Part shown: one piece after another, positions 1 to 64,000 of the stretch
How the letters are laid out: each line of letters opens with the position of its first letter
How positions within the stretch are numbered: the stretch's first letter is position 1
Origin: Mesorhizobium prunaredense
Lineage (GTDB): Bacteria; Pseudomonadota; Alphaproteobacteria; Rhizobiales; Rhizobiaceae
Length of the DNA: 64,000 bases
Direction of reading: 5' to 3'
NCBI RefSeq assembly: GCF_900156895.1
Contig: NZ_FTPD01000045.1
Location: 318,997 to 382,996, forward strand
Position numbers and translations under genes: made by a program
The notes under the pieces: model-generated
Database searches by the model: none
What the model was told of the DNA's origin: nothing
What the model saw: only the letters and a program-made list of their open reading frames with translations

Positions 1-2078
1 TCAACCTCAACCGATGGCACGGCCATTTCAGCTACGGCGCGCTGGTCTGGATTCTGGGACTGCTGCTGATCGCCGGCGTTGCAATCGTCGACCCGGCGGT
101 CGCCGCGGGCATCGCCAGGCTGTCCTTCGCCGCCACCGCGCTGACCGGCCTCGGCCTGATCATCTTCCTCGGCATACGCGGCTACGACCGTGCCATCATG
201 CTGGTGCCCAGTTGGGTCATGGTCCTGTTGTGGCTATGCGGGTCGTGGATGGCGATCACCGGCATGCTCGACAACGACATCGCCCAGCCGGCACTGGGCG
301 GCGGGCTGATCCTCATCATCCTGCTCATTGGCTTCACCGTCATGCAGCACGCCTTTGCCGGCGGTGCGCTGCATCAGGGCCTGTTCTCCGATCTCGAACG
401 GCAGGCGCTGGCCGTGGCCGGATCGGGCGACACGGTGTGGGACTGGGACGTGATGCGCGACCGCGTCGTCACCAGGCCGGATGTCAGCATCCAGCTTGGC
501 CTTGCGCCCGACAGCCTGGGCGGCGCTGCCCGCAACTGGCTGCCGGTACTCCATGCCGACGACCGCGACACGTTCCGTACGACGCTCGACGTGGTGCTCG
601 AACACCGGCGCGGCCGGGTGTCGCAGAATTTCCGCCTGCGCGGCGCCGACGGGCACTATCACTGGTTTTCGCTGCGCGCCCGGCCGGTGATCGGATCGGA
701 CGGCGAGGTCATCCGCTGCGTCGGCACCATGGTCGACGTGACGGAGCAGAAGAAGTCCGAGGAGAGGCTGTTGCACGATGCCGTGCACGACAATCTGACC
801 GGCCTGCCGAACCGGGAATTGCTTATGAACCGGCTGGAGGCGATCATCTCGATCGCGCGCACGGAAGAGAAGGTCCGTCCCACCGTCTTCGTCATCGACA
901 TCGACCGGTTCAAGCAGGTCAATGACGGGCTCGGCATCTCGGCCGGCGATACCATTCTGCTCACTGTTGCGCGTCGGCTGCACCGGCTGCTCAAGCCGAA
1001 GGATTCGCTGTCGCGCTTTGCCGGCGACCAGTTCGCGCTGATGCTGCTTTCCGAGCAGGACCCGGCCCGCATCGCAGCCGTTGCCGATGCCATCAAGCAT
1101 GCGATCAACAATCCGATTACCTTTGCCAAGCGCGAGATCGTGCTGACCGCCTCGATCGGTCTGGTCACCTGGACCTCGGCGCAGAGTTCGGCCGACGACA
1201 TGGTCAAGGACGCCGAGCTTGCCATGCACCAGGCCAAGCGTTTTGGCGGCGACAGGATCGAGCCGTTCCGACCCGCCTTCCGCACCGTCGGCACCGACCG
1301 GCTGCAGTTCGAGTCCGACCTGCGCCGCGCCATCGAACGGCGCGAGTTCACACTCGCCTACCAGCCCATCGTGCGGCTGGAAGACGGCAGTGTTGCCGGC
1401 TTCGAGGCGCTTTTGCGCTGGGATCATCCGCGTCGCGGCATGATCCCGCCAGGCGATTTCATCCCGGTCGCCGAGAGCTGCGGCCTGATCGTGCAGCTTG
1501 GCTTGTTCGCCATGCAACAGGCCGCCGAAGATCTGGCGGGATGGCAAAAGCAGATCGGCGACGCGCCGCTGTCGGTTTCGGTCAACCTGTCCAGCCGACA
1601 GCTCATCCGCCGCGATCTGGTCAGTGACGTTCGCTCGGTGATCGCGCGGGCCAATCTGAAGCCGCGCTGTTTCCGGCTCGAGCTCACCGAATCGCTGGTG
1701 ATGGACAATCCCGAGCAGACGGCCCATGTGCTGAACAAGCTGAAGAAGCTTGGCATCGGCCTGTCGCTGGACGATTTCGGCACCGGCTATTCATCGCTGG
1801 CCTATCTGACGCGCTTTCCCTTCGACACGATCAAGATCGACAAGAGTTTTGTCGACGACACGACACCGAAGCGCGCGGTGCTGCTCAAATCGATGGTCAA
1901 CATGGCGCATGAACTCGGCCTTTCGGTCGTGGCCGAGGGCATTTCGGACGAAAGCGATGCGCTCGAACTGCGCCAGATGGGATGCGAATATGTGCAGAGC
2001 TTCATGTTCGGCGCGCCGATGCCCGGTGATCAGGTTCTGAGGACGCTGAAGGAACAGTATCCGCTGACCCGGGCTTGA
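1..2078 (+). CDS. Membrane-anchored PAS-GGDEF-EAL cyclic-di-GMP regulator (5' end outside window)
   Basis: The frame is open to the left edge, so the N-terminus is missing. The visible part begins with several hydrophobic segments (to about nt 360), like the 7TMR-DISM type of sensor, then a PAS fold (about nt 400-750), a GGDEF domain (about nt 780-1250) and an EAL domain (about nt 1300-2040). The GGDEF signature reads AGDQF at nt 1020-1034, so diguanylate cyclase activity is doubtful. The EAL domain looks intact: EALLRW from nt 1404, ELTES, DDFGTGYSSL and IKIDKSFV are all present. The likely role is cyclic-di-GMP breakdown at the inner membrane in response to an unknown signal, with GGDEF as an allosteric or vestigial part. 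Start and ligand are unknown. Confidence 0.9.
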   Translation, partial: NLNRWHGHFSYGALVWILGLLLIAGVAIVDPAVAAGIARLSFAATALTGLGLIIFLGIRGYDRAIMLVPSWVMVLLWLCGSWMAITGMLDNDIAQPALGGGLILIILLIGFTVMQHAFAGGALHQGLFSDLERQALAVAGSGDTVWDWDVMRDRVVTRPDVSIQLGLAPDSLGGAARNWLPVLHADDRDTFRTTLDVVLEHRRGRVSQNFRLRGADGHYHWFSLRARPVIGSDGEVIRCVGTMVDVTEQKKSEERLLHDAVHDNLTGLPNRELLMNRLEAIISIARTEEKVRPTVFVIDIDRFKQVNDGLGISAGDTILLTVARRLHRLLKPKDSLSRFAGDQFALMLLSEQDPARIAAVADAIKHAINNPITFAKREIVLTASIGLVTWTSAQSSADDMVKDAELAMHQAKRFGGDRIEPFRPAFRTVGTDRLQFESDLRRAIERREFTLAYQPIVRLEDGSVAGFEALLRWDHPRRGMIPPGDFIPVAESCGLIVQLGLFAMQQAAEDLAGWQKQIGDAPLSVSVNLSSRQLIRRDLVSDVRSVIARANLKPRCFRLELTESLVMDNPEQTAHVLNKLKKLGIGLSLDDFGTGYSSLAYLTRFPFDTIKIDKSFVDDTTPKRAVLLKSMVNMAHELGLSVVAEGISDESDALELRQMGCEYVQSFMFGAPMPGDQVLRTLKEQYPLTRA

Positions 2079-2085
2079 TCTTGTT

Positions 2086-2127
2086 CATGTCGTTGTCCCA
2101 AAACCGCTGCCCATTTTGGGCGGCATG
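2086..2127. repeat. Dispersed intergenic palindrome, family R3
   Basis: A near-palindrome bounded by CATG on both sides, with inner arms CCCAAAA and TTTTGGG. It lies directly after the EAL gene stop and could act as its transcription end. A second copy of the same family lies at about 8280-8325, next to yqgE. Confidence 0.6.
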
Positions 2128-2353
2128 AGCCTGGCGATTGGCACCCGCTGGAGCGCATCGGCAAGGTCTCAGCTCCCGCGGCTCGGCACTCCATCAATAG
2201 TACGACCGGAGGTCACGCGACTGTGAACTGGGAGTATTGGTTTACGGCTCGCGCTGTGCATCATACCCTCTCCGCGAAATCGGTGCGAAGAGCAGACTCG
2301 CTGACAATTCAGCCTGCTGGCTGGAGTCACCGGGTCACGATGGAGGCCAACTG

Positions 2354-2761
2354 ATGAATTTCGACAAGATTTCTGCCTGGGCTCCGGTGTGGTTAAGCGT
2401 CGTGAGGATCATGTCGGCGCTGCTGTTTCTGGAGCACGGAACTCAAAAGTTCTTCAATTTTCCGCCCGCTCCCGAGCCGATGCAACTGTCGGGGCCTCTT
2501 GTGATTCAGGGATTGATCGAGCTGATCGGAGGCGCGCTGCTTGCCCTCGGACTCTTCACCCGGCCCGTCGCGTTCATTCTGTCCGGCAACATGGCGGTCG
2601 CCTATTTCATGGCGCATGCGCCGCAAAACTTCTTTCCGGTAGTCAACCAGGGCGACTCGGCGATCCTCTACTGCTTCATTTTCCTGTACTTCTTTTTCGC
2701 GGGAGGCGGCGCGTGGAGCGTCGATGCGGCCCGTCGCGGGAGCGGCCTCGCGACGCCCTGA
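2354..2761 (+). CDS. DoxX family membrane protein
   Basis: A 135-residue protein with four hydrophobic segments and the DoxX-type N-terminal half (RIMSALLFLEHGTQKFF, then GLIELIGGALLALGLFTRP). The ATG at 2354 is preferred over an upstream in-frame start at 2237 because it is preceded by GGAGG and the extra residues look unlike the family. DoxX proteins are small inner-membrane proteins linked to redox or quinone metabolism and stress; the substrate here is unknown. It stands alone, with 275 bp of gene-free DNA upstream and a convergent gene downstream. Confidence 0.85.
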   Translation: MNFDKISAWAPVWLSVVRIMSALLFLEHGTQKFFNFPPAPEPMQLSGPLVIQGLIELIGGALLALGLFTRPVAFILSGNMAVAYFMAHAPQNFFPVVNQGDSAILYCFIFLYFFFAGGGAWSVDAARRGSGLATP

Positions 2762-2915
2762 ATAGGATCGCGAGGGAACTTCCTGGGCGGCTTCCAGCGG
2801 AGCATGTCCGACAGCCTGCCAGGTCGAAATGATAAGAAGTTTCGGCTCCGCTGATCGTCGCTTTCGGGCCCTTCGCTGGACATTCCCCAACACGAGATAC
2901 GCGCCCAGGCTTCTC

Positions 2916-3938
2916 TTAGGGCGGCCATTGCCGCACTTTCAACCCGTCGCTTTCCCTTATGCGGGCATCAAATCCCGCATGATCGCGACCGTACTGCTCG
3001 TGTCTGGGTGCCTTATGTCGGCGATGGAGATAGTTCTCGGGAAGACCGAGGCGACGGCACGACTGGACGGCCGGAGATGAAGGGAGCACGATGCGCTCGC
3101 AGATTGCAGCCGTCGTCTTCACAAAAGCACGCTCCCACGGCTTCAACGTCCAGTGGTCGCCGAGTGCCAACCGCTTGCGGACCCAGCGCGGTAGGATCTC
3201 GACAGCCGCCTTCAGAAATGGCCGCTGAAGCGGTTGAGCCACTCCCGGCAAGACGGGAACGTCTTCCATGATCTGCAGGAATTCCAGGACGATCGGCGAT
3301 GCGGCGAGTCGTTGCCTCATCACGTCGAACAGCGCGTAAAGCTCGGCCTGCGACGTGGGCGCGCCAACCGCACCATAGAGAAGCGCGACCGGGCGAGCCT
3401 CGGCGAACATAGCATCCCGTTCGAAAAAATGCAGTCGATGCACATAGACCTGATAGGCCTCCATGAAACCAAAACCGGCCGTCGCTTGCACCCAGTCCAG
3501 CAACTCCGGGTCGGTGGCGTGGTATGGCTCACCTTCGCTGGTTCGGCCTGAAACGCGCCCATGCATCCTGACCACGCCTTCAATCATGGCCTTGGCCTTG
3601 GTCCGGGGACCGTAGACCGTGACCAAGGCGGCGAGGCCGGTACGCTGTAATCGTCGGAGAGCGTCGGAGCTGAATGTGCTGTGCTGCCAAATGGCGTCGC
3701 GAACCCGCGGCTCTGCCAATTCGAGCAGCACCGCCGCAACCCCGCCGATGAACAGCGCAACCGGGTTCTTGAAAATACGCCACGACACCGAGTTGGGCGG
3801 CAACAGCGCCGGCTCCCCCTGCGGGGTCGAGAAGTCCATCTGAGATCCGAGCCGCTGGCGCATGAACGACTGCGCAAGAGTATCCACACGACGCCCAAGC
3901 GGGCGAGGCAGAGGAAGGGTGCCCGAATTGCCAAACAT
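2916..3938 (-). CDS. Oxygenase MpaB family protein (DUF2236)
   Basis: A 340-residue protein resembling the DUF2236 family, the catalytic domain shared by ER-bound oxygenase MpaB and rubber oxygenase. The family look comes from the N-terminal block NSVSWRIFKNPVALFIGG and from the segment ATAGFGFMEAYQVYVHRL. The ATG at 3938 is chosen because GGAGAG stands a few bases ahead of it; an upstream in-frame start would add 67 residues without family character. The C-terminal 35 residues are basic and may not be part of the fold. It lies 148 bp downstream of the DUF4242 gene on the same strand and may be cotranscribed with it. The substrate is not predictable. Confidence 0.75.
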   Translation of the reverse strand: MFGNSGTLPLPRPLGRRVDTLAQSFMRQRLGSQMDFSTPQGEPALLPPNSVSWRIFKNPVALFIGGVAAVLLELAEPRVRDAIWQHSTFSSDALRRLQRTGLAALVTVYGPRTKAKAMIEGVVRMHGRVSGRTSEGEPYHATDPELLDWVQATAGFGFMEAYQVYVHRLHFFERDAMFAEARPVALLYGAVGAPTSQAELYALFDVMRQRLAASPIVLEFLQIMEDVPVLPGVAQPLQRPFLKAAVEILPRWVRKRLALGDHWTLKPWERAFVKTTAAICERIVLPSSPAVQSCRRLGLPENYLHRRHKAPRHEQYGRDHAGFDARIRESDGLKVRQWPP

Positions 3939-4086
3939 GCTCCGACTCTCCTGGCAACGCGTGTGGCTGGCGGATGCAGCACGAACGTCTTGGCCCTTCC
4001 GTCGTTCCAAAGATTCAAACTGGCGCGCTGCATAACTCCGCAAGAACACCGCCCGGATAGTCGTCACGAACCCGGTCGCGCCGGCC

Positions 4087-4350
4087 CTATGGGGCAAGAT
4101 CGAGCGCCGGCACGATTCTGTGATAGGGCAGCCCCGCATCGTCGTTTAGTCGCTTCACGTCGACATCGGAGGCAGCGTCAAACAGGCACATGCAGCGCCC
4201 GTCCTCCGGTGCGAAGGTCGAGCGCAGGTAGCTGATGTCGGTGCCGTTGGAGGTCATCTCGGCGGCTTTGCTGATCGCCGCCTTCTGCGCATCTCCCAGA
4301 GCTTCCATGCTGATGCCCTTGAGATCGCGTTCCACCATGTAGACAGTCAT
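4087..4350 (-). CDS. DUF4242 domain protein (SCO4226-like)
   Basis: An 87-residue protein starting MTVYMVERDLKGIS, with the DUF4242 pattern: a beta strand start, a central helix and the ending GLPYHRIVPALDL. The ATG at 4350 has a strong AGGAGG ahead; the longer reading from 4419 is not supported. Characterised relatives include a nickel-binding protein of Streptomyces, but metal binding here is only inferred. It is divergent from a LysR gene (start 4500) with a palindrome between them, so it is a probable target of that regulator. Confidence 0.75.
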   Translation of the reverse strand: MTVYMVERDLKGISMEALGDAQKAAISKAAEMTSNGTDISYLRSTFAPEDGRCMCLFDAASDVDVKRLNDDAGLPYHRIVPALDLAP

Positions 4351-4424
4351 TTCCAGATCTCCTCCTGTGAACAGTGACCACAGGAGTTGAATGCAGCGGC
4401 GGGCGAAAGAGAACGACATTTTTT

Positions 4425-4453
4425 CTATCGATCGATAGCCGACAGTTATCGAT
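4425..4453. promoter_or_regulatory. Candidate LysR operator between DUF4242 and LysR genes
   Basis: A perfect 14-bp palindrome CTATCGATCGATAG at 4425-4438 is followed by a second half-site TTATCGAT at 4446-4453. It lies in the 149-bp divergent interval, where LysR-type regulators usually bind. The sequence is seen directly; its use is inferred. Confidence 0.5.
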
Positions 4454-4499
4454 GAAACGATTACAATGTCGTTTCGGAACCGCCTCGGGAGGGCTCGCC

Positions 4500-5378
4500 A
4501 TGGAGATGTTTCAGGTCCGCTACGTGCTTGCCGCCGCGAAGATGCTGAACTTCACCAAGGCCGCCACCGATTGCAATGTGTCTCAACCGGCGCTCACCAA
4601 AGCGGTCAAGACGCTCGAGGATGAGCTTGGCGCGCCCTTGTTCCACCGCGAGGGAAAGCGCGTCCTCCTGAGTGAGTTCGGGCGCTCCATTCTGCCGCAT
4701 CTTCAGCAGATCATGCAGGAGGCCCACGCAACCAGAACGCTTGCCGACAATTTCAGGCTACTCAACCAGGTGCCGATCCGCCTCGGCGTCATGTCGACCA
4801 TCGGCCATGTGAAACTCGCCCGGTTCCTCGCAAAGTTCCAGCGCGACTATCATGGCGTCGAACTTGAAGTTAGCGAGGCGAGCGTTCAGGAACTGAAAAA
4901 CAGGCTTGAGCAAGGCGATCTCGATCTTGCCGTTCTCAATCCGCTGGAGGGATTGGGAGCGGCGTTCCGCGTCCATGATCTCTACTGTGAGCGTTACGTC
5001 GTCGTATTCGCGCCGGATCACCGGCTTGCGAGCCTCAATGCAATCAAGTTGGTCGATCTCTCTCAAGAACCCTACGTCGATCGTCTGTCCTGTGAAATGC
5101 GGGACCTGGTGATGGGTGCGTGCCGGGAAAGAAACGTCAGCCTTTATGCCCGCTTTCGTTCCGAGCGCGAGGATTGGATCCAATCAATGGTGCTGGCGCG
5201 GATCGGCTTCGCCTTCATGCCTGAATATTCGGTGACATCGCCTGAACTTTTGCAGCGTCCGCTGATCGAACCCGCGGTGGCACGCACGGTGTCCCTGGCT
5301 AGCGTTCCGGGCCGGCCCTATAGCCCGGCGACGGCGGCAATGGTCCGAGCTGCCCAGACGTTCGATTGGCCAGGCTAG
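4500..5378 (+). CDS. LysR family transcriptional regulator
   Basis: A 292-residue regulator with a winged HTH at residues 1-60 (FQVRYVLAAAKMLNFTKAA, VSQPALTKAVKTLEDELG) and a periplasmic-binding-like effector domain from about 90. The ATG at 4500 follows GGGAGG; a second ATG at 4506 is possible. Members such as OxyR share the FTKAA..VSQPAL style, but the effector cannot be told. It is divergent from the DUF4242 gene and probably controls that gene and the MpaB-like gene beyond it. Confidence 0.9.
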   Translation: MEMFQVRYVLAAAKMLNFTKAATDCNVSQPALTKAVKTLEDELGAPLFHREGKRVLLSEFGRSILPHLQQIMQEAHATRTLADNFRLLNQVPIRLGVMSTIGHVKLARFLAKFQRDYHGVELEVSEASVQELKNRLEQGDLDLAVLNPLEGLGAAFRVHDLYCERYVVVFAPDHRLASLNAIKLVDLSQEPYVDRLSCEMRDLVMGACRERNVSLYARFRSEREDWIQSMVLARIGFAFMPEYSVTSPELLQRPLIEPAVARTVSLASVPGRPYSPATAAMVRAAQTFDWPG

Positions 5379-5400
5379 GCGTTTATCGCTGAGGCTTGAG

Positions 5401-5529
5401 CTATGCTGATTTGAGATGCGTCAGATTCAACTTTTCGGCCGCTCGGCCCACGTGGCACTCGTCGTGCACGATCTCAAACAGGACGAGGAGGTTGAGGTCT
5501 GCGCGGGATAGGTCAATTCTGTTCAGCAT
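5401..5529 (-). pseudogene. LysR regulator remnant, N-terminal 42 codons only
   Basis: Read on the minus strand from ATG at 5529, the 42 codons give a clear LysR start: MLNRIDLSRADLNLLVLFEI, then HVGRAAEKLNLT, ending HLKSA and a TAG. This is the first two-thirds of a LysR DNA-binding domain; the recognition helix and the whole effector domain are gone. The gene would have been divergent from the damaged NTF2-like gene at 5639, so this is one half of a decayed regulator-target pair. It is too short to be a functional regulator. Confidence 0.8.
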
Positions 5530-5638
5530 ATCGATGAAATCATATCACTGGATTCAGCATCATTGAAGTGCGATCTCCTGAGCAAGCGGAGCAGCGCAAG
5601 GCGCGCTTCGCATCGGAAACAGATGCAGGAGCACCCGC

Positions 5639-6190
5639 ATGCCAGTATCACGACGTTCCCTTCTCGCCGCAGCAAGCGCTGGCGTGGCATTGTCACAAAC
5701 TGCAAGATTAACGAAAGCCTCGGCACAGGCTCTTGAGGAGCATGCTATGGACCAGACGGTTGCCGATCTCGTCGAGCGGTCTGCGGAAGCAAATTCGGCA
5801 CTGATGCGCGGGGAGATAACGAAATACTACGAGATGATCCCACATACCGAGGACTTCCTGCTGATGTCTTCATTCGGAGGAAAGCCCACGCGGGCTTCTG
5901 AACTGACTGCAGAGCGGATCGAGGCGATGGGCCGCTTTTTCAAGAACGGCACCTTCGAGCACGAACTTCTTCAAGCCTATGGTTCCGCCGACATGGTGGT
6001 CCTCGCGATCATTGAACGCCCGCACGTCGAGGTCGGCGGTCTGCCGGCCCAGGATTGACCGCTGCGGGTTACCTTGGTCTATCGCCGCGAAGAGGCGGAA
6101 TGGCGCTTGGTACATCGGCACGCTGACCCCCTGGTCAAGGGCGTGAGTCTGGAGCAGGCGGCGGCCCTTGCACGCGGCGAAGCCGCGTGA
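5639..6190 (+). pseudogene. NTF2/SnoaL-like exported protein interrupted by an in-frame TGA
   Basis: The first ORF (139 codons) begins with a twin-arginine-like signal (SRRSLL, hydrophobic stretch, about 30 residues) followed by a SnoaL/NTF2-like domain (SAEANSALMRGEITKYYEM). It stops at TGA 6056-6058. The same frame continues for 43 more codons (PLRVTLVYRR, EWRLVHRHADPLV) to TGA at 6188-6190, and this is the usual C-terminal strand pair of the family. One base change (TGG to TGA, a Trp expected after PAQD) explains the break. The full product would be 183 residues. It could be a nonsense mutation or a sequencing error. Confidence 0.8.
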
Positions 6191-6317
6191 TGCTGAAAAC
6201 GGCTGAAAGCAACCCCTGAAGTCAGGGCCACGTTGCCGAGCCTGATCGCGCCTTGCGGATCCTCGAAACGCGAGGCGCTGACCCTCATTCTTCGGCCGCT
6301 TCGCCTATGCGAGCCTG

Positions 6318-6730
6318 ACTGCCCGAAAGCCGAGCTGGCGATCGCCACGTGGCGCCCGGACGACGAAATCCCGTTCTTTCGCGAACTGCGCCGCGTCACG
6401 GAGCGCCATCTGGGCGCCATCGCCGATCAACGGTACAGCTTCGGGGAAGCGGCTCCACTTGAGGCGCTGCTGCGAGACGCCGGCTTCCACGAGGTCCGAT
6501 CGAGGATTGTTTTGCGCACCATCCATTTCGGGGAAGGCGTACCTTTCCCGCATTTGAATACGATGGCGCTGGTCGGGATGAGTTCCTTAGCCAAGGAATT
6601 GAGTGATCAGGAAAGCAAGCGCGTCGTGGAGGCGATCGTGAGCGAGAGTGCGCCCGTGCTGCAGCCATACACCATCGGGTCGGGACTGGCCTTCGAGCTC
6701 GGCACCAATCTGGCGACAGCCAAAGGCTAA
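6318..6730 (+). pseudogene. SAM-dependent methyltransferase, C-terminal fragment
   Basis: From about 6318 the frame reads like the back half of a class I methyltransferase of the ubiE/menaquinone-methylase style: LAIATWRPDDEIPFFRELRR, then PLEALLRDAGFHEVRSRIV and a C-terminal helix pair. The SAM-binding half (the glycine-rich motif and acidic loop) is absent. The codons just upstream in frame (from an ORF start at 6233) do not resemble any part of the family. It follows the broken NTF2-like gene, so the set looks like a decayed locus with a deletion joining the two genes. Confidence 0.75.
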
Positions 6731-7045
6731 ATGATCTCTCACCAACGGAGAACTCGTTCGATCGAGTATTATGCCGAGAATGGCTGCTCATGCACAATCT
6801 GCCGTTCGAGAACCGAAAGGATTGCCCCGCTGCGGTCGAGGGCAGACCACCTCAGGGAAATTTCTGCTCGCAATCGAGAGGCTTCACAAGCAACGCATCG
6901 GCTACGCAGCCCTCGATTAAAACCAGCTTGTTTTACATTTCGTATTATTTTGCCGCACTGTGGCCATTGTGCCGCCATTATCCATGACTAGTCAAATGAA
7001 GCACTGACCGTTCTTCTTGTCTTTTTCGACGTTGACGGCTCAACG
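6731..7045. other. Gene-free interval before the lytic transglycosylase
   Basis: About 315 bp with lower GC than its surroundings, especially 6900-6990. No family-like reading frame, repeat or clear hairpin was found; it probably holds the promoter of the next gene. Confidence 0.4.
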
Positions 7046-8197
7046 TTGGAAATAGACCTGCCCCAAAGTATCTGGGCGGCTAGACAAGGAACGGAGGGGG
7101 ACCTGGCGTCACTCCAAAGAACATTTGAATTCTTTGCTTGCGGAGCTGTAATCCTTTCGGGCGGCCGGCCTTTGTCGAAAAGGATCGCGGGGCTTGGCCT
7201 GGCGGCGACAGTGGCAGCCATGCCATGGCCGGTCTATTCGGGAGTCCTGGTCAACGGCGTGACCGAAGCCGCGGTTGCCACTGCCGTTCCGTTCTCGGCT
7301 CTGAGTTTCCCCTCGGCCGCGCCCGAGTTCGACATCATCGATCCAGACACCATATCGACCTCGGGACGCGAGGGAGAACGCACGCTGGCCCAGGCATTGA
7401 AGGGCACCGTCTCCATCCTTTCCGAAGGCGCAGAACAGATCGTCATCGGCATGTCGATGCACGAGTTCGGCGAGTACAAGGTGTCGCAGCACATCGCCAG
7501 CGAAATCCTTCGTGCAGCCAAGGACACCCAATTTCCTGCCGATACGCTTTTTGCGATCGCCGAGAAGGAATCCTCCTTCGACATCAACAATCGCCCGTCT
7601 AAAGGGTCGGCGCTTGGCCTTATGCAATTCCTCGACCAGACATGGCTCGAGGCGGTGAAGAAGTATGGTCCAGAATTCGGCCTGGGCGACGAAGCGGAAC
7701 TGATCCGGACCCGCCCCGAGGGCAAACGCGAATACCATTTCGTCGAGGACAGGGCCGAAGAACAGCGCATCCTTGAATTCAGGCGCGATCCCTATCTGTC
7801 GGCGGCACTTGCGGCCAAGAACCTTCTCGCGGCCAAGCAACGCATCGAAGCTCGTCTTGAGAAGGCCATGGATGAAAGGGATCTCTACCTCCCCCATTTC
7901 CTTGGCACCAACGGGGCAGCAGCGCTCCTGTCGAATGCCGATGAGAAGCCCAATGCCACGGCCAGCAAAATCTTCCCCAAGGCGGCACGCTTCAATACTG
8001 CGATCTTCAAGGCCGAGGGAAAACAGCTCACCGTCGGCCAGTTACACCAGCGCATGCGCTCCTTCCTGCAAGCCCGCATCGGCAAATACAGCGATGTCGA
8101 AACGCGCGTGAAACAGGCTGACCTGACCTGGACGTCGGGTTTCGAGAATCTCGTCTACGATCTGGGCAAACGGCTGGCGATGGCAATGCGGCGGTAA
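7046..8197 (+). CDS. Lytic murein transglycosylase (SLT domain)
   Basis: A soluble lytic transglycosylase fold spans roughly residues 150-280. It has the catalytic Glu in FAIAEKESSFD, the substrate motif SALGLMQFLDQTWLEAVKKY, and the family's third motif near residue 260 (SAALAAKNLLA). It cuts peptidoglycan glycan strands, forming 1,6-anhydro ends, in the periplasm. The start is uncertain. The longest reading uses TTG at 7046; TTG at 7172 would give a more convincing signal peptide (SKRIAGLGLAATVAAM). A C-terminal helical region of about 100 residues has no assignment. Confidence 0.85.
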   Translation: MEIDLPQSIWAARQGTEGDLASLQRTFEFFACGAVILSGGRPLSKRIAGLGLAATVAAMPWPVYSGVLVNGVTEAAVATAVPFSALSFPSAAPEFDIIDPDTISTSGREGERTLAQALKGTVSILSEGAEQIVIGMSMHEFGEYKVSQHIASEILRAAKDTQFPADTLFAIAEKESSFDINNRPSKGSALGLMQFLDQTWLEAVKKYGPEFGLGDEAELIRTRPEGKREYHFVEDRAEEQRILEFRRDPYLSAALAAKNLLAAKQRIEARLEKAMDERDLYLPHFLGTNGAAALLSNADEKPNATASKIFPKAARFNTAIFKAEGKQLTVGQLHQRMRSFLQARIGKYSDVETRVKQADLTWTSGFENLVYDLGKRLAMAMRR

Positions 8198-8222
8198 TCA
8201 GCCAGGTATCGGGTTTTCACCT

Positions 8223-8325
8223 CTAAAGCGCGTCGCGTTTGATCGGCCTCACGCGACGCGCTTTAGGTTGTTGTTTTATGCATGTCGCTATCGCAAAACC
8301 GCTGCACACTTTTGCGCGACTTGCA
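8223..8325. repeat. Composite dispersed repeat, families R4 and R3
   Basis: A perfect 16-bp inverted repeat (CTAAAGCGCGTCGCGT at 8223-8238 and its complement at 8251-8266) is followed by an R3 palindrome with CATGTCG, CGCAAAA and TTTTGCG arms at about 8280-8325. It lies between convergent 3' ends (transglycosylase and yqgE) and could serve both as a bidirectional terminator. R4 recurs at 27102-27144. Confidence 0.75.
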
Positions 8326-8934
8326 TTAGGCGTGACCGGCGGCCAGGCTGAGATGCGCGAGGTCGATACCGATCGAAGCGAGAATCCGGTCGTATTTGCG
8401 CTCGATGTCGGTATCGAACAGAAGCTCCGCATTTGCCGGGCAGGTCAGCCAACCGTTCTCGGCGATTTCGCTTTCCAGCTGACCTGCGCCCCAGCCCGAA
8501 TAGCCGAGCGCCATCAGCGCGTGCCGGGGCCCACGGCCCGACGAAATGGCGCGCAATATGTCGACGGTCGCGGTCAGGCAAATGTCGTCGGAGACGGCCA
8601 GCGACGATTCCACGCGGTAGTCGCCCGAATGCAGGACGAAGCCGCGGCTGCGGTCCACCGGTCCGCCGTTGCGGACGACGAAGTCGCGGGCCTGCGCGGG
8701 CAAGCGGATCGCCTCCTGTTCATTCATGATGCCGAGTTGCACGAGCAGATCCGGAAACAGCATCTGCTGTGTCTGGTTGATGACCAGGCCCATCGCGCCT
8801 TCGTCGCTGTGCGCGCAAATATAGATGACGGAGCGCGTAAAGCGGTCGTCCTTCATGCCGGGCATGGCAATCAGGAACTGGTCGTCGAGAAAGCCGCGTC
8901 CAGCAGCCATCTTCTTGTGGCGCAACAAGTCCAT
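8326..8934 (-). CDS. yqgE: YqgE/AlgH family protein (UPF0301)
   Basis: A 202-residue protein with the family's hallmarks in order: [36 protein letters not shown], a Gly-Gly-Pro-Val ([15 protein letters not shown]) and [17 protein letters not shown] 8934 fits the family start; upstream in-frame codons are repetitive and unrelated. The family is widespread and cytosolic, with no settled biochemical role (AlgH was once called a regulator). Its stop lies directly against the R3 repeat. Confidence 0.93.
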
Positions 8935-9019
8935 GAGGGAGAGCGTAACGCGTTTCTGGAGCGCCGAAAAGATGCGCCGGGCGCGATTTGGTCGCAGATG
9001 TGCAGCTAAGGCACGCAAA

Positions 9020-9061
9020 GCCGTGCCCGAGGTCACGCAAGCTGTGCCCGAGGTCACGCAA
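9020..9061. repeat. Two-copy 21-bp tandem repeat
   Basis: GTGCCCGAGGTCACGCAA occurs at 9023-9040 and again at 9044-9061, giving a 21-bp period with one difference in the linker. It sits in the interval between divergent yqgE and the DsbD-like gene, so it could affect spacing of their promoters. Confidence 0.75.
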
Positions 9062-9124
9062 ATATGATAACAGCGACGCCATGAAGTCATTGCGCAGACA
9101 TGAACGGACGTTCAAATCACCGTC

Positions 9125-9931
9125 ATGCAAAGCTTGAAAGTCCTGCTGCTCAGCGCCGCTGTTGGATGTGGAACCGGCCATCCCGCCGCAGCCTCCTCGT
9201 CGACCTGGTACAATAGCGAAGGCGGCAAAGTGCGCCTTGTGACCAGCGGCAAGCCCGACACGGCCGGACGCATCCATGGCGTCCTCGATATTTCGCTCAA
9301 GCCTGGCTGGAAAACCTACTGGCGCGATCCGGGCGACGCGGGCGTGCCGCCGCAAATCGATATCTCGGCCAGCACCAACATTGCCAGCGCGACGTTTTCG
9401 TTTCCACCACCCCAGCGCCACGACGATGGCTCCGGCAAATGGGCCGGCTACGACCATCCGGTTTCGCTGCCGGTGACGTTCACGCTGTCGGCGCCGAACG
9501 AGCCGGCCGTCATCGATGCCGATATCTTTCTCGGAATTTGTGAGACGATCTGCATCCCGGTGCAAACAAGGCTGACCATCGACCCGGGCTCCGATCCCGA
9601 CAATGTCGAAGACGCCGCTTTGGTGAAGGCGGCCCTTGCAGCGCTGCCTGCTCCCGCAGGACCCGATTTCGGCGTCAATATCCTGCCGGGCGACCGCGAG
9701 ACACTGATTGTCGAGGCGAGCTTTCCGGGCAATCCCGAAGCAGCGGATTTCTTCGTCGCCGGCGAGCGGGACTACATGTTCGGCGTGCCGGCCCGCAGCG
9801 AAAAGGACGGCAAGCTGGTGTTTACCGTGCCGATCCTCGACAGGCCGACGACGACGCCGACAGATGGCGGACTTTACTACACGCTGACAACTGCGGCCGG
9901 CGCCGTCGAAGGCCTGCTGCCGTTCCCTTGA
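9125..9931 (+). CDS. Secreted DsbD alpha-domain-like protein
   Basis: A 268-residue protein with a signal peptide (MQSLKVLLLSAAVG.., cleavage near residue 24) and a fold like the N-terminal domain of protein-disulfide reductase DsbD: KPGWKTYWRDPGDAGVPPQI, a central YDHPVSLPV, then LGICETICIPV. The CETIC cysteine pair (CxxxC) matches the exchange cysteines of this domain. No membrane or thioredoxin domain follows, so it is a free-standing periplasmic thiol protein. It may take electrons from a membrane CcdA-like partner encoded elsewhere. It is followed after 118 bp by a peroxiredoxin. Confidence 0.8.
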   Translation: MQSLKVLLLSAAVGCGTGHPAAASSSTWYNSEGGKVRLVTSGKPDTAGRIHGVLDISLKPGWKTYWRDPGDAGVPPQIDISASTNIASATFSFPPPQRHDDGSGKWAGYDHPVSLPVTFTLSAPNEPAVIDADIFLGICETICIPVQTRLTIDPGSDPDNVEDAALVKAALAALPAPAGPDFGVNILPGDRETLIVEASFPGNPEAADFFVAGERDYMFGVPARSEKDGKLVFTVPILDRPTTTPTDGGLYYTLTTAAGAVEGLLPFP

Positions 9932-10049
9932 TCCCCAGCAAAGGATGTTCGGTCGAACATTCTTTGCTCCAGCCTCCCGACAGTTGCGGGGAACGGCTGA
10001 ATTCGCTATCGCAAGGACACTCCCTTCCATGTGTCAAACGAGGACCACG

Positions 10050-10550
10050 ATGATGATTGCCGTTGGCGACAAGCTGCCCCAAGCGACCTTCAAGACGATG
10101 ACTGCCGACGGCGCAAAAGCGATCACGACGGCGGAGATTTTCTCGGGAAAGAAGGTGGTGCTGTTCGCTGTTCCCGGCGCTTTCACGCCGACCTGCTCCA
10201 ACAACCATCTGCCCGGCTATCTGGACAATTACGACGCCATCCTGGCGCGCGGCGTCGACACCATCGCCGTCGTCGCCGTCAACGATGTTCACGTGATGGG
10301 CGCCTGGGCCCGCTTCAGCGGCGGTGAAGGCAAGATCCTCTATCTTGCCGACGGCAATGGCGATTTCGTCAAGGCGATCGGTCTCGACGCCGACCTTTCC
10401 GGCGGTGGCATGGGGCTGCGCTCGAAGCGGTTTTCGATGATCGTCGACGACGGCAAGGTCACCGCGCTCAATGTCGAGACAAAACCTGGCGTTGATGAAT
10501 CCGGTGCTGCCCACATTCTCGGACAGCTTTCCGTTTTGGCGACAGCATAG
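10050..10550 (+). CDS. Peroxiredoxin, Prx5 type (one-Cys)
   Basis: A 166-residue peroxiredoxin with the active site VPGAFTPTCSNNHLPGY; the Cys is the peroxidatic residue and Thr and Pro nearby are conserved. LRSKRFSMIVDDG is the second family block. There is no other Cys in the chain, so it would need an outside thiol such as glutathione for recycling. The ATG at 10050 is chosen over one at 9945, which would add 35 unrelated residues; the tandem ATGATG makes 10053 an equal choice. It reduces H2O2 and organic peroxides in the cytosol. Confidence 0.92.
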   Translation: MMIAVGDKLPQATFKTMTADGAKAITTAEIFSGKKVVLFAVPGAFTPTCSNNHLPGYLDNYDAILARGVDTIAVVAVNDVHVMGAWARFSGGEGKILYLADGNGDFVKAIGLDADLSGGGMGLRSKRFSMIVDDGKVTALNVETKPGVDESGAAHILGQLSVLATA

Positions 10551-10595
10551 GCCGAGGTTGACGCGGTCCTTTGGCCTGACGATCACGCTTGTTTC

Positions 10596-10634
10596 GACAG
10601 CCGCGCGTCCAATTGGGCGTGCAAAGAACGCTGC
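10596..10634. repeat. Degenerate dispersed repeat, family R1
   Basis: CAGCCGCGCGTCC, a short loop and GGGCGTGCAAAGAACGCTG match the R1 palindrome seen cleanly at 21531-21572. It lies in the 102-bp gap between the peroxiredoxin and DUF2938 genes. Confidence 0.55.
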
Positions 10635-10652
10635 CTGCTTTAGGGGACCTCA

Positions 10653-11135
10653 ATGATGTTTGACCAGTTCTGGCGCGCTGTGGCGATCGGCATCGGCGCC
10701 ACGGCGCTCATGGACCTCTGGGCGATTTTCCTGAACACGGTGTTTGCTCAGCCACGGCCGAACTGGGGACTGGTTGGTCGGTGGGTCTGGCACCTGAGGG
10801 ACGGCAAGGTCTTCCATGACGATATCGGCGAGGCAGCACCCTATGCGCATGAATCGGCGCTAGGCTGGGCCTTCCACTACTTTGTCGGCATCGTCTACGG
10901 CATCATTCTGGCCGTTTTGGCGGGAGCGGCGTGGCTGGCCGCGCCGACCTTCCTGCCGGCCTTCGTCCTCGGCATCGTCACCGTAGGCGCCGGCTGGTTC
11001 CTGCTGGCGCCCGGCATGGGCGCCGGCTGGGCCGCGTCAAAGCGCCCCAACCCGATGCAGATCCGCGCCCTCAACCTCGTATCGCATAGTGTGTTCGCGC
11101 TCGGACTTTTCGGCACGGCGCTGCTGATCCGTTGA
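10653..11135 (+). CDS. DUF2938 family membrane protein
   Basis: A 160-residue protein with four hydrophobic segments and the DUF2938 pattern: GIGATALMDLWAIFLN, GRWVWHLRDGKVFH, ESALGWAFHYFVGIVYG, MGAGWAASKRPNP. GGGGA precedes the ATGATG start. The family is of unknown function and inner-membrane location. Confidence 0.85.
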   Translation: MMFDQFWRAVAIGIGATALMDLWAIFLNTVFAQPRPNWGLVGRWVWHLRDGKVFHDDIGEAAPYAHESALGWAFHYFVGIVYGIILAVLAGAAWLAAPTFLPAFVLGIVTVGAGWFLLAPGMGAGWAASKRPNPMQIRALNLVSHSVFALGLFGTALLIR

Positions 11136-11146
11136 ATATCGCGAAC

Positions 11147-11179
11147 CAGACTGGTCAGTAGCCCAGACTGGTCAGTAGC
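11147..11179. repeat. Two-copy 16-bp tandem repeat overlapping the rnhA stop
   Basis: CAGACTGGTCAGTAGC occurs at 11147-11162 and 11164-11179. The second copy contains the final Tyr codon and stop of rnhA (11172-11174 on the minus strand), so the duplication reproduces the end of the gene just beyond it. Confidence 0.8.
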
Positions 11180-11705
11180 TTTGGGTCGAGCGGCGCACTT
11201 TCTTGGCTACCGGCGGCTTGGCTTGGGTGCTTTCCCCAGCCGAAACGGGCGCGGGCCTGGCCGTCTTGTTCTTGAACGGCGCCATGCCGAGCCGCGCCAA
11301 CTCGTCGGCACGCTCGTTCTCCGGATGGCCGGCATGGCCCTTGACCCAGTGCCAGATCACCTGATGACGGTTGCGCGCCTCGTCGAGCGCCTGCCACAGT
11401 TCGGCATTCTTCACCGGTTGCCTGGCAGCGGTCTTCCAGCCGTTGCGCTTCCAGCCGTCGATCCAGCTGAAAATGCCGTCCTTGACATAGTTGCTGTCGG
11501 TATAAAGATCGACCGCACAGGGTTCTTTCAGCGCATTGAGCGCCGAGATGGCGGCCAAAAGTTCCATGCGGTTGTTGGTGGTAGCAGCCTCGCCGCCCGA
11601 CAGTTCCTTCGTGACGCCGTTGAAGCGCAGGACAGCCCCCCAGCCGCCAGGCCCCGGATTGCCCGAACAGGCACCATCGGTGAAGATTTCAACGCGCTTG
11701 GTCAT
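11172..11705 (-). CDS. rnhA: Ribonuclease HI
   Basis: A 177-residue RNase HI with all four catalytic acids: Asp in [16 protein letters not shown], Glu in [10 protein letters not shown], Asp in [12 protein letters not shown] and Asp in [11 protein letters not shown]; the loop His is in [13 protein letters not shown]. It degrades RNA in RNA:DNA hybrids. A basic, low-complexity tail of about 30 residues follows the core. The ATG at 11705 overlaps the thrB stop as ATGA, indicating translational coupling. Confidence 0.97.
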
Positions 11706-12664
11706 GTCAGCCCGTATTCGGAAGGAGATTTGATCGCCCGGTGGAAACGCATGCGCCTGATATATTCGGTCGGGTCGCGTTTCACGACTAGCCCGCCGTT
11801 GGCAATGGTCAGCCAGTCGTAAAGCCGGGTCAGCATGAAGCGCAATGCCGAGCCGCGCGCCAGCATCGGCAGCGCAGCTTTCTCTTCGCCGCTCAAGGGC
11901 CGCACGCTTTGGTAGCCGGCAAGCAGCGCCGTGCCCTTGGTCAGGTTGAAGGAAAAGTCCTTCTCGAAGCACCAGGCATTGAGGCAGGTCGCGACATCAT
12001 AGGCGTAGAGATCATTGCAGGCGAAATAGAAGTCGATCAGCCCCGACAGTTTCTCGCCGAGGAAGAAGACATTGTCGGGGAAAAGATCGGCATGGATGAT
12101 GCCTTCCGGCAGGCCGTTCGGCCGGTTCCGCTCGAAATCGGCGAAGTCGGCGTCGACCTCGGCCGCCAGTCCCGGCTCGACCTCGTCGGCGCGAAGGCGA
12201 GAGGCGCTCCACAGCTTGCGCCAGCCATCGATGGCAAGGGCATTCGGTCGGGTCATCGGAAAGTCGGCGCCGGCGAGATGCAGCGCCGCCAACGCCTTGC
12301 CGACCTCGCCGCAATGCGCTGATGTCGGCCGCCGCAGCGAAACGCCTTCGAGGAAGGTGATGATGACCGCCGGCCGGCCGGCAAGCGTTCCGATGACGTC
12401 GCCATCATGCGCGGTCACCGGAAGCGGGCAGGAAATGCCCTTCCTGGCGAGGTGGCTCATGAGGCCGAGGAAGAACGGCAGGTCGGCCTTGTCGACGCGC
12501 TTTTCGTAGAGCGTCAGGATGTAGGAGCCGCTGGTCGTGTGCAGCAGGAAATTCGAGTTCTCGGTGCCTTCGGCTATGCCCTTGTAGGACAGGAGATCGC
12601 CGACAGGATAGGCCTTGAGGAACGCGCCGAGCTCGCCTTCGTTGACGTCGGTGTAGACCGCCAT
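11702..12664 (-). CDS. thrB: Homoserine kinase, aminoglycoside-phosphotransferase fold
   Basis: A 320-residue kinase of the ThrB type found in alphaproteobacteria, with the phosphotransferase fold rather than the GHMP fold. Seen are [19 protein letters not shown] at the start, the catalytic loop [14 protein letters not shown] and the metal site [12 protein letters not shown]. It phosphorylates L-homoserine for threonine synthesis. It starts 5 bp after the ispH stop and overlaps rnhA by 4 bp, forming ispH-thrB-rnhA. Confidence 0.95.
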
Positions 12665-12669
12665 GAACC

Positions 12670-13680
12670 TTACGCGGCCCCGTTGACGAAAGCCATGTCG
12701 GCCGCCGTCAGTTCGACGTCGCGCAGCACCCGCATCACCGGAAAATCCTCGGTTTCCGTCGCCGTCACCGCCAGCTCGATGGTTACGTCGAAGCGCTGCC
12801 GAAACGCGTCGATGATCTCGTCGACGATGATTTCCGGCGCCGATGCACCTGCCGACAGACCGAGCGTCGAGATGCCGGCGATCTCGGTCCATGGAATCTC
12901 GGAGGCGCGCTGCACCAGAAGCGACATCGAGGCGCCGGCGCGTTCGGCCACTTCGACGAGACGCCGCGAATTTGAGGAATTGGGAGCGCCGACGATCAGG
13001 AAGAGATCGGCACCCGCGGCGGTCTCCTTTACCGCTTCCTGGCGATTGGTGGTGGCGTAGCAGATCGATTCCGCTGCCGCTGCATGCAAATCGGGAAAAC
13101 GATCCTTAAGCACCCGAATGATGCCGGCGGTGTCCTCGACCGACAGCGTCGTCTGGGTGACGAACCCGAGCGCCTGCGGGTCGGCGGGCACCAAATTCGC
13201 GGCGTCGGCTTCGGTCTCGATCAAGGTGACGGCGCCGTCCGGCAACTGCCCCATCGTGCCGATCACTTCCGGGTGGCCGGCATGGCCGATCAGAAGCACA
13301 TGGCGGCCGAGCCGCTGATGGCGCATTGCCTGCTTGTGGACCTTCGACACCAGCGGGCAGGTGGCGTCGAGATAGAAGAGGTCGCGCGCCTGGGCGTCCG
13401 CCGGCACCGACTTCGGCACGCCATGCGCCGAAAAGACGACCGGGCTCTGACGATGCTCAGCCGGTATCTCGGAGAGCTCCTCGATGAACACCGCACCGAG
13501 GCTTTGCAGCCCCTCGACGACGTAGCGATTATGCACGATCTCGTGGCGAACATAGACCGGCGCGCCATATTTCTTCAGCGCCAGAACGACGATCTGGATG
13601 GCGCGGTCGACGCCGGCGCAGAAGCCGCGCGGCTGGCAGAGCCTTATCGTCAGCGGTGGCTTTGTGGTCGTGTGAAGCAT
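12670..13680 (-). CDS. ispH: 4-hydroxy-3-methylbut-2-enyl diphosphate reductase
   Basis: A 336-residue IspH with the three Fe-S cysteines in [25 protein letters not shown] and [10 protein letters not shown], plus the family motif [10 protein letters not shown]. It makes IPP and DMAPP in the last step of the MEP pathway; the pathway's first gene, dxs, is at 29015 in this window. The sequence after the final block ([15 protein letters not shown]) is a normal short tail. Confidence 0.97.
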
Positions 13681-13780
13681 GATTCCCGGACGGTTGGTCG
13701 TAGCGTGAACTCAAGTCTTGAACTCAAGGCGCGAAATGAGGTGCGCACCCCTGCCCTGTCAAGGGCACCGGTTGCGATCA

Positions 13781-13990
13781 TTAGAGCGACGTTCGTCCAT
13801 TTGGACGCACAAAGTACGCTGTAGAGCCGTTCGTAGAACGGCTCTCCCTCTTTGTTTCAACGCAATTCCGCAAGGGAAAGCGCTACGCGCTTTTCCCGGG
13901 AAAACCGTTTCACACTTTTCCTGGAATTGCTCTGACACTTTCAATCTAGGCATCGTGCTTTCCGAAAATCGATTCCGATTTTCGGGCCGA
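13781..13990. repeat. Composite dispersed repeat, families R1 and R2
   Basis: An R1 copy (GCGACGTTCGTCC..GGACGCACAAAGTACGCTGTAG, about 13784-13824), a short hairpin GAGCCGTTC/GAACGGCTC at 13824-13842, and an R2 copy with CCGAAAATC..GATTTTCGG arms at 13962-13985 occur in the same order and orientation as at 21531-21630. The R2 part overlaps the last codons of the SURF1 gene (end 13946). Confidence 0.7.
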
Positions 13991-14743
13991 TGCGTCTTTC
14001 GCCGGGCGGCGAAGCCTGAAGATGAGGACGCCGGCAAGGGCAGCGGCAAGGCCGTACCAGGTTACGGCATATTGCAAATGGCTGTTCGGCAGGTCGATGA
14101 TTGTAACGCCGCCGACCGGCAGCCCACCCGGGTTCGGCGTGGCGTCCGCGTCGATAAAGAATGGCATCAGCCCCGCGCCGGCCGGCAGACCGGCGCTGGC
14201 CGCCATGGCGTCGCGATCCTTCCAGTAGAAGATGTTTTTCTGCGGATCATTGTCGGGAAGCATCATCGAGGGCTTTGCCGGCAGCGGATTGCGGGCGAGC
14301 CCCGTCACCGTCACCTGGCCCGCACCCTGGCTTTGCGGACGCTTGGCCGCGTCCTTGAGATCGTACGGCACGAAGCCGCGATTGATCAGAACGAAGCAGC
14401 CGTCCTCCAGATGCAAGGGCGTGAAGATATCGAAACCGGACTGGCCTTCCCAGGTCGCGAAGAAATGTCGCTCGCCTTGATGCAGGAACGTGCCTGATGC
14501 CGTCACCGGCGTGTAATCCACATCGCCGCTGGCGGCAAACCGCTTTTCGACCTCGGCGAACGGCACGGGCGCTGAGTGCGTGCGCCGGTCGATGGTCTGG
14601 AGAAGGCCCTCTTTCCAGTACAGGCGCTGGACCTGCCAGGTGCCGAGCGCCAGCAGGATGAAGAACAGCATGAGGCCAAGCCCAAGCAGCAATGCCGTCT
14701 TCGGCCGCGAACGGCCTGCAATCGAAGCGGATGTCGTGCTCAT
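13946..14743 (-). CDS. SURF1 family cytochrome oxidase assembly protein
   Basis: A 265-residue protein with two membrane segments (about 20-40 and 225-245) flanking a periplasmic domain, and the SURF1 blocks LGTWQVQRLYWKEGLL, VLINRGFVP and DLPNSHLQYAVTWYGLA. It helps haem a insertion into subunit I. ATG 14743 overlaps the DUF983 stop as ATGA. The last residues (RKSESIFGKHDA) are encoded by an R2 dispersed repeat, so the native C-terminus has been replaced or extended. Confidence 0.93.
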   Translation of the reverse strand: MSTTSASIAGRSRPKTALLLGLGLMLFFILLALGTWQVQRLYWKEGLLQTIDRRTHSAPVPFAEVEKRFAASGDVDYTPVTASGTFLHQGERHFFATWEGQSGFDIFTPLHLEDGCFVLINRGFVPYDLKDAAKRPQSQGAGQVTVTGLARNPLPAKPSMMLPDNDPQKNIFYWKDRDAMAASAGLPAGAGLMPFFIDADATPNPGGLPVGGVTIIDLPNSHLQYAVTWYGLAAALAGVLIFRLRRPAKDASARKSESIFGKHDA

Positions 14744-15126
14744 TCGCCGAGGTCCAGCCTGCCCTCTGCCGCCTTGTTGCGGTATTGCAGCGTCAGGAGC
14801 ACACCCTTGATCAGCCTGAGCGCGCCAAGGCAAAGCACCAGCGTCAGCGGTATCCACAGCAGGAAATGCAGCCAGAGCGGCGGGCTGAGCGTCACCTCCA
14901 TCCACAGCGCCAGCCCGACGACGATGAAGCCGATGATCAGGATGACGAACACCGCCGGACCGTCGCCGGCATCGGCGTAGGAATAGTCGAGGCCGCAATT
15001 GGCGCAGCGTTTGCCGACGGTGAGGAAGCCAGAAAACAGCTGTCCCTCGCCGCAGCGCGGGCAGCGGCCGTGCAGGCCAGCCGAAATCGGATCGATTGCT
15101 GGCCAGATCGCCTTGTCGTCGCTCAT
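14740..15126 (-). CDS. DUF983 family zinc-ribbon membrane protein
   Basis: A 128-residue protein with an N-terminal CPRCG..CANCG pair (zinc ribbon) followed by two membrane segments. DUF983 genes are commonly found between ctaE and SURF1 in Rhizobiales, as here, so a role in oxidase assembly is likely but inferred. It is coupled to SURF1 by an ATGA overlap and lies 82 bp after ctaE. Confidence 0.88.
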   Translation of the reverse strand: MSDDKAIWPAIDPISAGLHGRCPRCGEGQLFSGFLTVGKRCANCGLDYSYADAGDGPAVFVILIIGFIVVGLALWMEVTLSPPLWLHFLLWIPLTLVLCLGALRLIKGVLLTLQYRNKAAEGRLDLGE

Positions 15127-15208
15127 TCCGATACTTTAGTGCCCTTCACCCCAAAAGGTAAGGCGGCCACGTCGCCGCAGCCGCCTCATCAATTTCCTCA
15201 GGAAGATT

Positions 15209-16090
15209 TCAGTGGCCTTCGATGACCGCGCCGCTCGAGGCCCAGACATAGATCGACGCGAACAGGAACAGCCAGACCACGTCGACGAAGTGCCAGTACC
15301 AGGCGGCGGCCTCGAAGCCGAAATGGTGCTTCGGCGTGAAGTCGCCCTTCATCGCGCGAACCAGGCAGACCAGCAGGAAGATGGTGCCGATGATGACGTG
15401 GAAGCCGTGGAAGCCGGTCGCCATGAAGAAAGTGGCGCCGTAGATCGAATCCCTGAAGCCGAACGGCGCGTGCATGTATTCGTGAGCCTGCACCATGGTG
15501 AACAGGATGCCGAGACCGACGGTCAGCACCAGGCCGTTGATCAGCCCCTTGCGATCGCCATGAAGCAGCGCGTGGTGCGCCCAGGTCACCGTAGTGCCCG
15601 ATAGAAGCAGGATGACGGTGTTGTAGAGCGGCAGGTGGAAGGGGTCGAGGACCTCAACGCCCTTCGGCGGCCAGACACCGCCGGTGAAGGCGGCGCGGGC
15701 ATATTGCTGTGCCTCGCCGGGAAACAGGCTGGCGTCGAAGAAAGCCCAGAACCAGGCGACGAAGAACATCACCTCGGAAGCGATGAACATGATCATGCCG
15801 TAGCGCAGATGCAGTGACACAACACGCGTGTGGTGGCCTTCATGCGCTTCCTTGATGGTATCCGACCACCAGGCGTACATGGTGTAGATGACGATCAAGA
15901 GGCCGATGAAGAACAGCCACGGATTGGCGATGTTGAAGCCGAAGATCGGGAAATCGCCGCCCTTGAGATACTGCATGTAACAGACGCCGCCGATCGCGGT
16001 GACCAACGCGCCGACCGATCCGAGGAATGGCCACGGGCTCGGGTCGACGAGGTGGTAGTCATGTTGTGGTTTTGCGTGCGCGTCTGCCAT
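15209..16090 (-). CDS. ctaE: Cytochrome c oxidase subunit III
   Basis: A 293-residue subunit III with seven membrane segments and the family blocks [32 protein letters not shown] and [14 protein letters not shown]. It stabilises the catalytic core of the aa3 oxidase. It is 1 bp from the ctaG stop, so the two genes are surely cotranscribed. Confidence 0.97.
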
Positions 16091-16091
16091 A

Positions 16092-16733
16092 TCAACCCCC
16101 GAGGCTTCCTTCGGTATGTGAAACTTTGTTGCTTGTGCCTTCGGCCGGCACTGTCGACGCCACCGGCTTGGTCTTCTCGTTCTTCTCGACCGGGAACATC
16201 GTGTAGGACAGGGTAATGGTCTTCAGGTCCTTCAGCTCCGGCGCGTTGACGATGTCGGGATCTACATAGAACACGACCGGCATGTCCAGCGTCTCGCCAG
16301 GCTTCAGCGTCGTGTCGGTGAAGCAGAAACACTCGACCTTGTTGAAGTAGGATCCCGCAAGTTCCGGCTGCACGTTGAAGGTCGCGCGGCCGGTGGTGGC
16401 GCGGACGAACTTGTTGGTGGCGCTATAATGCGCCTGGGCCGTCTCGCCTATCTTGATGGTGACCGACCGGGCGACCGGCTCAAACTGCCAGGGCACGCCG
16501 GATGTGTTGGCGTCGAAACGGATGGTGATATCGCGGTCGAGCACGCGGTCGGCATATTGCTGCGTTGCGCGTTTCACGGTGCCGCCGTAACCGGTCGCCT
16601 CGCAGAACATCGCGTAGAGCGGCACCGCGGCATAGGCCATGCCGATCATGCCGCCGAAAAAGGCGATGCAGACGCCGGCGACGATGCGGTTGGTGTTCTT
16701 CTTTTGAGGATCGGTCACCGTTTGGCGGTTCAT
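16092..16733 (-). CDS. ctaG: Cytochrome c oxidase assembly protein CtaG (Cox11)
   Basis: A 213-residue Cox11 protein: one N-terminal membrane anchor ([19 protein letters not shown]), the periplasmic copper domain with [15 protein letters not shown], and the metal motif [15 protein letters not shown]. It delivers copper to CuB of subunit I. The ATG at 16733 with GAGG ahead is preferred; a GTG at 16745 overlapping the upstream stop is the other option. Confidence 0.95.
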
Positions 16734-16741
16734 CTTGAGCC

Positions 16742-16909
16742 TCACATCGTTCCGGTGAGGTTGTGACCGAACTTCACTACGGTCGCGATATAGAAGATGA
16801 CGACAAGCACCGCCAGCGCCAGGCCGATGGCTACCGAGCGGTTGCGCCGGGCCTTCTGCTGGCGCTCCGTCAGCGTGACGAGTTCAAGCTTCTTGTCGGC
16901 CATGGTCAT
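16742..16909 (-). CDS. CoxF-like small membrane protein
   Basis: A 55-residue protein with a basic N-terminal half ([17 protein letters not shown]) and one membrane helix ([19 protein letters not shown]). Its place between ctaB and ctaG is that of CoxF/unknown small oxidase proteins in Rhizobiales. The ATG at 16909 overlaps the ctaB stop as ATGA; ATG 16903 is an alternative. Confidence 0.82.
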
Positions 16910-17850
16910 GCTCCACCCATGGCCAGCACGCGCCCGACAACGCAGTCGGCAAGGTAGACGGCGAAGATGGCAAAGAGGTAGAGCAGCGAGTAGCCGAACA
17001 ATGCCTTGGCCGGCTTCATCACATGGTCGTCGTCCGCCATCTGCAGCACCTTCCACGCGTACCAGACGAAGCCGGCGCCAAGCAGCACCGCAAAAACGCC
17101 ATAGGCGGGCGTGGTGAAACCGAGCGCCCATGGCAGCACGCCAACCGGCGCAAGGATCAGCGCATAGGCGAAGATCTGGCGTCGGGTCGAAGCCTGGCCG
17201 GCGACATTCGGCATCATCGGGATGCCGGCCCTGGCATAGTCCTCGGACTTGAAGAGAGCGAGCGCCCAGAAATGCGGCGGCGTCCACAGGAAGATGATCA
17301 GGAACAGGACGATACTTTCCAGGCTAACTGTTCCGGTCACTGCGGCCCAGCCGATCACCGGCGGAATGGCGCCTGCAGCACCGCCGATGACAATGTTCTG
17401 TGGCGTCCAGCGCTTCAGCCACATCGTGTAGACGACGGCATAAAAGAAGATGGTGAAGGCCAGCAGCGTCGCCGACAGCCAGTTGACCAGCACGCCGAGC
17501 GTCATCACCGACAGCACCGACAGCACCAGGCCGAAACTCAGCGCCTCGCCGGGCCGGATGCGGCCGGCCGGCACCGGACGGCCGGCGGTCCTGGTCATCA
17601 CCGCATCGATATCGGCGTCATACCACATGTTGAGCGCGCCGGAGGCCCCTGCACCAATGGCAATAGCCAGGATAGCGATCACCGCCAGAAGCGGATTGAT
17701 GGTCACAGGTGCCGCGACCAGGCCGACAAAGGCGGTGAACACCACCAGCGACATGACGCGCGGCTTCAACAGGGCGAAGAAATCGCCCGCCGTCGCTTCC
17801 GACATGCGAAAGCCCGGTTCGTCAGTCAATGTGTCGTCGACAAGGGCCAT
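16906..17850 (-). CDS. ctaB: Protohaem IX farnesyltransferase (haem O synthase)
   Basis: A 314-residue UbiA-superfamily prenyltransferase with about nine membrane segments, the first Asp-rich motif [19 protein letters not shown] and the second near [19 protein letters not shown]. It adds a farnesyl chain to protohaem, the first step to haem A for ctaD. It is 77 bp after ctaD and coupled to the CoxF-like gene. Confidence 0.96.
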
Positions 17851-17927
17851 GCGTACTTAAAGTCCATCATTCCGTTGGCCAAAACCGCCGGGCGAACCGG
17901 CGGTTCAGTATTCGCCCAGGCAGAAGC

Positions 17928-20503
<2,576 letters not shown>

Positions 20504-20868
20504 TATCTCCCAGTTCCTCGCGATCGGACCGCAAGAATATCGAACAACGCCGGGACGGGAATCCCGGATAGTCCCGAGGCTGGTTCAAACCATACTCTAT
20601 TTGCCTCTGCAAGAAAGGAGCGGAGGAAACCGTGCGGCATTTTTGCGCGCAAGCGCGGCTGCTCCTTGTGGCGGCGGCCGCGGCGGTGGCGGACCCGCGA
20701 ATGCCCGAGCGGCGGAGTGTCCCGGCAAAATGCGCCGGGCCGTCGCAATTCGGGCGAATTTGGCACGGAAAAGCGCACAATTGCCTTGGTCGAGGCAGGC
20801 CGGCATGGTCTCATCCTTTACTTGCCCTTGGCGCGGCTTAAAGTGCCGTGATTCGCAATGGAGCCGTC
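20504..20868. other. Divergent promoter interval between ctaC and the IalB-like gene
   Basis: About 365 bp with no believable gene; small readings here are GC-rich shadows. It must hold the promoter of the nine-gene oxidase run and that of the IalB-like gene. No palindrome or riboswitch was recognised. Confidence 0.4.
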
Positions 20869-21474
20869 ATGAACTCTTGGCTTTCGAGACTTGGGCATTC
20901 GAGACTTGGGCATTCGAAACTTGCGCTTTCGAGAAGCTTGTCGAACGTCATCCTTCTCGCTGCCGTGTCTAGCGTTGGTCTGGCTGGGATCGGCCTGTCC
21001 TATGTTGGCTCGTTTGGCGTTAGCCAGGCCAATGCCGCGCAGCCAAGCGGCAAGGTGCGGACGACGCATGGCGCATGGTCGATCATCTGCGACACGCCGG
21101 CTGGCGCCACATCGGAACAATGCGTGATGATGCAAAACGTCGTCGCCGAAGACCGTCCCGAGATGGGGCTTTCCGTCGTCGTGCTGCGCACTGCCGACAA
21201 CAAGGCCGAAATCCTGCGCGTGCTGGCGCCGCTCGGCGTGCTGTTGCCCAACGGGCTCGGCCTCAATGTCGACGGCAAGGACATCGGCCGGGCCTATTTC
21301 GTGCGCTGCTTCCAGGACGGCTGCTACGCCGAGGTCATTCTCGAAAAGCCACTGCTCGATACGCTGAAGACCGGAACGTCAGCCACCTTCATCGTCTTCC
21401 AGACGCCGGAGGAAGGCATTGGCATCCCGGTTGAGCTCAAGGGTTTCGCCGACGGTTTCGCCGCCCTGCCTTGA
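20869..21474 (+). CDS. Invasion-associated locus B (IalB) family protein
   Basis: A 201-residue exported protein with the IalB domain: THGAWSIICDTPAGATSEQCVMMQN, an internal Cys pair (RCFQDGC) and VFQTPEEGIGIPVELKGF. ATG 20869 is used because GGAG lies 5 bases before it. The N-terminus ahead of the hydrophobic signal core is made of short repeats (RLGHSRLGHSKLALSRS). IalB was named for Bartonella red-cell entry; in rhizobia such proteins are common periplasmic proteins of unknown function. Confidence 0.85.
   Translation: MNSWLSRLGHSRLGHSKLALSRSLSNVILLAAVSSVGLAGIGLSYVGSFGVSQANAAQPSGKVRTTHGAWSIICDTPAGATSEQCVMMQNVVAEDRPEMGLSVVVLRTADNKAEILRVLAPLGVLLPNGLGLNVDGKDIGRAYFVRCFQDGCYAEVILEKPLLDTLKTGTSATFIVFQTPEEGIGIPVELKGFADGFAALP
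20883..20942 (+). repeat. 15-bp tandem repeat inside the IalB-like signal peptide
   Basis: TTCGAGACTTGGGCA at 20883-20897 and 20898-20912 are identical; a third unit at 20913-20927 differs at four bases and a fourth is partial. Units are 15 bp, so copy changes keep the frame and would lengthen or shorten the N-region of the signal peptide. Confidence 0.85.
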
Positions 21475-21530
21475 GACGGGGCGAGAGGCCCAAACCCTGC
21501 TGACGAAAATGAGATTGTGACCGCCTTTGG

Positions 21531-21630
21531 CTACAGCGCCGCGCGTCCAAGGACGCGCAAAGGACGCTGTAGCGCTTTGATTTTGCGCATGATCCTTTCC
21601 GAAAATCGATTCCCATTTTCGGGGTCATGC
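21531..21630. repeat. Composite dispersed repeat, families R1 and R2 (best copy)
   Basis: R1 at 21531-21572 has outer arms CTACAGCG/CGCTGTAG and an inner hairpin GCGCGTCC-AA-GGACGCGC. R2 at 21587-21630 has outer GCATGA/TCATGC ends and CCGAAAATCGATT..TTTTCGG inside. It lies between the IalB-like gene and tldD. Related copies are at 10596, 13781, 38162 and (R2-like only) 60362. Confidence 0.8.
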
Positions 21631-21714
21631 ACAGACAATGGTCATTGCCGATTGTCTGGACGCACCTTCGCGCCTACATCGTGAGGACAATCTCTTTCCA
21701 CGGACGGACCTGCC

Positions 21715-23127
21715 ATGAACAGCCTGATCGGCCAATTCGACATTTCCGACGATCGCATCAAGCAGATCGTCGCCGAGACCATCAACGGCGCCGACGACGG
21801 CGAGTTGTTCCTCGAATACAGCGAGAGCGAAGCGCTGATGTTCGACAATGGCCGGCTGAAGACCGCCAATTTCAACACAGACCAGGGCTTTGGCCTGCGC
21901 GCGGTCGCCGGCGAAGCGAGTGGCTACGCGCATTCCAGCGATCTTTCGGAAGCGTCGCTGCTGCGCGCGGCCGACGCCGTGTCAACCGTCAAGAGCGGCT
22001 ATTCCGGCACGCTTGCTGCGGCTCCCGCCCGTACCAACCGCCATCTCTATGGCGACGACAACCCGATCCCCTCGCCCTCCTTCGAGGCCAAGGCCAAGCT
22101 CCTTCAGGAAATCGATGCGTGGCTGCGAGCCGAGGATCCGCGCGTGCGACAGGTGACGGCGTCGCTCGCCGCCTCCTGGCAGCATGTCGAGATCGTGCGT
22201 GCCGACGGCCAGATGGTGCGCGACATCCGCCCGCTGGTCAGGATCAATGTGTCGGTGGTGGTCGGCGACGGCGATCGCCAGGAGAGCGGCTCCTACGGCA
22301 TGGGCGGACGCAAAGGGTTTGGCGAATTCCTGGTCGAGGAGAGCTGGAAGCACGCCGCCAAGGAAGCGCTGCGGCAAGCGCTGGTCAACCTCGAGGCCAT
22401 CCCGGCGCCGGCCGGCACGTTCGACATCGTGCTGTCCAGCGGCTGGCCGGGCGTCATGCTGCACGAGGCCGTCGGCCACGGGCTGGAAGGCGACTTCAAC
22501 CGCAAGAAGACATCGGCCTTCGCCGGGCTGATGGGCCAGCAAGTGGCCGCTAAGGGCGTCACCGTCGTCGACGACGGCACCATGGCCGAGCGGCGCGGCT
22601 CGCTGACCGTCGACGACGAAGGCACTCCGTCGGCCCGCAATGTGCTGATCGACGACGGCAAGCTTGTCGGCTATATGCAGGACCGCCAGAACGCCCGGCT
22701 GATGGGCATGAACTCCACCGGCAACGGACGGCGCGAAGGCTACGCGCACCAGCCGATGCCGCGCATGACCAACACCTATATGACGTCAGGCGACATGGAG
22801 CCGGACGAAATCATCGCCTCGGTCAAGAACGGCATCTATGCCGTCTCCTTCGGCGGCGGCCAGGTTGACATCACCTCGGGGAAATTCGTGTTCGGCTGCA
22901 CCGAGGCCTACATGATCGAGGACGGCAAGGTGACGCAGCCGATCAAGGGCGCCATGCTGATCGGCAATGGGCCGGATGCCATGCATCGGGTTTCGATGAT
23001 CGGCAACGACATGAAGCTCGACACCGGCATCGGCATGTGCGGCAAGGCCGGCCAGGGCGTGCCGGTCGGCGTCGGCCAGCCGCACCTCAGGATGAACCAG
23101 ATGACGGTTGGCGGAACGCGGGTTTGA
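21715..23127 (+). CDS. tldD: Metalloprotease TldD
   Basis: A 470-residue TldD with the zinc motif in GWPGVMLHEAVGHGLEGDFN (HExxxH) and the metal-binding Cys region VFGCTEAYMIEDGK. With its partner TldE/PmbA, encoded outside the window, it forms a cytosolic protease that trims modified peptides and unfolded chains. Its length and start (after AGGACAATC) are normal. Confidence 0.96.
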   Translation: MNSLIGQFDISDDRIKQIVAETINGADDGELFLEYSESEALMFDNGRLKTANFNTDQGFGLRAVAGEASGYAHSSDLSEASLLRAADAVSTVKSGYSGTLAAAPARTNRHLYGDDNPIPSPSFEAKAKLLQEIDAWLRAEDPRVRQVTASLAASWQHVEIVRADGQMVRDIRPLVRINVSVVVGDGDRQESGSYGMGGRKGFGEFLVEESWKHAAKEALRQALVNLEAIPAPAGTFDIVLSSGWPGVMLHEAVGHGLEGDFNRKKTSAFAGLMGQQVAAKGVTVVDDGTMAERRGSLTVDDEGTPSARNVLIDDGKLVGYMQDRQNARLMGMNSTGNGRREGYAHQPMPRMTNTYMTSGDMEPDEIIASVKNGIYAVSFGGGQVDITSGKFVFGCTEAYMIEDGKVTQPIKGAMLIGNGPDAMHRVSMIGNDMKLDTGIGMCGKAGQGVPVGVGQPHLRMNQMTVGGTRV

Positions 23128-23170
23128 TAGAAGCTGCGGTTTTTGTCTTACATTCAGAGGATGCGCCGCG

Positions 23171-23452
23171 ATGGCCAACCCGGAAAGACTCGTAACCACT
23201 GTCTCGACCAAGGGGCAGGTCACCCTGCCCAGCGCGATCCGCAAGCGGAGGGAATGGGACGCCGGCACACGTCTTCTGGTCGAAGATACTCCGGAGGGCG
23301 TGCTACTAAAGCCTGCGCCAGTCTTCGCCGAGACACGGCCACAAGACGTGTTTGGATCCCTGCCCCATAGAGACAGGCCGAAGACGTTGGAAGAAATGGA
23401 CGCGGGTGTGCTGGCCGAAGCGCGGCGGCGCGGCCGGTTCGAACTACCCTAA
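23171..23452 (+). CDS. AbrB/SpoVT-type antitoxin without a toxin partner
   Basis: A 93-residue protein with an N-terminal swapped-hairpin domain (TTVSTKGQVTLPSAIRKRRE) and a C-terminal part typical of VapB antitoxins (RDRPKTLEEMDAGVLAEARR). VapB genes of this kind normally overlap a PIN-domain vapC as ATGA. Here the C-terminus reads RGRFELP and no PIN gene follows. It meets the RES toxin tail to tail with a 4-bp overlap (23449-23452). It may be a leftover antitoxin or a stand-alone regulator. Confidence 0.8.
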   Translation: MANPERLVTTVSTKGQVTLPSAIRKRREWDAGTRLLVEDTPEGVLLKPAPVFAETRPQDVFGSLPHRDRPKTLEEMDAGVLAEARRRGRFELP

Positions 23453-23955
23453 AGCCATGAAGCCGCCGTTTTCGGCAAGCGATGGTCGGGATCGCTAACC
23501 TTCAGGCGGGGTGCATTGCTCTCGTTCCATCGCCACAGCGCGACGCATGTGCCGCCGGGCGACATGAAGGAGGGGTAGATCACGCCATGCTGTCCATCGG
23601 CAATCAGGCGATCTCTCAGCGTGTGCGTCTCAGGCACCAGGCCTTGATCCATGACATCGCGCCATTCACATCGGTTAATGTCTGCCGTCACGCCGAGCTT
23701 GGTCAACTCATCAGCGTCCGTAACGTCTGCCAGGCGCGCGCCCGAAAGTGCGAGTTGCGCAATCAGCGCCGGATGCTGGACAAAGCCCTGACTGTACTCC
23801 GCCCAAGCAGTGGACAATTCGCCCGCGGCATAGATCGTCGGGGCACCCACTGGATTCCAGCGACCGCCAAAGCGGGCCGCTCCTTCGCCGGAAAGCGGCA
23901 GATGCGCCCAACGCGGCACGAAGGCGCGCCATAGGCTCAGTCTGCTTTCAAGCAT
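23449..23955 (-). CDS. RES-domain toxin
   Basis: A 168-residue RES protein with the family's Arg in RFGGRWNPVGAPTIYAA, the Glu in STAWAEYSQG and the Ser region GVIYPSFMSPGGTCVALWRW. RES toxins break down NAD+ or ADP-ribosylate a target. The start at 23955 (ATG, LESRLSLWRAF following) overlaps the antitoxin stop by 8 bp, which is normal for this operon type. Confidence 0.92.
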   Translation of the reverse strand: MLESRLSLWRAFVPRWAHLPLSGEGAARFGGRWNPVGAPTIYAAGELSTAWAEYSQGFVQHPALIAQLALSGARLADVTDADELTKLGVTADINRCEWRDVMDQGLVPETHTLRDRLIADGQHGVIYPSFMSPGGTCVALWRWNESNAPRLKVSDPDHRLPKTAASWL

Positions 23956-24319
23956 AGATGCCGGAGCGGACTGCCTCCAGATAGGCAAGCACCTTGTCCG
24001 TCTTGCCCTCTCGAACGAGATCGTAGGCGGTCTTTCCCGCCCAGCCGGGGATCGGCTGATGCTTGAACCAGATCGCCGCACGCTGTTCATCGCCGGCCAT
24101 CTCGCCTGCCATCGCAAGGATACGGACAATCGGACTCAAGGCGGCGTCGACCTTGCGCGCGCCGGTCTTGGCGGCAAGCGTGTTGCGCGCGACGCCGATC
24201 AGGCTCGCCAGTTCGGTCAGATTGACGCCCAGCAGTTCAGCCACCCGTCTTGCCGAAAGAAATGGCGTCCGCTCGTCGCCAAAGCGCGATGCTCTGATAT
24301 CGAGAGCTGCGGTATTCAT
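23948..24319 (-). CDS. Xre/MbcA/ParS-type antitoxin (partner of RES toxin)
   Basis: A 123-residue antitoxin: an HTH-like N-terminal domain (SARRVAELLGVNLTELASLIG, cut here for brevity) and a DUF2384-type C-terminal domain (WFKHQPIPGWAGKTAYDLVR). It binds and blocks the RES toxin and represses the pair. An inverted repeat lies 17 bp upstream of its ATG (24336-24360). Confidence 0.92.
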   Translation of the reverse strand: MNTAALDIRASRFGDERTPFLSARRVAELLGVNLTELASLIGVARNTLAAKTGARKVDAALSPIVRILAMAGEMAGDEQRAAIWFKHQPIPGWAGKTAYDLVREGKTDKVLAYLEAVRSGIYA

Positions 24320-24335
24320 AACAGTTTCCTAGCAC

Positions 24336-24360
24336 ATTTTGAACAGAACACGCTCAAAAT
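24336..24360. promoter_or_regulatory. Operator of the Xre/RES pair
   Basis: Perfect 7-bp arms ATTTTGA at 24336-24342 and TCAAAAT at 24354-24360, 11 bp apart, stand just upstream of the antitoxin ATG (24319). The AT-rich surroundings also suit a promoter. Autorepression through this site is inferred from the family. Confidence 0.65.
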
Positions 24361-24404
24361 ATGTCCATTTTACGCGAAATTCAAGCTCAACAAATGCGGA
24401 CCCG

Positions 24405-25646
24405 TTACCGCCTTCGCCTCGGCTTCTCCAGAAGCGCGACGGCCTCGACATGCGGCGACCACAGGAACTGGTCGATCGGCGTCAGGCTTTTCAGGGCGTA
24501 GCCGCCGTCGACGAGGATGCGCAAGTCGCGCGCCAGCGTCACCGGATTGCAGGAAACCGCGGCGACAAGCGGCACGTCGGAACGGGCAATCTGCTTCGAC
24601 TGGTCTTCGGCGCCGGCCCGGGGAGGATCGAAGACGATGCCGTCGAAGCCATTCAGTTCCTTGAAAGTGAGCGGACGCCGGAACAGATCGCGGCGTTCGC
24701 TGGTCACCCGCTTGAGTCCGCTGGCGAAACGGAATGCCCGGTCGAGCGCCGAAAGCGCTGCCGCATCCCCCTCCACCGCATGGACCTCCGACTTGGCGGC
24801 GAGGCGCAGCGTAAAGCTGCCGCAGCCGGCGAAGAGATCGGCGATCTTCCTGGCACGCGCGAGGTGCCGGCCGACGATGTCGGCCATCGCCTGCTCGGCG
24901 GCCTCGGTCGCCTGCAGGAAGGCGCCCGGCGGCACCGCGACGGCGACGCTGCCGAACAGCACCGCCGGCTTTTTGGGCTCGATGATGATCTCGCCATCGA
25001 TCGAAAGCCTGGCCAACCCCTGTGCGATGACGAAATTGGAGGCGACGCGGCGCTGGTTCTCGCCAAGCTTGCCGGACTCGTGAACCGCGACATCGAGGCC
25101 GGAACCGGTCACCGTGACCGTCATGCGGAACGATTTCGTCGTTGCGCAAACCAATTCGGCAAGTGCTCTCAGAGCGTCGAGCTTTGCGACGATCTCGGTT
25201 AGCGAGATCGGGCATTCCTCGATGGAAATGATCTCGGACGACAGCGCCCGAACGAAGCCGAGCAGCATGCCGGCCTCGCTGCGCCGGGCGGTGAACACGA
25301 CGCGCCGACGCGTCTGCGGCGCGCACGGCACCAGCGCGTCAATGTCGCAAGTGATGCCCTTGCTGTTGAGCGCATGCGCAACCTTGTCGCGCTTCCACCG
25401 ATGATAGGCTTCGGCCTCGAGATGCTGGATGGCGCAGCCGCCGCATTCGGTGAAATGCCGACAGGCAGGGTCGATGCGAAGCGGCGAAGCCTCCAGCACC
25501 GACATCAGCGTAGCACGGTCCTTTTCGCGCACAGCGGTGACGGTTTCACCGGGCAGCGTGAACGGAATGAAAAGCTCGCCGGTTTCGGTCTCGGCGACGC
25601 CGTCGCCCTGGGAGCCCAGCCGTGTGATCGTGAAGCGCGCGGTCAT
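24405..25646 (-). CDS. RNA (uracil-C5)-methyltransferase, RlmD/RumA type
   Basis: A 413-residue enzyme: N-terminal TRAM-like region, an Fe-S cluster site (CRHFTECGGCAIQHL), SAM motif DLFAGCGSFTLRLA, and the catalytic block VSCNPVTLARDL. It makes 5-methyluridine in RNA, most probably 23S rRNA. ATG 25646 overlaps the tlyA stop as ATGA, so the two modification genes are coupled. Confidence 0.92.
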   Translation of the reverse strand: MTARFTITRLGSQGDGVAETETGELFIPFTLPGETVTAVREKDRATLMSVLEASPLRIDPACRHFTECGGCAIQHLEAEAYHRWKRDKVAHALNSKGITCDIDALVPCAPQTRRRVVFTARRSEAGMLLGFVRALSSEIISIEECPISLTEIVAKLDALRALAELVCATTKSFRMTVTVTGSGLDVAVHESGKLGENQRRVASNFVIAQGLARLSIDGEIIIEPKKPAVLFGSVAVAVPPGAFLQATEAAEQAMADIVGRHLARARKIADLFAGCGSFTLRLAAKSEVHAVEGDAAALSALDRAFRFASGLKRVTSERRDLFRRPLTFKELNGFDGIVFDPPRAGAEDQSKQIARSDVPLVAAVSCNPVTLARDLRILVDGGYALKSLTPIDQFLWSPHVEAVALLEKPRRRR

Positions 25647-26437
25647 CGGCCTCCGACCCCCCTGTTCTCGACCCCGGCGTCCTTGATCCCGGCGAGCAGG
25701 AACTCGCGGTTGCCGTCGCCGCCTTCGATCGGCGACAGATGCAGTCCGACCGAGCGCCAGCCGGGGACGCGGTCCAGCCAATCCTGCAGCAGGCCGGCAA
25801 TTCGCGCGGCATCGTATGGGTCTTTCAGCAAGCCGCCCTTGCCAATCGCCTCGCGGCCGGCCTCGAATTGCGGCTTGACCAGAAATATTGCTTTGGCGCC
25901 GCTCCTGGCAATGGCGAGCGCCGGCGGCAGCGCCAGTTTCAACGAGATGAAGCTGACGTCGGAGACGATAAAATCTGGAATGCGATCGGCAACATCGGCG
26001 ACGGAGAGATCACGGGCGTTCAATCCTTCGATGACCGTCACACGCGGATCGCTGGCGATATCGGGATGTATCTGGCCATGCCCAACATCGATCGCCGTGA
26101 CATGCGCCGCGCCGCGTCCGAGCAGCACTTGAGTGAAGCCTCCGGTCGAGGCGCCGACGTCGAGCGCTTCGCTGCCGGCTGGATCGAGGCCGAAATAGTC
26201 GAGCCCGGCGATCAGCTTCAGCGCAGCACGCGACACATAGCCCTGCGCCGGATCGTCGACTTCTATGAGGCAATCCGCCCGGACGGTCTGGCCGGGCTTG
26301 CGGGCGATGACGCCGTCGACCGTCACGGTGCCGCGCTCGATCGCGTCGCGGGCGCGAGAGCGGCTGGGGAACAGGCCCCGCGCGACGAGGAGTTCGTCGA
26401 GCCGCTGGCGTGTGCTGGCTGGCAAAGGGGTGCTCAT
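25643..26437 (-). CDS. tlyA: TlyA family RNA 2'-O-methyltransferase
   Basis: A 264-residue protein with an S4 RNA-binding domain (residues 8-70, LDELLVARGLFPSRSRARDA) and an FtsJ-like methyltransferase domain (SEALDVGASTGGFTQVLLG). Characterised TlyA proteins methylate cytidines in 16S and 23S rRNA; some relatives were called haemolysins. It is often linked to dxs in Rhizobiales; here 2.6 kb of other genes lie between. Confidence 0.93.
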   Translation of the reverse strand: MSTPLPASTRQRLDELLVARGLFPSRSRARDAIERGTVTVDGVIARKPGQTVRADCLIEVDDPAQGYVSRAALKLIAGLDYFGLDPAGSEALDVGASTGGFTQVLLGRGAAHVTAIDVGHGQIHPDIASDPRVTVIEGLNARDLSVADVADRIPDFIVSDVSFISLKLALPPALAIARSGAKAIFLVKPQFEAGREAIGKGGLLKDPYDAARIAGLLQDWLDRVPGWRSVGLHLSPIEGGDGNREFLLAGIKDAGVENRGVGGR

Positions 26438-26609
26438 CTGCCTTCATGGCGAAAGCCTGTCACGAAGGCAAGGATATTGGGGAAGACAACGAACATCTTG
26501 CGAAAGCGGCGAGCGCATCAGGCCGCCCACAGTCTGTTGAATATCGCACCGGGTCCGGCACAATGTTGGGGACGATATGCCATTTGCTGCCAGAACGTGA
26601 GGAGGACGA

Positions 26610-27011
26610 ATGCTGACCGGAACCTGCCATTGTGGTGCGGCCCACTGGACTTTGGAAGGCGATCCCGGCTCGATCACCGCCTGCAACTGCACGCTTTGCC
26701 GCCGCTATGGCGCGCTGTGGGCTTACGATTATGTCGACGAACGCATCCGTCTTGCGGGACCGACAAGTGCTTATACGCGCTCCGGAAAGGATGCCCCGTC
26801 GCTCGAGATTCTGTTCTGTCCGACATGCGCCTGTGTGCTGGCCTGGCGTGGTTTGCGCGCCAGTGCCGCCGGTCGCACTCGGATCGCCGTCAATGTGAGG
26901 CTTGCGCCGCCTGACACCGTCGCCGACTTGCCAATCGACCATTTCGATGGTCTCCACACGTTCGAGGACCTGCCGGGCGATGGTCGCTGCGTGCGCGACA
27001 TGTGGTTCTAA
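26610..27011 (+). CDS. GFA (CENP-V/Gfa-like) family zinc protein
   Basis: A 133-residue protein with the GFA zinc cysteines: GTCHCGAAHW, CNCTLCRRYG and FCPTCACVLAW. The family is named for glutathione-dependent formaldehyde-activating enzyme, though many members have other or unknown roles. GGAGGA precedes the ATG at 26610. It stands alone between minus-strand genes. Confidence 0.88.
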   Translation: MLTGTCHCGAAHWTLEGDPGSITACNCTLCRRYGALWAYDYVDERIRLAGPTSAYTRSGKDAPSLEILFCPTCACVLAWRGLRASAAGRTRIAVNVRLAPPDTVADLPIDHFDGLHTFEDLPGDGRCVRDMWF

Positions 27012-27101
27012 TGCAATGCACGTCGCGCAAAAACATGCCCTCGGGCTTGAACCGAGGGTGCGCAGCGGTTTGGCGACAACGACATGCGTAAAAACAAGAA
27101 C

Positions 27102-27144
27102 TTAAAGCGCGTCGCATGAATCCGTTCAAATGTGACGCGCTTTA
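27102..27144. repeat. Dispersed repeat, family R4
   Basis: Arms TTAAAGCGCGTCGCAT and ATGTGACGCGCTTTA around a 12-bp loop match the R4 palindrome at 8223-8266. It lies between the convergent GFA and azoR genes. Confidence 0.7.
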
Positions 27145-27283
27145 GCGGAAAAATCTGACACTCAGTGGCGGTGCGGAAGGACGGAAGACGACCCCTTGCG
27201 CCGACCGGCTCCGTCGCACCATAAGGCGACCTCCCGGCGAGTCTCCAGAGCCGCCCTTCTTGTCCGCAGCAAGCGCTTCATAT

Positions 27284-27946
27284 TCATGCAATCGCTTCTG
27301 TTGTCCGCGACAGCATGTCTTCCGCCAGCCGTAACGCGGCCTCCCGTGCATCCTGGCGAGCCGCATGGTCAATATCGGGTCCAAAGAGGGTCTTCTGGAT
27401 GATTAGACTGCGGACATCTTCGATACCGATGAAGCGCAACCACGCTTCTACATAGGGTTTTTGAAAGTCGAAGCGCTGCGCCGGAGTGATGGATTGCGCC
27501 GCATAGTCGAGACCTCGCGCATGGACGACAACCGCGATCTTATCCCGGAGCAGTCCTGCGAACCCGTGTTCAGGGGCGAACGAGAAAAGGATGTCCTTCT
27601 GCGATACCAGGTCGATGAAGTGCTTGAGCTTGTAGGGAATGCTGAAATTCCACAGGGGCGTCGACAGCAGGACAATATCCGCCCAGTGCAGTTGTTGCGC
27701 CAATTCTTGCAATGTGGCCCATGCCTGCTGTTGAGAAGGGGCAAGCGGCGTGCCGCTGAGCCCCGCATATTTGGCCAACATCGCGTCCTCACCGAATTCG
27801 GGGAGGTCGACATCCCATAGGTCGAGCGTTGAAATCTCCAGGTTGGGTCGCCGAGCACGATAGCTTTGAACAAACGCCTCGGCGACCTCACGCGAGGCGG
27901 AACGCTCTTTGCGGGGCGAAGAAACGATATGCAGCAGCTTGGTCAT
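27284..27946 (-). CDS. azoR: FMN-dependent NADH-azoreductase
   Basis: A 220-residue flavodoxin-fold quinone/azo reductase of the AzoR type: HIVSSPRKERSASREVA at the FMN phosphate site, STPLWNFSIPYKLKHFIDLV as the flavin-ring motif, and a VHARGLDY block in place of the more usual SRGG. It reduces quinones and azo compounds with NADH. It is divergent from a LysR gene that probably controls it. Confidence 0.9.
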   Translation of the reverse strand: MTKLLHIVSSPRKERSASREVAEAFVQSYRARRPNLEISTLDLWDVDLPEFGEDAMLAKYAGLSGTPLAPSQQQAWATLQELAQQLHWADIVLLSTPLWNFSIPYKLKHFIDLVSQKDILFSFAPEHGFAGLLRDKIAVVVHARGLDYAAQSITPAQRFDFQKPYVEAWLRFIGIEDVRSLIIQKTLFGPDIDHAARQDAREAALRLAEDMLSRTTEAIA

Positions 27947-28044
27947 GGATCATCCTTGCTCATTGTGACGAACCGTATTGCGTCATATTTTAATTCAATA
28001 TAAAAATTGAGATTATCGGCAATATTCATCATGGATCAGAATAT
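27947..28044. promoter_or_regulatory. Divergent azoR-LysR promoter region with a dyad
   Basis: This 98-bp AT-rich interval holds TCAATATAAAAATTGA at 27995-28010 (5-bp arms, 6-bp loop) and a TATTTTAATT stretch beside it. It is the natural binding place for the LysR product encoded at 28045. Confidence 0.5.
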
Positions 28045-28908
28045 ATGCTGGAATTGGTCCTGCTCAGGACGTTCGTCGCCGTGTTCGATGAAGGCGGCTT
28101 CAGTCGGGCCGCAGCGCGACTGAACCTTACGCAGTCGGCAGTCAGTGGGCACCTGCGCCGTCTCGAAGAGCAGGTCGGAAAGCCGTTACTCAAAAGGACG
28201 ACGCGCTCGTTCGAGATGACACAAGATGGCGAGCGCCTGCTCGCCTATGCCCGGGCGATGCTTGCCCTTAACCGGGATGCTTTGGCCGACCTGGCGCAGG
28301 CGCCCTTTCACGGCAGAGTTCGCGTCGGCCTCTCGGAAGACTTCGCACAGGTCCCCATTCTTCGCGCCTTGCAGGCATTCGGCGCTGATCGCCCCGGATT
28401 GCAGGTTGAGGTGCAAGTCGGGATTCCGGGTGCGCTGCTCTCGAAGATGAAGGAGGGCAATATCGAACTGGTGCTCGGATCACAGTGTGAGGGTGAGGAG
28501 ATGGGGCGCCTCCTGTGGCGCGAGCCTCTTGTCTGGGCATGGGCGGATCATACCGGCGTGGATCTTCCGGACCCGCTGCCATTGGCCGTCTTGCCGGAAC
28601 CTTGCCCCTACAGGGAAGTTGCTCTTGAACGGCTTGCCAAGGCCGGGATCAGCCAGCGCACGGTGATGATCTGCGCCAGCAACGCCAGCCTGAGGGCGGC
28701 TGCCATCTCAGGCTTCGCTGTAGCGCCGTTGATCGTCAGTCAGCTGAGAAACGGCCTGGTCAGGGTACCCGAAAGCTACGGCCTGCCAGAGTTGCCAGAA
28801 GCGCAGTTCAGGCTATTTGCCGCATCGAAAGGCGATACTTCCGTCCTCGAAGATCTGGCGGACGCCATCATGAACGCCGTTCCTCGAAGGCACGCTGGCG
28901 AGGAGTGA
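28045..28908 (+). CDS. LysR family transcriptional regulator
   Basis: A 287-residue LysR protein: HTH at residues 1-60 (LRTFVAVFDEGGFSRAAARL, TQSAVSGHLRRLEEQVGKPL) and an effector-binding domain. Divergent placement makes azoR the likely target, with quinones or electrophiles as possible signals (inferred). The ATG at 28045 has a weak ribosome site. Confidence 0.9.
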   Translation: MLELVLLRTFVAVFDEGGFSRAAARLNLTQSAVSGHLRRLEEQVGKPLLKRTTRSFEMTQDGERLLAYARAMLALNRDALADLAQAPFHGRVRVGLSEDFAQVPILRALQAFGADRPGLQVEVQVGIPGALLSKMKEGNIELVLGSQCEGEEMGRLLWREPLVWAWADHTGVDLPDPLPLAVLPEPCPYREVALERLAKAGISQRTVMICASNASLRAAAISGFAVAPLIVSQLRNGLVRVPESYGLPELPEAQFRLFAASKGDTSVLEDLADAIMNAVPRRHAGEE

Positions 28909-29014
28909 TCCTGAACTCGCACCAGCGCTTGCGTAGGCGAATGCAAAATGACAACGCAAACAGTCAGTTACGACCGCCGGTCGGCAAACTGATGCAAGCC
29001 GTTGAGATTTTGAT

Positions 29015-30955
29015 TCAGGCGCTTTGCGCGCTGGCGGTGTGTCCCAGCGCCACGAAGACGGTGCGCACGATACCGGCGGCATCAAGCCCGGCGTCGGCAT
29101 ACATCTTTTCGGGCTTGGCGTGATCGACAAAAGTATCGGGCAACACAAGCGGGCGTACCTTCAGTCCGTTTTCCAGCAGCCCTTCATGGGCCAGGAATTG
29201 CAGCACATGGCTGGCGAAGCCACCGACCGCGCCCTCTTCCACTGTTACCAGCACTTCGTGCGAGCGCGCCAGCCGCCGGATCAGGTCCTCGTCGAGCGGC
29301 TTGGCGAAACGAGCATCGGCGACCGTGGTGGAAAGCCCGGCCGCGCCGAGCTCCTCGGCCGCAGCCAGACAATCCTGCAGCCGCGTGCCGAAAGAAAGCA
29401 GCGCAACCTTGGTGCCCTCCCTGACGATGCGGCCCTTGCCGATTTCGAGAACCGAGCCACGCTCCGGCAGATCGACGCCGACGCCGTTGCCGCGCGGGTA
29501 GCGGAAGGCGATGGGGCCTTCATCGTAGCTTGCCGCCGTGCGCACCATGTTGCGCAGTTCCGCCTCATCTGCCGCGGCCATGACGACAAAACCGGGCAGC
29601 GTCGCCAAAAAAGTCGTGTCGAAAGCGCCGCAATGGGTCGCCCCGTCGGCCCCGACGAAGCCGGCGCGATCGATCGGGAAGCGCACCGGCAGTTTCTGGA
29701 TCGCCACGTCGTGGACGACCTGGTCGTAGGCACGCTGCAGGAATGTCGAATAGATCGCCGCGAAAGGCTTGAAGCCTTCGGTGGCAAGGCCGGCGGCAAA
29801 AGTCACCGCGTGTTGCTCGGCGATACCGACATCGAAGGTCCTCGACGGGAACGCCTCGCCGAAGAGGTCGAGGCCGGTGCCGTTCGGCATGGCGGCGGTG
29901 ATGGCGACGATGCGATCATCTTCGCGGCCTTCCTGGACCAGGCTTTCGGCAAAGACTTTCGTGTAGCTCGGCGCGTTGGCCGGCGCCTTGGCCTGCGCGC
30001 CGGTGATGACGTCGAATTTGTTGACGCCGTGATATTTGTCGGCAGCCGCCTCGGCCGGTCCATAGCCCTTGCCCTTCTGGGTCACGACGTGGATCAGCAC
30101 CGGACCGTCGGCATTGTCGCGGACGTTCTTCAGCACCGGGATCAGGTGCTCGAGATTGTGACCGTCGATCGGGCCGATGTGATAAAAACCCATTTCCTCG
30201 AACAGCGTGCCGCCGGTGACATAGCCGCGCGCATGCTCGACCGCCCGCTTGATGGCGCGATCGGCGCGCTCGCCGAGATAGGAGGTCAGCTTCTTGCCGA
30301 AATCGCGCAGTCCCAGATAGGTCTTGCCCGACGCCAGGCGGGCCAGATAGGCGCTCATTGCGCCGGTCGGCGGAGCGATCGACATGTCGTTGTCGTTAAG
30401 GATGACGATCAGCCGGGCGTCGAGCGCGCCGGCATTGTTCATCGCCTCATAGGCCATGCCGGCCGACATGGCGCCGTCGCCGATAACGGCGATGACATTG
30501 TTGCGGCCCCCGGAGAGATCGCGTGCCATTGCCATGCCGAGGCCGGCGGAAATAGAGGTCGAGGAGTGGGCGGCGCCGAACGGATCGTATTCGCTCTCGG
30601 CGCGCTGGGTGAAACCGGACAGGCCGCCCTCTTGCCGCAGCGTGCGGATACGGTCGCGGCGGCCGGTCAGGATCTTGTGCGGATAGGCCTGGTGACCGAC
30701 ATCCCAGATCAGCCGGTCGTCTGGCGTGTTGAAGACATAGTGCAACGCCACCGTCAGTTCGACCACGCCAAGGCCGGCACCAAGATGTCCGCCGGTGTGG
30801 GACACAGCGTCGATCAACTCGGTGCGAAGCTCCGATGCCAATTGCGGCAGATGGCGTTCGTCAAGCGTCCTGAGGTCGGCCGGGATGCGGACCTTGTCGA
30901 GAAGTGGCGTATGGAGCTTTGCGTTCACTGGTGCTAGGGCCTGCTTTTTATTCAT
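29015..30955 (-). CDS. dxs: 1-deoxy-D-xylulose-5-phosphate synthase
   Basis: A 646-residue DXS of full length: thiamine site [20 protein letters not shown], the domain-2 motif [19 protein letters not shown] and the C-terminal transketolase domain. It condenses pyruvate and glyceraldehyde-3-phosphate in the first step of the MEP pathway, feeding ispH (12670) and prenyl synthases such as ispB (62678). A long antisense ORF covering the gene is a codon-bias shadow. Confidence 0.98.
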
Positions 30956-31060
30956 CTGCGAAATAGGCTGCTGGCCGGCGAATGTAAATGCGTGCGAGTG
31001 ACGCGGCGTAGATTCAAACTGTTAGGGTTTCTTTTACGTGTCCTAAGGGAGCGCGGCGCT

Positions 31061-31981
31061 CTAATTGTCCGGCAGCGGAATGAACTCTTCTTCATCCCCC
31101 GGAACGATATCGAAACGGCCTGTCTTCCACTCTTCTTTCGCCTGTTCGATGCGTTCCTTCGACGAAGACACGAAATTCCACCAGATGTAGCGCTTGGAGC
31201 CGAGCGAGGCGCCGCCGAACAGCATGAAATGCGCTCCACGCTCCGACGACACGACGATCTCGTCGCCGGGCCGGAACACCAGCAGCCGCTCTGCCGGAAA
31301 GCGGTCACCGGAGATCGAAACCTCGCCTTCCAACGTATAGATGGCGCGCTCCTCGGCATCGGCAGGGATTTTCACGCTGGCGCCGGGCGCCAGGCTGAGA
31401 TCTGCATAAAGCGTGTCCGAAGCGGTCAAGACCGGTGACCGCAGCCCGGAAAACGCGCCAATGACAACGCGTCCGCTGATGCCTTCAGCGTCGATTTCGG
31501 GCAGACGCATGGCCGCCGTATTCTCGAAGATCGGGTCGACCTCCTCTTTATCGTCCGGCAGCGCCAGCCATGTCTGCAGGCCGGAAACCGACATCGGCGC
31601 ACCGCGCAGCTCCTGCGGCGTACGCTCGGAATGGACGATGCCGCGACCGGCGGTCATCAAATTCACGTCGCCGGGCTGGATGACCATTTCGGTGCCGAGC
31701 GAATCGCGATGCCTGATCTTGCCGTCGAACAGATAAGTGACCGTCGACAGGCCGATATGCGGATGCGGGCGGACATCGAGGGCCTGGCCGGCCCGCAAAA
31801 TCGCCGGTCCCATGCGATCGAAGAAGATGAAGGGACCGATCAGCCGACGCTTGGCAGTCGGCAAGGCACGGCGCACCTGAAAGCCGCCAATGTCCTTGGC
31901 GTTCGGAATAACCATTAGTTCGATCTGGTCGCTGGCGAAGGCGTCACCGGGCAAAGGGTCGTTTCCTGGGAAGAAGCTCAT
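31061..31981 (-). CDS. Pirin family protein
   Basis: A 306-residue bicupin with the pirin metal site: DVRPHPHIGLSTVTYLFDG, then GTEMVIQPGDVNLMTAGRGI and HSERTPQE. Bacterial pirins bind iron; some have quercetinase activity, others regulate pyruvate metabolism. It lies 10 bp after the DUF2277 stop and precedes dxs. Confidence 0.92.
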   Translation of the reverse strand: MSFFPGNDPLPGDAFASDQIELMVIPNAKDIGGFQVRRALPTAKRRLIGPFIFFDRMGPAILRAGQALDVRPHPHIGLSTVTYLFDGKIRHRDSLGTEMVIQPGDVNLMTAGRGIVHSERTPQELRGAPMSVSGLQTWLALPDDKEEVDPIFENTAAMRLPEIDAEGISGRVVIGAFSGLRSPVLTASDTLYADLSLAPGASVKIPADAEERAIYTLEGEVSISGDRFPAERLLVFRPGDEIVVSSERGAHFMLFGGASLGSKRYIWWNFVSSSKERIEQAKEEWKTGRFDIVPGDEEEFIPLPDN

Positions 31982-31991
31982 GCGGTCTTCC

Positions 31992-32258
31992 TCAGGCGAA
32001 GCGGAGTGCAGACCTGGCTTTCGCCTTGGCCGCCACCTCTTCGCGATTGCGCGGATGCTGTGTCGTCTCGAGGCTGTCCAGCAATTCGCGCGCAGACGCG
32101 GCTATGGCCTCGACGGCGTGGTCGAACGCATGCTGGTTCTGTTTCGACGGCCGCGTGGTTCCGCTCAGCTTGCGGACAAACTGAAGTGCGGCATCGCGGA
32201 CCTCGTCTTCGGTTGCCGGCGGATCGAAATTGAACAGTGTCTTGATGTTTCTGCACAT
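31992..32258 (-). CDS. DUF2277 family protein
   Basis: An 88-residue protein starting MCRNIKTLFNFDPPATEDEV, the typical opening of DUF2277, with a helical remainder (AALQFVRKLSGTTRPSKQN). ATG 32258 is used; a start at 32294 would add 12 residues not seen in the family. Function unknown. It is tightly linked to the pirin gene. Confidence 0.88.
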   Translation of the reverse strand: MCRNIKTLFNFDPPATEDEVRDAALQFVRKLSGTTRPSKQNQHAFDHAVEAIAASARELLDSLETTQHPRNREEVAAKAKARSALRFA

Positions 32259-32368
32259 CGTTCGCAATCTCCTCTCGTCCTGGAGCCGTTTCAAGCGGGA
32301 TGAGTTTTACCTTCAATCATGATCATGTCCAAAAGCCGCCCGGCGAAATTGTCGTTCGAGACCCTGCC

Positions 32369-32620
32369 TTACTCCGCGTCCAGAGGCTCTGTCCCCACCG
32401 GCTTGCCGTCGCGCGAAAGCCTGATCTTCTCGACCTTGTCCTCGGCCGCCTTGAGCAGCCGGTCGCAATGGAGCTTCAGCGCCTCGCCGCGCTCATAGAT
32501 GCGGATCGACTGGTCGAGCGGCACGTCGCCGCGCTCCAGATCATCTACGATTTTCTCCAGCGCGTCGAGCGCCTGCTCGAAGCTCATCGCCTTGACGTCT
32601 TCGTTGCTCTCACCAGCCAT
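32369..32620 (-). CDS. xseB: Exodeoxyribonuclease VII small subunit
   Basis: An 83-residue XseB with [20 protein letters not shown] and the [19 protein letters not shown] helix. It joins XseA (not in the window) to form the single-strand DNA exonuclease. It starts 3 bp after the HDAC-like gene. Confidence 0.95.
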
Positions 32621-32623
32621 CGT

Positions 32624-33550
32624 CTATCCTTTCATCAGTCGCCCGACATGGGCGGCGACTGAAAATGCCAATCCCTGCAGATCGTAGCCGCCCTCGAGCA
32701 GGCTGACGAGCCGGTTCTCGCTGTGGCGACCGGCGCGCTGCATCAACTGGCCGGTTGCCCAGTCGAAATCGTCCTCGGTCAAATTGATCTCGGCCAGCGG
32801 ATCGCGGTGGTGCGCGTCGAAGCCGGCAGAAATGATGATGAGGTCGGGCGCGAAATTGTCGAGCGCCGGCAAGATCCGCGACAGGAAAGCGTCGCGGAAA
32901 ACCTCGCTGCCGGTCTGCGGCGCCAGCGGCGCGTTGACGATGTTGCCGGCGCCGGTTTCGCTCACCGCCCCGGTCCCTGGGTAAAGCGGCATCTGGTGCG
33001 TCGAGCAATAGAGCACCGACGGATCGTCCCAGAAAATATCCTGCGTGCCATTGCCGTGGTGGACGTCCCAGTCGACGATGGCAACGCGTTCGGCCTGGTG
33101 CTGCCTTTGCGCGTAGCGCGCCGCGATCGCCGCGGTGTTGAACAGGCAAAAGCCCATGGACGTGGTCTTTTCGGCGTGGTGGCCGGGCGGCCGGGCGGCG
33201 ACAAAGACATTGGCGGCGCTGCCCCGAAAGACATCGTCGACGGCGGCGTTGGCAGCGCCGATCGCCGTGACGGCCGCCTGCCAACTTTTCGGGCTGGCGG
33301 TGGTGTCGGCGTCGACACGAGCGATACCGGTGTCCGGTACCATAGCGCGGATCCGTTCGATGAATTCCTGCGGGTGTGCATAGAGGATGGTGCCCTCGTC
33401 GCCTTCCGGCGCCTCGGCACGATCAAGGGCCGCAAAGGCCTCGTCGTCGAGCACGCGCTCGATGGCGCGCAGGCGGTCCGGCCGCTCCGGATGACCGGGC
33501 GGCGTTATATGCTCGAGAAAGATCGGGTGGGTATAAAGCCTTGTGACCAT
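32624..33550 (-). CDS. Histone-deacetylase-like amidohydrolase
   Basis: A 308-residue member of the HDAC/acetoin-utilisation family with the zinc and catalytic blocks: RPPGHHAEKTTSMGFCLFN, DWDVHHGNGTQDIF and IIISAGFDAHHRDPL. In bacteria such enzymes remove acetyl groups from small molecules (polyamines) or proteins; the substrate is unknown. ATG 33550 is preferred over one at 33616. It heads the run HDAC-xseB-DUF2277-pirin-dxs. Confidence 0.92.
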   Translation of the reverse strand: MVTRLYTHPIFLEHITPPGHPERPDRLRAIERVLDDEAFAALDRAEAPEGDEGTILYAHPQEFIERIRAMVPDTGIARVDADTTASPKSWQAAVTAIGAANAAVDDVFRGSAANVFVAARPPGHHAEKTTSMGFCLFNTAAIAARYAQRQHQAERVAIVDWDVHHGNGTQDIFWDDPSVLYCSTHQMPLYPGTGAVSETGAGNIVNAPLAPQTGSEVFRDAFLSRILPALDNFAPDLIIISAGFDAHHRDPLAEINLTEDDFDWATGQLMQRAGRHSENRLVSLLEGGYDLQGLAFSVAAHVGRLMKG

Positions 33551-33763
33551 GCCCCCGATATAGGCGCGCGCGGCGGCTTTGACCATGTTTTGGAACCGCC
33601 AAAGGCAGACGTTCAACAGGGTTTAGGCGTTGGGTGCTGATTGGATCCGGCGCCAGCCAGCGACCGAGACCAGCGCCTTCTCCTTGAGCTGCCCGAATTT
33701 TAAGGGCGCTTCGGCCGTCCCATTCGAGGTCGCGCCTTGCCTTTGGTGCTTTTTGATACAGGC

Positions 33764-34408
33764 TCAGGCCGGCGATTTGTCCGCCTCAGCCGTGGCTTGT
33801 GGACGGCCGATCCTGCGGCCTTGCCTGAGCAGTCCCTCCAAAAGCATGTTGAACGCCTTCACCGCCTTTTTCGACGTCGCTTCTGGATTTTCCGAATTTG
33901 CGATCCACTGCGCGGCATGTAGCGAGGCGCCGCTGACCAACCTTGCTGCGGCTTCGGGATCAACGGCAACGATGGTCCCCTCGTCCCTCAGCTTTTGAAG
34001 GTTCTCGCTCATCGAGCGGATGCATTCGTTCTGGCTCGGCCATTGCGAAGGATCGCCGAGCACCGCCGGTCCGTCGCGAAGGACAATACGCTGGATCTCC
34101 GGCTCCAGCGCCATCTCGATATAGGCAGTGCATTCGTCGACAAAGCCCTGCCAGAGAGTGTCCGCCCTGGCCGAAACGATCTTCAACCGGGCCAACATTT
34201 CCGCGTCGATCTCGGCGATGACCGCCTGGAGAAGGCCCTTCTTGTCGCCGAAGTGATGATAAAGCGCGCCACGCGTCAGCCCGGCCGATGCGGTGAAGTC
34301 GTCCATCGAGGCCTCGGCATAGCCAACACTGCCAAAGGCATGGCGCGCCGCCGCGACCAGTTTGGCGCGGGTTTCGGCGATCATCTCCTTGCGTGGTTTG
34401 TGCCCCAT
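33764..34408 (-). CDS. TetR family repressor of the divergent MFS gene
   Basis: A 214-residue TetR protein with the HTH at residues 10-55 (VAAARHAFGSVGYAEASMDD, GLTRGALYHHFGDKKGLLQA) and a ligand domain with the C-terminal family pattern (EPEIQRIVLRDGPAVLG). Three copies of one palindrome lie between it and the transporter gene (34425-34490), so it probably represses both. Confidence 0.92.
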   Translation of the reverse strand: MGHKPRKEMIAETRAKLVAAARHAFGSVGYAEASMDDFTASAGLTRGALYHHFGDKKGLLQAVIAEIDAEMLARLKIVSARADTLWQGFVDECTAYIEMALEPEIQRIVLRDGPAVLGDPSQWPSQNECIRSMSENLQKLRDEGTIVAVDPEAAARLVSGASLHAAQWIANSENPEATSKKAVKAFNMLLEGLLRQGRRIGRPQATAEADKSPA

Positions 34409-34424
34409 TCGCCCGTTCCTTCAC

Positions 34425-34490
34425 ATACGTCTCGTATATTAATTGACATACGCGCCGTATGTCATTATCTGATTTGCATACGCCACGTAT
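34425..34490. promoter_or_regulatory. Three TetR operators, ATACG-N3-CGTAT
   Basis: ATACG-N3-CGTAT occurs at 34425-34437, 34448-34460 and 34478-34490. The middle copy extends to a perfect GACATACG-CGC-CGTATGTC (34445-34463). Start-to-start distances are 23 and 30 bp. The outer copies lie nearest the TetR and MFS starts, as expected for coupled control of both promoters. Confidence 0.85.
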
Positions 34491-34527
34491 ATAAGTCGCT
34501 CGGCCTCAAAAATCCAGGAGTGTTCTC

Positions 34528-35751
34528 ATGCCCAATCCCTATCGCGAAATCTTCAAGGCACGGGGAGCCAAAGGCTTCGCCGCAGCCGGCTTCGTCGCCC
34601 GGATGCCGATGGCCATGGCTCCGATCGGAATCGTCGCGATGCTGTCGCAGACGCACGGCGAGTACTGGCTGGCCGGCGCCGTCTCCGCGACATATGCGCT
34701 GGCCAATGCTTTTGTCGCGCCGCAGATATCGCGACTGGTGGACCGCCTCGGCCAGGCGCGGATTGTGGCGCCCACCACTGTTATTTCCGTGCTCGCTTTC
34801 GTGGTGCTGATTGCGGCGGCCAATCAGGACTTGCCGATATGGACACTGTTCGTATCAGCGCTGCTGGCCGCCGCGATGCCCAGCATCCCAGCGATGGTGC
34901 GCGCGCGCTGGACAGAGCTCTTCCGGGATCGCCCCGAGATGAACACAGCGTTCGCCTTCGAGTCGGCGGCGGACGAGCTGGTCTACATCGCCGGGGCTTC
35001 GCTATCGGTGGGCCTGAGCGTCGCGCTTTTCCCGGAAGCGGGAATGTTGGCGAGCACATTGTTCCTCGCCTTCGGCTCGACAGCCCTCATCCTGCAGCGC
35101 TCGACCGAGCCGCGCGTGCGACCGGTCGACCAGGGTTCCCGCGGATCGGCAATCCGCCTGCGGCCGGTCCAAATCATCACCTTCGCCCTGATCTTCATTG
35201 GCGCGACCTTCGCGACCACGGAGGTTAGCACCGTGGCGATCACCAAGGAACTCGGCCAGCCGGGCGCTGCCAGCCTCGTTATCGGCGTCTACGCCCTCGG
35301 ATCGTTCGTCGTCGGCATCGTCCTCGGCGCACTGAACCTGAAAACACCGCTGCAAATTCAGCTTGCCATCGCGGTCGCCATCCTCGCGCTCACCACGCTG
35401 CCGGTGCTTGTCGCAGACACGGTGCCGCTTCTGGCGCTGGCTGTCTTGGTTAGCGGTGTGGCGATCTCGCCGACCTTCATCACGGCATTCGGCCTGATCG
35501 AGCGGCGCGTGCCGGAGGCGATGCTGACCGAGGGCGTCACCTGGGTCATGACCGGCATCGGCATCGGCATGGCGCTCGGCTCCTTCGCCGCCGGATGGGT
35601 GGTGGACGCCTTCGGTGCCCAGAGCGGGTTCCTGGTGTCGGTGGCGGCGGGCGCAATCGCGCTGGTCACCGTGCTCGCCGGCCAGCGCAGCCTCGCCACG
35701 GCGGATTGCGGCACCGCCACGTGCGACGCGGTCGCGGTTCCTGCCGAATAG
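34528..35751 (+). CDS. MFS transporter
   Basis: A 407-residue carrier with about twelve membrane segments and no large soluble part. The start after CCAGGAG at 34528 is clear. Divergent TetR control suggests export of a toxic compound or drug; the substrate is not predictable. A hairpin follows the stop (35759-35786). Confidence 0.9.
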   Translation: MPNPYREIFKARGAKGFAAAGFVARMPMAMAPIGIVAMLSQTHGEYWLAGAVSATYALANAFVAPQISRLVDRLGQARIVAPTTVISVLAFVVLIAAANQDLPIWTLFVSALLAAAMPSIPAMVRARWTELFRDRPEMNTAFAFESAADELVYIAGASLSVGLSVALFPEAGMLASTLFLAFGSTALILQRSTEPRVRPVDQGSRGSAIRLRPVQIITFALIFIGATFATTEVSTVAITKELGQPGAASLVIGVYALGSFVVGIVLGALNLKTPLQIQLAIAVAILALTTLPVLVADTVPLLALAVLVSGVAISPTFITAFGLIERRVPEAMLTEGVTWVMTGIGIGMALGSFAAGWVVDAFGAQSGFLVSVAAGAIALVTVLAGQRSLATADCGTATCDAVAVPAE

Positions 35752-35758
35752 TCTCCAT

Positions 35759-35786
35759 GCGTCCGGTCCCAAGCCGGACCGGACGC
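35759..35786. terminator. Hairpin between convergent MFS and ribB genes
   Basis: Perfect 11-bp arms GCGTCCGGTCC and GGACCGGACGC with a 6-base loop, 8 bp after the MFS stop and 26 bp before the ribB stop on the other strand. There is no T-run, so termination is likely but not certain. Confidence 0.55.
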
Positions 35787-35811
35787 GTGCCGGCGATCCG
35801 CTAAGCCAGCC

Positions 35812-36912
35812 CTAGAGAATCTCGGTGTTGGCGATGTGGATGCCGAAACCTTCGAGGCCGACATAGTGGCGTTCGCGCGAGGCGATCAGGTTGATCGAGG
35901 AAATGCCCAGATCCTTCAAGATTTGCGCGCCCAGGCCGATCTCGCGCCATTCGTTTTCGCGGCGGCGCGCCTCTTCATGGTCCTCGCGGTCGCCGGCGGC
36001 CGGCCGGTTGCGCTCCTGATGGGCGACGCCGACGGAACCTTCGCGCAGATAAACGATGACGCCACGCCGGCGCTCGCCCATCGATTTCATGATGCCGTCC
36101 AGCCTGTGGCTGGTGCCGAAGACGTCAGTCACGACATCCTCGGAATGCAGTCGCACCGGCACCTCCTCGCCGTCGCGGATGTCGCCGAAGACGATCGCCA
36201 CATGGTGCATCGAGTCCCAGGGCAGCGTGTAGGTGAAGACCTGCGCCTTGCCGCCGGGCGTGTCGATCTCCGAACAGGCGACACGCTCGACCAGCGTTTC
36301 CTTACGCTGGCGATAGGCGATGAGGTCGGCGACCGAAACCTGCTTCAAACCGTTCTTTTCGGCGAAGGCCTGCACCTGCGGGCCGCGCATCACGGTGCCG
36401 TCATCATTGACCAGCTCGGAAATGACACCGACCGGCGGCAGGCCGGCAAGCTTGCACAAATCGACTGCGGCTTCGGTATGGCCCGAACGCATCAGCACAC
36501 CGCCTTCGCGCGCAATCAGCGGAAAGATGTGGCCGGGGCGGACGAAATCGGAGGCGCCGACATTGCCGTTGGCAAGATTGCGCACGGTCAATGTGCGGTC
36601 GTCAGCCGAAATGCCGGTCGTGGTGCCGTGCTTGAAATCGACGCTGACGGTGAAGGCGGTGGTGTGGGCCGAGTCGTTGTCGGCGACCATCGGCGACAGG
36701 TTGAGGCGCTTGGCCTCGTCGCGCGGCATCGGCGTGCACACGATACCAGAGGTGTTGCGGACGATGAACGCCATCTTTTCCGGCGTGCAATGGACGGCGG
36801 CGACGATCAGGTCGCCCTCGTTCTCGCGCCCGTCATCGTCCATGACGACGACAATCTCGCCGCGTTCGAAGGCGCGCAGGGCTTCGACGATCTTCTTCTG
36901 GTCGTAAGGCAT
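35812..36912 (-). CDS. ribB: 3,4-dihydroxy-2-butanone 4-phosphate synthase fused to a cyclohydrolase-like domain (RibBX type)
   Basis: A 366-residue fusion. Residues 1-205 are DHBP synthase with DDDGRENEGDLIVAA and LMRSGHTEAAVDLCKLAG; this makes the four-carbon precursor of riboflavin. Residues 215-366 resemble GTP cyclohydrolase II, but the zinc cysteines are missing: the expected HSEC..C.C region reads RLHSEDVVTDVFGTS. The second domain is therefore probably inactive, as in RibBX proteins of Proteobacteria. No FMN riboswitch was seen in the short upstream interval. Confidence 0.92.
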   Translation of the reverse strand: MPYDQKKIVEALRAFERGEIVVVMDDDGRENEGDLIVAAVHCTPEKMAFIVRNTSGIVCTPMPRDEAKRLNLSPMVADNDSAHTTAFTVSVDFKHGTTTGISADDRTLTVRNLANGNVGASDFVRPGHIFPLIAREGGVLMRSGHTEAAVDLCKLAGLPPVGVISELVNDDGTVMRGPQVQAFAEKNGLKQVSVADLIAYRQRKETLVERVACSEIDTPGGKAQVFTYTLPWDSMHHVAIVFGDIRDGEEVPVRLHSEDVVTDVFGTSHRLDGIMKSMGERRRGVIVYLREGSVGVAHQERNRPAAGDREDHEEARRRENEWREIGLGAQILKDLGISSINLIASRERHYVGLEGFGIHIANTEIL

Positions 36913-36931
36913 AAGTGCTCGCTTTGCTCGC

Positions 36932-37035
36932 GGGAGTAGGAGAATAGGGGAGTAAGGGAGTAGGGAAAAGGAAAATGCGGTCGCGGGAGCTGCATAACAT
37001 ACTCCCCTACTGCCTTACTCCCCTACTCCCCTCCC
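36932..37035. repeat. Purine-rich inverted repeat between ribB and aroC
   Basis: The left part (36932-36965) is built of GGGGAGTA-like units and the right part (37001-37035) is its imperfect complement (ACTCCCCTACTGCCTTACTC). The right arm holds the last codons and stop of aroC (stop 37015-37017). The unit repeats also give short direct repeats inside each arm. Confidence 0.75.
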
Positions 37036-38124
37036 CGTCTGTCCCCGATGACGCAGATAGTGATCGGCGATCGCGCAGGCAACCATAGCCTCGCCGATCG
37101 GCACGGCGCGGATGCCGACGCACGGATCGTGCCGGCCCTTGGTCATGATCTCGACGTCGTTGCCGTCCTTGTCGATCGACTTTCGCGGGGTCAGGATCGA
37201 GGAGGTCGGCTTGACGGCGAAGCGCGCGACGATCGCCTGGCCGGTCGAGATGCCGCCGAGGATGCCGCCGGCATTGTTGGACAGGAAGACCGGCTTGCCG
37301 TCATTGCCGATACGCATCTCGTCGGCATTTTCTTCGCCGGTGATGCGGGCGGCCTCGAAGCCGTTGCCGATCTCGACACCCTTGACGGCATTGATCGACA
37401 TCAAGCCCGAGGCAATGTCCTGGTCGAGCTTGGCGTAGATCGGCGCGCCCAGGCCTGCCGGAACGCCGTCGGCGACGATCTCAATTACCGCGCCGACCGA
37501 GGAACCCGCCTTGCGGATGCCGTCAAGATACGCGGTGAAGACGGCGACCGATGCCGGATCAGGCGTAAAGAATGGATTTTCGGCGTCGCCAACGAAATTC
37601 CAGTTCCAGTTGGCGCGGTCGATCGATTTTGCCCCCATCGACACCAGTGCGCCGCGCACGGTCATGCCGGGCACGACCTTGCGGGCCAAGGCTCCGGCCG
37701 CCACCCGCGCCGCCGTCTCGCGGGCCGAAGAACGGCCGCCACCGCGATAATCGCGCAGGCCGTATTTGGTGTCGTAGGTATAATCGGCATGACCCGGCCG
37801 GTATTGGCGGGCGATCTCGCCATAGTCCTTGGAGCGCTGGTCGACGTTCTCGATCACCATCGACACCGGCGTGCCGGTGGTGATCATGGTCTCGCCGTCG
37901 TCATCCAGGATGAAGCCGGACAGGATCTTGACCTCGTCGGGTTCGCGACGCTGCGTCACAAAACGCGATTGACCCGGGCGGCGCTTGTCGAGTTCGGCTT
38001 GGACCTCGGCGCGCGTGAAGCGGATGCCGGGCGGACAGCCGTCGACCACGCAGCCGAGCGCTGGGCCATGGCTTTCGCCCCAGGTGGTGACGCGGAAAAG
38101 ATGGCCAAACGTATTGTGAGACAT
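37015..38124 (-). CDS. aroC: Chorismate synthase
   Basis: A 369-residue AroC with [20 protein letters not shown], the FMN-site block [20 protein letters not shown] and [20 protein letters not shown]. It converts EPSP to chorismate using reduced FMN. ATG 38124 fits the family; one at 38145 would add seven residues. The last residues (GRGVGE) and the stop are supplied by the purine-rich repeat. Confidence 0.97.
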
Positions 38125-38161
38125 GAAAACCAGCCCTGCCGACATAAAGCCGGGTTAGCGT

Positions 38162-38257
38162 ATGACCCCGAAAACCGGAGCGATTTTCGGGAAGGATCAT
38201 GCGCAAAATCAAAAGTGCCACAGCGTCGTTTCTGCGTCAGGACGCGCGGCGCTGTAG
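38162..38257. repeat. Composite dispersed repeat, families R2 and R1 (inverted)
   Basis: R2 (ATGACCCCGAAAA..ATTTTCGGGAAGGATCAT pattern, 38162-38201) followed by an R1 copy with CACAGCG..GGACGCGCGGCGCTGTAG (38219-38257). The order is reversed against 21531-21630, so the unit is inverted here. It lies upstream of aroC. Confidence 0.75.
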
Positions 38258-38413
38258 CTGCGTTCTATTGGCGTTTTCCGCAGTGGTCAAACTGTGATCT
38301 GGCGGGATTTAGTTTTGACACATTCGGTTGGTTTCTGCTTCCCTCGACCCGTCTGTTGAACACCGTCTGTTGAACACCCGCCGCCACCGAGCCGGCGCAA
38401 TGATAAGAGGACG

Positions 38414-38680
38414 ATGATGCGTATCCCGATCGGCGCCGTTGCCGCCATGTTGCTGATTTCCACCGCAGCCTTTGCCGGCCAAACCGAAGGCCTGATCAAA
38501 GAGATCGACAAGGAGACGTTGACGCTGACACTCGACGACGGCAAATCCTACAAGTTGAACGCCGAAACCGATCTCGAAGCGCTGAAACCCGGCATGGACA
38601 TCGTGATCGCCTACGACGAGACAAACGGCGAGAACATCATCACCGACATGCAATTGCCGGATAGCGATTCAGCCGAATAG
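38414..38680 (+). CDS. DUF1344 family exported protein
   Basis: An 88-residue protein with a signal peptide (to about residue 22, ending AAFA) and a small beta domain of the DUF1344 type (GLIKEIDKETLTLTLDDGKS, Y). GAGGACG precedes ATGATG. Rhizobial DUF1344 proteins are small periplasmic proteins of unknown function. It is divergent from aroC. Confidence 0.85.
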   Translation: MMRIPIGAVAAMLLISTAAFAGQTEGLIKEIDKETLTLTLDDGKSYKLNAETDLEALKPGMDIVIAYDETNGENIITDMQLPDSDSAE

Positions 38681-38960
38681 AGCCTCTTCGGCTGACTTGG
38701 CAAAGTGCCATGCGGACATCGAAGAAGCGCCGAGATAGCGAGCGTAGCCAGCCTTCGCCGCGTAGGGTCTTCTCGACGGGCGTATCCGGTCCCTGCAATG
38801 AATCTGATAAGATCGACATGATCGGTGCTGAGCCGGCGCAGCGAATTGTTCATTGAGATCAGGATGGCATTCGCCAGCACGATCTCGTCGCGCGGCGCGA
38901 GCTCGCGAACCAGGATGCCGGTCACTCCCTCGCAGGTGACGGCCGAGGTGGCGTGGGTTG

Positions 38961-39104
38961 TCAGCCCCGGTAGCCGCGCTTGAGGTCCGCGATGATGATC
39001 TTCCTCATCTTGTACATTGCCTGAAGAACCCGCTTGGCCTTCTCCTTGTCGGGATCGCCCAGCATTTGCAGCAATGCCTTGGGCGTGATTCCGCGATTGG
39101 CTGT
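38961..39104 (-). pseudogene. VOC-family (PhnB/3-demethylubiquinone-like) C-terminal remnant
   Basis: Minus-strand reading gives ITPKALLQMLGDPDKEKAKR followed by VLQAMYKMRKIIIADLKRG and a stop at 38961, the usual C-terminal end of VOC/PhnB-like proteins. A TAA sits in frame only about 47 codons upstream (39105-39107), and no start or N-terminal part is present. The sequence between 38681 and 38960 has no recognisable gene. Confidence 0.75.
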
Positions 39105-39310
39105 TTAGCGAAATGGCGGCCAGACGCCGCGGGCGCGCAAAGCTTGACGCGACGGCGCAACCGAGCGCCGTTGAATTTTCGCACTGCCCGGCAAGTGGTT
39201 TGACGTCGGAATCGCAGCGGTTCAACATAGCGTCGGCCTTGCACAGGCCCGTGTGCTCACCACGCCAAAGCTTTAGCAGTGCGACGTGCGGTCATTCATT
39301 TTGGGCGGTG

Positions 39311-39494
39311 CTGGCTATTTAACGCGACCAGCTCCGGCTGGCGATGGGTCTCGGATTTGGCGAAGACGGCTTTCAGCTGATTCCTGGCAGTTTCGTTAGT
39401 GAACCCAACTCATCCGCGACGGCATTCAACTCTGTGTCCGATGAAACCCGGCAAGCCAGTCTCGCCTCGGCAGGGGTCAGCCCGCTCGCCTCAG
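39311..39494 (-). pseudogene. LuxR-type HTH remnant with a frameshift
   Basis: Minus-strand reading gives GLTPAEARLACRVSSDTELN and AVADELG in one frame, then in a shifted frame TNETARNQLKAVFAKSETHR and QPELVALN. Together these make a LuxR/GerE DNA-binding domain of the kind found at the C-terminus of regulators. The first frame stops at about 39373. No upstream sensor domain exists, because the phosphatase gene (stop 39491) lies directly there. Confidence 0.75.
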
Positions 39495-40078
39495 AGCCAC
39501 TCCAGGCGTCGGCCCTCCAGCCTGAGCAAGCGATCGTGCGGCACATGCAGCCTTGCGGCTTCTTTCTCGGGCATTCCCAGCACCATGCGGAACAGGGCGC
39601 GCACGACGCCGCCATGGGTCACGCAGACCGTCTGGCGGTCCAGCGCGTCGAACCACGGCTTTACCCGTTCGAGCAGCATTTGATAGCTTTCGGCGCCCTC
39701 GCCTGGCGGCAGGAAATTCCACTTGTCGAGGCGCCTCTCCCTGGCCGAGCCGATCTGCCGGGCCTCGAGTTCGGGAAAGGTGAAACCCTGCCAGTCGCCG
39801 AAACTCATTTCGACAAGGCGGGGATCGGTGCGGTAAGCTTGGGGATCGAGCCCCATCGCCATGCGAATGCGTTCCATGGTCTCACGCGTTCGCCGCATCG
39901 GGCTGGCGACAAAATCGAAATCTTCGGGGTTATGAACGAATTCGGCCAGTCGACGGCCATTGCCGGTCGCCTGCTCGCGGCCGAGCGGGTTGAGATCGGT
40001 ATCGGCCTGTCCTTGCAGCCGGGCCTCGGCGTTCCACACCGTCTGGCCATGGCGCGCGATGTAGACGAGCGGATACAT
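39491..40078 (-). CDS. Histidine phosphatase family protein (phosphoglycerate-mutase-like)
   Basis: A 195-residue protein with the catalytic motif YIARHGQTVWN, the distal His block CVTHGGVVRALF and Arg in ASPMRRTRETM. It removes phosphate from a small metabolite or protein; the target is unknown. It lies between fabI and aroC, where this family is often found in Rhizobiales. Its 3' end touches the LuxR remnant. Confidence 0.92.
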   Translation of the reverse strand: MYPLVYIARHGQTVWNAEARLQGQADTDLNPLGREQATGNGRRLAEFVHNPEDFDFVASPMRRTRETMERIRMAMGLDPQAYRTDPRLVEMSFGDWQGFTFPELEARQIGSARERRLDKWNFLPPGEGAESYQMLLERVKPWFDALDRQTVCVTHGGVVRALFRMVLGMPEKEAARLHVPHDRLLRLEGRRLEWL

Positions 40079-40132
40079 TAGGTCATCCGGAGAGCGGTCG
40101 AGAGCAGGCGGGAGGGTATATTCGAGGCGGGT

Positions 40133-40951
40133 CTATTCCTTGACGGTCGAAATATCAGGCGCGTCGACCGCCTTCATGCCGACGACATGGTAGCCGGAAT
40201 CGACATGGTGGATCTCGCCGGTGACGCCGCGTGAAAGGTTTGAAAGGAAATAGACCGCTGAATCGCCGACCTCCTCTTGCGTCACCGTCTGCTTTAGCGG
40301 CGAATTGTATTCGTTCCACTTCAATATGTAGCGAAAATCGCCGATGCCGGAGGCTGCCAGGGTCTTGATCGGACCGGCGGAGATGGCGTTGACGCGGATT
40401 TTCTTGGCGCCGAGGTCGACGGCCAGATAGCGCACGCTGGCTTCGAGCGCTGCCTTGGCAACACCCATGACATTGTAGTGCGGCATCACTTTTTCCGCAC
40501 CGTAATAAGTCAACGTCAGCAGCGAGCCGCCATCGGTCATCAGCGCCTCGGCGCGCTTGGCGATGGTGGTGAAGGAAAACACCGAAATGTCCATGGTGCG
40601 CAGGAAATTGTCGCGCGTCGTCTCGACATAGCGGCCTGTCAGCTCGTCCTTGTCGGAAAAGGCGATGGCGTGGACGAGGAAATCGAGCTTGCCCCAATGC
40701 TTGGCGATGTCGTCGAAGACCGCATCGAGCGTTGTCGGATCGGTCACATCGCAATGGCCGGCGACATGGGCGTTGAGTTCCGCCGCCAGCGGCTCGACGC
40801 GCTTCTTGAACGCCTCGCCCTGATAGGTCAGCGCGATCTCGGCGCCATGGTCGACGCAGGCCTTGGCGATGCCATAGGCGATCGACCGATTGTTCGCGAC
40901 GCCCAGGACAAGCCCGCGCTTGCCGGCCATAATGCCTTGTCCACCCGCCAT
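40133..40951 (-). CDS. fabI: Enoyl-[acyl-carrier-protein] reductase (NADH)
   Basis: A 272-residue FabI with the nucleotide site GLVLGVANNRSIAYGIAKA and the active site LLTLTYYGAEKVMPHYNVMG followed by the catalytic Lys (VAKAALEA). It carries out the last reduction in fatty acid elongation. ATG 40951 or 40930 (AGKRGLVLG next) are both possible starts. Confidence 0.97.
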   Translation of the reverse strand: MAGGQGIMAGKRGLVLGVANNRSIAYGIAKACVDHGAEIALTYQGEAFKKRVEPLAAELNAHVAGHCDVTDPTTLDAVFDDIAKHWGKLDFLVHAIAFSDKDELTGRYVETTRDNFLRTMDISVFSFTTIAKRAEALMTDGGSLLTLTYYGAEKVMPHYNVMGVAKAALEASVRYLAVDLGAKKIRVNAISAGPIKTLAASGIGDFRYILKWNEYNSPLKQTVTQEEVGDSAVYFLSNLSRGVTGEIHHVDSGYHVVGMKAVDAPDISTVKE

Positions 40952-41175
40952 GTGAGCGCTCTCCGCAAGATTTGCTGCTTCGTGAAGTGGCTATCGCACA
41001 GGCACAGAGCCCCTTCAAGCGCTCAAAACGAACAGTGCCCGCCCGGCTGACCTTCCGACCTGGAGTATCGATTGCCTGGGCGAAGCGCTTGTGGCGTGCT
41101 CAAGCGAGAATTGACGAAAAGACGGCACGCCATGCCATGCAGCAGTTCTGCAAGCGTAGTTGTGCATCGAAGCGG

Positions 41176-41921
41176 TCACTCGATCCTAAAACGAGGCGCA
41201 TCTGCCGGCGCGGAGGCCAACAGGTCGCGAACAAGTTTCCTCGTCATGAATTCACCGGCATCTTTCGCATCCGAGATGTCCATGGCGAACGCTCCGGGAC
41301 CGCCGATGACGCTGGAGCGGAAGTATTGCGCAAGTTCCGCATCCTGCCCCAGGACCAATCCGTTGATCGTGAAGCCGTCGTCGCCGCACGCGGCAGAGCG
41401 CGCGGTCATGAACATCTGCGCCAACGGAACCGACAATTTCGCGGGCGGAACAGAATCCTCGCGAGACGCGGCGCTGGCGCAAGGGTCAACAGGAGCGAAG
41501 CAAAGGCGATCGCCTCCGACATGTCTGTCAGACGATCGTGCATCGCCGCGGGATCAGCGTCGGCGTCTTGCTCCATATCGCCGCCTCCGTAATGGGTTCG
41601 GTCGATGAGCGTCACCGAAGCGAGCGCCTGAGACACGCGCGCGGCGTCCTCGGCCGAGCCGATGACGGTCCAGGGCACCAACAGGTCGAACTTGCCTTCG
41701 CTTGACCATATGAATACGGCGAACCCGATCCGACGCCGCGGGCCGGCGGTGGCGGCGCGCAGGAAGGCGGGGTGGACGAGCGCCCGCACGAGCCCGGTTT
41801 GCTGGAGCCATTCCTCATATCGGCCGATCGAGTCCGATACGTCGATTGCTGTGACGACATTGGCGTCGGTGCCCGGCACGACCGCGTTGGCCGCTGGCGA
41901 AGCGCCGCACAGGAAGACCAT
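41176..41921 (-). pseudogene. DUF1194 (von-Willebrand-like) protein, frameshifted
   Basis: The front part (41921 to about 41460) reads VVTAIDVSDSIGRYEEWLQQ and IGFAVFIWSSEGKFDLLVPW as in DUF1194 proteins, then loses homology at LAPAPRLARILF. The back part continues in another frame with VPLAQMFMTARSAACGDDGF, INGLVLG and YFRSSVIGGPGAFAMDISDA to the stop at 41176. A signal-like stretch (RRNLAAGALAPPLM) lies upstream of the first ATG, and its own ATG appears one base out of frame. So the gene has at least one, perhaps two, frameshifts. Confidence 0.75.
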
Positions 41922-42134
41922 CAGTGGCGGGGCGAGTGCGCCAGCGGCAAGGTTTCGCCGGCATAGCAGGCTTCGGCTTCACCGCCTGGTGTTCTGAACG
42001 ACGCCAGAACCTACGTGTTGGAACGGACGGAAGCGACAGCATTGGCTCCTCCAGGATTGTTCCCCGGGGGGATAACGGCTCGGAGCCAAACTTATTCCTC
42101 CTGTTCGCGCGGCCGTTTCAGCAATTCGGTTATG

Positions 42135-42830
42135 TTATGTCCGCTTCGAGAACGGCAGGCTCGGATCCAATGCCTGAAGATCCGCATCACGTCCCAGCCC
42201 GCGATAGAGGATGAACGCACAGCAACAGGCGACGGCAATCGACAGCATCTCGCCGCCGTCTTCCGCGTAGCCAACGAGCTTCGAGCCCGTCAGGAAATGC
42301 AGCATGTCCACCACTACGGCAAAGCCCACAAGACACGCGAACAGCAGCAAAAACACCGATCCGAGGCCTTGTTGCCTCGGCCTGCTTTGGTGGGATGACC
42401 ACAACAGCGGCGCCAGCAGGCCGAGCGCGACCATCGACCAGGTGATGATTTCGCCGGTGTCGCGAGCCCGCATGCCCGGCAGCGAAACCAAGTCGAATGT
42501 CGCTGCCAGCAGCAGGCCGCCGCGCTCATGGAAACGGGCGGCGTCGTCGAGCGTCACAAAACTGAAAATCAGCGACCAGGCAAGAAACATATGCTCCCTG
42601 GTTCGAAGCCAGACGCCGAACAGAAACAGGGCGCAAAGCGCGGCCTGCCCGTAGTTGAACATCTCGGGCAGCGATCCATCCCTGCTGATGTTGAGACGCG
42701 CAGGCAGGTCGTAGCGTGAAATTCCGACAGATCGAATCGCCTCGATCGCGAATGGAACGGTGATGACGAAGATATTCAGGCATATCACGATCAGCGCGAA
42801 AACCCTGCTGAGCCTGTCGTTTCGATACAT
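42135..42830 (-). CDS. Unknown six-helix membrane protein
   Basis: I do not recognise this protein. It has about six hydrophobic segments: VFALIVICLNIFVITVPFAI, ALCALFLFGVWL, LAWSLIFSFVTL, IITWSMVALGLLAPLLW, SVFLLLFACLVGFAVVVDML and MLSIAVACCCAFILY. A charged loop DDAARFHERGG lies after helix 3. ATG 42830 has GGAG at 11 bases; TTG 42923 would give 262 residues but has no clear ribosome site. It sits next to the broken DUF1194 gene in an accessory gap between fabI and the DnaJ-like gene. Confidence 0.7.
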   Translation of the reverse strand: MYRNDRLSRVFALIVICLNIFVITVPFAIEAIRSVGISRYDLPARLNISRDGSLPEMFNYGQAALCALFLFGVWLRTREHMFLAWSLIFSFVTLDDAARFHERGGLLLAATFDLVSLPGMRARDTGEIITWSMVALGLLAPLLWSSHQSRPRQQGLGSVFLLLFACLVGFAVVVDMLHFLTGSKLVGYAEDGGEMLSIAVACCCAFILYRGLGRDADLQALDPSLPFSKRT

Positions 42831-43149
42831 CGCTCGGATTTCTCCGAACGCACTTTCAAAACTCGATAACGCATGACCCAGCAATCCGACGCGCTCCTTC
42901 GTTGCTATTCGTTTGACCGACAATTTCGTTAGTCAACCAATCTGGAAACGGTGCGGCCGCGGGTTTATTCCGCCCGCAGAAAAGAAAACGTTCTCGGCGA
43001 CGAGCGACTGGCCCGCCTGGCGCGAGCCGGCCATGTTCCGGGCGGCCATCGAGCGATGTCGCGGAATGCGGCTGAGCCCTGCAATCGATCAAAACGGACA
43101 GGTGAGAGACAGGAGCGCTTGCGGCGCAGCGCGCCTTTGACGCGCCAAG

Positions 43150-44070
43150 CTAGCGTTTGCGGTTGCGCATCAACGCTTCGAGATCGCTGTCGCCACCCTC
43201 AGGCAGCATCAGCCGCACATGCGCATAGAGATCGCCATGACCCCCGACTTTTTCCGGCAGGCCCCTGCCCTTCAGCCGCAGAACCTTGTCCGAGCTCGAC
43301 CAGGCGGGAATATTGACTGCAACCTTGCCGGTCGGCGTTTCGACCGCCACCTTGGCACCCAGCACGGCATCCGGCAGCGCAACCGGCAGGTCGGCGTGGA
43401 GGTCGCGACCTTCGACACGGTAGCGCGGATGCCGCCGGAAGCGGATCTTGACCAGCGCGTCGCCCGGTTGCCCCGGCCCTTGCTCGCCTTGGCCTTTCAG
43501 CCGGATGGTCTGGCCATCCTCGACATAGGCTGGCAGCTTGACGGCGACCTTGCGCCCGTCGGGGAACATCGCCGTTACCTTCTCCGCAGTCGCCGCTTCT
43601 TCGATGGTGATGTCGAGTGTCACGTTCAGGTCGGCTCCGGACGGCGCCTGCCGGCCGGCGCCCATGCCGGCGCCGCGAGAGAAGGTCTCGCCGAAAATCT
43701 GGCTGAAGATGTCGCTGCTGCCGTCGAACGGATCGCCGCTCGGACGGCCTGAGCGAAACTCGAAACGCGAGCCGCCCGGCCCTTGCTGCCGGCGAAAACC
43801 GGCGAACGGATCGGCGCCGCCGGCGGCGCCCTCGAAGCCTTGAAAGCGCGGCTTTCCCTCGGCATCGATCTCGCCGCGATCGAAAGCCGCACGGTTCTTC
43901 TCGTCGCCGACAATCTCGTAAGCCTGGTTGGCCGCGGCAAACCGCTCCTTCGCCTTGGGATCCGGATTCTGGTCCGGATGATACTCCTTGGCGAGTTTGC
44001 GGTATGCCGATTTTATATCCTTGGCCGATGCGTTCTTGGCAACGCCCAGCACCTCATAGGGGTCGCGCAT
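43150..44070 (-). CDS. DnaJ-class chaperone (CbpA-like)
   Basis: A 306-residue protein with a J domain at residues 1-68 ([23 protein letters not shown] present), a Gly/Phe-rich linker and two C-terminal beta domains ([20 protein letters not shown]). It lacks the zinc-finger of true DnaJ, so it fits the CbpA type. It stimulates DnaK. It lies in the common rhizobial order fabI - dnaJ-like - surface lipoprotein - pdxH. Confidence 0.93.
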
Positions 44071-44167
44071 GCTTCCTGTCCTGGAGAAGGAGTGAGTCCA
44101 CGATTGCCATCTATATGCGCTCGCATAGGAAGAAATTCCAGTAGCGCGGTCATATGATGGCGGAAAA

Positions 44168-44644
44168 TCAGAGCGCTTTGAAGTCCTGCATCCGCCAGGC
44201 GCCGGCGCCGGCCAGGCACGCCTCGCCCTTGAACAGGGCTACGCCGTCGAAGCTTTCGCGGGAGGCGGTGAAGCGGCGGCAAAGCTGGCCGTTGTCCCTG
44301 GACTCCGCCAGTTCGGTGATCGAGCCGCGCGAACCGGTATCGGAATTCGCCCAGGGAACGGCCTGCCCGCCAAGTTCCTGGATATCGGCTGAAGACACCG
44401 CGTTGCGGATCGTCGCCTGGTCCGAGGCGCGATCCTGGTCGATCGGCAAGGCAGAGGCAGGCGTGCTGCTGGTCAGGATCGTACGGTCGACCTCCGCCTG
44501 CTCCAAACTGAAGCCGCCGGCACCGCAGGCGGCAAGCAGCAAGGCGACCAGCACAATCGCGGCGGCCTTGACCGCAACCTGCGCGTTGGCCGAAGCAATA
44601 AGGCTCCATTGCCTGCTGTCAAAAAGTTGCGCGATGCGCGACAA
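44168..44644 (-). CDS. RT0821/Lpp0805 family surface lipoprotein
   Basis: About 158 residues with a lipoprotein signal ([11 protein letters not shown]) and the family's domain ([40 protein letters not shown]). No ATG is available; TTG 44644 is chosen because GGGGGAG stands about 8 bases before it; TTG 44668 is the longer option. It is an outer-membrane or surface protein of unknown role, divergent from pdxH with only 41 bp between. Confidence 0.8.
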
Positions 44645-44685
44645 TCGGCAATCTCCCCCGGCCGGCAATAGAATTTGGAAAAACT

Positions 44686-45303
44686 ATGAGCGAAACTGAG
44701 TTAACAAGCGGTGACTTTGCCGAGGCTGCCGAGCCATTCCGCCTGTTTGCCGCATGGCTCGACGACGCGACGAAGAGCGAGATCAACGATCCCAACAGCG
44801 TGGCGCTGGCGACCGTCGATGCCGAGGGCATGCCGAATGTGCGGATGGTGCTGCTCAAGGGGTTCGATGAAAGCGGATTTGTGTTCTATACGAATTTCGA
44901 GAGCGCCAAAGGCCGCGAGATTCTTGGCAGCATGAAGGCGGCGATGTGCTTTCACTGGAAATCGCTGCGCCGGCAGGTGCGTGCACGGGGCCCGGTGGAG
45001 ATCGTAACCGATGTGGAGGCGGACGCGTACTACGCGACGCGTCCGCGCGGCAGCCGCATCGGGGCATGGGCGTCGAAACAGTCGCGGCCGCTGGAGAGCC
45101 GTTTCGCACTGGAAAAAGCCGTTGCCGAATACACGGCGCGCCATGCGATCGGCGAGATCCCACGACCCAAACACTGGTCGGGTTTCCGCATCGTGCCGCA
45201 GACCATCGAGTTCTGGCACGACCGGCCATTCCGGCTGCACGACCGCATTGTTTTCTCGCGCAACGCTGAGGGCGGCTGGGACAAAACAAGGCTTTATCCC
45301 TGA
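44686..45303 (+). CDS. pdxH: Pyridoxamine 5'-phosphate oxidase
   Basis: A 205-residue PdxH with the FMN-site blocks [37 protein letters not shown] and the C-terminal [20 protein letters not shown]. It oxidises PNP and PMP to PLP. Length and start are normal. Confidence 0.97.
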
Positions 45304-45406
45304 TGGGTGGTCCGTTAGCGGCTTCACCAAAGGAGCCTGGGCAATCCCTGCCGAACCACCCTGGTTCACCAATAATTATGGTGAGCCGCAAATGAGGGTT
45401 ATTTTC

Positions 45407-45646
45407 ATGGCGGCTTTTACCGTGCGCGTCCCGGACGAAACTGCAACCAGGCATGACCAGCTTGCCGAAAAGGTCGACCGCTCGCGCTCCTATATGGCCG
45501 CGCAGGCCATTGAGGACTTCGTAGCCCGTGAGGAATGGCAACTCGCCGAGATAGAGGCCGGGTTGGCCGAAGCCAAGCGCGGCGATTTTGCCAATGGCCG
45601 TGATATAGCCGCTGTTGTCGGAAAATACGTCAAGTCGCGGAAATGA
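45407..45646 (+). CDS. Ribbon-helix-helix (CopG/ParD-like) antitoxin without a toxin
   Basis: A 79-residue protein: an RHH domain (AAFTVRVPDETATRHDQLAE, SRSYMAAQAIEDFVAREEWQ) and a ParD-like tail. ATG 45407 follows GAGGG at 8 bases; ATG 45392 is an alternative. No ParE/RelE gene follows. Instead its last codons (RK and stop) run into a 54-bp sequence copied from the neighbouring enoyl-CoA hydratase gene. Confidence 0.82.
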   Translation: MAAFTVRVPDETATRHDQLAEKVDRSRSYMAAQAIEDFVAREEWQLAEIEAGLAEAKRGDFANGRDIAAVVGKYVKSRK

Positions 45647-45690
45647 TCGCTTTCCTGGTCGATGCGGGCGACAAGATCTTCACGCGAGCT
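45637..45690 (-). pseudogene. 54-bp enoyl-CoA hydratase remnant (diverged copy)
   Basis: This segment matches 45767-45820, inside the hydratase gene, at 46 of 54 positions without gaps. Read on the minus strand it still gives SREDLVARIDQESDHFR, like SREDLVDRISQESEHFR in the intact gene. It overlaps the 3' end of the RHH antitoxin gene. Confidence 0.8.
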
Positions 45691-45700
45691 AATAGCCCAG

Positions 45701-46453
45701 CTATCCCTTCTTCCTGGTCATGAAGGCCATCAAGGCGGCGCGGGCCTCCTCGGACTTGAGCCGCGCGCGGAAATGCTCGCTTTCCTGGCTGATGCGGTCA
45801 ACGAGGTCTTCACGCGAGCCGCGCATCAGGTCACGCGCGATCTTCAGCGCCTGCGGTGGCTTGGCCGCGATCTGGCTTGCGGCGGCAAGCACGGCGGATT
45901 CGAGTTCGTTCTCCTCGACCACCGCGTAGATCAGTCCGGCCGCTTTCGCCCGCTCGGCCGAAAAACCTTCGCCCAAACCAAGCAGCGCGAAGGCGCCTTG
46001 CCGGCCGAGAATCTGCGGCGCAAGCAGGCTCGACCCGGCCTCGGGGACCAGTCCGAGATCGACGAAGGGCGTGCGGAATAGTGTGCGCGGCGTGGCGAAG
46101 GTCAGGTCGCAGTGCAGGTTGAGCGTGGTGCCGATGCCGACCGCGATGCCGTCGACGCCGGAGATCATCGGCTTTTCCGTCCTCGCCAGCGCCATCAGGA
46201 AATCCCAGACTTCGGTGCCGCCCTCGCCGCCGGTGGCGACGACCATGAAATCGGCAAGGTCGTTGCCGGACGAGAAGGCGCCTGGAACACCGAGGAAGAC
46301 ATGGACGCGGATCGCCGGATCGGCATCGCCCTCGGCAAGGGCTTTGGACATTTTCGCATACATGGCCCGCGTCAAGGCGTTCTTCTTGTCCGGTCGGTTC
46401 ATGCGGATGATCTGGATGGCGCCCTGGCGCTCGACGAGGATGTGGTCTGTCAC
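45701..46453 (-). CDS. Enoyl-CoA hydratase/isomerase family protein
   Basis: A 250-residue crotonase-fold protein: MNRPDKKNALTRAMYAKMSK, the oxyanion block VFLGVPGAFSSGNDLADF and GVDGIAVGIGTTLNLHCDLT. The GTG at 46453 follows AAAGGA and suits the family start. The catalytic Glu pair of classical hydratases is not obvious, so isomerase or another crotonase activity is possible. It is 44 bp after the acyl-CoA dehydrogenase gene, in one fatty-acid degradation unit. Confidence 0.9.
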   Translation of the reverse strand: MTDHILVERQGAIQIIRMNRPDKKNALTRAMYAKMSKALAEGDADPAIRVHVFLGVPGAFSSGNDLADFMVVATGGEGGTEVWDFLMALARTEKPMISGVDGIAVGIGTTLNLHCDLTFATPRTLFRTPFVDLGLVPEAGSSLLAPQILGRQGAFALLGLGEGFSAERAKAAGLIYAVVEENELESAVLAAASQIAAKPPQALKIARDLMRGSREDLVDRISQESEHFRARLKSEEARAALMAFMTRKKG

Positions 46454-46497
46454 GGGTGATCCTTTGTGAACGTCGTGAAACGTCGACCTGGTGGCTG

Positions 46498-48267
46498 TCA
46501 GGCAGAAATCAGTGTCTGGCCGGCAGCGGCAAGGCTGTCGGCGCCGCCGATGACACGCTCCTTCAGCGCGCCCGCCTCGCCAAGCAGGTTTTCGGCGAAG
46601 AAGCGGCAAACGGCGATGCGGCTTTGGTCGGCAAGCGCGCCGCGCGCCAGATAGGCGCCGCCCGCCGCCAACGAGATCAGCCTCAGATAAGGCGTCGCGC
46701 CGGCCAGCGCCGCGTCCGAGCGGCCGTCGGCGAGCAGCCCTTGCAGGAATCGCGTCGCCTGGCTGAGATCGTCGAGCGCCTGGTCGAGGCCATCGGCGGT
46801 GCGGCCAAAACCTTGAAGGTTCGAGGTCCGCGCTTGATTGGCGACGGCCTTCAGTTCGGCGATGTAATTATGCACATGCTCGCCGCCGCCAAGCGGCAGC
46901 TTGCGCGCCACCAGGTCTATCGCCTGGATGCCATTGGTGCCTTCGTAGATCGGCGCGATGCGCGCGTCGCGATAAAGTGCTGCCGCACCCGTCTCCTCGA
47001 TGTATCCCATGCCGCCATGCACCTGCAGCCCGAGCGAGGCGACCTCGACGCCGACATCGGTGGAAAAGGCCTTGGCCAGCGGTGTCAGCAGATTGGCGCG
47101 CTCCTGCCAATGGATGGCTTCATCGCCGACGGATACGCGCGCGTGGTCAATGGCGTGCGCGCAAGAATAGCTGATGGCGCGCGCAATCTGGGTCAGCGCC
47201 TTCATGGTCAGGAGATTGCGCTGCACGTCGGGGTGATGGACGATCGGCGCCATGCCGTTGCCGTTATAGCTCGCGGCCTTGCCTTGCCGGCGGTCATTGG
47301 CGTAGGCGAGCGCCTTCTGCGTGGCCGTTTCGGCGACCGCAACGCCCTGCATGCCGACGGCGAGCCGGGCATTGTTCATCATGGTGAACATGCAGGCGAG
47401 GCCCTTGTTTTCCTCGCCGATGAGCCAGCCGTTCGCGCCGGGGGTGATCCCTTCGAAACCGTCGCCATAGATCATGGTGCAGGTCGGCGAGGCGTGGATG
47501 CCCAATTTGTGCTCCAGCCCGGAGCAGAAGACGTCGTTGCGTGCGCCAAGCGCGCCATCGTCGCCGACCAGGAATTTCGGCACCAGAAACAGCGAGAGGC
47601 CGCGCGTGCCGGCCGGCGCGTCCGGCAGCCGCGCCAGCACCAGATGGATGATGTTGTCGGTGAAATCGTGCTCGCCATAGGTGATGAAAATCTTCTGGCC
47701 GAAGATGCGGTAGGTGCCGTCGCCGGCCGGCTCGGCGCGGGCGCGCAAGGCATTCAGATCCGAGCCCGCCTGCGGTTCGGTCAGGTTCATCGTGCCCATC
47801 CATTCGCCTGAGACGAGTTTTTCCAGGAATTTGACTTTCAGCGCCGGTGAGGCATGCTTGTCGAGCGCTTCGACCGCGCCCATTGTCAGCGTCGGGCCGA
47901 TACCGAAGGCCATGGCGGCGGAGTTCCACATTTCGAGCGCGGCGACGCCCAGCATCGTCGGCAGCGCCTGGCCGCCGAACTCCTCCGGCGCTGACAGCGC
48001 GTTCCAGCCGCCGTCGATCCAGCGGCGATAAAGTTCCTTCCAGCCGGGCGGCATGGTGACGGCAGCGCCGCTCAGCACCGCGCCTTGTTCATCGCCGATC
48101 TTGTAGAGCGGCGCGACCTCTTCGCTGGCAAAGCGGCCGGCTTCCGCCAGAATGGCGTCGACGAGGTCTTCGCCTAGGTCGCCAAAGGTGCCGGCGTCAA
48201 GCGCCGGCTTCAAGCCGGCCACATGCTTCAGCGTGAAGGCGATGTCCTCGACTGGTGCCCGGTACAT
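46498..48267 (-). CDS. Acyl-CoA dehydrogenase with C-terminal extension
   Basis: A 589-residue FAD enzyme: GTMNLTEPQAGSDLNALRAR, IFITYGEHDFTDNIIHLVLA, LQVHGGMGYIEETGAAALYR (catalytic-base region) and IAPIYEGTNGIQAIDLVARK. The extra C-terminal domain of about 130 residues marks the long AcdA type. ATG 48267 follows GGAGGAG; a start at 48294 would add nine residues. It oxidises an acyl-CoA to the enoyl-CoA, the substrate class of the next gene. Confidence 0.94.
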   Translation of the reverse strand: MYRAPVEDIAFTLKHVAGLKPALDAGTFGDLGEDLVDAILAEAGRFASEEVAPLYKIGDEQGAVLSGAAVTMPPGWKELYRRWIDGGWNALSAPEEFGGQALPTMLGVAALEMWNSAAMAFGIGPTLTMGAVEALDKHASPALKVKFLEKLVSGEWMGTMNLTEPQAGSDLNALRARAEPAGDGTYRIFGQKIFITYGEHDFTDNIIHLVLARLPDAPAGTRGLSLFLVPKFLVGDDGALGARNDVFCSGLEHKLGIHASPTCTMIYGDGFEGITPGANGWLIGEENKGLACMFTMMNNARLAVGMQGVAVAETATQKALAYANDRRQGKAASYNGNGMAPIVHHPDVQRNLLTMKALTQIARAISYSCAHAIDHARVSVGDEAIHWQERANLLTPLAKAFSTDVGVEVASLGLQVHGGMGYIEETGAAALYRDARIAPIYEGTNGIQAIDLVARKLPLGGGEHVHNYIAELKAVANQARTSNLQGFGRTADGLDQALDDLSQATRFLQGLLADGRSDAALAGATPYLRLISLAAGGAYLARGALADQSRIAVCRFFAENLLGEAGALKERVIGGADSLAAAGQTLISA

Positions 48268-48471
48268 GGCGCTCGCTCCTCCTCCGTCCGGCATGTCAAC
48301 TTAAGATCCGTGCCGGCACAAGACCATCCGCTTTTGGGTCGCCTCCCCCGCCTTCTTTTTACGTAAACGTCAAATTTTGTCACGCAGATTTTGCAATTGC
48401 TGCAGCACAGGTTAAATTCGGCAAAAGCCGGGCAGATCGACCGGCGACGGATCAACTGGATTGGACCGCCC

Positions 48472-48702
48472 GTGCTCGCCAGACCTGACGCTTATCGCTG
48501 CATCGAGTGCGGCCTGCCCTATCGAGCGGCAGGTTTTTGGCACCATCGGGGCAAGATCGACGACGGCGCCGCCTATTGGTCGGATCGCGGCATTCTGTGT
48601 TCGCCGCAATGCTCGCTGGCCCATCACCGCAAGCGCAAGGCTGAGGGAACGCTGCCGCAAGCGCCGGCGCCCGACCCGTTCCACCCTCTCGCCCTGCGTT
48701 GA
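48472..48702 (+). CDS. Small four-cysteine (zinc-ribbon-like) protein
   Basis: About 76 residues from a GTG at 48472. CIECGLPYRAAGFWHHRG and YWSDRGILCSPQCSLAHHRK hold two Cys pairs, as in a small zinc ribbon of the MYM/FCS look. The ribosome site is weak and an upstream ATG at 48391 is possible. I do not recognise a named family; the cysteine pattern and coding look support a real gene. Confidence 0.55.
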   Translation: MLARPDAYRCIECGLPYRAAGFWHHRGKIDDGAAYWSDRGILCSPQCSLAHHRKRKAEGTLPQAPAPDPFHPLALR

Positions 48703-48814
48703 TGACCAGCAAAGCCATCCCCGGCACGATTGCGGCGGTCGCCGCGGGCCGCCGAAAGCATTTCCTTAACCATGGCGGTTCAGGATCAGGCTTTGGCCAG
48801 CAAGGATCTGCTGT

Positions 48815-49972
48815 TTGAAGCCGCCGGCGCACCCTCTTCGCCGCCCAGGACTCCTCGTCGCGACCGCGATGACAATGGCGTTGGCGCCGGCACAAGCCTC
48901 GGACTTCTCCGAGCCCTGGAAGAATACCGACCGGGCGCTGGTGATCGACGCCTACGAATACAATCCCATCGATTGGACCGAGCTTTCCACCGACAAGCGC
49001 ATCGTCGGCTTCATCAACAAGGCGTCCGACGGGATGCCGCCAGCGTATTTCTGTTTCGGCGACGAGACCGCGACGCGGCTCTGCAAGGCGCTGTGGAAGC
49101 GCCATGCGGTGGCACAGGAACTGTTTCAGACGCGCAAGGTGGTGGCCAAGGCGCTCGGCCTGAAATGGGGCGCTTATCACCTCGCCCGACCCGGCAACCC
49201 GGTGGGACAGGCCAATAATTTCATCAATTTCGCGAAACCTGGTCCGGACGACCTGCTTGCCCTCGACATCGAGGAAGACGACCCGACGAAATGGATGTCG
49301 CTCGAGGATGCAGAGGAATTCGTGCGCCATGTGCATCGGCGGATTGGCCGTTTTCCGGTGCTCTATACCAACGGCAAGACCGCCAAGCACATCGCCGACA
49401 ACAAGTACAAATACCGGCTGCTGTCGCGGCTGCCGCTCTGGTATGCGCGCTACAAGCCCGACATCGGCGTGCATTTTCCGATGGGCAACTGGCAAGGCTA
49501 CGCACTCTGGCAGTTTTCGGCAAAGGCCAATTGCGGCCGGTTCCGCTGCCCCTATCGGGTGGCAGGCACGCCGAACGACATCGATGTCAATGTCGCACCG
49601 ATGGATGCCGCCGCCTTGCGCGCGCAATGGCCGTTCGGCGGCCTGATCGACGCGCAGCCGGATTACCTCGCCTCGATACCGCTGCCTCTCTCGCGGGCGG
49701 CCGGCCTTGCGGGCAATGTCACCCTTACCTATGCGACCGTGGCGCCGCCGCCGAGCTTCACCGAAATGGTCGCCATGTTCAGCGCGGGCTGGGCCAAGTT
49801 CCGCGGCAGCTTGCAAATGCCTGCCGTGGGGACAGCGCTGCGTCTTCCGCGCCGGATCGCCGATTATCTGGGGTGGCTGCGAAAGGAAAAGCCCTCCGCA
49901 TCGGCCGTTGAAGCCGTGCCCACCGATCCGGTCAGCACTGCGTCGACCGAGTTGGATCGTACCCCCCGCTAA
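48815..49972 (+). CDS. Glycoside hydrolase family 25 (lysozyme-like) protein
   Basis: A 385-residue exported protein: signal peptide ending near AQAS, then a GH25 barrel with ALVIDAYEYNPIDWTELSTD, GFINKASDG, WGAYHLARPGNPVGQANNFI, LLALDIEEDD (catalytic acids) and WQFSAKANCGRFRCP. GH25 enzymes cleave N-acetylmuramyl bonds in peptidoglycan. The start is TTG at 48815 with AAGGA ahead; ATG 48869 is too deep in the signal. A Pro/Ala-rich tail of about 110 residues follows the barrel. Confidence 0.87.
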   Translation: MKPPAHPLRRPGLLVATAMTMALAPAQASDFSEPWKNTDRALVIDAYEYNPIDWTELSTDKRIVGFINKASDGMPPAYFCFGDETATRLCKALWKRHAVAQELFQTRKVVAKALGLKWGAYHLARPGNPVGQANNFINFAKPGPDDLLALDIEEDDPTKWMSLEDAEEFVRHVHRRIGRFPVLYTNGKTAKHIADNKYKYRLLSRLPLWYARYKPDIGVHFPMGNWQGYALWQFSAKANCGRFRCPYRVAGTPNDIDVNVAPMDAAALRAQWPFGGLIDAQPDYLASIPLPLSRAAGLAGNVTLTYATVAPPPSFTEMVAMFSAGWAKFRGSLQMPAVGTALRLPRRIADYLGWLRKEKPSASAVEAVPTDPVSTASTELDRTPR

Positions 49973-49996
49973 TCTTGCCCCGGATAATCTTGTACG

Positions 49997-51274
49997 TCAG
50001 CGCGCCTGCTCGCGGGCCACGGCCTGCCAGCCGATGTCGCGGCGGCAAAAACCTTGCGGCCAATCGATCCGGTCGAGCGCGGCGTAGGCTTGTCGCTGCG
50101 CCTCGCCGACCGTGCCGCCGGTCGCCGTGACACCGAGCACACGGCCGCCATTGGCGACCAGCGCGCCGCTGTCGATGGCGGTGCCGGCATGAAAGATCTC
50201 GACGCCATCGCCCGCGGCCTGTTCGACGCCGCGGATGACCGAGCCCTTTTCCGGCGTGCCGGGGTAACCCTTGGCCGCCATCACCACGGTGAGCGCCGCC
50301 TCGTTGCGCCAGCGCACTGAGGTATGTGCAAGCTGGCCGTCGGCGGCAGCGTTGAGCAGGACCAGGAGATCGTCCTTCAGCCGCATCATCAGCACCTGGC
50401 ATTCCGGGTCGCCGAAACGGGTGTTGTATTCGATCAGCTTCGGCCCGTTGTCTGATATCATCAGCCCGGCAAACAGCACGCCCGAAAACGGCGCGCCAAG
50501 CTCGGCCATGCCGCGCATGGTCGGCTCGACGATCTCGCGCATGGTGCGGTCGATCATCTCCGGCGTCATCACCGGGGCCGGCGAATAGGCGCCCATGCCG
50601 CCGGTGTTCGGGCCGACGTCGCCGTCACTGAGGCGCTTGTGGTCTTGCGCGGTGCCGAATGGCAGCGCGGTGACGCCGTCGCACAGGCAAAAGAAGCTCG
50701 CCTCCTCGCCGGTGAGAAATTCCTCGACCACCACCTCCGCGCCGGCCTGTCCGAAGGACCCGTCGAAACAGGCATCGAGCGCTGCCAGCGCCTCGGCCAA
50801 ATTAATGGCGACGGTAACGCCCTTGCCGGCGGCGAGGCCGTCGGCCTTGATGACGATCGGCGCGCCCATCCTTTCGACATAGGCCCTGGCCGACGCCAGA
50901 TCGCCGAAACGGCCATAGGCGGCGGTCGGGATGGCGTATTTCGCGCAGAGATCCTTGGTGAAACCCTTGGAGCCTTCCAGCCGCGCCGCCGCCCTGGACG
51001 GGCCGAAGACGCGAATGTTTTCAGCGCGAAGGTCGTCGGCAATGCCGGCGACCAGCGGCCCTTCCGGCCCGACCACGACGAGGTCGATCTTTTTCTCCGT
51101 GCAGAACCGGGCCACCGCCGCATGATCGGCAATGTCGAGCGTCACCAGTTCGGCTTCGCCGCCGATGCCCGGGTTGCCGGGCGCCGCGTAAAGCTTCGTC
51201 AGCAGCGGCGAGGCCGCGATCTTCCAGGCCAAGGCATGTTCGCGGCCGCCGGAGCCGATCAACAATACGCGCAT
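49997..51274 (-). CDS. purD: Phosphoribosylamine-glycine ligase
   Basis: A 425-residue PurD with [20 protein letters not shown], the ATP-grasp blocks [19 protein letters not shown] and [18 protein letters not shown], and [17 protein letters not shown]. It makes GAR in purine synthesis. ATG 51274 is the family start; one at 51292 is also in frame. It is divergent from ubiA. Confidence 0.97.
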
Positions 51275-51481
51275 GCCCAAGTCCCTTGCCATTCCACGAT
51301 CAGGACTGCGCTATTGCGCCCTGGGCGATGGGTCAAGACATTTGGATGGTTTGGGACAAATTGCGCACGGGAACGCCGGGCATCAACGGGGAAAGGCCGG
51401 CTCGCCACCTGCGATATTTTTGCACCCTGACCATTTGGCTTGACGCTTGACGGCGTTCGCCGCTGCTGCCACTTCAGCACG

Positions 51482-52465
51482 ATGGAACCCATCCAGTCGA
51501 AAGCAGCCCAGGGCCGCGTCGCCGATGCGCCGAGCGGCCACTGGGTCTACCGCATTCTGCCACGCCTGACATGGCCCTATGCGCAGCTTGCCCGGTGGGA
51601 CCGGCCGATCGGCTGGCAGTTGCTGCTGTGGCCGTGCTGGTGGTCGGCAGCTCTTGCCGCGAGTGCCTATCCACGCCCTGCTGATCCACTGCTCACGCTG
51701 CTGCCGGCGCCATGGTATCTCGTGCTGTTCCTGATCGGCGCCGTCGCCATGCGCGGCGCCGGCTGCACCTACAACGACCTGGTCGACCAGGACATCGACA
51801 ACCAGGTGGAACGCACGCGCTCGCGGCCGCTGCCGGCGGGAAAGGTCACGCGCCGGCAGGCCTGGGCGTTTCTCGTGATCCAGGCACTGGTTGGATTCGC
51901 TGTGCTTCTGCAGTTCAACAGCTTTGCCGTCCTGCTCGGCATCGGCTCGCTCGCCGTCGTCGCCATCTACCCGTTCATGAAGCGATTCACCAATTGGCCG
52001 CAACTGGTTCTCGGGCTTGCCTTTTCCTGGGGTGCGTTGATGGGATGGGCGGTCGAGTTCGGCGATCTCGATGGCCCGCCCGTCATGCTCTGTATCGGCT
52101 CGATCCTGTGGGTGATCGGCTACGACACGATCTATGCGCATCAGGACAAGGAAGACGACGCCATCGTCGGCGTGCGCTCGACCGCACGCCTGTTCGGCGA
52201 CAACACCAAGACCTGGCTCGTCGGGTTTTATGGCGGAGCGCTGGTCTGCTTCGCCGTCGCCTTCGCGGCGGCGCAGGCGCCGGTACCGGCGCTGGCCGGG
52301 CTGGTCGCCGCCGGCGCCCATATGGCGCGGCAAATCGCAGTGCTCGATATCGACGATCCCGACCAGTGCATGCTTTTGTTCAGGTCGAACAACCAGGTCG
52401 GCTGGCTGATCTTCCTCGGCCTGATCGGCGGCGCGTTGTGGGTGGCGCTGAAGCCGCTGATGTAG
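51482..52465 (+). CDS. ubiA: 4-hydroxybenzoate polyprenyltransferase
   Basis: A 327-residue UbiA with about nine membrane segments, first Asp motif YNDLVDQDIDNQVERTRSRP and second YDTIYAHQDKEDDAIVGVRS. It joins the polyprenyl tail (made by IspB, 62678) to 4-hydroxybenzoate for ubiquinone, which the oxidase operon in this window depends on. ATG 51482 is preferred over 51440. Confidence 0.96.
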   Translation: MEPIQSKAAQGRVADAPSGHWVYRILPRLTWPYAQLARWDRPIGWQLLLWPCWWSAALAASAYPRPADPLLTLLPAPWYLVLFLIGAVAMRGAGCTYNDLVDQDIDNQVERTRSRPLPAGKVTRRQAWAFLVIQALVGFAVLLQFNSFAVLLGIGSLAVVAIYPFMKRFTNWPQLVLGLAFSWGALMGWAVEFGDLDGPPVMLCIGSILWVIGYDTIYAHQDKEDDAIVGVRSTARLFGDNTKTWLVGFYGGALVCFAVAFAAAQAPVPALAGLVAAGAHMARQIAVLDIDDPDQCMLLFRSNNQVGWLIFLGLIGGALWVALKPLM

Positions 52466-52474
52466 GCGCCCTTT

Positions 52475-52514
52475 TTCCCTTCTCCCCTTGTGGGCCCCTT
52501 GTGGGAGAAGGGAA
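52475..52514. terminator. Palindrome after ubiA (terminator or dispersed repeat)
   Basis: Perfect 12-bp arms TTCCCTTCTCCC (52475-52486) and GGGAGAAGGGAA (52503-52514), with an inner CCCCTTGTGGG direct repeat. It lies 9 bp after the ubiA stop and 10 bp before the convergent DUF6101 stop. Confidence 0.6.
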
Positions 52515-52524
52515 AGCGCTCACT

Positions 52525-53094
52525 CTATTCGTCGCGCGAAATAATTTCCTGGCCGCCGATCACCAGCCTGAGGCCGAGGGCGCCGGCCCTGCGGCGAGCG
52601 AGGAAGCGCGGACGACGCGTGGTCGAAAGTCGACCCTTGCGGCGGTCCTGCGCGGGCAATGTCTTGATGGCGGCGCCAAGCGATTCCTCCAGCGTGCGGG
52701 CGATGCCGTCGGATTCGATCAGAAGCATCGGCAGACGGTAGGCATCGGCCCAGGCGCGCCAGTCGGCGGCGACATCCTCGAGATCGTCGGCCACCAGCAG
52801 TGGCACCGACAGCATCGGATCATTGTGCAGAAGCTCCAGCGTCACCGTGACATTGCCGTCCGGATCCTCCATTGCGCGGGCTGCCACGCCACGAAACGCG
52901 TTGGCGGGCAGAGCGATGAACGCACGCACGCCGCTCATCTCCAGCACGCGGCGAATGACGGCGCCACGGTGGTCGATGGTGAAGGTAACGTCGCCATAGT
53001 CGTCGCGCGTCGCGTAGCTCACCACCTGCGGCAGGCGGAATGGGTCGAGGCGCATATTGCGCCCGGCCCAGACTGGCTTCAGTCCAGTGTTCAT
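52525..53094 (-). CDS. DUF6101 family protein
   Basis: A 189-residue soluble protein starting MNTGLKPVWAGRNMRLDPFR, with RGAVIRRVLEMSGVRAFIAL and a basic tail (RRKGRLSTTRRPRFLARRRA). It matches my memory of DUF6101, a rhizobial family of unknown function; this name is the least sure part. ATG 53094 is chosen over a start at 53175 that adds a polar 27-residue stretch. Confidence 0.75.
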   Translation of the reverse strand: MNTGLKPVWAGRNMRLDPFRLPQVVSYATRDDYGDVTFTIDHRGAVIRRVLEMSGVRAFIALPANAFRGVAARAMEDPDGNVTVTLELLHNDPMLSVPLLVADDLEDVAADWRAWADAYRLPMLLIESDGIARTLEESLGAAIKTLPAQDRRKGRLSTTRRPRFLARRRAGALGLRLVIGGQEIISRDE

Positions 53095-53278
53095 ATCGTG
53101 CCTTTCCTGTCTCTCCTGAGAGCCGGTCTTCCGGTTCTCCGGGCCGGTTTTTCCAGCCTCGTTGTGGGGAAACATTAGCGCGTGCTTCTTATCGCGGCGC
53201 TTAAGAAAGTCGGTTAAATTTTGCTGATCTCGAGGGGATGGTTATCGGAATGCGACCATTCACAAGGCGGCGAAAGGA

Positions 53279-54709
53279 TCAGATAACCTTACCGGGATTC
53301 ATGATGCCGGCCGGGTCGAAGGCCGTCTTCACCCTGCGCATCAGTTCGATCGCCATCGGCGGTGCCGTCGCGATCAATTCGTCCCGCTTCAACTGGCCGA
53401 TGCCGTGCTCGGCCGAGATCGAGCCGTGAAGGCTGCGCACGACATCGTGCACGGCCTTGTTCATGGCGTGATAGAGCCCGAGAAACGCTTCGTCATCGCC
53501 GCCGATCGGCCGCGAGATGTTGTAGTGGAGATTGCCGTCGCCCATGTGGCCGAAACACACCTCGCGCGCACCGGGGCTGACCGATTGAACGGCGCCGGCC
53601 GCCTTTTCGATGAATCGCGGGATGGCCGCCACCGGCACAGAGATGTCGTGCTTGATCGATGCGCCTTCGGGCTTCTGCGCCTCGGGCAGCAGCTCGCGGA
53701 AATTCCAGAAGGCATCGCCCTGCGCGATGCTCGCCGCAATCACTGCATCGCCGACGATCTCCTGCTCGAGGCCGGCTGAGAGCACCTCCTCGATGAGGGT
53801 CCTGGCATCCTGCGCCGAGCGGCCCGAAGAGATCTGCATCAGCACATACCATGGCCAATCCCCGGACAGCGGCCGCACGACGCCTGGCGCGTGCAGAAGC
53901 GTAAAATCGTAGGGCCTCTGGCCGATCAGCTCGAAAGCAGTGAGCGCAGCACCGGCGTGATCCATTGCCAGGCTGAGCAGGGACAGTGCCGCCTCAGGTG
54001 ACGACAGGCCGGCAAAGGCCACCTCGCGCCCCTTGGGCTTTGGGAAAAGCTTGAGCACGGCGGCGGTGATGACGCCGAGCGTGCCTTCCGCGCCGATGAA
54101 CAGGTTCTTCAGATCGTAACCGGTGTTGTCCTTCTTCAGCTTGCGCAGATCGTCGAACACCTCGCCGGTCGGCAGCACCACTTCGACGCCGAGGCACAGC
54201 TCACGCGCATTGCCATAAGCGAGAACGCCGGTGCCGCCGGCATTGGAAGAGAGATTGCCGCCGATCTGGCAGGAGCCTTGCGCGGCAAGCGACAGCGGAA
54301 ACAGCCGGTCGGCGGCATCGGCCGCTTCCTGCAGCGTCTGCAGGATGACCCCGGCCTCGACGGTGGCCGTATTGGACAGGACGTCGACCTCGCGGATGCG
54401 GTTCAGCCGCGACAGCGACAGCACGATCTGGCGGCCGGACGTGTCCGGCACCTGCGCGCCGACCAGCCCGGTGTTGCCGCTTTGCGGCACGACCGGCGTT
54501 CCCGTCTCGGTCGCCAGCTGCATGATGCGGCTCACCTCGTCGACGCTGCCGGGCCTCAGCACCAGCGCCGTCCGGCCATGCCACAGGCCGCGTCTCTCCG
54601 TGAGGTAAGGCGCGATATCCTGCTGGTCGCGAAGCGCATATTTGTCGCCGACGATTGCCGCAAAGCGGTCGATGAGGCCGGGGTCGATATGCCTTGAGAT
54701 GTCGTTCAT
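53279..54709 (-). CDS. FAD-linked oxidoreductase (GlcD/D-2-hydroxyglutarate dehydrogenase-like)
   Basis: A 476-residue enzyme of the vanillyl-alcohol-oxidase fold: FAD block VVPQSGNTGLVGAQVP and IGGNLSSNAGGTGVLAYGNA, the segment GYDLKNLFIGAEGTLGVITA, and the C-terminal metal/substrate part FGHMGDGNLHYNISRP and SISAEHGIGQLKRDELI. Such proteins oxidise D-2-hydroxy acids. The exact substrate (lactate, 2-hydroxyglutarate, glycolate) is not clear. It is 19 bp after the Sua5 gene. Confidence 0.93.
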   Translation of the reverse strand: MNDISRHIDPGLIDRFAAIVGDKYALRDQQDIAPYLTERRGLWHGRTALVLRPGSVDEVSRIMQLATETGTPVVPQSGNTGLVGAQVPDTSGRQIVLSLSRLNRIREVDVLSNTATVEAGVILQTLQEAADAADRLFPLSLAAQGSCQIGGNLSSNAGGTGVLAYGNARELCLGVEVVLPTGEVFDDLRKLKKDNTGYDLKNLFIGAEGTLGVITAAVLKLFPKPKGREVAFAGLSSPEAALSLLSLAMDHAGAALTAFELIGQRPYDFTLLHAPGVVRPLSGDWPWYVLMQISSGRSAQDARTLIEEVLSAGLEQEIVGDAVIAASIAQGDAFWNFRELLPEAQKPEGASIKHDISVPVAAIPRFIEKAAGAVQSVSPGAREVCFGHMGDGNLHYNISRPIGGDDEAFLGLYHAMNKAVHDVVRSLHGSISAEHGIGQLKRDELIATAPPMAIELMRRVKTAFDPAGIMNPGKVI

Positions 54710-54728
54710 GGATGGGAAACTATGGTGC

Positions 54729-55691
54729 TCAATCGATCTTGTCACGAGGGGCGGCGGCGCGCGAAAGCCGGTCATTGATCGCCTCGCCCAGCCCGTCGTA
54801 GGGGATCGGCTCGACGGCGATTGTCTTGGCGCCGCTGCGATCGAGATCCTGCATGTGAGCAAAGAGGTTGGCCGCGGCCTCGCGCAGGTCGCCGGTCTCT
54901 GACAGGTTGCGCAAGGCGGCAGCGCCCTGCCAGCCTTCGGCGCGGCGGGGGCCGAATGCCAGCAAGGCTTCGCCCTTTGCGACTTTTGCGGCGTTGACCC
55001 GCACCGAAGCACCAGGCGCGTAATGCGAGGCGAGCATGCCCGGCGCCTCGATGCCCGCCGCACCGCGCAGAAGCGTCACGCCGGCGGCCGCTTCGATCTC
55101 CTCGGCGGCAATGCCGCCTGGCCGCAGCAGCCGCAGCTTTCCGCCCTCGATCTTGACGATTGTCGATTCGAGCCCGACCGACGTCGCGCCGCCATCGACC
55201 ACCAGCTTGATTCTTGGACCGAGATCGGCGGCCACTGCCTCGGCCGTCGTTGCGCTGATCCTGCCTGAGGAATTGGCGCTGGGCGCTGCAAGCGGGCGTC
55301 CGAGCCTGGCGATCAGTTGGCCGCCAAAGCCTTTCGGCATGCGCAGCGCGATCGTATCGAGCCCGGCGGTGACCAGCGGATGAATGCCGTTGCCGGGCCG
55401 CTGCGGCAGCACCAGCGTCAGCGGTCCCGGCCAGAATGTCTGCGCCAGCCTTTTCGACACGGGATCGAACAGCGCGATGCGCTCAGCCATCGCCAGATCG
55501 GCGACATGGGCGATCAGCGGATTGAAGCGCGGCCGGCCCTTGACCTCGAAGATGCGCGCCACGCCAACGCCATTGGTGGCATCGGCGGCCAGCCCGTAGA
55601 CGGTTTCGGTCGGAATGGCGACGACATCGCCGCCTTCGAGCAGCGCCAGCGCCCGCTCCATCGCCTCGCCGGCGGCAAGTATCTCAGCCAT
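54729..55691 (-). CDS. L-threonylcarbamoyladenylate synthase (Sua5 type)
   Basis: A 320-residue protein: YrdC domain (GDVVAIPTETVYGLAADATN, KGRPRFNPLIAHV, PLAAPSANSSGRIS) plus a C-terminal Sua5 domain (GMLASHYAPGASV). It makes threonylcarbamoyl-AMP for tRNA t6A. Of several in-frame starts, ATG 55691 has AAGG at the best distance. Confidence 0.94.
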   Translation of the reverse strand: MAEILAAGEAMERALALLEGGDVVAIPTETVYGLAADATNGVGVARIFEVKGRPRFNPLIAHVADLAMAERIALFDPVSKRLAQTFWPGPLTLVLPQRPGNGIHPLVTAGLDTIALRMPKGFGGQLIARLGRPLAAPSANSSGRISATTAEAVAADLGPRIKLVVDGGATSVGLESTIVKIEGGKLRLLRPGGIAAEEIEAAAGVTLLRGAAGIEAPGMLASHYAPGASVRVNAAKVAKGEALLAFGPRRAEGWQGAAALRNLSETGDLREAAANLFAHMQDLDRSGAKTIAVEPIPYDGLGEAINDRLSRAAAPRDKID

Positions 55692-55882
55692 TCTCATCAC
55701 CTTATAGAAGCGGGACCTGACAGATGCGGGACCTCACGGATGTGGGTGCGTAGTACGGTGACGTTCACGGGGCAAGTCCGGGCGGAAGCGAATTGCCAAT
55801 CGCTAAAATGCTGGCTTTCCTGGCAAGCCCGCATCAATTTCCGGACGCTATGGTGCCGGCTTGTTGGGCAAGGGGAACTATC

Positions 55883-56341
55883 ATGGTCTGGGTGCGTATC
55901 TCGGGGGCGCTTGGCCTCACTCTGGCGGCGGGCACAGCACAGGCTTCATCCTTCGTTGTTCCCGGTGCACCATCCTCGACGCCGTCCGTCATCAGGCTCG
56001 GCGCGCCTGAACCGGTGAAGGGCGCTGGGAGTTCCTCGACGCCATCGATCGTGGCGCTCGGCGAACCAGTGCCCGATGTCACCTATGAAAAAGTTTCTGC
56101 GATCCCGAGCCAGCCCAAGCCCAAGCATGATTTCATGCAAAGCCCGATGATCATTCGCGGCGGCATCGTCGGTGACCCCTTCGCAAAGCCGGCTCCCAGC
56201 ACCGCACCTGCCGCGGCAACTGCTGCCGCAGCGCCCGAGGCGGCCACCAAATCCGACAAAAAAATTACCGCAACGAACAGCCCGCCTGAGCCCGCAACAC
56301 CGCAACCAATGCCCATCCCCGAGATCGACCAGGCCAGATAG
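55883..56341 (+). CDS. Small exported Pro/Ala-rich protein
   Basis: A 152-residue protein with a signal peptide (to about residue 22, TAQAS) and a low-complexity remainder. Two related units stand near the front: SSTPSVIRLGAPEPV and SSTPSIVALGEPVPD. The middle has FMQSPMIIRGGIVGDPF, the rest is Pro/Ala/Lys-rich. AAGGGGA precedes ATG 55883. No family recognised; probably periplasmic. Confidence 0.7.
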   Translation: MVWVRISGALGLTLAAGTAQASSFVVPGAPSSTPSVIRLGAPEPVKGAGSSSTPSIVALGEPVPDVTYEKVSAIPSQPKPKHDFMQSPMIIRGGIVGDPFAKPAPSTAPAAATAAAAPEAATKSDKKITATNSPPEPATPQPMPIPEIDQAR

Positions 56342-56382
56342 CCGTTCGCGGCCAGGACGACGCTCGCCTAAATTGCCAAGCC

Positions 56383-58830
56383 TCAGCCGGCGATTTTCGA
56401 GAAATCCGCGACCTGGTCGGTCGCTGCCCGGATGCGCGCCAGCAACGCCAGGCGGTTGGCGCGCACGGCCTGGTCCTCATCATTCACAAGAACGCGTTCG
56501 AAGAATGAATCAACCGGTTCACGCAACGCGCTAAGCGCCAGCATGGCGGCGGAAAAGTCTTCGTTGTGAATCGCTTGGCCGGCTTCCTTCTCGGCCTGAT
56601 TCACTGCGGCAAACAGCGATTTCTCGGCCTCTTCCCGGAACAGAGCCGGCTCAACACGTTCGGCGATCGTCGTTTTCTTCTTCTCCTCGGCGGCCAGAAT
56701 GTTGGCCGCGCGCTTGGTGCCGGCAAGCAGGTTCCTGCCGTCCTCGGTGTCGAGGAAGGTGCCAAGGGCTAGGACGCGACGAACGATTTGCAGGAGATCG
56801 TCGTTGGACGATTGGCCAATCTCCCCCCTTGAGGGGGAGATGCCCGGCAGGGCAGAGGGGGTCGTCTCGCGTGGGTCGGCGACCCCCTCTGTCGCCTTCG
56901 GCGACATCTCCCCCTCAAGGGGGGAGATCAGGCGCGAGCCCGCTGACAACACCGCGTCAATCAGATCGTGCCGGGCGCCCTGGTCGCGGAGATAGACCTT
57001 CAGGCGGTCGTGGAAGAAGGCGAGGAGATCGGCGCCAAAGGGCCGTCCGGACGCGAGATAGTTCGCCATCTGGCAAGCGCGGTCGAAGAGAGATGTCAGC
57101 GCAAGCCGGACGCGATTCTCGACCAAAATCCTGATCACTCCCAGCGCCGCTCTTCTCAGCGCATAGGGGTCTTTCGACCCCGTCGGCTTTTCGTCGATCG
57201 CCCAAAAGCCGACCAGCATGTCGAGCTTGTCGGCGAGCGCTACGGCCACCGATACCGTATCGGTCGGCACGCGGTCGGACGGGCCCTGCGGTTTGTAGTG
57301 GTCCTCGAGGGCTGCGGCGACCGAGGGATGCTCTCCCTGCAGCAGCGCATATTTGTGGCCCATGGCGCCCTGCAATTCCGGGAACTCGCCGACCACCTCG
57401 GTGGTGAGATCGGCCTTGGCCAGGACTGCGGCACGGCGCGCCAGCGCGGTAATCTCCCCCCTTGAGGGGGAGATGTCGCCGAAGGCGACAGAGGGGGTCG
57501 GCACGTCCTGGCGCGACGCCCTATTATGGACAGAGGATGCCGGCGTTTCACGCGCAACGACCCCCTCTGGCATGCCGGCCATCTCCCCCTCAAGGGGGGA
57601 GATTGCGCTCGCTACGAGCGGCGCCAGTTCTTCGGCCAGCCTCTTGATCCGCTCTACCCGCTCACCTTGCGTGCCGAGCTTGGCGTGGAAGGTGACGCCG
57701 AGATGGTCGAGGCGGGCCATGCGCTGGTCGAGCGGCTTTTTGAGATCGAGCCCGAACTTTTCTGCCGATGCCTGCAACTGGTCGAGATCAGGCAGGTCAT
57801 TCTGGTCGGTCTTCCAGAAATAGAGCGCGTCGGAGAGGCGGGCGCGCACCACCTTGCCATTGCCGTGGGCGATCTCCCTGCCGCCGTCGCTTGCTTCGAT
57901 GTTGGCGGTCAGGACGAAGCGATTGGAAAGCTCCTCACCGGCGCCCTGCGGCCGCGTCACAAAACACTTCTGGTTGGCGCGGATGGTCAGCCGGATCACC
58001 TCGGCCGGAATGGCGAGAAAGTCCTGCTCGAACTCGCCCATCAGCACGACCGGCCATTCGACCAGGCCTGACACTTCCTCAAGCAGCCCCTCGTCCTCGA
58101 CAAGGGCGAGCCCGTTGGCGAAAGCAAGATTCCTGGCGTCGGAAAGGATGATCTGCTTGCGCCGGTCGGCGTCGAGCACGACCTTCGCCGCCTCCAGCTT
58201 GGCGGCATAGTCGTCGAAACGGCGCACGCTGATTGCACCCGGCGCGTGAAAACGATGGCCGTAGGTGATGTTGCCCGAGCGGATGCCGTCGATCTCGAAA
58301 GCGACGACCACCGGCTCCTCGGTCTCCGGGCCGAAGGTGCAGAGGATGGACTGCAGCGGCCGCACCCAGCGCAACGATCCCGGTTTCGCCGAGGCCGGCC
58401 CCCAGCGCATCGATTTCGGCCAAGGAAAGTCGCGGATGATGCCCGGCACCAGTTCGGCGATGATTTCTTCCGCCGCCCGGCCCGGCTTCGCAATATGGGC
58501 GACATAGAAGTCGCCCTTCTTCGGATCGGCGTGGACATGCGCCTCGGCGATCGAGGAAAGACCGGCCTTGCGCAGAAAACCCTGGACCGCCTGTTCGGGC
58601 GCCTTGGTCGAGGGTCCCTTGATCTCCTCGCTTATGTCCTTCGAGCGCGCGGTCACGCCGCGAATGTCGAGCGCCAGCCGGCGCGGCGTCCAATATTCGC
58701 GCGCCGCCTCATAGGTCAGCCCGGCCTCGACCAAACCGTCCGTCATCATCTTCTTCAGGTCGCCCGCCGCCTTGCGCTGCATGCGCGCGGGAATCTCTTC
58801 CGAACGGAGTTCTAAAAGCAGGTCGGGCAT
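56383..58830 (-). CDS. glyS: Glycyl-tRNA synthetase beta subunit with two translated palindromic insertions
   Basis: An 815-residue beta subunit, longer than usual for the family. The start [17 protein letters not shown], the middle block [20 protein letters not shown] and the C-terminal [20 protein letters not shown] are normal. Two stretches are foreign: about residues 410-460 and 635-671, each bounded by ISPLEGEM and ISPSRGEI and encoded by the palindromes at 57452-57603 and 56819-56928. Both keep the frame. The beta subunit binds and edits tRNA together with GlyQ. ATG 58830 is the start. Confidence 0.95.
56818..56928. repeat. Coding palindromic element, copy 2 (in glyS)
   Basis: A 110-bp element with perfect 24-bp inverted ends (56819-56842 and 56905-56928) and a second inner pair AGAGGGGGTCG/CGACCCCCTCT. 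It is translated as residues 635-671 of GlyS. It lies in the opposite orientation to the copy at 57452-57603: its inner SPKATEGV half is first in the protein here and last there. Confidence 0.9.
57451..57604. repeat. Coding palindromic element, copy 1 (in glyS)
   Basis: A 152-bp element with the same perfect 24-bp ends (57452-57475 and 57580-57603; one more base pair fits outside). It is translated as GlyS residues 410-460. The inner part is longer than in copy 2 by a segment encoding about HNRASRQDV. Confidence 0.9.
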
Positions 58831-58895
58831 CAATTGTGCTCACGCGGCAAAATGGTCCAGGCGGCATAGCAACTCGGCTGGCCGCTGTCACCCTT

Positions 58896-58940
58896 CCCCC
58901 ATCCAATCGGCCCCCATGCAATCGGCCCCCATGCAATCGG
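58896..58940. repeat. Three-copy 15-bp tandem repeat upstream of glyS
   Basis: CCCCCATGCAATCGG at 58911-58925 and 58926-58940, and a one-base variant (CCCCCATCCAATCGG) at 58896-58910. It lies about 65-110 bp upstream of the glyS start, within the 432-bp glyQ-glyS gap, which otherwise holds no gene I can support. Confidence 0.85.
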
Positions 58941-59262
58941 CGCATCTGCCGACGATTGCCAAAATATTCCGCTGCCTGTCGGGTCGAAGCGGGGTCATCC
59001 GTCCTTGGGTCAAAGATCTCCATGAACCGAACGCAGCGCTGAAGCGACCAACGCTCAGGCAGAGAACTATTGGCTGAACGACTATGAAGACGGCATCGAC
59101 ATTCCTGCAGATCCTCGCGCTCAGCGCCTGTTTTGCGGCGCAGGCTCATGGCACGTTCACGATGCCTGGCGTTAGACAAGCGCTGCGGACAATGGCTGGC
59201 TCCAGCGGCCAAGGCGTATTGCCAATCAGCGCTTCAGTCGAAATCGCAAACAACCTCTGGAG

Positions 59263-60291
59263 CTAAGCCGCCAGACCACCCGCCTGCGTCAGCAAAAACG
59301 CCTCGCCGCAGGCTTTCGCCAGATTGCGCACCCGCAAGATGTAGCTCTGCCGCTCGGTGACCGAAATCACGCCGCGCGCGTCGAGCAGGTTGAAGACGTG
59401 GCTGGCCTTGATGCATTGGTCGTAGGCGGGAAATACCAGGCGGTGGTTCGCATCCCCCTTGAGGGGGTGGCCGGACGAAGTCTGGCCGGGAGCGGTCGCT
59501 GGGACCTTACTTGCGGTGCCTTCTGTGGCAACCCCCTCTGCCCGCTCCGCGGGCATCTCCCCCTCGAGGGGGGAGAAAGGCGCGCCGGCAGCGAGCAGCG
59601 CCTTGCACTCGGCTTCGGCGTCCTCGAAGTGCCGAAGCAGCATCGCGGTGTTGGCGAATTCGAAATTGTGCCGCGAATATTCCTGCTCGGCCTGCAGGAA
59701 GACCTCGCCATAGGTCACCTTGTCGGCGCCGTCGCGGCCGTTGAAGTTGAGGTCGTAGACATTGTCGACGCCCTGCACATACATGGCCAGCCGCTCCAGC
59801 CCGTAGGTGAGCTCGCCCGCCACCGGCGCGCATTCGATGCCGCAGACCTGCTGGAAATAGGTGAACTGCGACACTTCCATGCCGTCGCACCAGCACTCCC
59901 AGCCCAGCCCCCAGGCGCCGAGCGTCGGGCTTTCCCAGTCGTCCTCGACGAAGCGGATGTCATGCAGAAGCGGATCGACGCCGATGGCCGCCAGCGAGCC
60001 GAGATAAAGTTCCTGCAGATTAGGCGGGTTCGGCTTCAGGATCACCTGGTACTGGTAATAGTGCTGCAGCCGGTTCGGATTCTCGCCGTAGCGCCCGTCC
60101 TTGGGCCGGCGCGAAGGCTGCACATAGGCCGCGTTCCAGCGCTTTGGCCCCAGCGCGCGCAAGGTCGTCGCCGGGTGGAACGTGCCGGCGCCGACTTCCA
60201 TGTCATAGGGTTGGAGAACGACGCAGCCATAGTCCGCCCAGTAGTTATGCAAGGTCAGGATCAGCCCCTGGAACGAGCGGCTGGGATGCAT
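59263..60291 (-). CDS. glyQ: Glycyl-tRNA synthetase alpha subunit with a translated insertion
   Basis: A 342-residue Gly[61 protein letters not shown] and the C-terminal [17 protein letters not shown] are typical. Between [10 protein letters not shown] and [20 protein letters not shown] about 44 residues (238-281) are foreign, starting FSPLEGEM and ending HPLKGDA. Related proteins have only a few residues here. ATG 60291 is the family start. With GlyS it charges tRNA-Gly; the two genes are separated by 432 bp. Confidence 0.95.
59450..59580. repeat. Coding palindromic element, degenerate copy (in glyQ)
   Basis: About 130 bp with ends CATCCCCCTTGAGGGGGTGG (59451 on) and CATCTCCCCCTCGAGGGGGG (about 59554 on), and an inner ACCCCCTCTGCCCGCTCCGC. 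It is clearly of the same family as the two glyS elements, but the ends no longer match perfectly. It is translated as GlyQ residues 238-281. Confidence 0.85.
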
Positions 60292-60361
60292 ATGGGCTGG
60301 GATATCAACTGTCACGGCGGCCTCGACGGAGCGGCGGAATGCGGCACCTGCTGGATGAGGC

Positions 60362-60402
60362 CGCATGATCTTGTCCGAAAAGTCTGCAACTTTTCGGGAT
60401 CA
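60362..60402. repeat. Dispersed R2-like palindrome between glyQ and the TPR gene
   Basis: TGATC..CCGAAAAGT-CTGC-AACTTTTCGG..GATCA pattern. It lies upstream of glyQ and 40 bp from the TPR gene stop, so it may end that transcript. Confidence 0.65.
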
Positions 60403-60441
60403 GGCTCTAGAGCGCCGCCCGCCAAGCGTCAAGGCAAAGGG

Positions 60442-62217
60442 TCAGCCCTTCGGCGCGGGCGCCGGTTCGGGCTTGACCTTCGGGGTTTCCTGCGCCGTGT
60501 TGGATACGATCGGCGGCAGGCCCTTCAGCAGTTTCTGCTGCAAGGCGGCGAGCACGCCGGGATCCGGCTTCAGGTCGCGGGCCTGGTTCCACTGGAAGGT
60601 GGCTTCCAGCCTGCGGCCGACGCGCCAATAGGCATCGCCGAGGTGATCGTTGAGCACCGGATCCTCCGGCTTCAGCGACACGGCACGCTCCATTTCGCGC
60701 ACAGCGTCTTCAAACCTGCCCATGCGGAAATAGGCCCAGCCCAGCGAATCGACGATGTAGCCGTCGCTCGGCCTGAGCTCGACGGCCTTCTGGATCATCT
60801 GAAGGCCCTCCTCGAGGTTGATGTTCATGTCCACCCAGGAATAGCCGAGATAGTTCAGAACCTGCGGCTGGTCGGGGAACAATTCCAGCGCCTTGCGGAA
60901 ATTCGGCTCGGCCTTCGGCCACTCCTTCAGCCGCTCATAGGCGATGCCGCGCTGGTAGAAAATGTTCCAGTCGGCGCGGGTCGGGGTCTTCAGCACCGCC
61001 ACCGCCTTGTCATAGAGATCGGCTGCGGAGCGGAAATCCTCCTTCGAGGCATAGACGCCACCGAGCGCCTGATAGGCGCGCATGTCGCCGGGATGCGCTT
61101 CGACTAGGGCCTTCAGATGGGCGATGGCCTCGTCATAGCGGTCGAGATCGGCAAGGTTGAGGCCGAGCTGCAGTTCCGAAAGCGCCTTCAGCGGCGAACT
61201 GGCCGGGATGCGGCGATAGAAGGCGATGGCGCCCTCGCCGTCCTTCAACTGCTCGGAAACGGCGGCGAGTTGGACGAGGGCCGCGTCGCTGTCGGGCCTC
61301 AGTGCCAAGGCATATTGCAGATACAGGCGGACGAACGGCTCGCCGCCGCCGCGATTGAGCGCGGTGGCGAGATCGAGCAGAATTTCCGAGGCGCCGTCGG
61401 ACGGGCCGGCAACGAAGGGTTCGACCTTCTCGCCCTTGGTGATCCTGTCGCGAAGCGCTGATATCTCGACCTTGCCGGGTGCAAATGCCTCGGCCTGATC
61501 GAGCACGGACAGCGCCTTGTCCTTGTCGCCCTTGCGGGCAAGGAAGGAGGCATAGGCCTGGGCGTTGCGCATCCAGGTTTCGGGCGCGGCGCTACCGGTT
61601 GCGGTGTCCTGCAAGGTGGCGGCGTAGATCGCATCCGCATTTTCGGGCAGGCCCGACGCATCGGCGATCAGCGCGCGATGGAAGGATTTGAAGAGGCCGA
61701 ACCAGTCCGGGCCCTGCAGCTTGTCGATGGAGGCCATGGCCTCGCCGGGGTCGCCGGCGCCCTGCTTGGCCCAGCCGGTCATGACGCCGGAGATCAGCCG
61801 GTCGAGGTCGGATTCGAGCGAAAGCTTGAGCCAGTACTCGGCCTTGGAAAAGTCCTTCTTGTGAAAGGAACCGACGGCCAGCGCCAGGCGCGAGAACCGC
61901 TCGACGTCGGGAACCGTCTTGAGCTTGTCGGCGTAGACCAGGGATTCTTCGAAGCGTCCCTGCGCGATCAGCGACAGCATCAGGCTTTGCTGCAACGAGG
62001 TGTCACCGGGAGCGAAGGCGAGCGCCTGCTTGTAGTAGGCGATGGCGCTGTCGAGATCATTGTCGCCTTCGGCGACCCGCGCGGCAAGATAGGCCCCCGA
62101 GAACGACGTGATATTGACTGGCGCGGTGGTCTCTTTGGCGTAGGCGGGCAGACCGGAGACCGCCATGCCCGTCACAATTACCAGCCCTGTCAGCCAGCGC
62201 GCACATCCTTGCCGCAT
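60442..62217 (-). CDS. Exported tetratricopeptide-repeat protein
   Basis: A 591-residue protein with a signal peptide (RWLTGLVIVTGMAVSGLPAYA) and about ten TPR units, e.g. [20 protein letters not shown] near the front and WAYFRMGRFEDAVREMERAV near the end. ATG 62217 with AAAGGG ahead is preferred over 62241. It is probably a periplasmic or inner-membrane-bound scaffold. No partner is apparent. A short Pro/Lys tail ends the chain. Confidence 0.88.
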   Translation of the reverse strand: MRQGCARWLTGLVIVTGMAVSGLPAYAKETTAPVNITSFSGAYLAARVAEGDNDLDSAIAYYKQALAFAPGDTSLQQSLMLSLIAQGRFEESLVYADKLKTVPDVERFSRLALAVGSFHKKDFSKAEYWLKLSLESDLDRLISGVMTGWAKQGAGDPGEAMASIDKLQGPDWFGLFKSFHRALIADASGLPENADAIYAATLQDTATGSAAPETWMRNAQAYASFLARKGDKDKALSVLDQAEAFAPGKVEISALRDRITKGEKVEPFVAGPSDGASEILLDLATALNRGGGEPFVRLYLQYALALRPDSDAALVQLAAVSEQLKDGEGAIAFYRRIPASSPLKALSELQLGLNLADLDRYDEAIAHLKALVEAHPGDMRAYQALGGVYASKEDFRSAADLYDKAVAVLKTPTRADWNIFYQRGIAYERLKEWPKAEPNFRKALELFPDQPQVLNYLGYSWVDMNINLEEGLQMIQKAVELRPSDGYIVDSLGWAYFRMGRFEDAVREMERAVSLKPEDPVLNDHLGDAYWRVGRRLEATFQWNQARDLKPDPGVLAALQQKLLKGLPPIVSNTAQETPKVKPEPAPAPKG

Positions 62218-62677
62218 CGTATCCCTTTCAGTCAAAGCCATGCCCACGTCAGCGGGATCGCCGTAGACTCGATCTTTTCCAAGCAAAGCATGGCCTTTTT
62301 GCGGTGAGGCTTCAACCCGGCCCGAATTCACAATCGGGTAATGCGATTAAAAACCACGCGGAAAGGCGCCCAACTGCGACCGTCGACCGCGCTTTTGCCG
62401 GGCTGACGCGCGCCGGCCTGTCCTGCAGCAGCACCGGCGCCGCGATGCCGTAAGCTATCCGTAAGCGGCGGCCGGCGAAAGTTTCCGCGGCGCTGCTGAA
62501 GAGCGCGTGGTCATTTTCATGATCTCGACAGTTTGCCGGGCGCACTGACGGTCACGGAGCCCTGCCCTACATCCTCACCATGCTGCTGCGGAACGTGCAC
62601 GATTTCACCGCCGCAATGGTTCATCGGGGAAGACCAAAATGACGGGCGGGCGCCGTGCCGGCCGCCGGCGGGGTGCC
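62218..62677. other. Gene-free interval between the TPR and ispB genes
   Basis: About 460 bp. Short readings on either strand lack family likeness or ribosome sites. It holds the TPR gene promoter (minus strand) and the 3' flank of ispB. No repeat or strong hairpin was recognised. Confidence 0.4.
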
Positions 62678-63694
62678 TCAGTTCACCCGGCTGATGCAGA
62701 AATCGATGACGTCGAGCAGCGCCGATTTCTGCGGCGTCGCTTCGAGCGGCGCCAGCGCGTCGCGGGCGATCTCGCCGAAATGGCCGGCGCGCCCGATGGT
62801 GTCGGCGATAGCGCCGTGGCGGGTCATCAACCCGATCGCCTTTTCCAGCCCGGCGTCATCGGTGACATTGTCCTCGATGGCGCGCTTCCAGAAGCTGCGT
62901 TCGGCCTTGGTGCCGCGCCGGTAGGCGAGGATCACCGGCAGCGTCACCTTGCCTTCGCGAAAGTCGTCGCCGACATTCTTGCCCAGATCCTTGCTGGTGC
63001 CGCCATAATCCAGCGCATCGTCGATCAGCTGGAAGGCAAGGCCGAGATTCATGCCATAGGAGCGCAGCGCCGCGCGATCGTTTCGCGTCGCCTGGGCGAT
63101 GACCGGACCGACCTCGGCGGCGGCCGAGAACAGGGCAGCGGTCTTGGCCTTGATCACCGCGAAATGCTCATCCTCCGTGGTTTCGAGGTTCTTGGCGGCC
63201 GCGAGCTGCATCACCTCGCCCTCGGCAATGATCGAGGCAGCGCTGGACAGGATGTCGAGCGCTTCCAGCGAACCGACATCGACCATCATGCGGAAAGCCT
63301 GGCCGAGCAGGAAATCGCCGACCAGCACACTCGCCTGGTTGCCCCAGATCATGCGGGCGGTCTTCTTGCCGCGCCGCATGCCGCTCTCGTCGACGACATC
63401 GTCGTGGAGGAGCGTGGCGGTGTGCATGAACTCGACTGATGTGGCGAGCTTGACATGGCCCTCGCCGGAATAGCCGAACATCTGCGCTGAGGCGAGCGTC
63501 AGCATCGGCCTCAGCCGCTTGCCACCCGAAGAGATCAGGTGGTTGGCAATCTCCGGGATCATCTCGACGTCGGAACCGGCCTTCGACAGGATCAATTTGT
63601 TGACGCGCCCCATATCGGCCGAAGTCAGGTCGATGAGATCCTTAATGGAGGCGGCTTCCCGCTTTCCGTTTTCGATGTTGAGAACGACACCCAC
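62678..63694 (-). CDS. ispB: Polyprenyl (octaprenyl/decaprenyl) diphosphate synthase
   Basis: A 338-residue trans-prenyltransferase: first Asp motif ATLLHDDVVDESGMRRGKKT, second GLAFQLIDDALDYGGTSKDL, and GGKRLRPMLTLASAQMFGYS. It makes the ubiquinone side chain from IPP/FPP, linking the MEP genes here to ubiA. The start is taken as GTG 63694 because GGGAG stands 6 bases before it; the longer ORF from 63820 has no family likeness at its front. Confidence 0.94.
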   Translation of the reverse strand: MGVVLNIENGKREAASIKDLIDLTSADMGRVNKLILSKAGSDVEMIPEIANHLISSGGKRLRPMLTLASAQMFGYSGEGHVKLATSVEFMHTATLLHDDVVDESGMRRGKKTARMIWGNQASVLVGDFLLGQAFRMMVDVGSLEALDILSSAASIIAEGEVMQLAAAKNLETTEDEHFAVIKAKTAALFSAAAEVGPVIAQATRNDRAALRSYGMNLGLAFQLIDDALDYGGTSKDLGKNVGDDFREGKVTLPVILAYRRGTKAERSFWKRAIEDNVTDDAGLEKAIGLMTRHGAIADTIGRAGHFGEIARDALAPLEATPQKSALLDVIDFCISRVN

Positions 63695-63856
63695 GACAAA
63701 CTCCCGTCTTATGTCACGCGCACGACGGCACCCCGATACCGCCGCAGACTCTAGGGCGCTACCCACGGGCACGGCAAGAGGCGATTTGGCGCGGTCGAGG
63801 TGGCGACGGAAGCCACCCACGTTTACATAGACGCTGCAACCTGCGAGTTTCTTCCT

Positions 63857-64000
63857 ATGATAGAGCTTATCCGCACCAACGACGCCGTGATCATCTCCTT
63901 TGTCGAATCGCTGATGCGCGATGCCGGCATCGGCTGTTTCGTCGCCGACCAGAACATGAGCGTGCTCGACGGTTCGATCGGCATCCTGCCCAGGCGCATC
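63857..64000 (+). CDS. DUF2007 family protein (3' end outside window)
   Basis: The first 48 codons, MIELIRTNDAVIISFVESLM then IGCFVADQNMSVLDGSIGIL, match the small DUF2007 signal-transducing-like family. It is divergent from ispB. The gene runs off the window. Confidence 0.85.
   Translation, partial: MIELIRTNDAVIISFVESLMRDAGIGCFVADQNMSVLDGSIGILPRRI

Follow-up and report, generated by a model that had tools for sequence, protein, structure and literature searches.

Palindromic mosaic repeats within genes of Mesorhizobium prunaredense are read in a single phase

The palindromic repeats found interrupting protein-coding genes of Mesorhizobium prunaredense share one reading phase. In each of the 13 in-gene insertions found in this genome, every recognisable A-type arm lies in phase 0, defined as the phase in which ATC (or its TTC variant) is read as a codon, where about one third would be expected; the comparison of frame use with chance raised by a first-pass annotation of this DNA thus came out in favour of a preferred frame. 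The most probable explanation, to which we assign a probability of roughly 0.7, is that the elements belong, by description, with the mosaic palindromic REP/RIME repeats of rhizobia, and that copies survive within genes through selection on the peptide encoded in phase 0.

The starting point is a 64,000-nt stretch of the genome (the window), in which glyS carries two copies and the adjoining glyQ a third, decayed one. The features are as follows (here and below, L numbers denote loci and G numbers genomes).

56383 to 58833, minus strand: glyS, glycyl-tRNA synthetase beta subunit, open reading frame with two element copies (Pfam PF02092, E 1.3e-174, plus DALR_1)
57452 to 57603, minus strand: element copy at glyS site 1, 152 nt; A-type copy also in L046, L054 and L064
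57581 to 57603, no strand: site 1 outer hairpin, 5' end on the coding strand
57452 to 57474, no strand: site 1 outer hairpin, 3' end on the coding strand
56819 to 56928, minus strand: element copy at glyS site 2, 110 nt, inverted relative to site 1; A-type copy also in L043, L046, L054 and L064
56906 to 56928, no strand: site 2 outer hairpin, 5' end on the coding strand
56819 to 56841, no strand: site 2 outer hairpin, 3' end on the coding strand
59263 to 60366, minus strand: glyQ, glycyl-tRNA synthetase alpha subunit, open reading frame with the third, decayed copy (Pfam PF02091, E 1.7e-139)
about 59452 to 59577, minus strand: decayed mosaic element in glyQ, in the same frame and ending GHPLKGD (end points estimated from the reading)

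The two inverted glyS copies of 152 and 110 bp described in the first-pass annotation were located at these positions, both lengths are 2 modulo 3 as it had stated, and translation of both agrees with its account of a single arm frame running from ISPLEGEM to ISPSRGEI. Both copies are bounded by the exact 23-nt hairpin ATCTCCCCCNNNNNGGGGGAGAT, and on the coding (minus) strand they start with ATC TCC CCC CTT GAG GGG GAG ATG (ISPLEGEM) and end with ISPSRGEI. The two copies face in opposite directions, as the inner hairpin GTCGCCGAAGGCGAC shows: one has it at its 5' end (SPKATEGV), the other at its 3' end (SVAFGD). A 49-nt perfect inverted arm common to both constitutes their terminal inverted repeats. 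Both orientations are open because this inverted-repeat design makes the two ends identical. With up to 3 mismatches, the hairpin has 5 matches in the window and 0 in 100 shuffles, and by both shuffle and reversed-pattern controls the hairpin matches are beyond chance. In an AlphaFold2 model of GlyS built from 23 sequences, residues 413-452 and 632-674, both between helices, have pLDDT below 50 and coincide with the two inserts, in a model of moderate quality (mean pLDDT 65, pTM 0.54) in which further segments also fall below 50. The closest glyS relative is that of Mesorhizobium sp. LMG 17147 (93% over the N-terminal half), and Mesorhizobium LMG 17147 also has a fuller version of the glyQ element. 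The window holds a second repeat family as well, with the hairpin-like core CCGAAAATCGATTCCGATTTTCGG, present as direct and inverted copies of 75-83% identity at 13929-13993, 21566-21630 and 38166-38213.

An arm consists of an outer hairpin, in which ATCTCCCCC and GGGGGAGAT enclose a loop of 5 nt, an inner hairpin measuring 12 or 15 nt (78 of 80 parsed arms), and a tail, AGAGGGGG, able to pair with CCCCCTCT of the opposite arm. The inner hairpin covaries, with 304 of 312 cells paired compared with a maximum of 271 in 500 shuffles; at one inner pair, the 78 distinct arms include G-C in 33, T-A in 30 and C-G in 11. Arms are joined outward (110-237 nt) or inward (107-111 nt, measured over the two outer hairpins). 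Among outward pairs from six genomes, 50 of 66 are 149-156 nt long, a length class that is over-represented because most pairs from outside the own genome were picked by a search with the 152-nt copy; the outward copies within genes measure 110, 122, 149 and 152 nt. In some copies the second arm is of another type, LPSRGRE or GHPPLKGEG, which makes the element a mosaic, and this second type is read in two phases. The 60 outward copies outside known genes have lengths in all three residues modulo 3 (26, 21 and 13), and element length is therefore not fitted to genes; the survivors within genes look filtered.

The repeat is abundant in the 7.0-Mb genome, where the outer hairpin has 118 matches with up to 2 mismatches (the reversed pattern has 0) and the exact outer hairpin with any G-bearing loop occurs at 144 sites. 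Within the stretches fetched, inspection took in 155 different sites when up to 3 mismatches were allowed, among them 126 of the 144 exact matches, and of the 138 arms parsed there 20 lie in the named genes and 118 outside them. Runs of ten N stand beside or within repeat copies (L003 18719-18913, L005, L009, L014, L027, L030 and L031); since these mark assembly gaps at repeats, the copy counts are a minimum. Two 4-mismatch matches in L014 proved not to be the repeat. Elsewhere, matches occur in 141 plasmid records, mainly of Sinorhizobium and Rhizobium but also of Shinella, Neorhizobium and others, the arm sequence is present on pSymB of S. meliloti 1021, and the exact hairpin plus G is found in 5 of 121 genomes drawn across the order (three of this genus, one of the same family and one other). 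REP/BIME elements are moved by RAYT (Y1_Tnp) transposases. A resident RAYT was rejected as the mover in this genome, where the Y1_Tnp search gave 0 matches and no mobilising enzyme was found; 7 of 61 genomes of the genus do have a Y1_Tnp match.

The in-gene insertions were collected by three phase-blind scans for coding flanks together with a Pfam check of the host open reading frames. They fall in 10 genes: glyS (two), glyQ, uvrB (two), xdhC, a hydantoinase A/B fusion (two), PDH-E2, cobN, cobG, GNAT and an ABC ATPase (L035), the last with its insert within the ABC domain. Three of the copies, both of those in uvrB and the one in GNAT, are close to protein ends and outside Pfam domains, and are probably translated, judging from the open frame; the same GNAT insert is present in G008 (L152) and G012 (L166). 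In genome G012, the phase-blind scans found copies in cobN, glyS, GNAT, ABC and a nitrate-reductase-like gene, and a query with the phase-0 peptide found them in hydantoinase, xdhC, uvrB, uvrD and, twice, a second E2 gene; the uvrD and two E2 copies, which come from the phase-0 query, are outside the 13 counted. Two host genes show further composite structures: cobN (L007 3399-7118) has an A-type inward pair plus an in-frame insert of the second type, PLPLEGRVRPQAGGG...GHPPLEGEGD, both of which recur in G012 (L298), and xdhC of G012 (L211) has one in-frame insert made up of three arms (A, A and B).

A number of candidates were set aside. Spanning open reading frames without a Pfam family were dropped, with their arms in the phases indicated: L001 (0), L003 (0), the plus strand of L031 (0 and 2), L294 (2), L300 (2 and 0), L401 (0), L191 (0), L144 (1), L148 (1), L172 (1), a second L144 frame (2) and L145 (1). 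In a further group of Pfam-supported frames the arm is 5' of the domain and probably precedes the true start, and these remained uncounted (L031 minus strand, L293, L299 and L306, phase 2; L184, phases 1 and 0; L177 and L179, phase 0). The copy at hutG on R. etli plasmids seemed genic, but the repeat overlaps the gene by only 2 nt.

For 13 of 13 insertions to share phase 0, the probability is 6e-7 if each phase has a chance of 1/3, 1e-4 if phase 0 has a chance of 1/2, and 5e-4 if it has a chance of 0.553. The clear exception to the common phase is the nitrate-reductase-like gene of G012 (L316:2-2782), where phase 1 is used by one arm (TPLWPAGHLPLGG) and phase 0 by the other, and phase 0 would be less exclusive if some of the seven uncounted frames start earlier than supposed. 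Stop codons do not account for the pattern. It had been noted at the outset that a frame of the arm containing CCT TGA is closed, and this holds for the CTTGA loop, but other loops are mostly open in that frame. Among 305 arms outside known genes, the 5' arm is open in phase 0 in 304, in phase 2 in 301 and in phase 1 in 211, and the 3' arm in 304, 304 and 299, respectively; because phase 2 is about as open as phase 0 in these non-genic arms, stop codons by themselves would not single out phase 0. The encoded peptides do differ. Cys and Trp are absent from six common phase-0 peptides, whose net charge is -8 per 100 residues, whereas six phase-2 peptides have a net charge of +21 per 100 residues and 4.7% Cys. 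Since phase 2 is open yet codes for a basic, cysteine-containing peptide, the phase is best explained by selection acting on the peptide. When the phase-2 peptide was used as a query against 11 genomes, it gave 7 hits in open frames of at least 300 aa, and the six fetched yielded 0 confirmed genes (five have no coding call, and L300 has no Pfam family); the seventh lies on contig 10 of G012 and has one stop. The phase-0 query, by comparison, matched xdhC, hydantoinase, uvrB, glyQ, uvrD and an E2, and open frames of at least 200 aa contain 17 of its 20 best hits.

Another possibility is that A-B mosaics form a coding-adapted sublineage that resides mainly in genes and seeds further genes by recombination, so that the phase is inherited rather than selected anew each time. 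Several observations lean this way: in this genome a recognisable B partner goes with arms in genes in 3 of 3 cases (hydantoinase, uvrB and xdhC), compared with 8 of 28 for an A partner; among the best 20 hits of the A-B peptide in 11 genomes, 17 are in open frames of at least 200 aa; and the middle part EGVVSEGTARAS is common to the xdhC and hydantoinase copies. The numbers are small, however, several of the A-B loci of G012 were themselves obtained with that peptide, and the 20 hits often repeat one gene across genomes. One A-B-like pair lies outside genes in G012 (L302), and A-A and inward copies within genes keep the same phase, which leaves this explanation of the phase unlikely. A broader form of the idea can be entertained tentatively: a coding-adapted selfish palindrome of Mesorhizobium, with an A-B sublineage mainly in core enzymes, might spread among genes through recombination, always in one phase, and, if so, would supply proteins with ready-made disordered loops.

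A different class of explanation places the frame in the insertion step itself, with a transposase that makes a fixed target duplication, or chooses a codon-phased target, landing copies in phase 0. Empty sites in relatives bear directly on this. An A-type copy occupies site 1 in 3 of the 25 named relatives aligned over glyS (L041-L065), and site 2 in 4 of them. Over the empty sites, the net gain is 153 nt for the 152-nt element at site 1 (+1) and 132 nt for the 110-nt element at site 2 (+22). The first-pass annotation had argued that both copies need the same 1-base (mod 3) addition, as a fixed target duplication would give; both additions are indeed 1 modulo 3, but their sizes differ. In PDH-E2, a copy is present in 4 of the 18 loci that could be compared (30 were fetched, 12 of them without an anchor match), and with the 122-nt copy of this genome the gene exceeds those of 13 insert-free loci by only 27-57 nt, so that the difference between gain and element length is negative. 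Flanking residues are also missing beside the insert in glyQ and xdhC. As the gains vary and flanks are missing, there is no fixed duplication, and host codons were lost at or after insertion. No target site duplication of fixed length was found in glyS or E2, and flanks are lost in E2, glyQ and xdhC, although the insertions compared are common to several species and hence old, and the junctions seen may not be the original ones.

Target choice fares little better. Of the target motifs tried, GATC gives the largest share of phase 0 (0.553), and landing after a host GATC or reusing a host ATC would place 54-55% of events in phase 0; even this share yields only the 5e-4 given above for 13 of 13. 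GCC[AG], the common flank, would favour phase 1 (53%) over phase 0 (23%), and copies outside known genes have no fixed length modulo 3. A frame set by the insertion mechanism is accordingly improbable. The suggestion that selection or a mechanism makes the element safe inside genes can be kept in part: the copies are tolerated in one frame, but not by way of a fixed duplication.

The sites also record what happens after insertion. At glyS site 2, LMG 17147 and SOD10 have a copy of 122 nt that differs in its inner stem and middle from the 110-nt copy of the present genome, and copies there seem to have been replaced or converted in place. In xdhC, G003 has a mutated copy, and G007, G010 and G006 have short remnants, such as FSSPRGRDS and SPRKGED, that look like in-frame scars. 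In M. camelthorni (L054) and an Aquibium (L064), glyS is also occupied at a third site, which follows CFVTR; each of these two genes has three inserts, and the six arms are all in phase 0; a contig of Mesorhizobium STM 4661 (L115) stops at an arm near this site. The loops of the first two glyS sites also house other palindrome-like inserts: Mesorhizobium sp. Root554 (L052) has SPLWGGRAIGAGGGES at site 2 and a Hoeflea MAG (L057) has TSPLRGDQSAVAPP at site 1, so these loops were apparently struck more than once. The E2 linker of G042 (L329) has a different repeat-like insert, SPSDGGGRAADEP...PPHKGEGEG.

It is also conceivable that the hairpins are kept in genes for a function in RNA, such as mRNA stability or translation pausing, with the frame being secondary. 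The predicted folds are very stable, with energies of -106.9 and -90.4 kcal/mol and z scores of -10.6 and -12.6. Most of the relatives compared nevertheless lack a copy at the corresponding sites, the copies decay in frame, and the stems covary too in an arm set that is mostly non-genic, all of which makes an RNA role highly unlikely as the source of the phase. That copies share a frame by chance was a reasonable concern with two copies in a single gene, but with 13 of 13 events over 10 genes of this genome equal phase use is rejected, and the idea has next to no probability left.

Returning to peptide selection in phase 0, the following course of events is the most probable. The two-hairpin arms, paired outward or inward, sit mostly between genes and have entered the loops and linkers of proteins repeatedly. 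An insert would survive there only if as a whole it keeps the host frame, in the phase that gives the polar, cysteine-free peptide ISPLEGEM...ISPSRGEI, and the phase would then be a filter on survivors rather than a property of insertion. After insertion, copies may persist, swap arms with other copies, presumably through recombination, and shrink by whole codons. In our view the elements are mosaic repeats of a selfish or recombining kind. What is observed is where the copies lie, their constant phase, the empty sites, the loss of flanking codons and the differences between species at one site; that selection causes the phase, and how the elements first move, is what we infer from these patterns.

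In-frame palindromes of this kind in core genes of a GC-rich rhizobium would allow both tolerance and phase to be tested in culturable bacteria. For annotators, loops such as ISPLEGEM...ISPSRGEI are to be recognised as repeat-derived. The filled, empty, replaced and decayed states of one site across sister species provide a natural series from DNA repeat to protein sequence.

Several known systems share features with the element. Passages of one paper (PMC2229807) list in-frame MITEs and describe most Correia/NEMIS and ERIC-type MITEs as having TA ends and target duplications. These, too, are short elements with inverted repeats, some of which have open frames fused to genes, but neither TA ends nor target duplications were seen for the Mesorhizobium element. 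It resembles REP/BIME elements in having hairpin units paired outward and inward, and differs from those with a RAYT in that this genome has no Y1_Tnp match. Closer at hand are the RIME, Sm repeats and A/B/C motifs of Sinorhizobium meliloti, described in passages of three papers as multi-copy with conserved secondary structure (PMC2573895, PMC2245857, PMC2780559). By description, the present repeat is like RIME and the S. meliloti mosaic repeats, a multi-copy palindromic mosaic in rhizobia (141 plasmid records, 144 exact hairpins). A passage of the first of these papers names rhizobial mosaic repeats as intergenic (PMC2573895), whereas the Mesorhizobium copies also lie within genes; in the literature searched, which includes few subscription papers, no prior report of the repeat within Mesorhizobium genes was found.

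The closest parallel in kind is with the Rickettsia palindromic elements (RPE), described as palindromes of about 150 bp found in frame in unrelated protein genes with a conserved peptide (Ogata et al., 2000, 2002, as cited in PMC10969869 and PMC2229807). Protein-coding palindromes are termed a unique but recurrent feature of Rickettsia in a title (Ogata, 2002; PMC10969869), and a passage of a 2024 review notes that RPE occur in frame at unusual frequency and that the same is conceivable in other prokaryotes (PMC10969869). The Mesorhizobium arms are unlike RPE in being GC-rich and mosaic, in a rhizobial host with a 7-Mb genome and with copies that are mostly extragenic. They share with RPE a palindromic design of about 100-150 bp (110-152 nt in genes, with strong folds) and in-frame residence in several unrelated genes (13 insertions in 10 genes of this genome). 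By analogy, the Mesorhizobium element appears to work like an RPE in kind, a likeness drawn from these features.
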